Shown here one piece after another: positions 1 through 64,000 of a DNA stretch of 64,000 nucleotides; the first letter of the stretch is position 1, and each line of letters begins with the position of its first letter. A program made the position numbers and the translations under genes. Under the pieces are notes generated by a model. The model made no database searches, was not told the origin of the DNA, and saw only the letters and a program-made list of their open reading frames with translations. The stretch lies in NCBI GenBank assembly GCA_947561395.2, contig OX387192.1, positions 12,560,221 through 12,624,220 on the forward strand. Direction: 5' to 3'. Source of the stretch: Buxus sempervirens. Taxonomy: Eukaryota; Streptophyta; Magnoliopsida; Buxales; Buxaceae.

Positions 1-173
1 GCCTACCTCTTCAGACTGGGCAGGGGCTTGGAGTGATGGTCAGGCTCTCGTTGGAACGGGGAGAACTCCACTGGAGATATGTGGGAGCCCCTTTTTATCT
101 GCCTGGCTCCACTGTCATAACATTCTTCCCTCGCTATGGAGGTCCTCCGGAGATTGATAAGAGAACGTCATAT
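1..173. other. Unassigned flank of the Cassandra insertion
   Basis: No open frame or motif that I recognise. It ends in CATAT, the left copy of the target duplication of the Cassandra LTR. Confidence 0.5.
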
Positions 174-427
174 TGTAACACCCCAGACCCATAACCAGCA
201 AGATATTGTCCGCTCTGGGCCCAAAGGGCCCTCACGGATTTGTTCTTAAGGGACATCACGAGAAAACTTCCCAGGGGGTCACCCATCCCAAGAGTGCTCT
301 CACCCGAGCATGCTTAACTTTGGGGTCCCCAGGGGATTTAGTCCCGTGTTGTTCCTTAAAAGGCCTCTTGCTAATTTGGGGGTCTTAAGACTACTTATAG
401 CATCCCCGAGCGTTGTGGGATCCCAAC
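174..427 (-). mobile_element. Cassandra TRIM solo LTR with 5S rRNA-derived domain
   Basis: On the plus strand it starts TGTAACACCCC, so the element reads on the minus strand and ends GGGGTGTTACA. The exact direct repeat CATAT flanks it at 169-173 and 428-432, and its 254 bp fit the 240-350 bp known for Cassandra LTRs. Positions 250 to about 360 match the reverse complement of angiosperm 5S rRNA, including CTTCCCAGGGGGTCACCCAT and GAGCATGCTTAACTT. LTRs carrying a 5S sequence are the hallmark of Cassandra. There is no second LTR or PBS next to it, so it is a solo LTR. The terminal T expected at the minus-strand start is missing. Confidence 0.85.
250..360 (-). repeat. 5S rRNA-like segment inside the Cassandra LTR
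   Basis: Aligned by eye to plant 5S rRNA on the minus strand. The internal promoter region (A box, intermediate element and C box) is largely kept, but the first third of the 5S sequence is degraded. It is a retrotransposon part, not a functional 5S gene. Confidence 0.8.
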
Positions 428-432
428 CATAT

Positions 433-1737
433 GCACATCCATGCCTGTAGCTTTCCATGTGAGCTCTACACCTTCACAGCTACCAGACAGGATGCTACAC
501 ATATTTCCTTTGTCAGCTATTTTGCTTGCCCAATGTCTTTTGTAGTATCTTGTGGGCAGATTCCTTGTTGTCCTCCATTTTTAGATACCACTCTCCGTCA
601 TTGAAGAAACTCCACTGGGGATTGAGGAGAGGGTATATGTTTTCTTTTGAGGAGCCTGTCTTTCCCTTTGCCCTTGGTCGTCTCTTTCCCCACTTTGATT
701 GCACCTGTGAAGAAAGGAAGGGAACAGCATGTCAGTTCAAGATCCGCTAGGGAAGATATGCAAAAGCATTTTTCTTATCTTTTCTTTTTCCGAGCCTTTT
801 GCCCATCGCAGCTAGAAGCGGCTCCCGTCACGGTTATGAGATTATTAACTAAGGTTAGTAGCACAATATGAAACTCAGACTTAGTTAAGCATAACAACTG
901 TAGAAAAACACAAACGTGTCAGTATGTGCCTGTATTTGCATTATCAAAAGTTTGTCCAAGGGTAAGGCGGGACTTGGTGTGCTTGGTCTTTTCAGTAGCA
1001 TTGTCATCATAGACCGCCGTAAAATTCTGACTCAGGCACAACCAGCTGGTCTGGACCCTTCAGATTTTTTTTGTCTTCCTAAGCTCACTACTTAACACTG
1101 CTTCTGCTTTTTTCATCCTGCGTAATCCAGACTTGACCATCTTCGTCTTTTCTTCTCTTTAGCCACGACGGACCCCTTTTGCACACAGCGCCCTTTTTTT
1201 CGTGTTTTCACTGTGTCTGGTCTGTTTGGAAATCCCGGATTCCATCATTACCAATGAACACAGACTCGACTGTTTGCCCAGATCATTCTTCTTGGGATCT
1301 GAGAGGTCTTGGAGATAGGACGAAATACAGGCTAGGTTTAGGTTATGAAAAAGAGGTAAGTGGCTTGAAAGGCTTAACTTTTGGGTTCACATAGTGATCT
1401 ACTTCTTATTGTTGTTGGGGCTTACATCCAGGCTTATTTTTTTATCTCTATTTTTGTAGGCTAAACATTTCCCCATTTTCTTTGTTTTTCTCCTTTTCTC
1501 TTTTCTTTTCTTTTGTATTTTCTTTTTCTTTTTGAGATTTTCTTGGCCAGGAACGCCCTTTTTTTCTTTGCTATGCCAGGAATGCCCGTTTTGATGTATA
1601 GAACACTTGTATTGGGTTGAAGGAATATTAAGGCTCAAAATTGTCTAACTAGGGAAGAATTTAAGGTGATTGAAGGGATTCATGGTCTAAGGGAGAGTCA
1701 AAGATGGTCTTTTCTTCATTTCCTAATCAGAATGATC
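433..1737. other. Unassigned region downstream of a gypsy Pol tail
   Basis: No supportable coding region. On the minus strand this lies 3' of the gypsy Pol stop at 1738, so it may be that element's 3' untranslated region. A T/C-rich stretch lies at about 1480-1570. I saw no clear LTR. Confidence 0.4.
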
Positions 1738-1880
1738 TTAGGCGTAGTACAATTTGACTGCGTCTGCATTTATCGGCTCACGAAAAATGGCTCCGTCCAT
1801 TTCTTGTAGGATTAGTGCTCCTCTGGATAGACCCTTGTGGACTACAAATGGCCCTTCATAGTTCGGCTTGAAGTTGCACT
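1738..1880 (-). pseudogene. C-terminal fragment of a Ty3/gypsy polyprotein (Tat/Athila-like)
   Basis: The minus strand from about 1875 to the TAA at 1738-1740 encodes about 45 residues of the classic end of plant gypsy Pol: FKPNYEGPFVV, then SRGALILQEMDG, then EPINADAVKLYYA and stop. These match the integrase C-terminal GPF/Y region of non-chromodomain plant gypsy elements such as Tat/Ogre or Athila. Upstream (toward higher coordinates) the frame is cut off by LTR fragment C1 at about 1882, so integrase core, RNase H and RT are missing here. It is a dead remnant. The lineage is inferred from the tail alone. Confidence 0.75.
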
Positions 1881-1881
1881 T

Positions 1882-2094
1882 ATTTATTTGATATTGTGAA
1901 TAACCAAATAATGTTGGATATTGATTCTTTTGGAATGGTGATTGGTAATAGTTGACTCTGATATTAATGAATTGATGTTAGATCATTGTATTTTCATGTT
2001 TTCCTTTCCTCTAATATAGATCCTGCGGATTTTAACTAACACTTTGGACCTGAGTTATGGTTTCATTACGTAACCCGGATCCTTGGCGTTACAT
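1882..2094 (+). mobile_element. LTR fragment C1 (3' end of a C-family gypsy LTR)
   Basis: It aligns with the last 200 bp of LTR C2 (about 32505-32706), including CTCTGATATT and the end GGCGTTACA. Only the 3' part is left. It is joined on the left to the gypsy Pol tail and on the right to LTR fragment D1. Confidence 0.75.
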
Positions 2095-2673
2095 GATATT
2101 ATATTGAGTTGTTACATGAGTTTTGATATATTGTTGAGATTGTATAATGATTATCCACTTCTTTTTGTCAAGCATGAAAGTATGTTATTTTTAATATGAT
2201 AAAATGTTTATACATGCGTGTGCTACTTATTGGATATTCGTATCATATTCTTCATTTTTGTTTTGTTTTGTTTTTAGCTGATCCACGTGAGGACATTGTT
2301 GGGGTTGATCCATCAAGAGATATTCAAGATTTTTTAGCAGAGGATTATTATTATCCAGATTAGTTTACTTGGATTGTTTGAGGTTATTATAGTTGTTACT
2401 TTTGATGGACATTTTGTTTGTAATTTATTATGAGATTGATAAAGTTAGTTTTACCTTTGTACTAGACATGAATTATATTATTTTGATGGTTTGACATTTT
2501 TGATAGCCACTAAATGATTATGAATTTATTAAATGAAATTTTATTTCCGCACTCTGATATTAAACGAGATTGATATATTATCATTGTCTGGTTTTAGGTT
2601 CTTTGGGCCCATAGTAGCCCTTCGGATACGGGCTTGGTGTAATGTGGCATAGACCTGGATTCAAGGTGTTATA
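2095..2673 (+). mobile_element. LTR fragment D1 (3' part of a 5' LTR)
   Basis: It is homologous to the 3' part of LTR D3 (40070-40599) and to D2 (22825-23038). It ends GGTGTTATA (expected TTACA, one C to T change), directly before the PBS at 2678. It carries the splice-acceptor-like TTTTTAG at 2271-2277 followed by the conserved micro-exon. Confidence 0.8.
2278..2363 (+). other. Conserved LTR micro-exon, D1 copy
   Basis: After TTTTTAG the frame (sharing the G of AG) starts Ala-Asp-Pro-Arg-Glu and ends Glu-Asp-Tyr-Tyr-Tyr-Pro-Asp with TAG at 2361-2363. It has the same phase, start and end as the copies in A1, A2, A3, B3, C2 and D3, although its middle has diverged. Confidence 0.55.
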
Positions 2674-2677
2674 GAGA

Positions 2678-2689
2678 TGGTATCAGAGC
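2678..2689 (+). other. Primer binding site (initiator tRNA-Met)
   Basis: TGGTATCAGAGC lies 5 bp after the LTR end. It is the standard PBS of plant chromoviruses, complementary to the 3' end of initiator tRNA-Met. Confidence 0.9.
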
Positions 2690-2807
2690 ATAGGATCCTA
2701 ACCCTAAGTGGTAGGCCTTATGGTGGTATGGGATTGTGTGCTTGCTAGACAAAACCTAGCGATATTTATAGGAAGAGTTTCTAATTAATTGTTTTTGTTA
2801 TTTTCAG

Positions 2808-3479
2808 ATGGCTTGTAGAGAAAGAGGACGACGATCATGAGTTGAGAAACCTGTTGAGCAGTCAGCTGAGGCCGAGAAATATGCAAATACGTCGCAGCAA
2901 GAGGCTCCACCATTCGCTGGAGGAGATATCTGCTTCATTGTAGGCACTTTAGCTGAGCTCCTCACCAAGGAGAGGGAGGAGAGACTGAAACAAGGTGAGA
3001 ACAACAATGGGACTGGAGGTGGTAATGGAAAACGAAATGGAGATGTCCCGGTACAGCATGGGGGAGATTCAGGCAGCACGGGATTTGGGGCAGTTACGTA
3101 AGATGGATCCTCCTACTTTTAGAGGAGTACCTGATCCAGTGGAGGCATAGCGTTGGCTATTACGAGTTAAGTGGATTTTTGAGGCTATGGACTACCCAAA
3201 TGATAGGAAGGTGAGATTGGCATCGTTTCTGTTCGAGGGGGAGGCAGCTCATTGGTGGAGAGTTGTGAAGAAGTAGGATCCCCAGGCTGTTCATATGTCA
3301 TGGGCTCGTTTTACTAAGAGGTTGTTTGAGCAGTATTTCTCTGATGAGGTTCACCTTCGAAAGGAGTAGGAGTTTATGACTATTGCTCAGGGAGGATAGA
3401 CAGTGGCTTAGTATGAGGCACAGTTTGCTGAGCTATCAAGGTTTGCACCTCATATGGTCCAGGATGAGAAGAAGAAGAC
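2808..3479 (+). pseudogene. Decayed gag of a D-family Tekay-like gypsy element
   Basis: It starts at the ATG of MACRERGRRS, directly after TTTTCAG. The protein is homologous to the gag of element A2: a short basic start, FAGGDICFIVGTLAELL (A2 has PGGDIWTVVSSLAELL), KEREERL, then the retrotransposon gag core with WIFEAMDYP, VRLASFLFEGEAAHWW and YFSDEV. At least six in-frame stops occur, and at nearly all of them A2 or the family has Gln or Arg (CAG to TAG, CGA to TGA). The reading is cut at 3479 by insertion of LTR A1 and no continuation was found. Capsid function is lost. It belongs to the element whose LTR end (D1) and PBS lie just upstream. Confidence 0.85.
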
Positions 3480-3703
3480 TGTAAAACCCCGAATTTCCCT
3501 TAAATAATAAATTAAATTAGTAAATAATATTACCCAGAGTTATGATTGATAGAAACATTTAAATATTGTAGGGGGTGATCAACTTAGCGGAGATCCAGAA
3601 TTAGACGCAGATCTGACCGTCCGATCATGAGATATCAAGGTATGTATTCTGATTGGGCGTGTGTATGGAATTTGGTATAGGTGAGACACATGGGATAAGT
3701 GAG

Positions 3704-3711
3704 TATAAGTA
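3704..3711 (+). promoter_or_regulatory. TATA-like box of LTR A1
   Basis: TATAAGTA lies about 200 bp before the conserved donor. A TATA box lies at the same relative place in A2, A3, the B copies, C2, F, G, T and O LTRs. Confidence 0.5.
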
Positions 3712-3910
3712 TTAGTTTAATAACCTAAATTTATACGCGTGTATTCTCGCTTGTATTGATCAGCCGCAAGCGACAAGCGACCGAAGGAGAAGAAGAAGAA
3801 GGGGAAGAAGAAAAGCTTGGGTTTTTGGAGTTCTTCATCTTCAAGAGTGTTGCTGGGTGATAGAGAAGCGTGGTTGAGAGAAGAGAGGAAGAGGAACCTT
3901 CGTTCAAGAG

Positions 3911-5372
3911 GTAGGTGACACCGTTTTGGTTTTAAATTCGGATTTATCTCTGTTTAATCGCAAACGCATGTTTCTATGACATGTAAAGTTGTATTTAGTT
4001 AGCTAAGCATGTTATAAATACATTAGAATGAGTTTAGACGAGAAAAATCGTGATTTAGAACTGTTTCTGCTCGATTTGGTGAGACCGCCGACCTCGACTG
4101 TGCGAGGCGCTCATCGGCGATCTTAGGCGCTGGTTAAAGTTTTGAGGACGCCGTGGACCGCGGGACGACGGACCGTGGGCGCTCGAAATTGCAGTACCGC
4201 CGACTGATGACCGCCCGGAGCGATCCTGAGCGATCCCAGGCGCTCTCAGCAGAATTTCCAATTTTTCATAATTTCGAACCTAAATCAATTCTAAACCATT
4301 TTTAGACAATTTTAATGATTAATTAAGGTACTTTAAGACCAAAATAAACTACCTAAATCCCTGTTTTACAGAAAAACAAATTAGGGAGATATTTAGGACA
4401 TTAGTTGCCAAGTTTTGAAGGTATATGAGAAATGTGATTTTGGAAAAGCCTAACTACCCTTTGATTATCTAAACACTTCTAAATGACATTATAAATCATA
4501 AGACATTATAAAGAGAATTCAGAATCCGAATGACGGAATAATGAAGTGAATGTACAGATATAACCATTATATGCCGCTAGGCACCAACCCTTATAGAAAT
4601 ATGATACTTTAGGGAATTTTGGAGTCTAGTGGGCATAGCTGGTTATGGATCCATAGTCGTAGCTAGATAGCTGAGGGATATGTCATTTGGGTTGAGTTAC
4701 TCCTATATGCGACGCGCTTCCTTTGCAAGTCAGTTTGTCTGGGAATGTCCTATGTCTGGAGGGACACCCCGGTGAGCTGCTGGTGATTCCCTGTACATGT
4801 GGATAAGCAACCACCTCCATGTATTGATTCTGGTGCTGCATGCTGGTGGTACATGCCAACTTTGATGGGTACGTGTGCAATAAGTCGGTGACTACGGCTC
4901 TTGTCTAAGCTGCGCTGCATGGGGCTTGAGTATCATTAGTAGCATCGCTCCTAAGTCGCACGGTGGTATAGCAATTGGTTGAGAATCATCTCAAAAGGTT
5001 TATCTTACTTTGTGAGTCCTACAATGACACTGAAAACATAACACTTGATATGATTACTATTGTGCACGTGCGGGATGCATGTGATTGGGATATTGGTTGG
5101 ATGTGACTGCTTAGTACATCCTGGCAATGCTTGGATTATGCTATTGATTTGGCTATTGAGTTCTTATATTAAAACTTGCTAAAAATCATTTCTAGAACTG
5201 TTATTAAACTGTTTTGTGTTCATGAATGGTATAAATGATTATGCGAGCCTGATTTATCGATGTTGCTTAATCGTGCATGAAATGCTACTTTGCTTATATT
5301 AACTGTTTAATCATGCATGTGTTACCTACTGAGATATTCGTATCTCACCCTACTTCTATTCCATTTTTTCAG
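3911..5372 (+). other. Predicted intron inside LTR A1
   Basis: Donor AAGAG|GTAGGTGACACC at 3911; acceptor CCATTTTTTCAG ending at 5372. Both ends are kept at matching places in A2 (43025-44484) and in other LTR families. Pyrimidine-tract length differs between A1 and A2 while the sequence after AG is conserved, which fits an intron better than a continuous frame. No transcript evidence is available here. Confidence 0.5.
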
Positions 5373-5461
5373 CTGATACGCGAGAGGGGGATCTCTTAGA
5401 CTTCCAGGGAGAGATAGCCGAGTATTCGCCGGAGGATTATTATTATCCAGACCTTGTCTGA
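5373..5461 (+). other. Conserved LTR micro-exon, A1 copy
   Basis: About 29 codons, from Ala-Asp-Thr-Arg-Glu to Glu-Asp-Tyr-Tyr-Tyr-Pro-Asp-Leu-Val and TGA (5459-5461). Against the A2 copy there are seven base differences: GCC/GCT, TCG/TCT, CCG/CCA, TAT/TAC, CCA/CCC and GAC/GAT, all silent, and GTC/ATC (Val/Ile). The peptide is strongly acidic and ends in a tyrosine triplet. I know of no named domain for it. Confidence 0.6.
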
Positions 5462-5838
5462 GGTGGATTGATGTTATAGACTTAGCATTTTTAATTGGTT
5501 ATTATCATTTATTGGATTTGATGTATGAGAGAGACAAGAGAGAGTTAGTAACCAGTTCATTCTACCGGACTTTGATACTATTGACTGATGGTCAAGCTTT
5601 ATGCTTGTTTGAGGATTTTGATCTACACTTCCGCACATACTTGTTTCCGCACTCTGATAGTTTAATATATGGATTGGATTTACTTTCTTTGGTCTGGTAT
5701 GTTATTGATGTTGTAATTGATATGGGCCAGTAACACCTCGGATTTGGTTGTTGAACTAAATTCGGGTTGTTACAGTAGAGAACCGGGTTCGGGTCGGGTG
5801 CCGGTTTGCACTGACCCGGGTTCGGGGCGTTACAGAGA

Positions 5839-5850
5839 TGGTATCAGAGC
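5839..5850 (+). other. Primer binding site of element A1
   Basis: TGGTATCAGAGC, 4 bp after the LTR end. It is complementary to initiator tRNA-Met. Confidence 0.9.
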
Positions 5851-5894
5851 AATGGTCCTAACCTTAGATTAGCCAGCTTTAGGGGAATGGGATT

Positions 5895-5958
5895 GTGAGT
5901 ACGCTAGATAGAACCCCTAGAATTATTGGATTCTAACAAGTGAAATTGTATTTTGCAG
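5895..5958 (+). other. Possible 64-nt leader intron ending at the gag ATG
   Basis: Donor ATT|GTGAGT at 5895, branch-like TTCTAAC at about 5932, and TTTTGCAG ending at 5958 directly against the gag ATG. Element A2 has the same layout (45010-45074), and the decayed D-family gag also has TTTTCAG abutting its ATG. It is at the lower size limit for plant introns, so uncertain. Confidence 0.3.
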
Positions 5959-6228
5959 ATGGCTGGTAGGGGAAGACGTGCTAGAGTTGATCCTATTGAG
6001 GAGGAGCAGCAGGATGTTCCACTACCTCCACCACCTCCAGGGGGTGATATATGGACTGTTGTTGGCACATTGGCAGAGCTTCTTGCCAAGGAGAGAGAGG
6101 AGAGACTGAGCCAGCATGGCAATGGCGGGAATGGTGGCAATGGTCACGGAGAAGAGCCTATACATGAGCAGGCCATACATACGGCCAAGGATCTTGAGCA
6201 ATTCAGGAAATTGGATCCACCAGTCTTT
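5959..6228 (+). pseudogene. gag N-terminus of element A1, truncated
   Basis: It encodes about 90 residues from MAGRGRRARVDP through the proline run and the Gly/Asn-rich linker to FRKLDPPVF, closely matching the first 90 residues of the A2 gag (45075). After about 6228 the sequence changes to the leader of the Tat/Ogre-like element. The retrotransposon gag core, zinc knuckle and all of pol are missing. The ATG was chosen by homology with A2 and because it directly follows TTTTGCAG. It cannot make a functional capsid protein. Confidence 0.85.
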
Positions 6229-7460
6229 GTCTTTCATCTGCTTTTGGTGTCAGACCGCAGGAAAACTTACAACTTAACAGCTTGGGTGAAAGTCACATGA
6301 TATTTACAAGATCTACAAAGAAGTGATCCTTAAGGCTGTCGGGAGCCCAAAAGAAGGGTACAAGTTTCTTCAAAGGCAGGTGAGCTGAATATCCTAGATC
6401 TAGGGTTTATGCCCTTACTCTGATCTGGCCTGCTTTCATCTGTTTGTCCGATTTGGCCGGCTTTCATTTGTTCAAAAGACCAATCTGGACTCAGGGTGCT
6501 TCCAGCGGACTCAAATGGGTCGAGGCCCACAGCTCACGGGACTCTATGCATGGATCTGGGATGGTTCCCCTGATCAAAATTAGGTGGGCTTCCTTAATTA
6601 GGGCTAAGACAGCCCATGATCTAGGGTTTACTCAATTTGATGCAAGAAAGCGGGGGTTGCGGCCCCTGACGGACTCTTGGATTTTATTTTGATTTTACTC
6701 CTCTTGTATTCATCATTCAAAGCACATTCAAAGAAGCGCAGTGTATCAGACGTAATAGGTGAGAAAAGGATACCCAGCCCGAGACATACGCTTGCAAGGG
6801 TCTGGACCAAGTACTAGACCCTCGCGTACCTCGGCAAGAAACCAGTGGCGCTATAGGAATCTAGAAACCTGGGGAGATGGTTTTACCTCGTTTTCCTTGG
6901 CAAGCAATGGGCGCATGAGGCAAATCCCATCCCAAAAATCTGTTTATACGAATCTAAAGGGCGGCTACTAGAGAGGTCTAAGTCTTGGTAAAGAAGAAGC
7001 GATATCCGATCAATAGCATATCCCATGTTAGGTTGGATCATTCACACAATCTACCTCATGCGTGTCACCCCACGCAGTTTTTATTAAAGTTTTAAACCAT
7101 TCCACGGTGTTTGTGAGTGCACATGTGTGCAATTGGTCTGAGTGCTGCATCTAATTGGGTGAGCTTGATCTCGATATTTATTGACAGAAGGAATTTACAC
7201 TACCTCCTATAGTAAAGTGAGGAATTAGTACGTAAATTTATGTTCTGGGAAAGTTCCCAGGAAACTAGAGGGGTCACAGAGGTCCCACTTAAGACCCAGT
7301 TTCCTTAGGGCATGTAAGTCCTTTTTGGAAGAACTTCCCCAAAAATATGAATTTCCGTATATTCTACCTTTTACTAAAGTAAGGCGAAGAAAAACCCCAT
7401 GTATCAACTATATCCCTTTTATATTGACTCTCTTTGACCAGGATCCGACTGGGTTGAGAA
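6229..7460 (-). mobile_element. Non-coding leader of a Tat/Ogre-like element
   Basis: It lies between the truncated A1 gag and the reverse-complement PBS at 7461, so it is internal to the element whose 5' LTR is O1. Tat/Ogre elements have long leaders. I found no gag homology in any minus-strand frame. The left end is a deletion or rearrangement junction. Confidence 0.5.
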
Positions 7461-7479
7461 GTCCCCAGCGAAGTCGCCA
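7461..7479 (-). other. Primer binding site of the Tat/Ogre-like element
   Basis: The minus strand reads TGGCGACTTCGCTGGGGAC, a TGG-initial PBS of the type seen in plant Tat/Ogre elements (the tRNA-Arg assignment is from memory of the group). It is separated from the LTR end TGCACGTG (plus strand, 7485) by 5 bp. Confidence 0.7.
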
Positions 7480-8315
7480 GGCTATGCACGTGTCCGATCC
7501 GCGGGATCGCATTGCTGACTGGACTCGAGGCGCACGAGAGTGTGTGCCTCTCTTTTTTCTAGAAAATCGGGATTTGGAGTCGTCACTGCCTGATGGGGTA
7601 CAGGCAAACACCTGGGTTCCTAAAGTTTGTCTATTATTGGTTTGTGACTTGAGATTCTAGCTAAGTTCTTGGTTACGGTCCGGGGAAGTTCGTAAACACG
7701 CTGGTCCACCCCGTCGGGTGACGGGTCCCATGGGTCTTCCTGGTTTAGAATCAACTTTTTTCTATTCACCCAATCCTACTCAGATATGCATTCTCAATTT
7801 AAGTCTGTGTGGAGGCCACCTGAGTGGTGCAGATCCCCCCTTTTATTTGATTTTTATCTTTTTATTTTGAAGATGAATTGGGTCTGGCGTGTGGGCCCCA
7901 TTGGAAGGCCCACGGGTATGCTAATTTGGGCTTAAAGTAATCCCAAGTCCTGTTTGGAGTTTACGTTGGATAACCCCTTCCCTTTTTGTTTGGTTCATTT
8001 TGGTTTGGAGGTGATTTAAACATGCAAAATTATTTAAATTGATTGGTTTAAGCTTTTAAAAGGGGAGTCCATTGGGGCTTGAAGGAGGCCCATGGGCCTA
8101 TCCAAGTTGCTAGAGATCCATCCTTGAGATGGACCTAGGTTAAGCAAGATGGGTGGGCCCCATTGGAAGGCCCACAAGGAGGCAATACTGGGCCTTGGAT
8201 GGACCCAAATACCAAAAGAGTTCTCTGATTACTCAGAGACCATGTTGGCACAAGGTAAGTTAACCATGGTTAAATTAATCCCAAAAAAATCATACATCTG
8301 TATTTTCTGTGGCTT

Positions 8316-8392
8316 GCCCGTATGATACATACGGTTTGGCCTGGTCCGTACATATTATACGGGCCAGGCCAAACCGCCCTATGTATACGGGC
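8316..8392. repeat. 77-bp nested inverted repeat in LTR O1
   Basis: Outer arms GCCCGTAT / ATACGGGC, a perfect 13-bp middle arm CGGTTTGGCCTGG / CCAGGCCAAACCG, and inner arms CCGTA / TACGG. It would form one long hairpin. Confidence 0.9.
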
Positions 8393-9335
8393 AACACAGA
8401 GAGATCCATTAATGCAATTTTCGGTTGGGGGGAATCGGATAAAACCTATTCTCTAAGCTTATTCAAAGGGGGGAAGGAGAGAGAAGGCTTGGGGCCTTTC
8501 CCTCTCTTATTTTGAACTTGAACTCAAGGTAAACAAGGACCTTAGGTGTCCCTATTTTAGTGATGGAGGCTTCCTCCCTTCTTCCATAGGGAGAATAAAG
8601 GGGAGTGACCCGGTAGGTCCAAACCATGGTCTAACCGGCCAAACCATGTTCATGCATCCAACCATCAATCAAATATACGTGTGAATATACAATAAAGCAC
8701 CGAGATATGCTGAAAATCAGTGGGTTTGAGTGCACTATACTTGTTAGTGTGTTCATGTTAAATGGAATGAAACCAAGATGAGGAAGGCCTAAACATGTAT
8801 CCTCAGTGCGTCAAGCATGTGCAAGGTGGTTTGTGCTTACGTCATGTATACAAAGTAAACCAAAACAGTAAATAAAACATGTTGAAAGGTATATTTAAGC
8901 TTAATGCTCACATATGCAAACCCATGCTAATAATCCACATCATGCAATAATGACACTTCACATCCCAAGAGAGTGAGAAGATAAACAAGAGAGAGGAATG
9001 GGGGGCTTTAAGGGATACATGTGATGTAAATGAGGAGAACATGCTCTCCTTTTGTCAACTGAAGCAAAGATAACAGTGACACCGAAAAAAAAAGAAAGCC
9101 TTGATGGAGACCTTAAAAAGGGGGATATCACTGGCCCTCCTCCTCTCATTTGGACTTAGACACCTCCCCTTACCATGGGAGTTCATTCACGTGAATCAAA
9201 AATGAAAGAGATGAAGGGAAGAAAGGAAAAGAAAAGAAAAGAGCCATGTAGAATAACGAAAATCAAGTAAAAAACTAAACATGCTCCATTTGCTCCATAC
9301 TTCATATATGTTACATAAAAGACATCGAGGAGCTT

Positions 9336-9618
9336 ACCTTGAGGAAGAAGGACCTCTTTGGTACTGTGTGGAGACCTCTTGAGGCTAGCACAACAACTAG
9401 AGAACACTTCTTGGAGTTCCACAGCACTTCTTCAAGCTCTCTTCTTGCTTGGGTTGAAGAAGAAAAGGTTAGAAGGGGGTTTGAGAAGGTTAAAATGGGG
9501 TGGAAGACTTGGAGAGTGAGAGAGGAGGGTTGAGGGAGTGTTTCGGGTGAGGAAGAAGGGTTAGAGAAGCAAAGAAGGCAAGCCAACCCCTTGTATTGAG
9601 TGCAGGGCCGTATTTATA
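9336..9618 (-). promoter_or_regulatory. TATA box and splice donor of LTR O1
   Basis: The minus strand has TATAAATA at 9618-9611, then CAAG|GTAAGC with GT at 9337-9336. O2 repeats the pair (TATAAAAG at 37387, donor at 37850). Confidence 0.5.
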
Positions 9619-9625
9619 GAAAACA

Positions 9626-9940
9626 AGCCTGTTTGTATATAGTATACGGGCAGGCCTTGTCCCTACACCATGTACGGATGGGATGTCTTGTCAGCAATCA
9701 TCGAGATTTACCATGTGGCAGATTCGCGCAGAGGATAAGATTTTCAAAGATTTCTCAAAACCGTATGGGAATTGCGGGCAAAGCATTTTTTGCCCAATTT
9801 TGCTCTGTCCAAATGTAATGTACGGTTCTTTTTGGATTCCCTGAGATTTCCTCGGATTCTGGATAAGGTTTTGGATAAGATTCTATTCGTATATGGTATA
9901 CAGGCGAGGCGTGTCCGTATATACAGTATGGACATGACAC
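9626..9940. repeat. Cluster of GTATACGG-type inverted repeats upstream of the O1 TATA box
   Basis: Short inverted repeats such as GTATATAGTATAC and CCGTATATACAGTATGG lie 5' of the TATA box in the LTR sense direction. They resemble the GTATCCGG hairpins of the T-family LTRs. Confidence 0.55.
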
Positions 9941-10169
9941 TCTCTCTCCAATTTGGCTAATTTGATGTGGATCCTTTCACTTAATGAGAGAATCCGAATT
10001 TTGATTTTCTAATTATTTTAATTAGCAAAAATGAGATATTTTGAAAAGTAATATTATTTTATTCAAGATATTTTTCTTTCTTGTCCCTTTGTCCTTTCCT
10101 TTGCCACTTGGCAGATGTGATTCACACATTCACCACGTGGATAGCTTTTCTGCATTTTTGCCCTAGGGT

Positions 10170-10430
10170 CTGATCTGCTCATAACTTTTTCATCTGGACC
10201 CCGATTCTAGAAACTCAGTTGCATTGGAACCGTGTCAGGATTTCCTATTCATCAGGATAGGACAGGGCAGCCAATTTAGCTTTGGCCAGATAGGAAAAAG
10301 TGCTCCCTAGGATTTGATCTTGCCCATAACTCCTTCATCTAGACCCCGATTCTAGCAAACTCCGTTGCATCGGAACCGTGTCAAGATTTCCTATCCATCA
10401 GGATAGGCTATGGCAGCCAATCTGGATTTG
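10170..10430 (-). repeat. Degenerate U3 tandem repeats in LTR O1
   Basis: Two units of about 140 bp share CATAACTCCTTCATCTAGAC-like text and GTGTCAGGATTTCC/GTGTCAAGATTTCC. LTR O2 has about five such units (36450-37120). Confidence 0.65.
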
Positions 10431-10859
10431 ATCAAAAAGTCAATTTCTGCTCCTTAGGATTTGACTTGTCTGTTAGGGTTTTCACTTCTAGCACTTCCAG
10501 GAGGTGTAAAAATGAGGTGCTTACATGCTCGGTTTACCAAATTTTGTCAACTCTCGGGTTTCAGAACTTAAAAAAAAACATAAGGGGTGTAACGCCCCAA
10601 ACACCGGTCAATGCAAACCGGCACCTGACCCGAATCCGGTTCGGTACAGTAACAACCCGAATCCAGCTCAACAACCGAATTCGAGATGCTATTATGCCCA
10701 TATCAAAACAATCACTAAAATAAACCAGGCTAAAGAATTAAAATAATCCATTTACTATTTATAATCAGAGTGCAAAATCATCAATGTGCGGAAGTGTAGT
10801 CTAAAATCCTCATGAAAGCAATAAATAAACCATCCAATCCAGGTAATCAAGTCTGGTAA

Positions 10860-13161
10860 TGTAACGCCCCGGATCTGAGTTACGTAGAAAACCCATAGCT
10901 CATCTCCAGAGGTTATTATGTAAAGCAGGATCGCACTATCAGAGAGAAGGAAAAACATGAATATAATAATAACTATAAGACAGAGTGCGCTAAAATAATC
11001 CCAAATTAATAAACTCACATGCCAAGTAACTACCTGCAAGTGTTGCTCTCCGAGAGTATCTGAAAACAAAACAAAAGCAAAGGAATGAGATACAAATATC
11101 TCAGCGAGCAGCACATGCATGCACAAATACATTTTCCTAGTTATAAAATATGGATCGAATAATTTCACAAGTAACGATGGCAATAACTCGATTAATCCGA
11201 CTAAATTCACAGTAATTCCTTAGACACAATGATTTAGCTAATGAAAACCAATAGGTAATTAAATCTGAATACGGTTGTCAACAAATCCGAATAATCGCAA
11301 AACCCATATCATTATAACCACATCTCGAGAAAACCGAATTCTACAACAATCCAATAACATGTCTCATGCTAAATAAAACAAACCCAACATTGGTCAATGT
11401 CATGTAATTATTTAGATTGGTTAATCAACACGCCAGAGCGACATCCACACCTCCATGTACACAGTTCCGGCCTACTCAGGGTTTCGGATACTCTGAAATG
11501 ACGGCCTACTCAGGGTTTCGTCATCCAATGCCGGCCTACTCAGGGTTTCGGCATTGACAACAAGGCCTATTCAGGGTTTTTGGCTGCTCTACACCGGTAG
11601 TGGCAACACTCCATGGCCATGCCATTACTCCAATAAAACAAATACATCACATTACAAAGCTTAAACTCTGGATCCAGGACAAGCTAAACCAAAACAGAAA
11701 CCATCGTATAAACTCAAATCTGACATCACATTAAATCAAACATATTCATCATCATGTATAACACAACACAGCTCAACACAGGTCACTTCGGACCAGAACA
11801 GTACCTCATGTACTTTCAGTAATTACTCCAATTCCAGAACACAATACCATTGGTAATAAAACCCATTTACTCACACCAAGATAAACTTTACAAATACAGT
11901 TCAAAACTTTAAATCAAGTAAAAACAGTTAGATAATTTCTCAATCAAGATCAAGTGTGGAACATAAGATAAACTAAATCATTAACCCCTAGTGTCAGGAA
12001 CAGAAAATAACCAACCGATAGCCCTTCAAAGTTTACTTCGGAACTCCTACGATTTACCAATAATTTGACTTAATATTCTCCCGGTGTTTTGAACAGGTAA
12101 AAGTATTTCTAGGATTCGAAACAAGTCATTGGCTAAGAGATTTGAACCCCAAAATATCAAACTCTGGCTTTATTTGGTCAAATACACATTTCGGCTAATT
12201 CTTAGTGGGTGTGCTGACCTCTGGCGCTTGGCGCGAGGTCAGCGGAACTCGGCGATACCCAAAACACTATCTCGCGCGGACTAAAGGTGCTTGGCGCAAG
12301 ATTTGCGAGAACTCGGCAATAACTAAAAATCGATCTCGTGCCAACTAAAACCCTTGGTGCAAGATGAGCGCGAGATTGGTGAGAACAAAATCTAATTCTC
12401 GCGCTGACTAAACCCGTTGGCGCTAGGTAGGCGCCAAGTCAGCGGAAACCACCTCCGACTCGCGACTCTCTGTTAACTCTAGATCTCCATGATTGTCCCA
12501 TTTTCTCACCTCTGTAACGACTTTTCTACACTTCTACCATCCTCCAAAGACTATTAGACACGATTCAAATTTAATCTAACAACCTAAAAACTTCGCCTCT
12601 AAAATTATACCAAGAACATACGCAAAACGTCATTTCTTCGTGATCATGCATACGGCTAAAAACCAATAGACAAAACCCAAAAACCTCAGATTAAAATGAT
12701 GCTACTCACTTGTTATTGAAAACTTTTCTTCTAGCTTCCAATCTATTGATGATCTCCTCCGAAAATCTAACGGCCGAAGACCCAAGTCCAAAGTAGCCTC
12801 TAGGTTTTTATCCTCATCTAAACTTAGCCTCCGGCTTCTTTCTCTCTACACGAAATTCTTAACCTAGGAATCTATTTATAGGCTTCGCGGAACCCTACCC
12901 TTGACCTAATTTATTTATACCCACTTTGACTTAACCCTTGAAATTTCATATTTACCCTCCCCTAAAATTTGAGGATAACATTAAATATTTATTTATAATT
13001 TCTAATCCAACAACCTTTTAAAATTTAATACTCACTTACTTAATAAAAATTCAACCTATTCTTTGCTACCTAATGGCCGAAATCTCCACTCACAAATTAA
13101 TTTAATTAGATCTACTAATTAATCCTTTAATTAAATTCCTACTAAAAACTGGGGTTTTACA
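10860..13161 (-). mobile_element. Solo LTR B1 (gypsy family B)
   Basis: Plus-strand ends are TGTAACGCCCCGG and GGGGTTTTACA; length 2,302 bp. Perfect target duplication GGTAA at 10855-10859 and 13162-13166, inside LTR A3. It contains TATA (12873-12880), donor GTGAGTAGC (GT at 12709-12708), acceptor TTTTCAG (11061-11060) and the constant-loop hairpin array (11450-11604). It has no internal region. Confidence 0.95.
11450..11604. repeat. Constant-loop hairpin array in LTR B1
   Basis: Four units share the loop GCCTACTCAGGGTTT, each with a different complementary stem, e.g. AATGCCG/CGGCATT and ATGACG/CGTCAT. Unit spacing is about 35 bp. Confidence 0.9.
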
Positions 13162-13263
13162 GGTAATAATCAGAAGGGTCACTAAAGCTCTCAATCTCTC
13201 TAGTACATCAAAACAAAATAAATAATAAAATCAGATTGTCAAAGTCTCATAAGTCATCTCTCC

Positions 13264-13361
13264 TCAACCTCCAATCAAGTCAGGATAATAATAATCCTCC
13301 GGTGAAAAATCAGCAAGCTCACTCTGATAATCCCCACTAGGATCCCCCTCTCGCGTATCAG
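13264..13361 (-). other. Conserved LTR micro-exon, A3 copy
   Basis: Reads on the minus strand after TTTTTCAG: Ala-Asp-Thr-Arg-Glu, an acidic middle, then Ser-Pro-Glu-Asp-Tyr-Tyr-Tyr-Pro-Asp and TGA at 13266-13264. The frame is open although the middle differs from A1/A2 by in-frame changes. Confidence 0.6.
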
Positions 13362-14001
13362 CTGAAAAATGAAATAAGATGTAGGGTGAGATATGAATAT
13401 CTCAGTAGGCAACACATGCATGCTATAAACAGTTCATATATATTAAAATAGATGTTCATGCACGATTAAGCAGTCTCAAGTAAACAGGCTCGTATAAACA
13501 TTCATAACAATCATGGAATACAAAATAGTATGTAAAACAGTTAAGTATCAATGAACAATATCATGTATATCAAAGATCATGATTCAGAAATCAACAACAG
13601 AATCCAATATAAAACCGGGATGTACTAAACAGTCACATCCAGCCATAGCAACCAATACATGCGTCCAGCATGTGAACAATATCAAAAGTAAGTATTTGTG
13701 ATCTCAGTATCATTATAGAACTCACAAAGAAAAATACACCTTTGAGATGACTCTCAATCATATGCTATTACCACCGCGCGGCTTAAGGGCGACGCTACTA
13801 ATGATACTTAAACCCGTGAACATCACCTCAGATAGGAGCCGTAATCATCAAGTTATTGCACACAACTCAATTGAGTTGGCATGAACCACCAGTATGCAGC
13901 ACCGAAATCAATACATGGAGATGGTCGTGTATCCACATGTACAGGGAATCACCAGCGGAGCACCGGGGTGTGCCTCCAGACATAAGATCCTCCAGAGCAA
14001 C

Positions 14002-16361
14002 TGTGAGACACGGGAAAAAATCACCGGAATGATCATCCCTCCGTCAACACACGAGGATCGACGTAAAAATTGGGAGAGTCGCCACCATTCAGAATTTTGA
14101 GGTGAGAATGGACACCAAAAGATTAAAAATAAGCAAAAATAGCTAAAAGGTAAATTCTAGAGTAAAAATAACCCTACTTGAAAATCAAATCCAGAGATGG
14201 GTAAGGGGATTAGAATATGAACGGGGGAAGGTGTTAGGCACCCCCATTCACCCACACAAGGTGGTTGCCAAGTGTTTGTTCAAGCAAAAAATGAGAAAGC
14301 TTGCTAAAATCATTGAAAACATTAGAAAAGGACAAGTGTATGATATCTTCACATGAAGATCCAAATGGATTCCAGATCCACTCTTATGTCAATATTATCT
14401 CTGGAATATCACAAAAAGATGGAAATCAAAGCAAAAGTTGCTCAAAACCAAGTTGAGGCAAATCCGGAGAATTTGGTAAAAAGTAATGCCATTTGTCTTG
14501 AAATCATTCAAATCCAATTTTAAATTGAACCAAACCAAATCCATTTGAAAGATTATGGTAAATAAGAGACTCATGCCAAATTTCAAGTAAATCCGATTGA
14601 AATCCTAGGAGTTATGCTCTTTTAAAGTTGCTGCTGGGGAAAATCAAAAGTGATAAGCATGCAAGTTTGGAAACTCACCTAGAAAACTCCACTCCATAAA
14701 AATCCAAGAAATTTGGTGTGATTGAAGTCTGTATGGCCAAATTTCAGATGAAACTAGCCTCATACAAAAATTCATTCGGATGTGCCTTGGGTGGTCTCCC
14801 GAACAGGCCCCGAAGATCACAGATTTACCCAGAAAAGTACTGATGAACAGTTCTGAGTAAATCTGTTACCAATACTACAAATGGAGTCAAAAAATTATGA
14901 AACCAACTGGATTTAAAACTAGACTCACAAAGGAGTGCCCAGAAACCAAAATCACTCGAATCGGATTTAAAACGAACACATGGCGCTCGATCGAAGTGAC
15001 AAGTTCCGTATTTAAACCTGAACTGTCCAATCAACTTCTACAGAGAGGTGTCACAAATCCGCTTAATAGAAATTAATGAAATTTGGTGGACATAAACTAG
15101 ACAGCCTCACCTTTCCCATGGTTCTAGAATCACTCCAAAATTCATCCTGACGATGAAGTTATGAGTGTCCGAAGTCGGGGTACAGTTGCTGTCAAGTTAA
15201 TCCCTTTTTGGAGAAAAACAATTCAAAACTGTGATAAAGTGTGTGTGATTCGTGCAAGATGAACCCAAATCTTTTAAAAACCTTTTAAAAACATTCCAGA
15301 ATTGATTGAGGTCATTTATTTCAGATTTATCACAATAAATGTAATAAACCCAAAATATGAGCCTATCCCGCCAAAACGGGTGCAATGTATGTGTAAGTGA
15401 AGATCATTCAAGAACAATATAACAACATAGCATGCATTCTCATTCATTTAAAATAGGGTTCTAAAAGCAACCTAGCGTTCCAAAAGCAACCTAGGGTTCC
15501 GTTTCATTATCGTTTCCCTTAGTTCTCTCTCCCCGTTAAACACGGTTCTTCAAGATAATCTTGGGGTACTTTGAATATAAAACGGACTTCAAAGATTCAA
15601 AAGGCTTTATTCTAAATAGGTTCTAGTACTATGGTCAATCCCCAGTCTCGTTTCTCCTAGATCCCGCCTTCGCGTTTTACGACTAGGGGGAGTCTTGAGA
15701 TACTTTGAGCCGGGGAAGGATTTTCATACACACAACAAGGCCTTATTCTACAAAAAGGTAGAAGAAGAGATCTAGATCTAGAAATGTAAGACAAAAAATA
15801 AAAGAAAAGTTTAAGGCTTACCTGGGTTCTAGAAGCACTTCCGCAGCGGTTTCCCCCTTCACTCGGGGCTCTTCTTGGCAGAGATTCTTGGCAAGAATTA
15901 TTGGCAAGAGAGTTAATGGCCATTTGCTTGAGGAGGAGCCTCCTATTTATAGGCAAAGGCTAGGGTTAGGGTTAGTGAGAATGGTAGACACAACATAATG
16001 TCTATAGCCCACCAACCTTAACCCTAAGGCCATTTCTGAGATTTCCACTCATTTAATGAGGGATATGATGGTAAAAGTGAAAAGCTCTCAGAAAACCCTA
16101 ATTTTGAGCAAAACTTATGTATCCGGCATATCAGGCCGGATACACAAGGGCCTTACGTATCCGGCATATAATACCGGATACACTAAAGCTTTCTTGTATC
16201 CGGTATTTTCCATCGGATACAAAGAAGAGTACTTGTATCCGGCCTGAGTTGCCGGATACAAGTAAAAACTTACTTTATTTAATTTTTGTGCTGGCTTTCA
16301 AGGAGGTAATGATTTTTTATGATTATCGATCATTTTGACAGTACAATTTGGGGTGTCTACA
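14002..16361 (-). mobile_element. Solo LTR T1 (minus)
   Basis: The minus strand starts TGTAGACACCCCAAATT and ends CCCGTGTCTCACA; 2,360 bp. Perfect target duplication GCAAC (13997-14001 and 16362-16366) in LTR A3. It aligns with T2 (32734-35543) on the opposite strand. TATAAATA box (15951-15944) and donor CCCAG|GTAAGCC (GT at 15821-15820). The ends resemble Tat-type LTRs, but no coding region is available to confirm the lineage. Confidence 0.93.
16119..16262. repeat. Four GTATCCGG hairpins in LTR T1
   Basis: Four inverted repeats in a row with arms GTATCCGGC/GCCGGATAC or TTGTATCCGG/CCGGATACAA, 170-320 bp upstream of the TATA box in the LTR sense direction. T2 has the matching array at 33302-33446. 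Confidence 0.9.
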
Positions 16362-17697
16362 GCAACCCAACTTGTAAAGGAAGTGCGTTCGCACAAGGGA
16401 GTAACTCAACCCAAATGACATATCCCTTAGCTATCTAGCCAAAACTATGAATCCATAACCAGCTATGCCCACTAGACACCAAAAATCCCTAAGGACTAAG
16501 ATTTCTGTAAGTAATAGTGCCTAGCGGCATATAAAGGTTAAATCTGTAATTTCTCTCAATATCGGGATAACTGGGTCTGAAATTCTGATATGGAAATCCT
16601 TTATTTAGTAATCTGGTTGTCAATATAAATTTACATGTCTCTTAGTTATTCATTCCAAATTTATAAGTCTATTTATCACAAAACTTAGATTTTCTCCTTA
16701 TTTACAAAACTCAGCAACTAATACCCTAAATACTTCCCTATTTTTATTTTTCTGTAAAACAGGTAATTGGTAATTTATTTTGGTCTTAAAACATCTTAAT
16801 TAATGATTAAAATTGGTTAAAAATAGTTTAGAATTAAATCAGGGATTAAATTTACAAAAATTGGATTTTTGTGTATTGAGCGCTTAGGATTGCCTAGGAT
16901 CACTTCGACAGTCTAGGGTTAACGGTAGTTCAAAAATCAGTGCCGACGACAAATCAGTTAGCGTCGACGGTGGTCAAACTTTTTCAACGGACGCCTAGGA
17001 ACGCTGAGGATCGCTGAGCACAATAAGCTCGGTGGTTTACCAAAAACATCAAAACAATGTATAGAAATATGATTTTTCATGTTCTAATCAATACTAACAT
17101 ACATATAAGATCACTATCATGCTAATACATATAAATATAACACTAAAACATGCAATACGAATCGATTAATCTCAAGAACACAAAACGAACGTAAAAACTT
17201 GTGCTACCTACCTCTGTTCAATCGTTTCCTCTCCTTCTCTATAAACAGCAATAAACATTAACGTGAATCACTCCTTTGGATGAAATAGACTCAGGGCAAC
17301 CCTCTCCTTCTCTCTATTTCTCTTCTTCTTCTCCTTCTCTGGTCACTGGTCGCTCTTGGTCGTGCGACTGCTCCTTGCGGCTGTTGAATACGAACACAAT
17401 ACGACTTTAGGTATTCAACTCGTATGCTATTAGGTATTTTAGCTTATTTATATACCCTCATTCCCACACATCTCACATGCATCAGACTTCACACACTCGC
17501 CCAATCACAATGCATCCAAATTAAAATATCGGTCTTACCACGATATCCCACGATCGGACAGTCGGATCTGTGCCTAACTCTAGATCTCCACTAATTACGA
17601 TATTACCTACATTAATAAATTATTTCCATCAATTAAAACCCTCAATAATATTAATTATTAATTCATTTTTATATTTAGGAAAATTCGGGGTCTTACA

Positions 17698-18589
17698 AGC
17701 AGGCGCCTTGAGTGGCACTTGAGCGGTGACGAACGCCCGATCTTTACAACTGGACGCCTAAGGTGACGCTTGAGCGTCATTGCAGGTGTTCGTTATATTT
17801 CATAAATTTCCAAAATTCGCAATTTTTCAAACTTCAGATTTGTTTTTCCCAAATTTTAACACCTCAAATCACTTCCAAATCTTGGGTTATTATCTTCAAA
17901 ACACTCTAAACTATTCCAAATGATCAAATACATCAAACCACAAGTTTTCATAACAAATCATTCACAAACAACCGGAAAATCTCTCGTTTAAACATGTTCT
18001 TCAATAAACCAAAGTATATCTGTTTATGCAAGTTGTAAAGGGCTACTTACCTCTCTTCTTGGATTAAATCTTCACCAGGGATTCTAGAAATCACGTCTAA
18101 CATATTCGAACGAACACAGCAAGTTCTTTAGATCATACAAAACACAAACTCAAAAACTTCTAAAAGAAACCATCTATTCATATGGGATCTGTACATGGTT
18201 TTAAATTTGTTTTCTCACCTTAGATTCACACGAAAATCTTCCCTTCTTCTTTTGATCTAACCAAAGCCAAAGCAAAGTTTTAAGCTCCAGAAAACTCACA
18301 TATAATAAAGAAGTAGGCTGCGGCTGTCTTCTTTCTCCCTTTTTCTTTTTTGTAAACTTCCAAAAAAAAAGGTTAACTTGTTATATTTTTCCTTTTATAG
18401 TCTTCTAACAATTTAGTAATTTCAACATCTCACAACCCTATTAATCTAGCCATCCAATTCTATCTCCATAAGGGGTTCAGTCACTCCAAATATGCTTGGC
18501 TATGCCGACCACTTCCTTCTCTTGTGGGATTCGACCAACCTACAATATTCTCTCTCTCTTTCTTCTTATTTCTTTTATCTAATAGTTAA

Positions 18590-18629
<40 letters not shown>

Positions 18630-18842
18630 GATAATTTAAATAATACTAACAATAATTATTATTATTATTATTATCTTGAAACTAAAATACAAACTCACCT
18701 TAATTTTAATTCTCCAAGTTCTCCGAGTCACCCTGAAACTCTTCGGATTGAACCAATTCCTCATTCACTGCAATATTAATAGTATTGATTAATTTATTTA
18801 TTTTATCTTAATTATTTTATTAATAAAAATCTAGGATTTTAC
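17698..18842 (-). mobile_element. Partial gypsy LTR F (minus)
   Basis: The right end is TAGGATTTTACA (minus-strand start TGTAAAATCC). It keeps a TATA box (18399-18392) and donor GAG|GTAAGTAGCC (GT at 18050-18049). The rest of its intron and its 3' half are missing, replaced by LTR A3 and a deletion. It sits in LTR E. Confidence 0.65.
18594..18626. repeat. (TA)n microsatellite
   Basis: About 16 TA units, in LTR F. Confidence 0.95.
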
Positions 18843-20131
18843 AAGAAATATGGAGCCCTAGACATTGACTTATTGCGCAAGAACTCACACACTAGCATGC
18901 TATATCTCGAAATATGAAGGTAGCAGCAAGAAAAATCACATCATGGAGGTAGCCACTTATCACCACATACAGGGATAACCTCACTATGTGAGCCTCACTA
19001 GCACCATAAATCTAAAATGAGTCCCTATTATACATGCAGACCTCTCGAAGCAAACTAACTTACAAAGAATGTGCGATCGTAAAGCAAAAGTACTCAAACA
19101 AAGAAAATACTACTTCACCATCTAGCTTGACACTATGGATCCATACTCAGCTATGCCCACTAAACACTTTCAATCAATAATAGCAATAAAAAACCATATA
19201 GTGCCTAGTGGCATATAGAGTAATCAAAGCCTCTCAATTCCAAATCATAAGCTCAATATGCCCAAAACTCACATAAAACGATCAATTCCACGACTTAAAA
19301 CACATATAAAACTAACTTATGCAATTGCTAAAATGAACCAATTCCATTTTAAATAATTTTTGGAACCAAAACTCTCTTCTAAACCAAAACAAGACCTATT
19401 TCAGTAAAACGTACCCTTATAAAATTGTTTTTAAACAATTGGCCATTGAAACAATTCTCACACACCTAAATCTTATTGGTACATATGAGTTGGATTTGAT
19501 TAAAAAACATTTCGTAGTTGAAAAACTGAGTGGGCGCTCGACCCGTGCTCGAGCAATCCTGTTGGGCGGCTTCCAAAATCTAAGTCTTGAACTGGCGCTC
19601 GACCTTGTGTTGAGCAACCATTCACAAAAAATACACAGGTGACGCTCGACATGGGTGCTCGACCGTGTGTTGAGCAGCCTAACAAAATACATGATGCTTA
19701 AAGGCGCTCAGCCAATTACAACAAATTCTGGAAATTCTGATTTTTGTGATTTTTCCTTTTCAATCCTTTTGAACTTGATTCCAACAATTCAAATCACTTC
19801 TTACACATCTAATATCATCTAAACAACATACTAAATCATTCTAAACAAATCAAACTCATGTTTTTCATCAAATCAAACGTTTTAATCACAAACTTCTAAA
19901 CAAAATATGAAAAAGAAGTATTTTGATCTACCTATTCTACAATGTTTATTTCTCTTATTAAATCATCATATAGCACAAAAATACACGTATTATCATCCCA
20001 AAGCATCCTAGAATCACTACCAAACGAATAAGCTCAGAAAATCATGCAAGTAGCGATTAAACAGAGTGCTACTTACCTTTGTTGAACAACTAAGAACACC
20101 AAACTTCTCTTCCTTTTGCAGCAAGTGATAT

Positions 20132-22366
20132 TGTAATGCCCCGAATCCGAGTTACGTAGTTAAACCGTAACACGTCTCCTGAGGTTAGCATGAAACACAG
20201 GACTGCACTATCAGAGTGAAGGAAAAACATGAATATAACAATAACTATAAAACAGATTGCGCTAAAATAATCCCAAATTAATAAACTCACATGCCAAGTA
20301 ACTACCCGCAAGTATCGCTCTCCGAGAGTATCTGAAAACAAAACAAAAGCAAATGAATGCGATACGAATATCTCAGCAAGCAACACATGCATGCACAAAT
20401 ACATTTTCCGAGTTGTAAAATATGGATCGAATAATACACAAGTAACGATAGCAATAACACGATTAATCCGACTAAACTCACAGTAATTCATCAGACAAAT
20501 GATATAGCTAATGAAAAGCAAATATGTAATTCGATCTGAGTACGGTTGTCAACTAATCCGAACAATTACAAAATCCATATCATCATAAAACCGCGTCTTG
20601 AGGAAACCGAAGTTTTCACAACAATCAATTTATATATCTCGTGCAAAATAAATATAAAACCCAACATTGGTCAATGTCATGTAATTTTTTAGATTGGTTA
20701 ATCAACACGCCAGAGCGACATCCACACCTCCATGTACACAGTTCCGGCCTACTCAGGGTTTCGGATATTCTGAAATGACGGCCTACTCAGGGTTTCGTCA
20801 TCCAATGCCGGCCTACTCAGGGTTTCGGCATTGACAACAAGGCCTATTCAGGGTTTTTGGCTGCTCTACACCGGTCGTGGAAACACTCTATGGCCATGCC
20901 ATTACTCCAATAAAACAAATACATCACATTACAAAGCTTAAACTCTGGATCCAGGACAAGCTAAACCAAAACAGAAACCATCGTATAAACTCAACTCTAA
21001 CATCACATTAAATCAAACATATCCATCATCATGTATAACACAACACAGCTCAACACAGGTCACTCCGGACCAGAACAGTACCTCATGTACTTTCAATAAT
21101 TACTCAAATCCCAAAACACAAGACCATTGGTAATAAATCCCCATTTTCTATTTGCACAAAGATATTATGGCACATACGGCTCAACACTTGAAAATCACGC
21201 AAATCCCGATTAGAACGAGTTCATAAATTGGAAACAAATATAAAACATAATTTAAAGCTAAGTCCTTAACTCATGGCATTTAGAACAATAATTTTTAACT
21301 CAAAAATTTCCCAAACTTGCCTTGTAGAATCCCACAATTCATGTAATTATATCTACGAAGGTTTTTGATTAACTTAAGATACCTCTAGTATCCTAATCTA
21401 GGTTTTGGCAAAAAGATTTAATCCCTAAAGTATCAAAAATAGACTCAATATGGACAGCCACAACTCCCTGTATATATTGGAGGGTGTGCTGACCTCGGCG
21501 CAGTTGGCGCTAGGTCAGCGTGAACTCGGCGAAACCAAAAAAACCACTTCGCTCTAACTAAAACTCTTGGTGCGAGATAAGCGCGAACTCGGCGAGACCC
21601 AAAAACATATCTCGCGCTGACTCAACCACTTGGCACTAGGTAGGCGCCAAGTCGGCGGACACCACCTTCGACTCGCGACTCTCTGTAACTCCCAGAACTC
21701 CATGACTGTCCCATTTTCTCACCTCTGTAACGATTTTTCTATACTCCTACCATATTCCAAAGACTATTAGACACGATTCAAAATTAATCTAACAACATGT
21801 ATTTTTCACCTCTAAAAATAATCCAAAAACATGTGCGAATCGTTATTTTTCCGAGATCATGCATACGGCTAAATCCAATAGACAAAACCCAAAAACATCA
21901 GATTAAAACGATGCTACTCACCGAATAGAGGATTCCCTTCTAGCTTCCAACCCTTTTGATAGTCTCCTCCGAAGATCAAAGCTTATCGGCCGACGCCCTC
22001 AGGTTCCAAGTAGCGGCCACTCTAAATACATGGCCTCTGGTTTCTTTTTTTCTCCACCCGAAATTCTCAACCTGGCAATATATTTATATGTTTCGCGGAA
22101 CCCTACCCTTGACCTAATCTATTTATACTCACCTTGACTTAACCCTTGAAATTTCATATTTACCCTTCCCTAAAGTTGAGGATAACATTAAATATTTGTT
22201 TATTAAATTTCTAATCACTACAAATTTTTAAATTTTGTGCTCACTTACTTAATAAAATTCTACTTATTTCTTTGCCACCTAATGGCCAAAATCTCCACAC
22301 ACTTTATTTAATTAATTCTACTAATTAATCCTTTAATTAAATTCCTACTAAAACTAGGGTTTTACA
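20132..22366 (-). mobile_element. Solo LTR B2 (gypsy family B)
   Basis: 2,235 bp, ends TGTAATGCCCCG and AGGGTTTTACA, closely similar to B1. Flanks GATAT (20127-20131) and GATCT (22367-22371) match at four of five bases, so a slightly decayed target duplication. TATA at 22088-22081; donor CGG|TGAGTAGC-type (GT at 21921-21920); acceptor at 20333-20332; hairpin array at 20738-20885. Confidence 0.9.
20738..20885. repeat. Constant-loop hairpin array in LTR B2
   Basis: Same order of four hairpins as in B1, with the GCCTACTCAGGGTTT loop. Confidence 0.9.
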
Positions 22367-22824
22367 GATCTATCCTCCAAAGAACTCCTTAAAGCAAAAC
22401 ACGACTGCTGCTTTCCTCTTCCTCAGTTAGCAAACACCAAAAGATTCAAGTTTTAGAATTCTTCTCTAGTTATACTCACACCCAAGCCAATAGGAAGTTT
22501 CCTAAAATACAAAGATACTATCAGGAAGCTTTCTCCCATACGTACACATCCACAATTCTCCTAATATTTTCTAATTGAATCACTTATGTTACCATACTTC
22601 TCATGTGCATTATTCACCATACACCCAACCAATAAGATTTAAATTAAGTCTATAAATAATATTTACCTTTGATCTGAAGATCCAACCGTCGGATTTTCCT
22701 CAAATTTCAGATCTCCCTCTTCCATGTGATCATCTATATAAATCCAATCATGGATTAGCAAAATTATCTTAAATAAACCAATAATAATTAATTAAATAAA
22801 TTCTGAAAAATTCGGGGTTTTACA

Positions 22825-23038
22825 CCTTTGTACCAGACATGAATTATTTTATTTGTGATGGTTTGACATTTTTGATAGCCACTACATGATTATGAATTGA
22901 TTAAATGAATTTTTATTTCCACACTCTGATATTTAATGAGATTGATATATTATTGGTTTTAGTTGCTTTGGGCCCATGGTAAAACTTCGGATACGGGTTT
23001 GGTGCAATGTGGCATAGACCTGGATTCGGGGTGTTATA
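22825..23038 (+). mobile_element. LTR fragment D2 (3' end of a D-family LTR)
   Basis: It aligns with D1 (2455-2673): GACATGAATTAT, TTGACATTTTTGATAGCCAC, GGCATAGACCTGGATTC and the end GGGTGTTATA. No PBS follows, so it is the end of a 3' or solo LTR, split by LTR E. Confidence 0.75.
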
Positions 23039-23039
23039 G

Positions 23040-23265
23040 TCCACCATAGTAGTAGGTATGTCTATACACATTAATATGTGTGTCCAAAACATTAGAGAGT
23101 GTGTCCAATATATTGAAGGATGCATCCAACACACTAGTGTGTGTCTATACATATTAGAGTGTTTGTCCAACAAATTAGTGGGTGCGTCTAACAAATAAGT
23201 GGGTGCATCTATACACATTAGAGGGTGTGTCCAAAGGATTCAAGGGTGCATCCATTACATTTCGT
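23040..23265. repeat. Degenerate minisatellite, about 30-bp period
   Basis: Repeated units of the type GTGTGTCCAACACATTAG / GTGGGTGCATCTA follow D2. The units are irregular. Similar words recur at 42100-42170, suggesting the two places share an ancestor. Confidence 0.7.
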
Positions 23266-25451
23266 TGCACTTATTCTGTTGCCTAACGTGTTTGTCTTAT
23301 TGATCTCTTTTCTTCTTAGTTGTTATCTTCTTCCTCTTCATCATCTTCATTCTTTTTTCTTTGTTGTTTTTTTTTCTGCTTTTTCAAATATCTTTCTCGC
23401 TTGTAGTTCTTCCCATTCCTTCTTATGAGATTAGTTTTCTTCTTTAGTTCGATTTCCTTTTTTTTTTTTCAAAATCTTTTCTTCTTCTTCAGTCCAATTT
23501 CCTTTTTCTTTTTTTCCATTATTCTCCACAAAGACGAATCAAGTCAATCTAAATGCATTGATGGTCAAGTAATAGTGAATACTTGGTCGATTAGTTGTGC
23601 ATCCTTCGTTTAATTATTGGTACATCCTTCATAAAATAATTGTTGCCTCCTTATTGCAAAATTATGAAATTTCTAATATGTAATATAGAGCTAATGAGAC
23701 TCGAGGAATTTTGTTCCATAAAATTTTTATTCATATAACGAGTTAACTCTCTACAGTCCTACTTTTTAACACAATCGCAACAATCACAAATGGCAATTCA
23801 CAATCTCGCAATCAAAACAATGTTCTATAAAAGTATTTGTTGGACACAATAGACAATAAAGCGAATTGTCCATATATCCATAAAATTTTCACCATTCAAT
23901 TAGGAGGAAATTGGACAAGTTATATTAAAGAAAGCAAAGAGGAGCATGCTCACTAAAAAAAGTGACCAACAGCTATCTAGAGGAGACATGTTTTACGATA
24001 AAAAAAATTAGCCAAAGAAAAAGACATATGCTTTCATCAAGAAAGTATATAAACAAGTTAGAACACAGAACTTGCACATGCCTCTCTAGTGGCCATCCAT
24101 GACTTCGCTTTCCATACCTTATTAGAACATTTTTTTTTCTAGCCAATGTAAATAACTAAGAGGAGTGAAGAATTTATTCACATCATCCAAAAATTTAGCA
24201 AGCAACTATGAGAAAAAATGAACATGCTATACTAAAAATGAAGAGAAATATCATGGATTTGTACAAGAGAAAATACACCAACAAACTAAAATCCTCAAGC
24301 AATTTGATTTTAATCCAAAGTAATAAAACTACACTCGATTAATGTGTGAAAGGATGGCCAACATTCACACATGATTTTCACCAAAATTAGGGATTGTTCA
24401 TGCCATCTTAGGATCTGTTCTCTGTTTTACAGCAAACCACAACAAAGAAAATGCACACCATACCTAGAATAAGCCTGTTGGAACCATGCATCAACAATGG
24501 TCTAGTACCAACAAACTATTTTCAGCGAACACAAGATCCAAACATGTCTTGATTTTTGTCAACAACTTTATAACAACCATGGATTTCAGAAAATATAGGT
24601 TTTAGCCGGGACTATCTAAAAGAAAAGCAAGGAACTTGTCTTCACAAACTAAAAAATAAAGTTCCAGCCAATCTGAACCAAACATATGGTTTGAATGCGT
24701 AAGAGTCGATGCATGCAAAAGTATCCAAATCATTGACTCATGACATAGCTACTCATATAACTGTAAAGTGCGATCTAATGCATCGCTGTAAAATAATTAA
24801 AAAAGGTTACGGTAAAAGGAAAATCAATAAGAGAAGTTTTGATATTAAAATAATAAATGGTAGATAAGTGGTGACTGAAACAAGATGGAGGATATAAGAG
24901 AGCTACACAATAATTAGACTAAGATGGAGTTAGGTGAAAAGAAACTGTGGCATTCATTGTTGGGACATTACCAAAAGGGTGGGCTCATGGTTACAAAGCA
25001 TTGACAAGTAAATAAAACAAACCTGTAATCCAAAGGGAGAGAAGGGCCTTGAGCTTAATGATCTCATATCAATGGCTGAGCTTTTAAAATACATGGGCAA
25101 TATTAGCATTAAATATTCAAAGGCTAAACTAGGCTAAGCTTACTTTTCAATTTTTTCTTTCCTTCCTTAAATTAGGTTAATTTTTAAGGTAAGCAAGGCT
25201 TCATTAAGGCCTTGGGCATCTGAATAGGTCTTGATACAATAAATTCTCAACTGCCTCAAGGAGAGAATTAACTACACACAACATTCTTACTAAATGGACC
25301 CAAAATTGTGAGGAAATCCACACCGAAGTTCCTTTTGCAAAAAGTATTAGGGGAATTCCTTTAATGATAATCCAATCCGTAGCTCTTTCCTTTTTTTTAA
25401 TAGGTTAAATGAGAACCAACACCTTTGCCTCATGTAACAACATAACTAATA
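23266..25451. other. Unassigned, AT-rich region
   Basis: No supportable coding region or element ends. It holds a T/C-rich stretch (about 23330-23520). It may be ordinary intergenic DNA between D2 and the truncated chromovirus. Confidence 0.4.
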
Positions 25452-27523
25452 AATTCATTCTTAGGGCATGTTATTTCTGGAGAGGGTATTGCAGTAGACC
25501 CAGCTAAGGTTCGAGCCGTGACTGACTGGCCTAGACCTACTACGGTGACAGAGGAGCATAGTTTCTTGGGTATGGCTGGTTACTACAGGAGATTTATTGA
25601 TAATTTCTCCAGAATAGCCACTCCTTTATTGAATCTAGCCAAGAAAGCTGTTAAATTTAGTTGGGATGATTGTTGTGAGCAGAGTTTCCAAGAGCTAAAG
25701 GGTAGATTAACTGAGGCTCCGGTATTGATAGTACCTTCAGTGAATGAAGGTTTCTTTGTTTATTGTGATGCGTCTCGTGTTGGGTTAGGCTGTGTATTGA
25801 TGCAACAAAGACGAGTAGTGGCTTATGCATCTCGGTCGTTGCGTCCTCATGAGAGGAACCACCCCACTCATGACTTGGAGTTAGCTACTATAGTGTTCAC
25901 ACTTAAGATATGGCGGCATTACTTATACGGGGTACAGTTTGAGATTTACTCTGATCATAAAAGTTTGAGATATATCTTCTTATAGAGGAATCTTAATATG
26001 AGGTAGAGGAGGTGGATGGATCTTCTGAAGGATTATAATTTCACACTTCAGTATCATCCATGCAAGGCAAATGTAGTTGCAGATGCCTTGAGTCATAGAG
26101 GTGCTTCAGAGGATCAGATAACTACATTGGCTACATTCATGGTCAGTTAGTGCAATTTGGTGGATACCATTAAAGATTGGCCTGGTGAGTTTTCTACAAA
26201 TGGTGATGGTTGGATTCTAGCCCGAGTGCATGTAGAGCCGGACTTGATCCAGCGTATTCGGAAGAAATAGTTATCAGATTCAGATTTGAGGCACACCAGA
26301 GAGTTAGTGGAGAGAGTTGATGAGACTGTCAAAGATTTTGATTTCAGGGATGGTTTATTGAGATTTAGAGGTAGGATATGTGTGCCAGATGATGCAGAGA
26401 TTCGTAGAGTGATACTTTAGGAGGGTCACAGGTCCAGATATGCAGTTCATCCCGGTAGTACAAAGATCTACAGGAATCGTAAGTCTATTTATTGGTGGTC
26501 AGAAATGAAGAAAGAGATAGCTGAATATGGATCTAGATGCCTTGTTTGTCAGCAAGTCAAAGCAGAACATCGTAGGCCTCCAGGATTGCTACATCCCTTG
26601 CCCATTCCTGAGTGGAAATGGGGACATATTACTATGAATTTTGTATCTAGTTTGCCAGTTACGACGAAGAAGCATGATGCTATATGGGTGATTGTTCTTT
26701 GGTTGACAAAATCAACCCATTTCTTGCCTATCTGTACTACACAGACTTTGGATTCACTAGGGGAGTTGTATATTCAAGAGATTGTACGCTTACATGGAGT
26801 TTCAGTTTCTATCGTATCAGATAGAGATTCACGATTTACATCTTAGTTCTGTAAGGGTTTTCAAGAGGCCATGGGTACTCAGTTGTGTTTTAGCACCAAT
26901 TATCACCCACAGACAGATGAGCAGTCTGAGAGGATCATACAGACATTGGAGGATATGTTGTGATGCTGTGTACTAGATTGGGGTGGTAGTTGGAGTAGCC
27001 ATTTGCATTTGGTGGATTTTGCTTACAATAACAGCTATCAGGCTAGTATATAGATGGCACCATTTGAGGCATTGTATGGCCGAGCTTGTAGATCACCTTT
27101 TTGTTGGGAGGAGGTTGGCAAGAAGCAGTATTTAGGGCCACATATTGTGCAGGACAGCGTTGAGAAGGTGAGTTTGATCAGACAATGTCTCTTGATTGCA
27201 CAGAGCCATCAGAAAAGTTATGCAGATAATAGGCGGCGTGAATTGAAGTTTGAAGTTGGAGATCAGGTGTTTGTAAAGATTTCGCCTTCTAAGGGTGTTA
27301 TGAGATTTGGCAAGAAGGGAAAGCTATCACCGAGATTCATTGGTCCTTTCGAGATAGTGAAGGAGGTGAGTCCTATGGCGTATCGTCTAGCATTGCCTAC
27401 ACAGTTGAGTGGAGTACATGATGTATTTCACATTGCCATGCTACGACGATATATTCTAGACCCGAGTCATGTGATTGATTTTGAGCCATTGACGATTCGG
27501 GAGGATTTCTCTTATGAGGAAAG
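25452..27523 (+). pseudogene. Tekay/Del-like chromovirus pol: RT end, RNase H, integrase
   Basis: It starts inside RT at [11 protein letters not shown]. Then: the RT thumb ([19 protein letters not shown]), RNase H with [20 protein letters not shown] and SDHKSLRY, the HHCC zinc finger (RYAVHPG ... CLVCQQ), the integrase core (HDAIWVIV, VSDRDSRF, ERIIQTLEDML) and the GPF module with KGKLSPRFIGPFEI. The first integrase aspartate is changed to Asn (MNF where the family has MDF, codon 26637). Stops at RNase H and integrase sites sit where relatives have Gln or Arg. RT fingers/palm, gag and 5' LTR are missing. The frame breaks at 27523, where solo LTR B3 is inserted, and resumes at 29664. Confidence 0.92.
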
Positions 27524-27774
27524 TGTAACTCCCCGGATCCGTGTTGTTCAATAAAAGTATAACACGTCCCACAGAGTATTAGGTAAGGATCTAACACTGA
27601 TGTGATCACTGGAAAATCACCTCATTTATACCATATCAGATTATACAACCAAAAATTTACTAAGAAATCCAAAAATAATCTTTAATTAAAATCAAACGAT
27701 TCCACATCAACTACTTTATTACATTTCCCAAAATCAAATGAGTCAAAGTTCCAATCTAAAATAAACCTACTAGT

Positions 27775-27851
27775 CTATGGATTGTAGTAATAGTCTTCCT
27801 CCCTATATGTGTCAGTCGGATCTATCCCAGTAGGCGCCTCACCACGAGTAT
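27775..27851 (-). other. Conserved LTR micro-exon, B3 copy
   Basis: Minus strand after TTTTTAG: Asp-Thr-Arg-Gly-Glu, an acidic middle, Glu-Glu-Asp-Tyr-Tyr-Tyr-Asn-Pro, TAG at 27777-27775. It shows that the motif reaches into the B family, although B1 and B2 have lost it. Confidence 0.55.
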
Positions 27852-28127
27852 CTAAAAACAAAACGAAAAAAAACGGAATAAGATACGAATATCTCAGCGA
27901 GTAGCATATGCATGCAAAAATAGTTATCAACAGTTATAAACATGCCTCGATAAATAACCAACACCAATACATCAATAGAAATACTTACAAAATGGAAATC
28001 CAGAATTCTAATAATAGTTCCCATCAAAGATCAACCTCGGTACCGATAAATCAACGGAAGGTCAATGTCATGCATATTGCTTAAATTGGTTAATTCACAT
28101 GCCCATGAGACAATCCACACCTCCATG

Positions 28128-28270
28128 TACACAGTTCTGGCCTACTCAAGGTTTCGGACACTCTGAAATGACGGCCTACTTAGGGTTTCGTCATCCAATG
28201 CCGGCCTACTCCGGGTATCGGCATTGACAACCAGGCCTACTCAGGGTATCTGGCTGTTCTACACCGGTTG
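28128..28270. repeat. Constant-loop hairpin array in LTR B3
   Basis: Four hairpins; the fourth has the stem CCAG/CTGG with loop GCCTACTCAGGGTAT, better paired than in B1 and B2. Confidence 0.85.
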
Positions 28271-29663
28271 TGGCAACACACAAGGCCATGCAATTACACC
28301 AACAAACAATACCATCACATTACGAAGCTTAGACATGGATCCAGGACAAACTAAACCAAAACAAAAAAACCATCGCATAAATCTCAACACTGACATCACA
28401 TTAAACCAAACATTTCCATCATCATGTATAAAGCCACATAACCTCATCACAGGTCCCTCCAGACCAGAACAAAAATTCATGTAAACTCAGTAATTATTCT
28501 AATCCCAAAACACAAGTCCACTGGTAAAATAACTCTTTTTTCTACTTGCACAAAGATAATTTGACACATACGGCTCAGCACTTGAAATCGCGCAAACCCA
28601 GATTAAACGAGTTCATAAACTAGAAACAAATGTAAAACATAATTTAAAACTAAGTCATTAACTCATGGCATTTGGAACAGTAAGTTACCCCAACAGTTTC
28701 CCCAAACTTGCCTTGTAGAACCCACAATTCATGTAACTATATCTACGAAGGTTTTGAGTAACTTAAAATACCTCTAGCATCCTAATCTAGGGTTTGGCAA
28801 GAGATTTAATCCCTAAAGTATCAAAAATATGCTTAACATGATCAGCTGCAACTCACTGTAGTATTTGGTGGGTGCGCTGACCTCGGCGCAGTTGGCGACA
28901 GGTTGGCGGATCCAACCAATCGCTCATGCCGAGCTGCCTCTGAGTGAAAAATAGGTTGGCGGATCCAACAGGTTGCTTGCGCCAAGCTGCCGTTGAGTGT
29001 AAGGAGGTTGGCGGCAGCTCAGCGGATACCCCTTACGCAACCCGACTCTCTGTTAACTCCAAAACTCTATGACTGTCCCATTTTCTCACCTCTGTAACGA
29101 CTTTCCTATACTTCTACCATCTTCAAAAGACTATTAGACACGATTTGAAATTAATCTACCAATATGTATTTTTTGCCTCTAAAATTATTCCAAAAACCAT
29201 GTGCGAAACAATATTTTCCGAAATCATTCACTACGGCTAAACACAATATACAAAACCCAAAACATCAGATCAAAACGATGCTACTCACAGTTATACGCTC
29301 CAAAACCTTGCAATTGCAACTCCTATAACAGCAAGTCCAATAGTCAATCTCCACCCAGTTTTCCTTCTGTTCGCAAGAGGTTTTTTTTTCTAAACCCCTG
29401 ATTTTGAACACTCTGATCAGTAGGAACCACACGTCGGCTTCTTTCCAAAACCCTAGAACTCCAGCCGAAATCTCCTTCAACTCAAGGTATGTGAAACCTA
29501 CGAATCTAAATACATTAAGTATTTATACTTACCCTATATACTTTTCCGCTCGACAAATTTTAAAACCCATGATTCAGTGCACGCTCACCTACCAAGTTTT
29601 CCCTACATACACAGCTTATTAATTCTCATAAACAATAATCATGTAGAAAATTGGGGTCTTACA

Positions 29664-29824
29664 GAGAAGCCGGTTCAGATTTTGGACCGACGTGATCAAG
29701 TTCTAAAGACCAAGGTGATACCTTTGGTAAAAGTTCTATGGCAAAATCACACAACCGAGGAGCCACTTGGGAAAGAGAGGATGAGGTGAAGAAGAAGTAC
29801 CTGAATTTGTTTATCGCATCATGA
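29664..29824 (+). pseudogene. Chromovirus Pol C-terminus (after LTR B3)
   Basis: It continues the Pol broken at 27523: KPVQILDRRDQVLKTKVIPL, VKVLWQNH, then a one-base frame change within the EEATWERED-type stretch and a stop at 29822-29824. This is the chromodomain-like tail that follows the GPF/Y module in Tekay/Del elements. It would target integration complexes to chromatin in an active element. Here it is split from the rest of integrase by 2.1 kb of foreign LTR. It is followed by the polypurine tract and the 3' LTR, which confirms that this is the natural end of the internal region. Confidence 0.9.
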
Positions 29825-29851
29825 GGTAAATTTTGAGGATGAAATTTATTT

Positions 29852-29865
29852 GTAGGAGGGAAGGA
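29852..29865 (+). other. Polypurine tract of the chromovirus
   Basis: GTAGGAGGGAAGGA directly precedes the LTR start TGTAAAATCC, as needed for plus-strand priming. Confidence 0.85.
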
Positions 29866-30156
29866 TGTAAAATCCTGAATTTTAATATTAAAATTTGATT
29901 TTTATGATTAATAATTGATTTAATTGGTGGATAATTTCAGGAAAAAGGGGAATGAAGTTATTTGGAGAAAATTTCAAGAGTAAAGTGATGAAAAATTTAT
30001 TTGAAGCGGTAAGTTAAGTTTTGGTTAAACTAGATATATGTTTAGGCATTAAATAGGGTGATTTATTTAATAAGTTGGCTAGGATATGTAGGATGCTTGT
30101 GTAGAGGAACAATCGGCGGATCATTAGTCACTTTAAATTCTTGCTTTTGGCAGCAC

Positions 30157-30164
30157 TATAAGAG
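30157..30164 (+). promoter_or_regulatory. TATA box of LTR C2
   Basis: TATAAGAG, about 420 bp upstream of the conserved donor. Confidence 0.45.
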
Positions 30165-32377
30165 CATACAAATCAGTTGGTTGTTAGTTAGTTGGGGGTT
30201 CTCTAGAGAGTTCTGGAGATTTTGAGAGAAAGAGTTTGAGCTAGGGTTTGAAGAGAAGAAAGGAAGAAGGGGATCCAGATTTGGAGAAGTCAGGGAAATC
30301 AAAGTTTGTGGCCAATTGCTGTTAAAGAGGAATTGGAGGAGACTTTGCAACAGCAAAGCTAATCTCAATTGAGATCAGTGGTGAATTCGTTCAAATTAGC
30401 TAAGGTTTAATGGTATTAATTAAATTTCGTTGGTATTAAGAGGATCGACTAGGTTGGAGAGCAGATCTGGATCATGTTTAATTATATGTTTTGCAGAATT
30501 TGAGAAGTTTTTGAGAGGGAGAGAGATTAGCTGAGTTCATATATGAGTTTCAGTGGAAATAGAGCTCAAAATTGTATCTATCAGGTAAGTAGCACCTTTT
30601 TCATTTGATTCGTGCATGATTTATCGAGTGATTGTAGAGAGGAAGCTATAAAATATTGCTATTTGAGCTAAATCTAGGAATTTAGAGGTTTTTATGGAAA
30701 ATGATAGATCCGAATTATGATTGTGTTTAATTGTTGTTTAAATTAGTAGGAAAGCTTAATAAATGATTTAGAAGATTTTTAAAGAGTTTTAGAAGGATCA
30801 AAACATGATTTGATATGTTAGATTTCGAAATTTTAGAAAATTTGGAAAACTGCCGCGATCTGTGTTTTTGGCCAAGCGCCTGGAATTGCGCTCGAGTGCC
30901 ATCCAAAGCACTCCGCCTATGTGTTTTAAATTTCTCGAAACCCAAAACTTGAAAAACTCAAGTAAGCTGAGCACTTGGCATAACGCTCGAGCGTTATGCC
31001 GAGCGTCAATTTCTTGAACTTGTTTTCCACGGATGCCTATCAGGATGCTCGAGCGCCATGTCAAGCACCCATGATAGAACTTCTTGATTTTCAAATTTAA
31101 GGAGATTTTTACTTCGGATTGGTTTTTAATCAAATCCAACCTATGTACAAATAAGATTTAAGTATTTAGAATGTGTTTGCACAGGAATTATCCCAAAATT
31201 CAATTTAATAAAGAATTTGTGCACATTCTACTAAAATGGGTTTTTGAGACACTTTTGGTTCAAAATTATTATAAAATGAGTTTATTTTGATTCCATCACT
31301 TATAACATTTCACTGAGATCATTCTTAAGGTGTTTCCAAAGGCAAATTACATAAAAAGGATTTTATTTAAATATTTGTTCACTTATTCCCTCAATTTAGT
31401 CTATTTTGTGGTTTTAAAGAGTGTTTTGAGGTTTCATATTGAATTGGAAGGATTATAAGTATATTTTTATATGAGATCCTTGTAATTAGTCGTGTTGTAG
31501 ATAAATAAACTTTTGAAATTAATTTTCTGGCCAGATTTGGGAAAATTAGCATTTTGAACTCTATTTTGGATTGTTTTGGATTAACTTGACTTTGTAAGAG
31601 AGACTCGCATTGTTTTTCAACTATTATGAGATATTTCTAGAGATTTTTAGATTTATATTCATCCTGAGATTGAGATTTGGTATCTGATTTTTTTTCCTCC
31701 GTGTACTCGGGGATGCCCCATGTATGTAGGATGTTGATGCTTCTGCGTACTTAGAGATGCCCAATGTACTCGGGATGAGATGATTGAGATTGAGATGGTT
31801 ATGCATGCTGGACATCGTACTTGGTTTAGTGTTTTTAGCGTCAAGTGGGCATACCTCGATATGGATCCATTTAGGAGCTAGATAGTGAGAAGGATTGTTC
31901 TTTGCTAATTGTAATTCTTTGTTCGCGCACGCGTTCCATCATATACTTGATGAGGCTTCTCTGTACTGGTGGGCTGTGACTTTCCCTCATTTTATCTTAT
32001 ACTCGGACTATGACTGGTTAGTATATGCCAACCCTTCGCTGTACTGGTTGGGTTCTCCTGCAATAAGATGATGATCGTGTCCTCGACTTCGCACATAAGC
32101 CGGGAGGTGGCATAATGGACATTGATATTACCCTAGTTAAAGGCAATCTAATTTCATGAATCCTACTGTGACTTAATGATTTGAAATGATTATTGTTGAT
32201 TTTCTTTATATATGAATGGAATCTAGAATGGATTACTCAGATTTGTCGGATTAACTGTATTATCGTCACCGTTATATGTTTTATAATTGATTCATGTTTT
32301 AGAATTGTATGTATTTGAGCATGCATATGCTACTTGCTGGGATATTCGTATCTCACTCGGTTTTGTTTTATTTTCAG

Positions 32378-32460
32378 ATCTTGGTAAGGACAATACTTTG
32401 CGGGTAAACACTGTCGACGATTATCCAGAGTATAGTGAGGAGGACTACTACATGGAGTAG
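32378..32460 (+). other. Conserved LTR micro-exon, C2 copy (diverged)
   Basis: Same phase after TTTTCAG; starts Asp-Leu-Gly-Lys-Asp and ends Ser-Glu-Glu-Asp-Tyr-Tyr-Met-Glu, TAG at 32458-32460. The acidic-tyrosine end is kept with Met for the third Tyr. Confidence 0.5.
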
Positions 32461-33301
32461 TAGTAGATTTGATTGTAGACTTCATTTGTTGGATTTTATT
32501 GGGATATTGTGAGTAGTTGTATTGATACTTGATATGGATTCATTTGGATTGGTGATTAGGTTTAGTAGACTCTGATATTGATGGATTTATATTTGATCAT
32601 ATTATATTCATGTTTTTCCTCTACTCTGGTATAGATGCTGTGGATTTAATTAACACTCCGGAATTAGATTATGGTTTCATTACATAACTCGGATCCGGGG
32701 CGTTACAAAAACACCAATGATCACTTGAGTGACTGTAGACACCCCAAAATTGCACGATTTTTGATAAATCTTGAAGGAGAGAAATATTTATTGGAATTTT
32801 CAATTTTTTGCATTGGGTTTGAGATACTTAACCCATTTGAATCCAAATCCGTAAAGGAAAAGGCCCGAATTCAATCTTTTGTGCAAATTTAAATTTTTTC
32901 CGGTTGAATTTTGTTGACTTTTGACCCCAGAAAATGAAATATTTTTTAAAGCCAGATTTCTAGATAATTTTTCCCGGTAATCAGGTTTTTAGCCATGTTA
33001 TTGCATAAAAGAATTTTTTGAGATCTTAAATCTTGACGAATACCTTGGTTTTAACATGTTGAATCTTTTTACCGGACCTGAAAAATCGGAATTTTGCCTA
33101 GAACTGGAAAGTTGACTTTTTATTCACTTGGAATTTGGGCCTGGAACTATTTTTAATGGATTCAAATGGGGGGGTGTTTGCTTATTTACATGTAATATCT
33201 TAAGTAAATGGAGATTAAAAAATATGAGGACATTTACTTAAACGATATTACATGTAAAGAAGTATTGCCTGTGTTAAAATTGGGATAAAAGCTTCTTTTT
33301 T

Positions 33302-33446
33302 TTGTATCCGACAAATAATGCCGGATACAAGTAGCCCTTAATGTATCCGGCAGCATATGCCGAATACACATAGGCTCTAGTGTGTCCGGCATCATATGCC
33401 GGATACATTAAGGCACTTGTGTATCCGGCCTGATATGCCGGATACG
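33302..33446. repeat. Four GTATCCGG hairpins in LTR T2
   Basis: Arms such as TTGTATCCG/CGGATACAA and GTATCCGGC/GCCGGATAC with 4-11 nt loops, directly upstream of the TATA region. Confidence 0.9.
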
Positions 33447-33612
33447 CTAGTTTTGCTCAAAATTAGGGTTTTCCGAGAGTTTTCACATTTTACCATCATG
33501 TCCTTCATTAAATGAAGGGAAATCTCGGAAATAGCCTTAGGGTTAAGGTTGGTGGGCTATAGACATTATGTTGTGTCTACCATTCTCACCAACCCTAACC
33601 CTAGCCTTTGCC

Positions 33613-33741
33613 TATAAATAGGAGGCTCCTCCTCAAGCAAATGGCCATTAACTCTTGCCTTGAATTCTTGCCAAGAATCTCTGCCAAGAAGAGCTCCAAG
33701 AGAATAGGAAAACCGCTGCGGAAGTGCTTCCAGAATCCAGG
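33613..33741 (+). promoter_or_regulatory. TATA box and splice donor of LTR T2
   Basis: TATAAATA at 33613-33620 and CAG|GTAAGCC with GT at 33741-33742. Both are conserved in T1. No matching acceptor was identified in the LTR, so splicing would use an internal acceptor. Confidence 0.55.
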
Positions 33742-36449
33742 TAAGCCTCAAACCTCTTCTTTAATTTTTGCTTTTACATTTCTAGATCTAGATCTCTTCT
33801 TCTACCTTTCTGTAGAATAAGGCCTTGTTGTGTGTATGAAATCCCTTCCCTGGCTCAAAGTATCTCAAGACTCCCCCTAGCCGTAAAACGTAAAGGCGGG
33901 ATCTAGGAGAAACGAGACTGGGGATTGACCCTAGTACTAGAATCTTATCTTGCATAAGCCTTTTGAATGATTGAAAACCATTTCATATTCAAAGTACCCC
34001 AAGATTATCTTGAAGAACCGTGTTTAACGGGGAGAGAGAACTAAGGGAAACGATAATGGAACGGAACCCTAGGTTGTTTTTAGAACCCCATTTTTATTGA
34101 TATACATGCTTGATATCTTTGCTATGCTATTGGAATGGTTTTCACACTTACACATACATAGCACATGATTTTCGCGGGATAGGCTCATATGTTGGGTTTA
34201 TTGCATTTATTGTGATAAATCTGAAATAAAATAGCCTAAGCAATTCTGGAATGTCTTTGAATGATTTTAAAATGGTTTTGATCCATCTTGCACGAATCAC
34301 ACACCTTTTATCACTATTTGGAGTTGGTTTTCTTCAAAAAAGGCTTAACTTGACAGCAACTGTACCCTTACTTCGGACGCTCATAATTTCATCGTCCGGA
34401 TGAATTTTGGAGCAATTCTAGAACCATGGGAAAGGTGAGGCTGTCTAGTTTATGCCTACCAAATTTCATTAATTTCTATCAAGCAAATTTTTGACACCTC
34501 TATGTCGAAGTTGATTGGTCAGTTCAAGTTTAAATACAGAACTTGTCACTTCGGCGGAGCGCCATGTGTTCGTTTTAAATCCGATTCGAGTGATTTTTTA
34601 TTTCTGGGAACTCCTTTATGAGTCTATTTTTAAATCCAGTTGGTTTCATAATTGTTTGACTCCATTTGTATTATTGGTAACAAATTTACTCAGAGCTGTT
34701 CATTAGTACTTTTCTGGGTAAATCAGTGATCTTCGGGGCCTGTTCGGGAGACCACCCAAGGCACATCCGAATGAATTTTTGTATGAGGCTAGTTTCATCT
34801 GAAATATGGCCATACAGACTTCACTCACACCAAATTTCATGGATCTTTATGGAGCAGATTTTTCTAGGTGATTTTCCAAACTTGCATGCTCACCACTTTC
34901 GATTTTCTCCAGCAGCAACTTTAAAGGAGCATAACTCCTAGGATTTCAACCGGATTTACTTGAAATTTTGCATGAGTCTCTTATTTACCATAATCTTTCA
35001 AATGGATTTGGTTTGGTTCAATTTAAAATTGGATTTGAATGATTTCAAGACAAAGGGCATTACTTTTTACCAAATTCTCCGGATTTGCCTCAACTTGGTT
35101 TTGAGCAACTTTTGCTTTGATTTCCATCTTTTTGTGATATTCCAGAAATGATATTGACATAAGAGAGGATCTGGAATCCATTTGGATCTTCATGTGAAGA
35201 TATCATACACTTGTCCTTTTCCAATGTTTTCAATGATTTTAGCAAGCTTTCTCATTTTTTGCATGAACAAATACTTGGCAACCACCTTGTGTGGGTGAAT
35301 GGGGGTGCTTAACACCTTCCCCCGTTCATAATCTAATCCCCTTACCCATCTCTGGATTTGATTTTCATGTAGGGTTATTTTTACTCTAGAATTTACCTTT
35401 TAGCTATTTTTGCTTATCTTTAATCTTTTGGTGTCCATTCTCACCCAAAATTTTGAATGGTGGCGACTCTCCCAATTTTTACGTTGATCCCCGTGTGTTG
35501 ACGGAGGGATGATCATTCCGGTGATTTTTTCCCGTGTCTCACAGCGACCACTCAAGTGTCCTATTATAAAATAAAATGTAAGACCTCGAAATTTTTAAGA
35601 ATTTTTAATTAAATAAATATTTGTATTTTTATATGGTCCTTACTAAAATTTGTAATAAATTAAATAGTGATCACATGGATGAGGGAGATATGGAGTATGA
35701 TGCAAATCCAACCGTTGGATTATGAGATATTGAGGTGAGTATAATGTTAAGAGTTATTTAAATCTAATTGGTTAGTTGTATGGTAGTTGGTAAAGGTGAG
35801 ATACATGGGATAGCATGGAATTAAATAGGGTTTCTTATTGTTGTATACGTCTAATCGTATACTCTTCATAGATTGTCTCTGGCAGCTAAGAAAGGAGAGG
35901 AAGAACTGAAAGAGGAGAAGAGAAGCTGTGGAGCTTTGCTGGACTTGATGAGTTCGGTATCCCACAAGGAGTTCTGGGTTGTGGAAGAGGGAGAGATCAG
36001 ATCCTAAACTAAGAAGACAGAAGAGGAAGAAGAAGAGACAACTTTCTCTCGAGCGTACAGAGGTAGGTAGCACACCAATTAGTCATTATCGTTGTTTAAT
36101 ACTATTTTGATCGTCTAGCATGCTTTGAAGTGTTGTATACAAGATTTTGGATATGATTAGAGTTGATTATAATGTACAAAAAGTAGTATATTGCATAGAT
36201 AACCAGTTTCGGATTTCGGAATTAGCTGCTATTTGTCGAGCGCTCGACACGATCGCCTGAGCGATCCTGTCAAGCGACTCGCTTGTAAATTCTAGTTAAC
36301 CAGTCGCTCAACACATCGCCTAAGTGACTGGTATCAGCACCTCATTTTTGCATCCTGAAAAATGAAAGAATAAAATCCTAATTGAAAAAGTCAAAACCCA
36401 AGGGGTCAAAAAGTTGAATTTTTGATCGGGTGCAAATTGACCACCAAAC

Positions 36450-37120
36450 TTCATACCATTGAAAAGAGGATTCCGACACAGTTCTAACGAACACTGAGTT
36501 TACTCAAATCGGAGTCTGGATGAAGAAGTTATGGACCAGTCAAATCTGAGAAAAGCATAAATCGGCTTTCTGCAAAACCCCAGATCAGCTGTCCAAATTA
36601 GTCTCAGTAGAAAGATCACTTCGACATGATTCTAATGCAACCAAGTTTGCTGGAATCGGGGTCCCAGATAAGAAGTTATAAGCAAAACTAACTCCCGGGG
36701 AGCAATTTTGCCTTTTTGCTAAAAGCTGAATCAACTACTCAATTTTATCCTAGCGGATAGAGATTTCTGACACGATTCCAACGCAACTGAGTTTTCTGGA
36801 ATCGAAGTCCAAATGAAGGATTTATGGGCAGAACAAGTCCTGGGGGAGCATAAATTGATTTTTTGCTCAAACCTCAGTTAACTGCCATTTCTATCCCAAA
36901 ATAAAGGAAATGCCGATACGATTCCGATGCAATTGATTTTGTTGGAATTGGGGCCCAAATCAAGGAGATATGAGCATATTAAGATTCCAGACGCGACTTC
37001 GCGCTTCTGCTAAAAACCTGAATTTGCTGCTCGACCCTATCTCAGTGGATAGAGGATGTCGACCCGATTCCAACGCAATTGAGTTTGCCAGAATCGGAGC
37101 TCAAATGAGAAAGTTATAAG
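36450..37120 (+). repeat. Degenerate U3 tandem repeats in LTR O2
   Basis: About five units of roughly 120-150 bp, each with words like GACACGATTCCAACGCAA, GGAATCGGGGTCC and AAGTTATAAGC. O1 has two units of the same repeat. Confidence 0.75.
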
Positions 37121-37145
37121 TAGCCCTAGGTCAAAAATAAACTGT

Positions 37146-37170
37146 CCATGTGGCAAACTGCGCCACATGG
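37146..37170. repeat. Perfect 9-bp-arm hairpin in LTR O2
   Basis: CCATGTGGC and GCCACATGG around a 7-nt loop, about 215 bp upstream of the TATA box. Confidence 0.85.
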
Positions 37171-37182
37171 ATGTCACCCTTT

Positions 37183-37378
37183 CTTAACCCTTAAGTAAAC
37201 AAAAATTAGAATAAAAAAAGGTCTTTCTTAACCCCTAAGTAAAAAATAATAACAAAAGAATCATTCTTAACCATTAAGTAAAAAATAATAATAGAAAATT
37301 TATAAGTAAAAAATATTAATAAAAGAGTCATTCTTGATAAAGATAATTAAAAAAATGGTCTTTTTTAGCCATTAAGCA
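37183..37378 (+). repeat. AT-rich tandem repeat before the O2 TATA box
   Basis: Four to five irregular units of TTCTTAACCATTAAGTAAAA type plus AATAATA. Confidence 0.7.
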
Positions 37379-37430
37379 ACCTCCCCTATAAAAGGGGTGG
37401 GGGAGGGATGCTCCAACCCAAGCAAGCAAG

Positions 37431-37720
37431 GAAGAGAAAAAGAAGCTCCTTTGGGCTTGGCCATTCTTGCTTTGCCCTCTCTCCTCCCTCTGTCCAAAAC
37501 TTTCTTCTTCCCCTCTTTAACCCCTCTAAAACTCCTCCATGCCCTATCCAAGTGCATCAAAACCCTTCCCTTCTTGAAGAGAAAAAGAAGCTCCTTTGGG
37601 CTTGGCCATTCTTGCTCTGCCCTCTCTCCTCCCTCTATCCAAAACTTTCTTCTTCCCCTCTTTAACCACTCTAAGACTCCTCCATGCCCTATCCAAGTGC
37701 ATCAAAACCCTTCCCTTCTT
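37431..37720 (+). repeat. 145-bp tandem duplication in the O2 leader
   Basis: Units 37431-37575 and 37576-37720 both start GAAGAGAAAAAGAAGCTCCT and differ at only a few bases. They lie between the TATA box and the donor. O1 lacks the second unit as far as I can see. Confidence 0.9.
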
Positions 37721-40210
37721 CTTTTTCTTCACTCTAAACTCAAAGAAGGTTGGGAGATCTTCTTTTTGCACTTGAAGGAGGGTTGTCCTAGCTGTTGGTG
37801 GTGCCTCCAAGGAGCTCAACATCCCTCAAGCTACTTTCTAATCTCTTAGGTAAGCTCCTTGGTAAGTTGTATTGCATATATATAAATATGGTTGTGATTT
37901 GAGCATGTTTCATTACTTGCATTCTTCATATGTTGTTTTTCTTTTGTCTTAACACTTGGTTTTGTCATTTTCCCTCTTCCCTTCACATGGGAAACCCCTC
38001 ATGGTAAGGAGGTGGTTGGATTAAGTGGAATGGGAGGTGAGTGGTTATAAAAATATGAGTTAAAGTATACTTCAAGGGTTGTCCCTCATTATGTTCGTAT
38101 GATTTATTTTTTATAAGAAGGGGAGCATGTTCTCCTCTCCCATCTCACTGACCCATGTACCCCTTTAAGCCCCCCAAATCCCTTCTTTACTATGTTACTT
38201 TAGTTTAAGTGCCATGTTTGTTACTTTTACTTTCATCTTATTATGAAATAGTGTTTGCCTAGTGTTAGGGTTTCATTTTGTGCACATGTATAGCATGCTC
38301 CCTCCACTTTTCATGCCATGATCCCCCACATCAACCACTATTTTGTCTTGTCCTTTAAGCTTTTTCCCTCGCCTTCTGTGTGCATACATGAACACACACA
38401 TGTCTTACTTGAATAAGGGTATGTTGACTCCTTTTTTTGATCTCACTATATTAGCATGAAAACATGACCACATACATCCCTCACCATTGGTTTATGCATG
38501 TTCCCATACCTGTTTGCCTGGTTCATTACTATCTGTTTGTCATCAAGGTTATTTGAATGCATGGCTTAATCAGTAGTTGGCCAAGCAAGGCCAATTTTCA
38601 AGCATCGTACCATTGTGGGCCTTTCAACCGGGCCCGCCCATCAGACCCAGATCATTTAAAATAAAGAAGATAAAATCAAATAAAAAGGGGACCCACACCA
38701 CTCAGGTGGTCCCCACCAAACTCAACATGAGTATTACATATCGGAATAGGAATCGGGTGAGTAGATTAGAACCGAGTTGACTCGAACCAAGGAGACCCCG
38801 AGGGACCCGTCAACCAACGGGGCGGACCGGGGTGTCTTCGGACTTCCCCGGACGTAACTGAGAACTTAGCCAGGATACCTAAAAAGCTGCAGACCAATCA
38901 AATTAGACCTGAATAGATACCTTGGTGTATGCCTACATTCCATCAAGCAATGGCAACTCCGAATTCCCCGAGGCATGCGCTCCACATGCGCCTCCATGCG
39001 AAAGTCCATGCGCACAATTGGGGTTAAGAGACAATTCAAAACCTGTAAAATATTTAGGTCGCCCATTAATTCACTTGAGCGCCCATGTTGTTTTCTAGTC
39101 TAGATTTAAATACATGATTGCCTAACCATACCGCTTGTGCATTTGGGTCGAGCGATCAACACAAATTTCAAATTTTCTGAATTTTGAGGAAACTTTCACC
39201 ATAAAATGATTTCTAAATATATTAAACCTTTGAACCAACAAATATTAAGTGTTTACGAACTGTTTCCATTGAGAGTTTGATTAAAAACAATTTAATGAGT
39301 ACTTTGGGTATGTTTTGTTAAAATAGGTCTTACTTTGGGTATTCATAGATTTTGGTTATTTCACTAATCGATTTGAGTCGGATGGGATAAAACTTACTCC
39401 AATTAAGTATATTTTAAAAGTGTTTGATCACTGGTATAAGCTTTGGTAAACCCTATATGCCACTAGGCACTATTTCTAAACTTCGTTAATATTGAGTGAG
39501 TTATTACTATTGGTGTCTAGCGGGCATAGTTGCATATGGATCCATAGGATTAAGCTAGAATGAAGATGTTCTTCTTTGGTTGGATACTCCTAGTTTGTGC
39601 TCACGCTTCCTCTGCAAGTTAGTTTGCATTGGGGGGGTGGTCTTCATGTCAATAGGGTCTCATTTCAGATATCAGTTGCTGGTGAGGTGCTATGTATGTG
39701 TCGATTAGTGGCCATCCCCATGTTCAGATTCAGGGAATGCATGCTTGGGAGGTACATGCCAAATTTCCTATTTGAGATATCGTTGCTGGTACGTAAGTTT
39801 TGTGCACAATAAGTCAATGTCTAGGCCTCATTTCTCAGATTTCAATCGGGTATGAGGATTGTATTACTAGATTCGCTTAGAAGTCATATGTTGGCATAGT
39901 GGACAAAGAGTTTCTTGTTAAAGGCTTGCTTTTCTTCATGAGTCATACAATGTTATATGATGGTTGAGTTTTGGTTTTACTAATTGCACTTATGTGTTGA
40001 GAATCATGTTGATGAGATAGTTATTATTTGATAAATTGGTTTTAATTGAGTACTGTTTTTATCTATCGTGATTGTGCTATGATTATTCGTTTATTTTATC
40101 AAGCATGAAAGCATGATTATTTTTATGTCTATAAACTGTTTTGTCATGCATAGTGTTACATACTGGGATATTCGTCTCTCATTCGTGTTTTGTTTTATTT
40201 TGTTTTTATG

Positions 40211-40296
40211 CTGATCTTCGTGAGGGAGACTTGGGGGTTGGTTCTAAGGGAGAGTTCGCTGACTTTCATCCGGAAGATTATTATTATCCTGAGTAG
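40211..40296 (+). other. Conserved LTR micro-exon, D3 copy
   Basis: Ala-Asp-Leu-Arg-Glu-Gly-Asp start, His-Pro-Glu-Asp-Tyr-Tyr-Tyr-Pro-Glu end, TAG at 40294-40296. The frame is intact although the AG acceptor before it is not. Confidence 0.55.
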
Positions 40297-41294
40297 ACAT
40301 TTATTTGGAGGTTGATATGAATCATACATTTATTTGTTACTTTATATTTTTGGATGATTATGAGAGTGAGAGTGTTAGAAACCATTTTACCAGACTTATG
40401 ATTTGTTTTTGATGTGATGGTTTGGATGATACTTTTATCCATGCTTATTGAATTTATTGATGTTAGACTTCCGCACTCTGATATTAATTGTTGAATGAAT
40501 TGAATTTGAATGTCTGGTAATGAGATGCTTTGGGCCCAGTAACACTTTGGATTCGGGTTGGGTACTTGATTTGCATTGACTTGGGTTCTAGGCATTACAT
40601 AAAATTAGCCGGAATTCAATCAAATAGAGGAGAGCTCCACTAGGCCGCTCAAGTGATCCTGTCGAGCGCCATCCCTGATTTCGCCCAATCTAAGTTTTTG
40701 AGATGTTTTCTACATCAGACTGATTTCTGGACAAATCCAAGTTATGTACAAACAATATTTAGGTCTCTAGAAGTGTTTTCCAATGGCCGATTGAATTTAT
40801 CGAATTTTATCGAATTAATTGTGGAATTTGGGCACGTTCTACTAAAATTGGTCTTCATTTGGGAATTTAGCGCGTTTGTGTTCTATTATCTGATTTTAAT
40901 TGAATTGAAAGTTTCCTACACCTGTATTAGTTGTTTATAAACGTGTTTTAACTTCTGGAATTGCATAATTGTGATTTTCCATTGATTGGGGCAGATTTAG
41001 CCTAACTTGGTGCTTTGGACATATTTGAGTTAATTGTTCTATTTCATGAATGAGTTGATAAACATGTTGTTTTGATTATTGATGATTTGCCTTGAGGACA
41101 TGTATCTGAGATCCTCCATGATGGAGTTGATTTGGCCATGATTGGCCCATGATTTTATATTTATCACATTAGCTTACTTGATGGTTTTGATTTTACCTAT
41201 TTTGGTCTAACTTGTCTTGAATCCATGACTTAAGCTTAGTAATGTGATGTGTTGACTTTATTGATGTAATTGCATGGCCATGAGTGTTGCCACA

Positions 41295-41440
41295 ACCGGT
41301 GTAGAGTAGCATTGAAACCCTGAGTAGGCCGGTGTTGTCAATGTCGAAACTCAGAGTAGGCTGACATTGGATGGCGAAACCCTAAGTAGGCCGTTATTTC
41401 AAAATCCAAAACCTTGAGTAGGCCGGATTGTGTACATGGA
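41295..41440. repeat. Constant-loop hairpin array 1 in LTR B4
   Basis: Plus-strand sense version (loop AAACCCTGAGTAGGC). One unit has the stem AATGTCG/TGACATT where other copies have AATGCCG/CGGCATT, a paired change. Confidence 0.85.
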
Positions 41441-41598
41441 GGTGTGGATTTGGCTTCGGCATGTTAATTACTCAATTAAAGTGAACTACATGACATTGGC
41501 CTATGTTAACATTTGATTTGACATGAGATGTTTTGTCAGCTGGTTTATCGGTACTTGTTTATTACCGTATTTGATTTATTTGTATTTGTATCTCCACC

Positions 41599-41718
41599 GC
41601 TGGTGTAGAGCAGTACCGAAACTCTAAGTAGTCTGGTGTTGTCAATGCCGAAACCCAGAGTAGACCGGCATTGGATGACAAAACCTTGAGTAGGCCTGAT
41701 ATACACATGGAGGTGTGG
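41599..41718. repeat. Constant-loop hairpin array 2 in LTR B4
   Basis: Second, shorter array about 300 bp further on, including AATGCCG/CGGCATT. It looks like a duplication of array 1 with its flanks. Confidence 0.85.
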
Positions 41719-42090
41719 ATTTGACTATGAGGTGGCTATTATCTATGTTGACACTTGTTTTGATCGAAGTTATATCTATTGGGTTATTTATGGATATTTG
41801 GTTTCATCGACACATTGTTATATGGATACATTTGGTTTTATGGTTATTTACGTGATTTGATATCGATATTATTGACTTGATTTATATGATGGATTACACG
41901 GGTTTTATCATATTGTTTGCTTGATTATTGTTGGATTATTCGGACTATCTGTGTTATCATCACTGATATATGTTTTCTAATTGATCATGATTTAGAACTA
42001 AATAAAATGTATTTGAGCATGCATGTGCTACTTGCTGGGATATTCTTCTCTCATTTCGGTTTTGCTTTGATCCTTATAATCTTCAGATTG

Positions 42091-42597
42091 CCTCGTCTCC
42101 TTTGTTTATTAATGCTGCATCCTTCGTAAACACAATCAATGCCTCCTTATGACATCGATTGGTGCATATTTGCCTCTAATAGTTCACTGATTATTAAATA
42201 AGTTACAGATTTCCTTCGTTTAAAATTCTTTCACGTGAAAAACATTATTATTTTATTAGAATAAATCACTTGTGAATATTTTTGTTGCTATGGTATCGAA
42301 AAAAACCCTTTTTCAGTACCATAGTTTTTTCCTTTGGAAAAATCCGCTTTTATAAAAAAAATGTGATTGAGTATCTAGTGAGTTTTAAATTCAAATTTTG
42401 GGTGCTTGCACATAAAATATAGATTTTTTAGGTTATGATCTTGTTTAATTTAATTTGAAACCAACTAAAGATTCCTCAGGTTCGTTGGAATTTCACATCA
42501 TTTCCATGCCCATCAATTGTCTTTCAAAAGTGATTGGGATCCCAAGTTTACTAAAAGGTTTTTGACAAACTCCTTGGATTTCTCAACAAGTTGTCAC
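42091..42597. other. Unassigned flank between B4 and LTR A2
   Basis: No coding region. It holds words (TGCATCCTTCGT, TGCCTCCTTATG) also found at 23590-23660. It ends GTCAC, the left flank of LTR A2. Confidence 0.4.
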
Positions 42598-43024
42598 TGT
42601 AAAACCCCGAATTTTACTTAAATAATAAATTAAATTAGTAAATAATATTACTGAGGGTTATGATCGATGGGAATATTTTATTCTTGTAGGGGGTGATCAG
42701 TTTAGTGAAGATCCAGAATTAGACGCAGATCTGACCGTCCGATCTTGAGATATCGAGGTACGTATTTTAATTGGGCGAGGTGTATGGGAGAGTTTGCATG
42801 GGAGATGCATGGGATCAGGGAGTATATATATGCATTAAAATAACCTAATCGTATTCTCGCTCGTATTATTCAGCCGCAAACGACGAGAGTTGAAACGACC
42901 GAGAAGAGAAGAAAGAGAAGGAAGGGGGAAGACCAAGGGGACTTGCTCAGAGCCTTGCCTTGCAACTGAGGAGAGGTTTGGGGGTTTGCTGTTCAGAAGA
43001 GAAGAGGAGAAACGCGTATACGAG

Positions 43025-44484
43025 GTAGGTGACACCGTTTTGGTTTTGAAATTGGATTTTTCCTTGGTTAATCGCAAATGCATGTTTCTATGATATGTAA
43101 TGTTGTATTTAGTTAGCTAAGCATGTTAGAAATACACTAGAATGAGTTTAGACGAGAAAAATCGTGATTTAGAACTATTTCGGCTCGATTTTGCATGACC
43201 GCCGACCTCGACTGTGCTCGGCGCTCGTCGGCGATCCTCGGCGCTGGTTGAATAAAATTAGGGCGCCGTAGACCGCGAGAAGACGGACCGCGGGCGCTCG
43301 AAAATACACGACCGCTGACCTGGGACCGCCAGGGCGATCCTGAGCGATCCTAGGCGCTCTCAACAGAATTTCCAATTTTTCCTAATTTCGAACCTAATTC
43401 AATTCTAAACTATTTTTAGACAATTTTAATGATTAATTAAGGTGCTTTAAGACCAAAATAAACTACCTAAACCCCTGTTTTACAGAAAAACAAATTAGGG
43501 AGATATTTAGGACAATAGTGCCAAGTTTTGAAGGTAAATGAGAAACGTGATTTTGGAAAAGCCTAACTATCATTTGACTATCTAAATACCTCTAAATGAC
43601 ATTATAAATCAGAATACTTTCTAAAGAGAATACTGAATTCAGATGAATAAATATTGAAGTAAATGTACAGATATAACCATTATATGCCGCTAGGCACCAA
43701 CCCTTATAGAATATGACACTTTAGGGAAGTTTTGGAGTCTAGTGGGCATAGCTGGTTGTGGATCCATAGTCGTAGCTAGATAGCTGAGGGATATGTCATT
43801 TGAGTTGAGTTACTCCTATATGCGACGCGCTTCCTTTGCAAGTTAGTTTGTCTGGGAAGGTCCTATGTCTGGAGGGACACCCCGGTGAGCCGCTGGTGAT
43901 TCCCTGTACATGTGGATAAGCAACCACCTCCATGTATTGATTCTGGTGCTGCATGCTGGTGGTACATGCCAACTTTGATGGGTACGTGTGCAATAAGTCG
44001 GTGACTACGGCTCTTGTCTAAGCTGCGCTGCATGGGGCTTGAGTATCATTAGTAGCATCGCTCCTAAGTCGCACGGTGGTATAGCAATTGGTTGAGAATC
44101 ATCTCAAAAGGTTTATCTAACTTTGTGAGTCCTACAATGACCCTGAAATCATAAAACTTGTTATTATTGTGGTACGTGCGGGAGGCATGTGTTTGGGATA
44201 TTGGTTGGATGTGACTGTTTAGTACATCCTGGCAATGTATGAATTATGTTACTGATTTGACTATGGTATTTTCATATTAAACTTGCTGGAATTCATCTCT
44301 AGAACTGTTTAGTATATTGTTTTGTATTTACGAATGATACGAATGATTATACGAGCCTGATTAATCGATGTGACTTATTCGTGCATGAACTGCTACTTTC
44401 CGTATATTAACTGTTTAATCATGCATGTGTTACCTACTGGGATATTCGTATCTCACCCTACTGTTATTCCATTTTTTTTTTCAG
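43025..44484 (+). other. Predicted intron inside LTR A2
   Basis: 1,460 bp with GTAGGT donor and a ten-T pyrimidine tract ending CAG. The boundaries coincide with those of A1. The leader exon before it contains no ATG that I can find in either A1 or A2. Confidence 0.5.
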
Positions 44485-44573
44485 CTGATACGCGAGAGGG
44501 GGATCTCTTAGACTTCCAGGGAGAGATAGCTGAGTATTCTCCAGAGGATTACTATTATCCCGATCTTATCTGA
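44485..44573 (+). other. Conserved LTR micro-exon, A2 copy
   Basis: Starts Ala-Asp-Thr-Arg-Glu-Gly-Asp and ends Glu-Asp-Tyr-Tyr-Tyr-Pro-Asp-Leu-Ile, TGA 44571-44573. Differs from A1 at seven bases, six of them silent third positions. Confidence 0.6.
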
Positions 44574-44951
44574 GGTGGATTGATGTTATAGACTTAGCAT
44601 TTTAATTGGTTTATTATCATTAATTGGATTTGATGTACTTTGAGAGACAAGAGAGAGTTAGTAACCAATTCATACTACCAGACTTTGATACTATTGATTG
44701 ATGGTCAAGCTTCATGCTTGTTTGATGATTTTAATCTACACTTCCGCACATACTTGTTTCCGCAACTCTGATGGATTATATATGGATAGGATTTACTTTC
44801 TTTGGTCTGGTATGTTATTGATGTTGTGATTGATATGGGCCAGTAACACCTCGGATTTGGTTGTTGAACTAAATTCGGGTTGTTACAGTAGCGAACCGGG
44901 TTCGGGTCAGGTGCCGGTTTGGACTGATCCGGGTTCGGGGCGTTACAGAGA

Positions 44952-44963
44952 TGGTATCAGAGA
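44952..44963 (+). other. Primer binding site of element A2
   Basis: TGGTATCAGAGA; the last base differs from the standard TGGTATCAGAGC. Confidence 0.88.
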
Positions 44964-45074
44964 AATGGTCCTAACCTTAGAATTAGCCAAACTTTAGGGG
45001 AATGGGATTGTGAGTACGCTAGATAGAACCCCTAGAATTATTGGATTCTAACAAGTGGAATTGAATTTTTGCAG

Positions 45075-48000
45075 ATGGCTGGCAGGGGACGACGTGCTAG
45101 AGTTGATCCTATTGAGGAGGAGCCGCAGGATGTTCCATTACCTCCACCACCTCCAGGGGGTGATATATGGACTGTTGTTAGCAGCCTGGCGGAGCTTCTT
45201 GCCAAGGAGAGAGAGGAGAGGCTGAGCCAGCAGGGAAATGGCGGAAATGGTGGCAATGGTCATGGAGAGGAGCCTGTACACGAGAGGGCCATACATACGG
45301 CCAAGGATCTCGAGCAGTTCAGGAAGTTGGATCCACCTATCTTTAGTGGACGACCAGATCCTATGGAGGCTGAGAGATGGCTGATGCGAGTCGAGTGGAT
45401 TTTTGAGGCCATGGGATGCCCGATGGACAGGAGAGTGCGATTGGCAGCATTCTTGTTTGAGGGAGAGGCAGTGCATTGGTGGACAGCCAGGAAGAGGTAG
45501 GATCCACAGGCTACGTACATGACTTGGGATAGATTCAGAGAGGTCTTCTATGACCAGTACTTTTCTGAGGAAGTCCGGCTCAAGAAGGAGCGGGAATTTA
45601 TGGAGATTACACAGGGAGGCCAGACAGTGGCTCAGTACGAGGCTAGATTTGCAGCCTTGTCTCGATTTGCACCTCACATGACACAGGATGAGCGGAGGCT
45701 GACTTCACATTTTGAGCGGGGTCTGAAGCCTGAGATTAGGAGTATGCTGACCGTACTCCTGTGCACCGAATTGAAGGACGTGGTACGTAGAGCCACTAGA
45801 GCTGAGAGTGACTTGGAGGCTAGAGCGAGTCAGAGCAGAGCTAGGCCGCCTACGAGGCCGGCAGATCAGAGAGGTTTCCTTAGTGGGAACAAGAGACCCA
45901 GAGACTGGTCTAGGGCAGAGCCTGCGGGAGGACAGTATAGAGCAGCTCCGAGGGCATGTGGCAGTTGTGGCAGATACCATGTACCTGGACCGTGTGTTGC
46001 AGCGCCAGGCACCTGCTACCGATGCGGTAGGCCGGGTCACAGGATCACGGATTGTCGGTTTCCTACTAGTTATCAGCCGTTAGCAGTGCCACGACCGGCA
46101 TTACCATCGCCAGAGACCGCGCCTGCTTTTCCACAGAGGTCACAGTTTCAGCAGCCAGCTCAGAGAGCACCGGTTGGACAGAAGCCCCAGGGCAGAGGAT
46201 CAGTTCAGAGAGGAGGCCAGAGGCAGACAGTACCTGCTCAGCAGCAGCCAGCGAGGGTATATGCAGTGGATACACATGAGGAGCGTGAGCCCGATCGTGT
46301 GGAGGATATTGAGGGTGATCCCGAGACACCTGAGTTGATTGGAGGTATTCTCTTCATCTGTGGTAGATCAGCATGTGTTCTGTTTGATTCTGGTGCTTCC
46401 CATTCTTTTATATTGCCTGCTTGTGCACAACGGATTGGTTTGTCACCCACTGAATTGGATGCTGTTTTGTCTGTGCACACACCTTTGGGAGAGTCTACTT
46501 GAGTGGAGCATATGTATAGAGACTGTATGATTAGATTGGGTAGATTAGAGTTGTCTGGTGATTTGATTGCCTTAGACATTGGAGGTTTTGATGTGATATT
46601 GGGGATGGATTGGCTATGTAGACACCATGTGACATTGGACTGTTATGCGAGTACAGTGATAGTTAGAGGGCCAGATCAGACCACTCATTGTTTCAAATGT
46701 GAGGGGTTGAAGTCTCGGATTGGTCTGGTAGCATCTGTGATAGCAGAGGAGCTTAGGAGTGACACCCTTGTCATCTCCGATGTACCTGTTGTACAGGAGT
46801 TTGCGGATGTGTTTCCAGAGGATTTACCTGGATTACCACCTGCTAGAGGAGTAGAGTTCAGGATACAGTTGATGCCTGGTACGGCTCCAGTTTCGAAACC
46901 ACCCTATAGGCTTGCGAAACCAGAACAGGAGGAACTTAAGAAACAGTTAGATGAGCTCCAGGAAAAAGGTTTCATCAGACCGAGTATGTCTCCGTGGGGC
47001 GCTCCAGTTCTATTTGTCCAGAAGAAGGATGGTAGCATGAGGATGTGTATCGATTATAGGCAACTGAATCAAGTAACAGTGAAGAACAAGTATCCGTTGC
47101 CTAGGATTGATGACCTGTTTGACCAGTTAGGAGGAGCATCTTGGTTCTCCAAGATAGACTTGAGGTCAGGATATCATCAGGTGAGAGTAGCAGAGGAGGA
47201 CATAGAGAAGACAGCTTTTCGTACACGCTATGGGCATTATGAGTTCTTGGTTATGCCTTTTGGGTTGACCAATGCCCCAGCTGTTTTCATGGACCTCATG
47301 AACAGAATTTTTCATGCATACTTGGACAGTTTCGTAGTGGTGTTCATTGATGACATCCTAGTATATTCTAAGACCCGAGAAGCACATGTAGGGCATTTGA
47401 AGGCAGTATTGCACACTTTGAGAGACCACGGGTTGTATGGGAAATTTAGCAAATGCCAGTTTTGGCTAAGGCAAATTTCTTTCTTAGGTCATGTTATCTC
47501 AGGAGAGGGTATATCTGTGGACCCTGAGAAGGTTAAGGCAGTGGCAGAATGGCCTAGGCTTACTACAGTGACAGAGGTCAGGAGTTTCCTTGGTATGGCA
47601 GGTTACTATAGGAGATTCATTGCAGGATTTTCGCGTATAGCTGCACCGTTATCTAATCTAACCAAGAAAGCAGTGAAGTTTCAATGGGATGAAAAATGTG
47701 AGCAGAGTTTTCAGGAATTGAAGCAGAGATTGACTACTGCACCAGTGTTGATTGTGCCATCCATGGATGAGGCATTTGCAGTATATTGTGATGCTTCTAG
47801 GATAGGCTTGGGATGTGTATTGATGCAGCAGGGCAGAGTTATAGCGTATGCTTCGAGATTGTTGAGGCCACATGAGAAGAACTACCCTACCCACGATTTG
47901 GAGCTTGCAGCCATAGTCTTTGCATTGAAGCTATGGAGGCATTACCTTTATGGAGTAGAGTTTGAGATCTTTTCTGATCATAAGAGCTTGAGATATCTGT

Positions 48001-48166
48001 TTTCACAGAAAGACCTGAATATGAGGCAGCGAAGGTGGATGGATCTGCTAAAGGATTTCAAGTTTACTTTGCAATACCACCCTGGTAAGGCAAATGTAGT
48101 GGCGGATGCTTTGAGTAGAAAAAGTTCAGTTGAAGGTCAAATAGCTACTTTAGCATCTTTCATGAT
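45075..48166 (+). pseudogene. Tekay-like gypsy Gag-Pro-RT-RNase H polyprotein, truncated
   Basis: One frame of about 1,030 codons from the ATG after TTTTTGCAG, broken only by TAG (45498-45500) and TGA (46500-46502), both explained by C to T at CAG and CGA. In order: basic start MAGRGRRARVDP, proline/glycine linker, gag core (YDQYFSEEVRLKKEREFME), CCHC knuckle CYRCGRPGHRITDC (46014-46055), aspartic protease FDSGASHSFI (46383), RT with [15 protein letters not shown] and catalytic FIDD (about 47343), RNase H with [19 protein letters not shown] and VVADALSRK. It should package and copy the element's RNA. The reading ends about 48166, so integrase, chromodomain, PPT and 3' LTR are missing. Unlike the pol at 25452, RT and RNase H catalytic residues are intact. 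Confidence 0.95.
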
Positions 48167-48892
48167 GAGCCACTCGAGAGTATCTAGATCTAATTTTGTG
48201 CTTGAAATCGTCTGCCGCCATTAATTGCAATTGTAATTACAATTTGATTTATTTGCTGACATATGGAGCATCCAAAAATTGTAGTGTTTTTGATTTTGAA
48301 AATGTAAATAAAAGCGTTTTTTGTTGAAAAAAGGTTGGACTGCATGATGCTTGACATGACAACATCTCTCTGTTGCTGCATGGATTGCAGCAGTAAATGG
48401 TGGCAAATGATATCATCTCCTAATTTTGTGGAACGAAATCTTCGGTTAATTTCGCCTAAATTGGTGCTTGTTATGGCCGTGAGATGCTACCATGTAGAGC
48501 ATCTCAAGGTTAATGTTTTTTTATACGGGCCCTACTTGAAACGATGAAAAACACTGATCGTGAGATGCTGCAAGCGTTGTAGTAGGCGTCGATTCAGGCG
48601 AATACAGAACAAGATTTCAGCCCTAATTTTGTAAAGCGGCTTCACGTGGAAGCCCATTTGGACACTTGAGGTTTACACATCATCGGTCACGTGTCATACA
48701 GCCGTATCACCAGATTTTTAAGTCTAGTGCGTCAAACCAGCTTAACGTATGACAAAGGTTCATACAACGAAGGCTCATAGTTCAGAGCACCTTCGCGCCT
48801 TTTCAGTAGAATGCAGAGAGCGTTACTTGGAAGGACTCGAACGAACAACGTTAGTTTCGGTCTATTGGAAACCCTAGAATTCTGAAATCCTA
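48167..48892. other. Truncation junction and putative promoter/5' UTR of the split gene
   Basis: After about 48166 gypsy homology stops. The rest has no open element and leads into the exon at 48893. No clear TATA box was found. The truncated retroelement ends about 700 bp upstream of the start codon. Confidence 0.45.
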
Positions 48893-49069
48893 ATGGTGGA
48901 AGGAGGTCGATCGGGAAAAACTTCGGAGGCCATGGATTCCTCCCTGATTGTTCATACAGAAGACGCTGTTCAGGCCCTGCTTGATCATCTGGTGGAGCCG
49001 TTGTTACCCGCAAAACCTTCTGCTCATAATGTTCCATCGCTCTCTGAGCGAGAGACCGTCGCAAAACAG
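48893..49069 (+). CDS. Exon 1 of a split plant gene (unknown function)
   Basis: Encodes 59 residues from MVEGGRSGKTSEA to SERETVAKQ, followed by a GT donor (CAG|GTATTC at 49070). The sequence has ordinary protein composition (VHTEDAVQALLDHLVEPLLP), unlike the transposon frames around it. The first ATG in the open frame was taken as start. It joins in phase 0 to the exon at 57188. I do not recognise the protein and give no function. Another start upstream or further exons in the long intron cannot be ruled out. Confidence 0.65.
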
Positions 49070-49602
49070 GTATTCGCCTTGATTCAGTTCATACTGGATT
49101 TCAATCTGATATACTTCGTACGTTTGGCTGCTTGCTTGAATTTGCTCTTTTTATAAATTAAAAAGAGATAAAGGAGATGACATGACAGCCATGTGAAATG
49201 GGCGGAACTACCCTACCTCCAAGAAAAGCAAGAAAATATCGTTTTATAATGCTACTCTTGCCTTAGAATTACTGTAAGATTATTTTTTTTTCTTTTACTT
49301 GTTTCTTTTTGTTCTGTTTCGTTCACGAATAATGTTAGACTGTCACTCAGTTTTGTGAGGTTTGCATGCAGCGTGATAGCTGTCGTATTTGGATTTTAAG
49401 TTTTGAGTCGTGGTTGCCACGAATTAGTATGGGGTTTTGTTATTGGTATGTCTACCTGGAAAAAATGCAGGGTACGATTGTTTTGGTACATTGCTAATTA
49501 ACTTTTTTTAACCCCATGGATGCGTAAACTAGAGTATTCAATGGAACATCTGTTATTTATAATCTTGATTACGACATGGACAGAAGATTTCTATATAATT
49601 GT

Positions 49603-50047
49603 TGTAACTTAGCGGAAAAAAAGATAAGGACTATATCGCAACGAAGTAAAGTTTGACAGAAATGTAAGAAAGAAAATGCAAACATAAAGCATACCAAGAT
49701 TTACGTGGTTCATCGTAAAGCCTAAGTCCATAGGAGAGCACAAAAGAGAAGTATCTAAGATTGAGAACAAATACAAAGGACTCTCACACAGACCCCAACA
49801 ACCCAACAAACACTTTGGGTTTTCAATCTGGACTGGGGATGGATTTGAACTGAATGGAAAGGCCTATTTGTAGGCATTTCAGGAGGGGTGAAAGTGTCAT
49901 ATTTAATGATTAAATAGACTTTTATCTTTTTCTTTCAGAACTCATTAATGAGCACTGTAGTCGGTGCCAGAATTCGGTGCCGACGACACCCTTTATATTT
50001 GACTTGAAGCAGTAGCCCATATGGGCTTGCATAATTACGGTCCTACA
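49603..50047 (-). mobile_element. 3' LTR of a Ty1/copia element
   Basis: Minus strand starts TGTAGGACCGTAATT right after the polypurine tract and ends near CCGCTAAGTTACA; about 445 bp. The left end is chosen as the TG closest to a matching end, so it is uncertain by a few bases. Confidence 0.75.
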
Positions 50048-50065
50048 AATCTCCCCCTCAAGCCC
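50048..50065 (-). other. Polypurine tract of the copia element
   Basis: The minus strand reads GGGCTTGAGGGGGAGATT, directly before the LTR start. Confidence 0.85.
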
Positions 50066-50124
50066 ATATTTGTGTGAAATATTTTTCTTCTCTCGTCTTC
50101 TCCAAATGGCCCCGAAGGGCATGA

Positions 50125-51848
50125 TCAATTGTTGATAATTGGAACTGGTTTGGTCATCATATTTGCTAGATTTTCTGCTGTGCCAATCTTCAGAATCTGA
50201 ATATGTCCTTGAGAGATGATACCTTGAACGAAATGATATCTAACATCAATATATTTGGTCATTTCATGATATATTTGATTTTTAGTCAAATTTATGATAC
50301 TCTGACTGTCGCAATGAATAACAATAGAATTTTGTTGTAGCCCCAACTCATTGAGTAAGCCTTTGAGCCAGACTGCTTCCTTCACTGCTTCAGTAATTGC
50401 CATATATTCTGCCTCTGTAGTAAATAAGGCAACTGTTATATGTAATGTACAGCCTTCCAACTAATAGCACATTCTTATAGAGTGAAGACAGAACCTGTCA
50501 AAGATCTTCTCTTATCCAAATCAGCAGCATAAGCTGAATTCACATAGCCAATAGTAATGTGATTGTCATCATTGCTATTATCAAACATCAAGCCAATGTC
50601 TGTTGTTCCTTTCAAATATTGAAACATCCATTTCACAGCTTGCCAGTGAACCTTTCCAGGACATCTCATGTATCTGCTCTGAGACTAACAACATTTGAAA
50701 TATCTGGATGTGTGCATACCATAGCATACGTGAGACTCCTAACTGCACTCGCATATGAGATATTAGACATGTCCTGTTCTTCCTCTTCAGTTTGTGGTGA
50801 CATGGTTGCTGAAAGTTTAAAATGTGCAGCAAGTGGGGTACTTACAGGCCTAGCATTCTGCATCTTGAAACGTTCAATAACTTTCTCAATGTACCTTTTC
50901 TGTGACAAGTACAACTTTCCAGCTTTTCTCTGCTTGGGAATCTCCATACCCAAAAGTTTCTTCGTTGCACCGAGATCTTTCATTTCATATTCACCACTGG
51001 GCTGAGCCTTCATCTTGTCAATTTTCGAAATATCCTTTGCAGCAATTAGCATGTAATCAACATATAAGAGCAAGTTTATAAAAGAACCATCTAGAACTTT
51101 ACGAAAATAGATGCAACTATCATGAGTATTTCTAGAATACTCATGCTCAATCATAAATGCGTCAAACCGTTTATTCCATTGTCTGGGAGATTGTTTTAGG
51201 CCGTCAAGAGATCTTAGCTAGTAAACATGATCTTCTTTGCTTGGAATTGCAAAACCTTCTGGTTGACGCATGTAGATCTGTTTTTCAAGGTCGTCATGAA
51301 GAAAGGCTATTTTGGCATCAAGCTGTTCAAGCTCTAAGTTAAGTACAGCAACCATAGAGAGCAGCATGTGAATAGAGCTATGCTTTACAACTAGTGAGAA
51401 TATGTCATTGAAGTCTTCTTCCTTTTGAGTATAGCTCTTTGCCACCAAGTGTGCTTTGTACCTATCGCCTTCCTTCTTTTTGAAGATCCATTTGCAGCCA
51501 ATAATCCTATTACCCTTGGGGTGCTTCACCAACTCCCATACCTTATTTTTCTGGATAGACTCACCGAGATCTTGCATGGAAACTGTCCATTGTGCGGATG
51601 CTTTATGTGAGACAGCCTCGCGATATGTAGAAAGCTCTTCACAGTCAATTTTTTCTACCATAGCCAATGCATAAATGACAAAGTTAGGATGATGGTATCT
51701 GATAGGAGGTCTAATTTCTCTCCTTTGTTTGCCAATAGCAATACTGTATTGCTGTTCTTGCGGTGCATCATTTGCAGCATGATGTTGCAACTTTTGATTG
51801 TCAGGCTCATCGTCTTCAAGAGTCTTACTTTTAATCTCCACCATCTTG
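50125..51848 (-). pseudogene. Ty1/copia reverse transcriptase and RNase H
   Basis: Read from high to low coordinates: linker with EIRPPIRYHHPNFVIYAL, RT with GCKWIFKKKEGDRYKAHLVA, QLDAKIAFLHDDLEKQIYM, LLYVDYMLIAAKD and KLLGMEIPKQRKAGKLYLSQ, then RNase H with TTEAEYMAITEAVKEAVWLK, IHCDSQSIINLTKN and the usual copia end MMTKPVP. The catalytic YVDD reads YVDY, so RT activity would be lost. Several frame changes separate the parts (near 51150 and 50470). It is the 3' half of the pol that starts at 55390, split by LTR G. The original protein would make cDNA in cytoplasmic particles. Confidence 0.93.
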
Positions 51849-53346
51849 TGTCATGCCCCTAAAATTATACTTATGTTATCCCTATATTAACAATAATTAT
51901 TTAATAATAACAAGGGTAATGGGGTAATAGAGATACTAAGACATAACTACAGTTTCCATACACCCCACATGTGAAAACCCAAGCAGATTCCCAATTCTCA
52001 TGTGCTCGATGTACAATACATCCGTACAATAAAATTCAAAAGAAATAAATGAACTACCAAGATTTTGCACATTAAAGACAACTAAAATCCATCATATATT
52101 AATGAAAAGAATATCAGGGCACGCTTAAAATAAATATTCCACTATAGAAATTTTCAATAGTAAAGAAGTACAAATAAACCCTACTCTACTAGCTAATGAC
52201 ATAAAATAAAATCCCTATCCTCTACTACTCTAAGTAGGCCACGTCGACGTCCAAGCACGTCGAATCATGTCCATATCCTAAGCATCTTCTTGGTCCTCGA
52301 AAGCTGTATCATACATACCTGTAAAAATAGTAGGGAATGAGCAAATAGACATGTAGGTATCACTTTTACAGAACAAGTCCCATGGAGAACTCAAACCTTA
52401 GAAATACACCCTTAAATATAAGAATATGAATAAAAGAAACAAACATATCATGCTAAATTAGTAATCAAATTATAAAAGTAATAATGAATGCAATACGTGA
52501 AAGACCCCTAAAATCACTGTATGTGGTCAAGTATATCGATTCATATGAACTCTTTATGAAAGAAATACTCCAAAATCCACAAGTCATGCTCAAACAATCA
52601 TGCATGTAATGTATGCAGTGAGAAAGTGTCTGAATAACCTCTAAAGACATTCATCTTCGCTTCATGAAGTATCTTAGAGTTGCAAATTATAAGGATCAAT
52701 CCCCTCGCCTCCTTAGAACTGCTTGTGTTTGTGAAACTGTTTAGATATCTCCGACCCAACACGCATCTCAACTTATAAACACCACTCAGGGCAATCTGAA
52801 GTATTCCATGTGTACATCGTAGTTTTACGGGCTTTTAACCGATCGGAGCACTATGCTGAGTCACTATTTGTGGAATGGAGACCTAATCCCAAGCCCACAA
52901 CATCTCTGTGAAGTCCGGCTCTAAACAATAACACAGTCTCAACCTATCAATGCCTCTCAGAAATTTATCTTTCAAGGTCTTACATTATTTGGTAGCCGCA
53001 TCTTAATAACTAGGTATTGGACTCCGCGGAAAAGTCCTCACTATGATATGTAAGGATATCATTCATATGAACAAGGACTTTTAGTGACTGTTGGTAGACC
53101 CTCACGTTTCACCCATTCTAGATAAAGTGTCAAAAGTATGTTATACTCATGCATGAAACACAAACACACTTATTTAATGCTCAATATAACTCGTACATGG
53201 TTTCACACACGGTTTTCACCAACATCTATGGCAATAATTCCAACAACATGTCAAATTTTGATTTAATAAGCATCCAATTCTGATTTCTTAACTATTCAAA
53301 TACACCAATTTCACCCGGATCAAAGTTCTCTTCATTGAAATCCTAA

Positions 53347-53861
53347 GGCTATGTTTGGAGCTTTGGATTTGGGGAGAAAAGAAAAGAAAACTAAAAAGGA
53401 AAAGAAAAGAAAAATATTGATTTTCTTTCCTTTTCTGACATTTGGATGAGATGAGAAATAAAAAGAAAAGAAAAACATATTTTAGTAAAATGATGGGTTG
53501 GGGTGGTGGTGCTGGTGGCAGTAGGTGGTGGTGTTGGCTGGTGATGGTGGCGGCAGCTAGTGGTGGTGGTGGGAGATGGTGGTGGCGGTGGCGCTAGGGT
53601 GGTGGTGGATGGTAGTGGCGGCTAGTTGTGGTGTTGGTGGGTGGTGGTGGTGGTGGCGGGTGATGGGTGGTGGTGGTGGATGGTGCTAGTGGTGGGTGGT
53701 GTGAATAGTGATAAGTGATAGTGAATTTTCTTTTCTTTCAAAATTCCTACCTTTCTGGAGAGAAAATTTTTTACATTAGAGAGAAAGATGGAGAGAAAAT
53801 TTGGAGAGAAAATCTCATTTTCTTTTCTTTTTTCCCCAAATCCAAGGTTCCAAACACAGCC
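53347..53861. mobile_element. Non-autonomous TIR element (PIF/Harbinger-like) with TGG-rich core
   Basis: 515 bp with terminal inverted repeats of about 40 bp: GGCTATGTTTGGAGCTTTGG on the left, and GGCTGTGTTTGGAACCTTGG as reverse complement on the right, both followed by GATTTGGGG and A-rich text. Flanks TAA/AAA resemble the 3-bp TAA target of PIF/Harbinger, but with one mismatch, so superfamily is inferred. No transposase. Confidence 0.75.
53495..53702 (+). repeat. (TGG)n-like minisatellite in the TIR element
   Basis: About 200 bp of GGTGGT/GGTGGC repeats, strand-biased for G and without C runs. It could form G-rich secondary structure. Confidence 0.9.
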
Positions 53862-54591
53862 AAAGTTCTAGTTTTCGGATTCATACCCCCGAATTCCATT
53901 TTTTCAAACAAACAATCCAGTACTCATTCAAACAACCTAGCAGTATGTTTCTAGACATGTTAGAAGCAAAACCCATGAATAAAAACAAGGTTTAATCAAT
54001 GGAATTAAAATTTCACCTATTCATGCAAAGTTTTCTAGATTTTCACGCAAACATGTGATCTATTAATAAAACACCATATAAATCATTATTTCTTCATCTA
54101 TTCATCACAAAATCACTATTTTGAATAATCCCAAACGCCCATAAATTTCAGAGGTAGATTTGGCATGGATTTCCTTACTTAGAATTCTACAAACCACTTG
54201 AAAATCGTAGATCAACCTACCTCGATGCTTTAGATCCTTTTTGTTATTAATTTCTTCTTAAATTGATCCTGAAATCTCTTTCTTTTCTCCTCTTGAATCA
54301 GCTGTCCAGCACTCTCTAGGGTTCCTCCAAAATACCACACGCCCAAATCAATGTAGAGAATAACAAAAGATCCTAATTCTAATCCAAAAAATGTATTTAT
54401 ACTAGGGTTTTAATATGTTTAATTACCATCCTACCCCAAATCCGTAGAGAATTTGGGTTAAGTTAGGCTAGGTTCATCTCTTTTATTTTAATGAAGTGGC
54501 TAACCCACTTAGCCTATTTAATTGTTTTAATTATACTTTACAGAATTACTATTTTACCCTTTTTTTTTAAATTTCAAGGCAATACATCTTG

Positions 54592-55390
54592 TCATGTTCA
54601 AGATTTGGGTTTGCATCAGCATTCTCCTTTTGAATGTGTAACATTTTTGATTCATCAAAAGTGACATCTCTGCTGATAAGGAATTTTGTTGACTTTGGGT
54701 TAGTACACTATAGTCTATATCCTTTTACGCCAGACGCATATCCCAAAAATGTGCACTTCTTAGCACGAGTTTTGAGCTTTCCTTCGTTTACGTTAGCATA
54801 AGCAGCACATCCGAAAATCCTGAAGTGAGAATAATCAATGGGTTTTCCGGACCATACCTCTTCAGGTGTTTTGTACTTAATTGCAGTTGATGGAGATTGA
54901 TTCACTAAATAGGCAGCAGTAGAAACTGCTTCTTCCCAAAACTCTTTACCCAATCTTGCATTGGACAGCATGCAACCAGCTCTTTCTAGAAAAGTTTTGT
55001 TCATGTGTTCTGCCACACCATTCTGCTGCGATGTATGTCGAACTGTGCGATGTCTCACAATGCCTTCATTGTTGCAGGATTCATTAAACTCTTTCGAGCA
55101 GAACTCCAACCCGTTATCAGGTCGCAGATGCTTGATCCTTTTTCCAGTCTGGTTTTTGATTAGTGCTTCCATTGCTTAAAATGAGCAAACACTTGGTCCT
55201 TGCTTTTCAAGAAATAAACCCAGACTTTTTTAAAATAGTCATCAATGAAGGTTAGCAAGTATCGGGCTGCACCTTTAGAAGGAACTTTGGAGGGATGCCA
55301 AAGATCAGAGTAGAGTTTTGATGTATATGTATTGCTGAGGTGGTCAAAGGTGGTTGGTTTGCTGCTTTTCATCCTCGTTTCAGGAGTCAA
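54592..55390 (-). pseudogene. Ty1/copia integrase, 5'-truncated
   Basis: Starts at the truncation (55390) in the integrase: SDLWHPSKVPSKGAARYLL with the first catalytic Asp, a frame change near 55165, then LRPDNGLEFCSKEF (second Asp) and HTSQQNGVAEHMNK with the catalytic Glu, WSGKPIDYSHFRIFGC and KCTFLGYASGVKGYRL. A stop follows at 54708, then linker to 54592 (KSTKFLISRDVTFDESKM). The next codons are beyond LTR G at 51848. Gag, protease, the integrase zinc finger and 5' LTR are missing; at 55390 the sequence changes to LINE-like DNA on the other strand. Confidence 0.92.
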
Positions 55391-55830
55391 GAGGGACTAG
55401 GTGGAGGGAGCTGGGGTACCGTGAAGGTTAATGTTGACAGGTGTTCTATGCGCAATCCAAGACTTTTAGGTATCAGAGGTGTTTTTCGTGACCATTGGGA
55501 CATTATTTCTATCTTTATCAGTGGGCTAGTGGGCATTGGGATTCCATTGGGGTGAAGCCAAAAGACTGGGGATTAGGGACTTAGTGGTGGGGGCTGATGA
55601 AAATACCATTTTTAGATGGATCACTCAAGGTGACAGTGGTTCCTGGAAGCTCTCACAATTCACATTGCATCCTTAGAGCTAGAGTTTTGGCACGTCTGAA
55701 TGTTTCATTCAGTCATGTGCTTAGAGAGTTTGATTTTGTTGCGGATTGGCTGGCCAAGCATGAGGCAAGGAGATCAGACCTATTCATAAGCGCTCCATCT
55801 GAAGAGCGTGTGGAGTTGTGTAGGTATTAG
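55385..55830 (+). pseudogene. LINE-type RNase H fragment
   Basis: Plus-strand pieces VKVNVDRCSMRNPRLLGIRG VFRDHW-like and, after frame breaks, SFSHVLREFDFVADWLAKHE match the plant RNase H family (RVT_3) found at the end of plant L1-type LINEs. The middle, with the Glu-containing helix, is unreadable. It is too broken to be a gene and probably the 3' scrap of a 5'-truncated LINE. It abuts the copia integrase. Confidence 0.65.
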
Positions 55831-55889
55831 GGTTATAGGCAGGCATTCTATCTTGGTCTTGCATGTGTATATAGTTTTCTAGCCAGATG

Positions 55890-55969
55890 ACGCTTCATAG
55901 TTCTTTTTTTACTGAATGTATGTAGTCTTCTTTTTTTTTTTTTTTTACCACAAAAAACGCTTCATAGTT
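55890..55969 (-). mobile_element. Tiny retroposed fragment with 13-bp target duplication
   Basis: ACGCTTCATAGTT occurs at 55890-55902 and 55957-55969 around a 54-bp insert. On the minus strand the insert ends CATTCAGTAAAAAAAG, like a LINE tail, and also contains an A-run of about 16. Confidence 0.7.
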
Positions 55970-56089
55970 AGCACTTTTTTTGGGTCAAGATCGTGTACTG
56001 TGGTTTCATATTGCATGCCGTACTCATTGTGTATATTCTTTCTTTCTCAATTTAATATACTTCATTGCTTATTACAAAAATGAGCATGG

Positions 56090-56705
56090 CATATCTATAT
56101 ATAAACTTGCTAGAGCAAAATCAAAGAAGATGAGATTTTGATCAAGTTAGATGCATTAAGAATGAGGATTTGAGAGTTTTGTTAGGGGATAAAGCAATTG
56201 TAGAAGTTGGAGAGAGAATATATTCAAAAATTCCTAAATGGTGACGTTGTTGAAATCTTTGTTTCAGGTTCAAAGGTAACTATTAGAGGACCAAGCAATA
56301 ACTTGTTTTATTCATAGGATGAGGATCCTTGAGTGAAGAGAGCTTTGCAAAGATGAAAATATGAAAGGCATTAGAGTAGAGGGTGTTCTTATTGAAGTGT
56401 TTGAGTGCATAGGGGAGATTAGGGTAATGTGGTTTATCACATTATTTGAGGGAATTTTGATTGGAAAAATGCCAAATGCTCAGAGAAAGAGCTTGGTAGT
56501 AACCTATTTGTAAGAATAAAGGGGACATCAGAATTGTACTAATTATCATGGACTTAATCTTGTGAGCTATAGTATGATCTTATGGAAAAGAATGATGGAG
56601 CAAATTCTAAAAAAAAGTAACTGAAGTGTCAGAATATCAGTTAGGCTTTATGCCAAGTGGTATACGATACCATTGATTTTTCAGTGACTTAGTACAGTTG
56701 CATGA
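56090..56705 (+). pseudogene. RTE-like LINE reverse transcriptase remnant
   Basis: Fragments in plus-strand order, in changing frames: KLARAKSKKMRDFDQV, EDLRVLLGDKAIVE, CTNYHGLNLVSYSMILWKRM and EVSEYQLGFMPSG. These match the region just before and in the RT of plant RTE-type LINEs (pattern CTNYRGIKLMSHTMKLWE, then VSENQFGFMPGRS). Several stops and frameshifts are present. No endonuclease is linked to it on this strand. Confidence 0.7.
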
Positions 56706-56975
56706 CACACGTACATATGTTGGTGCCAACAATACATGGGTATTAGATTTTGTCACATTTATGATGGTTGTCCATTTTTAATGTTTCTCAAACATTTATA
56801 AAAAATTGTTCATTTTAGGTGAGCCCTTTTTGCCATGTGAAAAGTTTATTTTGGTTTGAAACTTGGTAAGTGACCTAAATTTGGTTTACAGTAAATATTG
56901 AGAAGGGGCTTTCTGAGTTAGTTTCCACTTGGTAACCCTCTCTGGAGTGTTGCAGAAGACAATTGTGACTGCGCA

Positions 56976-57002
56976 CGCGCGCGCGCACACACACACACAC
57001 AC
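56976..57002. repeat. (GC)n(AC)n microsatellite
   Basis: Alternating purine/pyrimidine run of about 27 bp, a classic Z-DNA-prone sequence, near the 3' end of the intron. Confidence 0.95.
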
Positions 57003-57187
57003 TCTTATATGTAAGCATTCATCTGTACAAATGACATATGCTTGTACCTACCATGCATAGACGCATATTATGCGTATGATGTAGTCAGATTTGCTTGTTT
57101 CTATATATATTATGCATATAATGTTGTCAGATTTTCATTTTCTTCTTTCTAACTGATGTCTTGGTTTTTTCTATTGGATTGCTTCAG

Positions 57188-57778
57188 ATGCATGCAGTTG
57201 TTCTACTCTACAATTATTACCACAGAAAGTCATATCCACATCTTGAGTTCCTAAGTTTTGAGTCCTTCTGCAAGGTGGCTGTAAATGCCAAACCTAGTTT
57301 GTTAATGCATATGAGACTCATGCGAGGATCCAATAATTGCAAATTGGATAACTTGGATGAACAGCTTTCAGTTGCTGAGAAAGTGATCATGGATGCTTGT
57401 AATATTTCTCTAGGTTTAGATGCATCAAAAGATGTACCAAGCATGGAAGGTTGGCCTGTTTCAAAAGTCACGGTTTTTCTGATCGACTCCATGAAGAATA
57501 ATTGCATGCTTCTGTTTGGTTTGATCAGTCTGGGGGTTTGGTCACTGATTGAAAAGGAGCTTGATGATCCCAACTCCGACTTGTCAGGTGTGTTGGCAAA
57601 AGATGTGAACAAAAAGAAAAGAATCAATAGAAGGCCTTTGAGAGGTGAAAAGAATTCCAATGAAGATGGCTACCTGAAAGTAGCATTTTCAGCTGTTAAA
57701 GAGACAACCGGTGAGCCATATTTGCATCATGTTACTCTGCTGAAAGAAGTTATGGAATATAAACTTGGCCTGAGATGA
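57188..57778 (+). CDS. Exon 2 (last) of the split plant gene
   Basis: Encodes 196 residues and TGA at 57776-57778. It starts after the acceptor GATTGCTTCAG, in phase with exon 1 (VAKQ then MHAVVLLYNYYHRKSYPHLE), giving a 255-residue product. It has no stops or frameshifts over 591 bp and looks conserved: FLSFESFCKVAVNAKPSLL, EKVIMDACNISLGLDASKDV, SMEGWPVSKVTVFLIDS, then a basic patch KKKRINRRPLRGEK, possibly a nuclear signal, and a C-terminus ending KLGLR. No signal peptide; one moderately hydrophobic stretch (CMLLFGLISLGVWSL) may be a core helix. I do not recognise a named family. The insert-filled intron may impair expression. Confidence 0.75.
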   Translation: MHAVVLLYNYYHRKSYPHLEFLSFESFCKVAVNAKPSLLMHMRLMRGSNNCKLDNLDEQLSVAEKVIMDACNISLGLDASKDVPSMEGWPVSKVTVFLIDSMKNNCMLLFGLISLGVWSLIEKELDDPNSDLSGVLAKDVNKKKRINRRPLRGEKNSNEDGYLKVAFSAVKETTGEPYLHHVTLLKEVMEYKLGLR

Positions 57779-59689
57779 TTTACTGTTTCAATGAAGTTTA
57801 TGCATGTCTTGTCTCTATGCTGTTAATTGTTTTCTGCACTGTCAACTGGTTTTCTTTTCCTTCTGAGTTGTTATTGAAACTGTAAGTGGCATCTTGTTAT
57901 GAGTCGACTATAATGCCATGTAAATGTAACAATTGAGAAAAGAAAAGAGTTTAGTACCAGCTGTAAAACTGAATGTCCAAAGAATTATTTGGTTAAGTTT
58001 ATTCAAATTAATTTTGTGTAAGCTAATAACCTGATCTAACTTATGAAAGATTTCATTGCATTTTAGTGAATGGTGCCAGATATGACTTGAATACCAAATC
58101 AATTCATGATTTTCTTTTTCGTTGAGCGCTATGTAGTTTGGCTTGTTACTGTTTACATATCTCCCTGTACAGTGTCTAGATACAATATCCAGAATCATAA
58201 TTGCTTCTTTATCACGATTTGTTTTTTTTTTTTTTGAGTACAGTGATCGAGAATTTTGTAAATAATTAGTAAAATGATGAAAGATTCCTGTTGTGGCATA
58301 CATCCTTGGTAGCAGTGGCAGTTAACCAAGTTGTTTTTAGATTGAAACTAGATGTATTGCTAAATCACATTATTTGTTTCCTTGTACCTTGCTTTAGATG
58401 TGTGAGGCAGAGAATTGAATTGTGAAGAAACATTGCATTAAGATTGTAAGGTGTAATATTTAATTTCAGCAGTTATGGAATCTTAGTTGAAGGACACTCT
58501 TCTAAGTTCTCACAGTGTGGGATACTGCGGGACAGTACAAGGAAAGTATCTCTAGGTGCTTTTTCATATTCTTTCTAGGTTAGGAAAAACCGTATAAATG
58601 TTTTTCCTCTTCGCGGAAAACTACTTAAAATACTAGCTATATTGAAAGGTAGCATTTACAGTAGACCTTCATGGCATAAAAACTAAATTGATAGATACTG
58701 ACCACTAGGTTATTTTTAATACTCTTTTCTAACAATTTTTCTCAAAAATCATGGTGCAAATCATAAGCTTAATTCTATGGCAATGTTTATTTATTTTGAC
58801 ATCGCTGTTCTAATAATTTGGTACTCTGTGCTCTTCTTTAGATTTGGCACTTACCTAATTCTTGAAGTTGCATCAATTAATTTCTTCAACCTAAATACCC
58901 TCATCTCTCCCATATGGTTCAATATTTAAATCGGGAATTCAATCTGGACTCAGGGTCTTTCTTATGCTCATATTATCTAAAGCTCCCTTCAGTCAAGTAG
59001 CCTAAACCTATGAACGCAGTAGTGTCCTATTCTATTGTCTCTTCCAGTGCTCACATGTCTACATTAATCTAGTTCACTGTATTTTCACCATTTAATAGCT
59101 TACGATAATGTTTTGCAGTTATTTGTTTGAGCACCTTATGCTTTAATAAAAGCTCTAATCAGAAATTTTGATGCATTTAACTCGATCTAGATCCCTTGCA
59201 TTCTTCTCTCAAAGTGCCAGTGAGTTTGTAGCAATATTTCTCAACTTAGTTTGTCTTTTTTACTATATTAGTTTTCATGCATTTATTATTTGGCCTTATT
59301 TATTTTCTTTTCGGTTATTTTTTCATTTCTTTGTTTTCTAAGATCTTTTGGCTTTTTTTTTTCCAATACATCAAGTATATCCTCTTTAATAGTCTTTTGA
59401 ATCTCATTACTCCACCACTAAGTTTTATATTGGGACTGAAACTCGACTCATACATTCTCCTAATAGTCTTTCCCCACTCTTTCAATGCGGTCTGGTCATT
59501 TTATCGTAAATTTTTGTGGATTTTATATCTCAGCTTATACATTATCCTAGAACTCTGTCTCCACTCTTTCAATGTAATCTGATCATTTCATCGTAACTTT
59601 GTGTAGATTTTATATTTCATGTTGTGTAGTTATTTCGTTAATATTTCCTTTTTTTTTCTGTGTCATTTTAATATATGTTCCTCTCTTCT
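57779..59689. other. 3' UTR and unassigned sequence
   Basis: The first 150-200 bp are probably the gene's 3' UTR. The remainder has no supportable gene. A direct repeat of about 60 bp, offset by roughly 92 bp (59468 and 59559, with CCACTCTTTCAATG), is the only structure seen. Confidence 0.4.
59468..59620. repeat. Imperfect direct duplication
   Basis: Two copies of a 60-bp stretch with CACTCTTTCAATG, TCATTTTATCGTAA/TCATTTCATCGTAA and GATTTTATAT, about 92 bp apart. Confidence 0.75.
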
Positions 59690-60561
59690 ATCTCCAAACA
59701 CAAATATCCATCAGCATTACCTGTCTTTTGAATGTAAGACTTCCTCCTCGAATGACTTTGCAATGATTATATGTCTTTAAGTAATTCATCTCCGAAAGGA
59801 AAAATCCAAGATGGCTTCAACTTGGTCCACTGTTGAAATCAATAGATGTTTGCTTCTGCTTTAAATGAAAATATCTGTTACTATAAGATAGTAAGCTGTT
59901 GCAAATTCAAGAAGCGCTTTCCTCATCTTATTTTTTTTTGTCTGAAGCCTCACTTTTATGTTTCTTTCAAAGACTCTATCCGCTTCACCATCATGACATT
60001 TAGGTGCTTGCCTATCTACTCTCTCTCTCTCTCCCTCTTCCCCCACTTTCTCTCCATACACATATCCCCTCATTAAGAATCACTTAAGAGTGATCCATAT
60101 ATATTTTCAAAAATGTTTTACTATTTTTTTCTCGTTTTACTTCAAGCACATAGGCACTGCTAAAGGAGCATTAGCCAGTGGATGACCTGTTGAAGCAGGG
60201 TCTCAAGATAGTTGATTTGGCAATAGACCCAACCTTTGACATTTCTTTTGCAAAGTGGTTACTCTCAGACTTGATCTTGCATTCTCCCGCTAGTTGGTTG
60301 AGGCTTTTACCATCGCACAAAGTGATGGTCCTTGTCTTTAAGCACTAAAAATTTCAAAAATCATGCCAGGATATATTTGATTGTCAACCTATCAATAATC
60401 CTCCAAACGCTCAAAACATTGCTCCATGCCCTTACTTGATATGTTCCAATGCAGTTTATTTTTTTTAGCTTTTCTTGCATACCATGTTTATATTCATCAA
60501 TCTTCCTTGAATGATCTCCTTTGCATTTAGTCTCTAGTAAAAATATTATATTAATACCCAA
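59690..60561 (-). pseudogene. RTE-like LINE endonuclease remnant
   Basis: Minus-strand fragments in order: LLETKCKGDHSRKIDEYKHG ... WSNVLSVWRIIDRLTIKYIL (60540-60365), then KKNKMRKALLEFATAYYLIV (about 59960-59880), then CKVIRGGSLTFKRQV (about 59740-59700). The order and spacing fit the apurinic-type endonuclease of plant RTE LINEs (LQETKWVG, RIGDRII, LLDFAMAYDL, CKVIPGE). Catalytic residues cannot all be read and frames change. It lies opposite in strand to the RT remnant at 56090, so the two are separate insertions or inverted parts. Confidence 0.6.
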
Positions 60562-61166
60562 TTTTTTTTTCTCTACAAACTCTAGTCTACTCTTTGTTTA
60601 AGTACCTATATTTATAGTTTCTCGACAGATCCTTCTTTATTGAACTAACTTGTTTACTTGATATTGTTAATTTCAATGCAAGAACCCCTACCTAACAATA
60701 CAACTGGATATCATAGCCCAAGTCAATCATTATTCTTTCAGTCGTGTTTTTTTGTAGTGGATCATTTCTTATGAATGCTTTAGCATAAGACTAAGATACT
60801 GATGCCATAAAGTATCAAGAAAATTTTTTCACTTGGTTGCCAACCTAACATAACCCTCTTCCTTATCCAGGTTGGAACTGATATGGCACAAATAATTTAG
60901 TTATTAAAGCAATACTAGTGGACTTATGTGATGATTGAGTCATGGTTAAGAGCATTGTGTAGATACACTTGAATCATGAAGTTACGATTGAATTTTTGTT
61001 TTGTTTTTCGATCAGTAAACAAACATAACTAATAATAAGGCTGAGTACAAAGTACACAAACTGTGTACCAGGACAGATGCTACTAACTCATCACACAAGA
61101 AACAACTAAAATAGGGAAAAACTTACAAATTCCATTCATCTCCCCCCTTCCAAACCATAAAATCTG
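60562..61166. other. Unassigned sequence
   Basis: No coding potential or repeat ends seen. Confidence 0.4.
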
Positions 61167-61230
61167 TTTTTTTTTGATGAATAATGAAGATATATATATA
61201 TATATATATTATATGAAAGTAAAGGTTTAG
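61167..61230 (-). mobile_element. 3' tail of a LINE (minus), with poly-T
   Basis: Plus strand TTTTTTTTTGATGAATAATG followed by (TA)n and TATATGAAAGTAAAGG. It is the reverse complement of the tail at 61365-61421, and probably the 3' end of the L1-like LINE to the right. Confidence 0.65.
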
Positions 61231-61421
61231 GATTTTTGAGAGGGGCTTCATTTTGTTTATGATTTGTACAGTGGATTGTTAGGTTTTTTCTGTGTCGGTA
61301 TACTTGGGGTTTTGTGAGGTTTCGCTGAGTTTTTTTTGTGTAATGATTGTATATTCCATACTCTATACCTTTACTTTCATATAATATATATAATCATCTT
61401 CATTATTCATCAAAAAAAAAA
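61231..61421 (+). mobile_element. Short LINE 3' end (plus), with poly-A
   Basis: Ends CCTTTACTTTCATATAATAT ... CTTCATTATTCATC and then ten A's. The G/T-rich text before it is typical of plant LINE 3' UTRs. It lies tail-inward against the minus-strand LINE. Confidence 0.65.
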
Positions 61422-61639
61422 TCAATGCCAAATCCGGTACGACCCTAAATCAACCAGAAACCCCTCCTATACCCAAACACAAAAACCCTCCTAGGAAAAT
61501 AATTACAAACCGCTATCACATATTCACAATGTGCCTTGGCACATTACTGAACAAGTCGTTCAATAATGTACCAAGGTCAAAAACCCTGAACCAGAACTAC
61601 CCGACATCCCATGATAATCGTGGGCCCATCCTTCTTGAC

Positions 61640-64000
61640 ATACTACCATCCATAGTAGATGTAGAATAGCACCATCTATGCCACTCCCTGATTATATCTG
61701 GGGGTGAAATATCCTTAAACTCTGGGAGAACCGAAACCCATGATGCCACTGCTACCATAATGCTTCCAACCACCTAGTCCACCGTCGACCGAGTATCCTA
61801 AAAGATCCTTCCATTTCGCTCCAGCCAAATAAACCACACAACAGCAAGAAATACTACTCTATACATGGCGTGGCCTCTTCTCCCCAACCCCCTCACTTGC
61901 CACTAGATAAAACACTCTTTAAGTGATGTAGGTAGAACCACGACACTTCAATCACCTGTAACACCCGCATCCATATAGGTCTTGCGAATTGGCACTGAAT
62001 GAACAAATGATCAATGCTCTCCCTTGCCTCCATACACTTAAAGCACACTTGCGGAGACAGGGCATTCGTCTTCCATCTTCTCTGGATTCGGTCAGCCGTG
62101 TTAATCTTATACAAAAGGGCCATCCACAGAAAAGCTTTGATCTTAAGAGGTACCTTATGCTTCCGTAGCCTAGACACAGGAAAGGGCATAATAGGATGCA
62201 AAGGATTCTGATTCATAAAATTGAAGGACTTGCATGAGTAAGAGCCAGAAGAAGAGAGAGACCAGATAACCTTATCATGACCTATAAGATCAAGCACCAC
62301 CTCCTTTAGGCTATCTAACAACACGGCAATCTCTTCCAAATGGATGAGGGAATTGACTCGACAATAAAGAACTGCCCCACCACAAATCCTTCCAAAAGCG
62401 AATAGACACCCCAGACCCAATACTCAATTTAACATGTGGATAGAACGAGGATGCTAACCTCATGATGTCCTTCTATGGGCAATTTCCAAATGGATGTGCC
62501 CTTTGATTAATGAATTAGCCATTATCATTGTTACCATATTTGCCAGTAATCACCTGATGCCATAAACTTTCCTTTTCTGTGCTAAAGCGCCACAACCACT
62601 TAGCTAAAAGAGAGGAATTCCAGGCAGCCACCTTGCCCGAACCTAAACCTCCTTGCTCTCTTCCCAAGCATAGCTTATCCCACCCCTCTAAATGGAGCTT
62701 CTTTTCACCCCTCTCCCATAGAAAGTTTCTTTGTGCTTTTTCAATGATTGCCACCACCCTCCTAGGCATTCGGAACAAAGACAAAGTAAACCGGTAAATT
62801 TGCAAGGACTGACTTAATCAATATAATCCTGCCCCCAAAAGAAAGATAGTTCCTTTTCCATATTGTTAACTTCTTCTCTACCATTTCTACTACCGGTTCC
62901 CAAAAACTGAAGCTATGAGGCGACGCCCCAAGAGGAAGCCCTAAGAATGACATCGGCCAAGAAGCCACTTGACACCCTAAAATTTGGCTGAAATCCACAG
63001 ACTCCTGCTCTCCTCTGTTCAACCCTACTAAAGAACTCTTATCCCAATTAACCTTCAACGTTGACACCATATGAAATGTGTGTAAAATACTTCAACCAAA
63101 GGATATGGTCTTTGGATGCCTCAAGGAAGACTAAGGTATCATCAGCAAATTTTAGGTGAGATATCTTAACCTCGTTTCTTCTAACCTGAAATCCCTGGAT
63201 CAAACCCCTATCCATCCCCACCATGAAAAAATTGTGTAGCACCTCCGCTACCAAAGTAAATAGAAAGGGAGAAAGTGGATCCCCATGCCTGATACCCCTT
63301 GATGATGGAAAGAAACCTTTCACCCCTCCATTTACTAGAATAGAAAATAAACCTTCTCCAAACATCCTCTAATCCACCTCCTTCATCGATCACCAAAGCC
63401 TTTCCATCTCAATACTGAATCAATAAAACCCCACTCCACTCTATCATATGCTTTTTCAATATCCAATTTGCATACCACCCCAGGGATCCCAGACCACTTC
63501 CTGCTGTCTACATATTCATTTGCTATTAGCACACAATCCAAGATTTGCCGCCCCTCCACAAAAGCACTTTGATTAACAAATATAATCTTAGGCAACACAC
63601 TTTTCAGCCTAATAGACAACACCTTAGCAATAATCTTGTAAACACTAGTGGTAAGACTTATAAGCCTAAATCCTTTATCCTAATCGCACCAACCCTCTTA
63701 GGAATTAGAACAAGGAACGTTGCATTTGTTGCCTTGTGGATGATGCCACTTGAGTGAAAATCTTGGAACACCTTAAACAAATAATCCTTAATGAGCTCCC
63801 AATTCCTCTTAAAAAATTCAATTGTATATCCATTGGGCCCAGATGCTTTGTCTCCTTCCATCTCCCATACAGCTGCCTTAATCTCCTCCCTATCAAAATC
63901 TCTTTCTATCCAAATGTTCATATTCTCATCCACCTTTGATTGCCCATTCTCCTTCAACTTAAACCCATATTCAATGTTAGATTTATAAAGATTGGGATAA
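61640..64000 (-). pseudogene. L1-like LINE ORF2: RT and zf-RVT, 5' part outside the window
   Basis: Read right to left, in six overlapping frames: WEMEGDKASGPNGYTIEFFK, then NQSAFVEGRQILDCVLIANE and CKLDIEKAYDRVEW (RT fingers and first Asp), SSRGIRHGDPLSPFLFTLVA, LKFADDTLVFLEA (catalytic FADD), SFLGLPLGASP, then WERGEKKLHLEGWDKLC, and the zf-RVT zinc-binding domain (VPLKIKAFLWMALLYKINTA, CFKCMEARESIDHLFIQCQF) at 62414-61893, ending with WFIWLERNGRIF. These are the plant L1 ORF2 blocks. It would copy LINE RNA at nicked DNA, but at least five frameshifts disable it. The endonuclease lies beyond position 64000, if present. Confidence 0.93.

Follow-up and report, generated by a model that had tools for sequence, protein, structure and literature searches.

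A probable coding exon, conserved at the protein level, in the long terminal repeats of a Buxus sempervirens Ty3/gypsy retrotransposon

A short stretch inside LTR A2 of the window (the whole stretch of 64,000 nucleotides of Buxus sempervirens DNA that was analysed) is very probably a real coding exon, carried in the long terminal repeats (LTRs) of a Ty3/gypsy element and conserved there as a coding stretch, and by splicing its peptide may be attached as an additional tail to one of the element's own proteins. Position, frame, stop codon and acceptor are as the original prediction had described them (Table 1). Following TTTTTTTTTTCAG the exon reads (G)CT GAT ACG CGA GAG ... CTT ATC TGA, and the G at 44484 that makes the “Ala” codon belongs to the splice-site AG; if the site is used, the first codon base must come from an upstream exon (phase 1). 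The exon contains no ATG, and every copy with an intact AG has its acceptor in phase 1; the exon therefore needs an upstream partner whose coding part ends in phase 1. The peptide is acidic and usually ends in EDYYYPD followed by the stop. It had been proposed that this is a micro-exon under protein-level selection, and the selection is borne out by dN/dS and by its restriction to one frame, while its being a spliced exon is what the splice-site sequences suggest.

Table 1 Features in the window (a slash within a sequence marks a putative splice point).
Feature	Position	Strand	Remarks
Coding exon in LTR A2	44485..44573	+	(x)CT GAT ACG ... ATC TGA = (A)DTREGDLLDFQGEIAEYSPEDYYYPDLI, stop
Pyrimidine tract and acceptor AG	44468..44484	+	AG intact in 25/29 diverse loci L010-L038 (manual count)
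LTR A2 (TGTAAAACCCC...GGGGCGTTACA), 5' LTR, gag follows	42598..44947	+	boundaries and primer binding site by sequence
TATA-box-like TATATATATGC ahead of putative LTR exon 1	42823..42833	+	predicted from sequence
Candidate 5' splice site of the LTR leader, ACGAG/GTAGGTGACACC	43020..43036	+	GT at 43025
Near-invariant block inside predicted LTR intron	43698..44097	+	6 differences/399 aligned bases, A1 vs A2
Conserved GATATTCGTATCTCACCC ahead of acceptor, possible hairpin or branch-site region	44441..44458	+	in diverse copies, often with small changes
Primer binding site TGGTATCAGAG	44951..44961	+	
Acceptor-like TTTTTGCAG/ATGGCTGG adjoining gag ATG (45075)	45066..45082	+	also in A1 at 5951-5966
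Exon in LTR A1 (LTR 3480-5834)	5373..5461	+	
Exon, family C	13273..13361	-	frame two codons longer before stop
Exon, family D	40211..40296	+	acceptor AG disturbed
Exon, family E	2278..2363	+	
Exon, family F (DLGKDNTLRV...EYSEEDYYME, stop)	32378..32460	+	in 3' LTR of element with pol 25455-27521 and 29664-29812
Exon, family G (DTRGEAPTGIDPTDTYREEDYYYNP, stop)	27775..27851	-	LTR inserted in pol of F element
F-element pol-end donor TCATGAG/GTAAATTT	29819..29833	+	in-frame TGA just before donor

The exons of LTRs A2 and A1 differ at seven bases, of which, as predicted, six are silent third positions and one gives Ile/Val, the latter being a first-position change (ATC/GTC) in the last codon. For quantification, the same number of substitutions was placed at random by script with a transition to transversion ratio of 1:1. 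The single amino-acid change between A2 and A1 compares with 5.1 expected for seven random substitutions (P = 0.001), and by the same random placement A2 and C show 7 changes instead of an expected 13.3 (P 0.00035), A2 and D 10 instead of 15.7 (P 0.00065), and G and L071, a copy reached by following one element downstream, 2 changes in 7 substitutions where 5.0 are expected (P 0.012). Read in the shifted frames, the same differences amount to 6/5 (A2-A1), 14/12 (A2-C), 17/16 (A2-D) and 5/5 (G-L071) changes, and it is clear that the deficit of amino-acid changes is confined to this frame.

The dN/dS ratios, computed for 12 pairs according to Nei-Gojobori, point in the same direction. The A2-A1 pair gives 0, the A-C pairs 0.10-0.16, A2-D 0.12 and C-D 0.22, pairs with E range between 0.26 and 0.42, and three pairs involving the diverse loci (L016-L031, L028-D and L013-L019) between 0.15 and 0.38; the pair L028-L034 stands at 0.78. 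Between A1 and A2 the divergence of the complete exon (7/89) is no lower than that of the LTR (194/2302), and only the distribution of the changes over the codons is unusual, not the overall divergence. The pairs between families A, C and D are not near 1 (0.10-0.22). Between A1 and A2 there are 0 indels in the exon, whereas the LTR alignment has 46 gap openings.

The peptide is also found behind a U-rich tract and an AG in the far more diverged window LTRs C, D, E, F and G and at many further sites of the genome, with the acceptor in phase 1 in families A, C, E, F and G and in L071, and with a T-run before the AG whose length varies between copies. In window LTRs H and I the acceptor is present, with no recognisable peptide behind it. 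The family G copy is a lone LTR inside the F-element pol (window 27520-29665, minus strand). Genome-wide probing gave first-look candidates that are loose counts and not copy numbers: 917 for the E exon peptide (150 scored, 18 of these with an internal stop by manual count), 3217 for a blended peptide probe (150 scored) and 2168 for the A2 DNA (40 scored). Word-based protein searches, a method that requires shared exact words and limits length, returned no match for the 29-residue peptide, and a search of viral contigs found nothing.

How the copies were found matters for an explanation in which no protein is made, the stretch being a functional element of the RNA or DNA (a splice site, an enhancer or a 3' end signal) and the codon pattern a product of chance or of choosing hits by protein similarity. 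Family E and loci L009-L038 were indeed picked by similarity at the protein level, a criterion that favours conserved residues, strongly conserved non-coding motifs lie in both flanks, and the high ratio of the L028-L034 pair fits such a reading. However, A, C and D match by DNA too, and these families and L071, which was simply followed from one element, are still constrained specifically in this frame; families F and G were recognised from weak matches to the peptide together with position. Length changes in the exon alignment are, moreover, whole codons, and we regard the purely non-coding explanation as quite improbable. That a host gene exon was captured once by an LTR and has been carried along since is suggested by our own reading of the layout, which resembles an ordinary plant terminal exon, but the constraint lasts across diverged families and the element therefore seems to need the exon; we regard such a capture as very improbable.

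The genome around the window is rich in Ty3/gypsy elements. The pol piece of L039 shows the Pfam families RVP_2, RVT_1, RT_RNaseH and Integrase_H2C2 in order, with rve next, below its curated cut-off. The PR-RT-RH-INT order together with flanking LTRs and a primer binding site identifies a Ty3/gypsy LTR retrotransposon, which may be a chromovirus of the Tekay/Del clade. The mark of that clade is a type II chromodomain at the integrase end; PF00385 is not among the Pfam families listed for L039, and some close plant relatives carry it. The pol frame of family A does not continue through the 3' LTR in the manner that defines CRM group A: it enters the LTR for seven codons only and then meets a TAA, and the exon lies about 1.9 kb further on. 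A short hairpin whose loop is of the NGGA type lies directly ahead of the polypurine tract in this genome's elements as well as in plant-like elements of other sources (L039:2548-2567 on the minus strand, window 29828-29847, L070, L061, L072, L073, L075 and L076), with 97.1% of cells paired over 8 sequences and 2/5 pairs changed on both sides. L072-L076 are contigs filed under Acidobacteriota, Streptomyces, Mycobacterium and Labilibacter that encode a plant-like Ty3/gypsy integrase and are probably contamination.

Several paired copies of LTR A2, about 7.15 kb apart, occur elsewhere. From 5' to 3' the LTR holds the TATA-like box, some 170 nt poor in AUG, the leader donor, the stretch with the near-invariant block, CATGCATG..GATATTCGTATC, the pyrimidine tract and the exon, and after the exon a short U-rich stretch with a TTGAGGTTATTAT-like sequence. 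Such a layout would be expected if the LTR held an intron and, after it, a terminal exon with a short 3' UTR, with transcription starts and poly(A) sites at positions predicted from the sequence. The TTGAGGTTATTAT-like motif soon after the exon stop (window 44574-44600, and in diverse loci) perhaps takes part in 3' end formation. The first part of the near-invariant block is matched in up to 19/37 other stretches, and the position of the block would suit a packaging signal found only in unspliced RNA. The primer binding site at 44951 is presumably of the Met-tRNA type. A pyrimidine tract and CAG lie directly at the gag ATG, so that the AUG-poor LTR exon 1 could splice straight to gag. Tandem repeats of about 145-146 bp elsewhere in the window (36575-37720) are satellite-like.

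Three other ways of reading the stretch were tried and rejected. The donor of a mid-LTR exon with its own ATG (MPTLMG/GTACGT) is not kept in L034. An unspliced reading frame from the ATG in CATGCATG is in frame in A2, but the different T-run of A1 puts it out of frame there. For a cassette exon with a donor AG/GT after the stop, AGGT is present in 23/29 diverse loci (manual count), and the next bases are unfit as a donor.

The best explanation, to which we give somewhat less than an even chance, is that the retrotransposon's own pol message ends with this stretch as its 3'-terminal coding exon. Given the exon, its frame, the selection on it and the splice-site sequences with their phase, all of them observed, the pre-mRNA would be spliced from a donor just behind the chromodomain-like integrase end (CCACAAG/GTAAAT in family A, phase 1), across some 1.9 kb containing the polypurine tract, U3 and most of R of the 3' LTR (1926 nt in L039 by manual arithmetic), and would land at the acceptor TTTCAG/CTGATACG in the 3' LTR with the predicted junction CACAAG/CTGATACG. 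Integrase would gain an acidic, tyrosine-rich tail, ADTREGDLLDF...EDYYYPDLI and stop, in place of its unspliced end GKFRGRNFSFRRGG..., and the tail would serve integrase, for example in tethering or targeting. With pol as the partner, the only reason for the exon standing in both LTRs would be that the LTRs are copied from each other.

The pol of family A ends in ...YPNLFPEPQG/GTAAATTTCGAGGACG..., and in all 11 family A elements fetched with both ends, near-identical copies that represent one family, the donor is in phase 1 and the frame stays open into the exon. A pol-end donor in the same phase is also found in the F element and in L070, whose LTRs both carry the exon (of the G type in L070). 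In both of these an in-frame TGA stands directly before the donor. Exact matches to the HDH motif HDHGGTAAATTTCGAGGACGAAATTT number 434 genome-wide, with TGA in 226 and CGA in 4, and among the matches listed (the first 100 of the 434) CAA is likewise common, and TAA and CTA are also present. The proportion of TGA to CGA argues that the TGA is not mere decay and that it is old in some families, where adding the exon to pol would call for read-through or another partner, or else fails. L061 is without a GGTAA donor, and among five plant-like elements from other sources only L073 has a pol ending in a strong donor (GAG/GTAAGT), in phase 0 and not 1; L072, L074, L075 and L076 showed no such pol-end donor. 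A scan of these five for the exon motif showed none, and only L076 reaches 3.5 kb downstream.

The family A pol-end donor scores 4.5 with a plant matrix, which makes it the second-best phase-1 site of the pol piece, and both the leader donor of family A (6.0) and a phase-1 site in the RNase H region (5.2) score higher. The latter bears on the possibility that the exon completes, by splicing from another donor in gag or pol, an accessory or truncated protein; the CERV protein of Cer1, in which gag exons are joined to a 3' exon (PMC10309623, in the sections available), is a precedent for it. The phase stays constant although in some families a TGA closes the pol-end donor, and there are phase-1 donor-like sites elsewhere in gag-pol, but the best of these, the RNase H site (YHPG/GTAAGG), is not among the donor-like sites of F, and we consider another gag or pol partner possible, if doubtful.

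The leader donor suggests yet another role for the acceptor, namely in an intron of the 5' leader. LTR exon 1, from the TATA-like box to AG/GTRRGT, would be joined to the exon within the 5' LTR (junction GTATACGAG/CTGATACG), which would remove an LTR block that could mark genomic RNA, and the peptide would be a small leader ORF with a non-AUG start. Among the 10 LTRs compared, the donor is recognised in five (A, A1, C, L059 and L066), and also in L070, but it is damaged in G and not recognised in F, L061, L063 and L067. Exon 1 is poor in AUG, with 3 ATG in 6 x 170 nt against a Markov mean of 8.9 (P 0.02); however, none of the six leaders has an AUG in frame and open to the phase-1 junction, and in L070 a TAA closes the frame immediately ahead of the junction, while in L059 it is closed a little further upstream. 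A leader intron would also account for splicing and not for the selection on the protein, and altogether it seems to us rather unlikely. A genome search for the family A leader and pol-end junctions without their introns gave 0 matches, which speaks against both routes, and no intron-lacking junction occurred among the 72 retrieved sequences, nor did the word-based protein search find a spliced protein. With the phase 0 donor of L073 on one side and the leader donor missing in four LTRs on the other, splicing from pol and splicing from the leader are weakened alike.

Protein coding behind pol or in an LTR has been described in other elements. Soybean SIRE1 has an in-frame coding stretch behind the pol stop that is expressed by stop-codon suppression, a precedent for the read-through that families with TGA before the donor would need, but it is a copia element in which the stretch is unspliced and forms an env-like ORF. 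MMTV sag and HIV nef are encoded in or into the 3' LTR and expressed from spliced RNA, but these are animal retroviruses with long ORFs that have their own start.

According to the sections of the cited papers available, the CRM group A chromoviruses are a precedent for the proposed pol tail, in that a continuous frame places their integrase end (CR motif) inside the 3' LTR (PMC3059260). The proposed likeness is a C-terminal part of integrase encoded inside the 3' LTR; there pol runs on unbroken, whereas here the LTR stretch can be reached from pol by splicing only. Ogre (Tat) is likewise a plant Ty3/gypsy element and uses partial splicing to express pol, but its intron lies between gag-pro and RT-RH-INT and not in the LTR (PMC6317226). 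The Cer1 CERV protein of C. elegans is similarly finished by a separate 3' exon behind TTTCAG, but this fifth exon lies between pol and the 3' LTR and encodes half of a protein of 517 residues (PMC10309623). Splicing of plant elements is known from Bagy2 (PMC7264820) and has been seen by direct RNA sequencing in sunflower elements (PMC7730604), and Tekay elements of some groups have extra 5' ORFs (PMC11728184). No description of a coding exon in a Tekay-type LTR was found in the open-licence full-text literature, in the sections available. An LTR that encodes protein is in itself already known, and the new part would be the proposed route, splicing.

In its fullest form, which we consider unlikely, the explanation by a pol exon would mean that a chromovirus has moved an integrase tail into its LTR, to be reached by splicing. 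One pol gene would then give two integrase ends, a basic one read through the polypurine region from genomic RNA and an acidic EDYYYPD tail from a spliced mRNA that cannot be replicated, and the tail would be a dedicated contact to chromatin or a host factor that separates translated from packaged RNA. If this is true, plant LTRs are not only regulatory, and a large group of plant retrotransposons hides a conserved coding exon that ordinary domain annotation has overlooked. Splicing across the 3' LTR would separate mRNA from genomic RNA, and the exon would offer a testable handle on both the insertion sites of the element and the rationing of its proteins.
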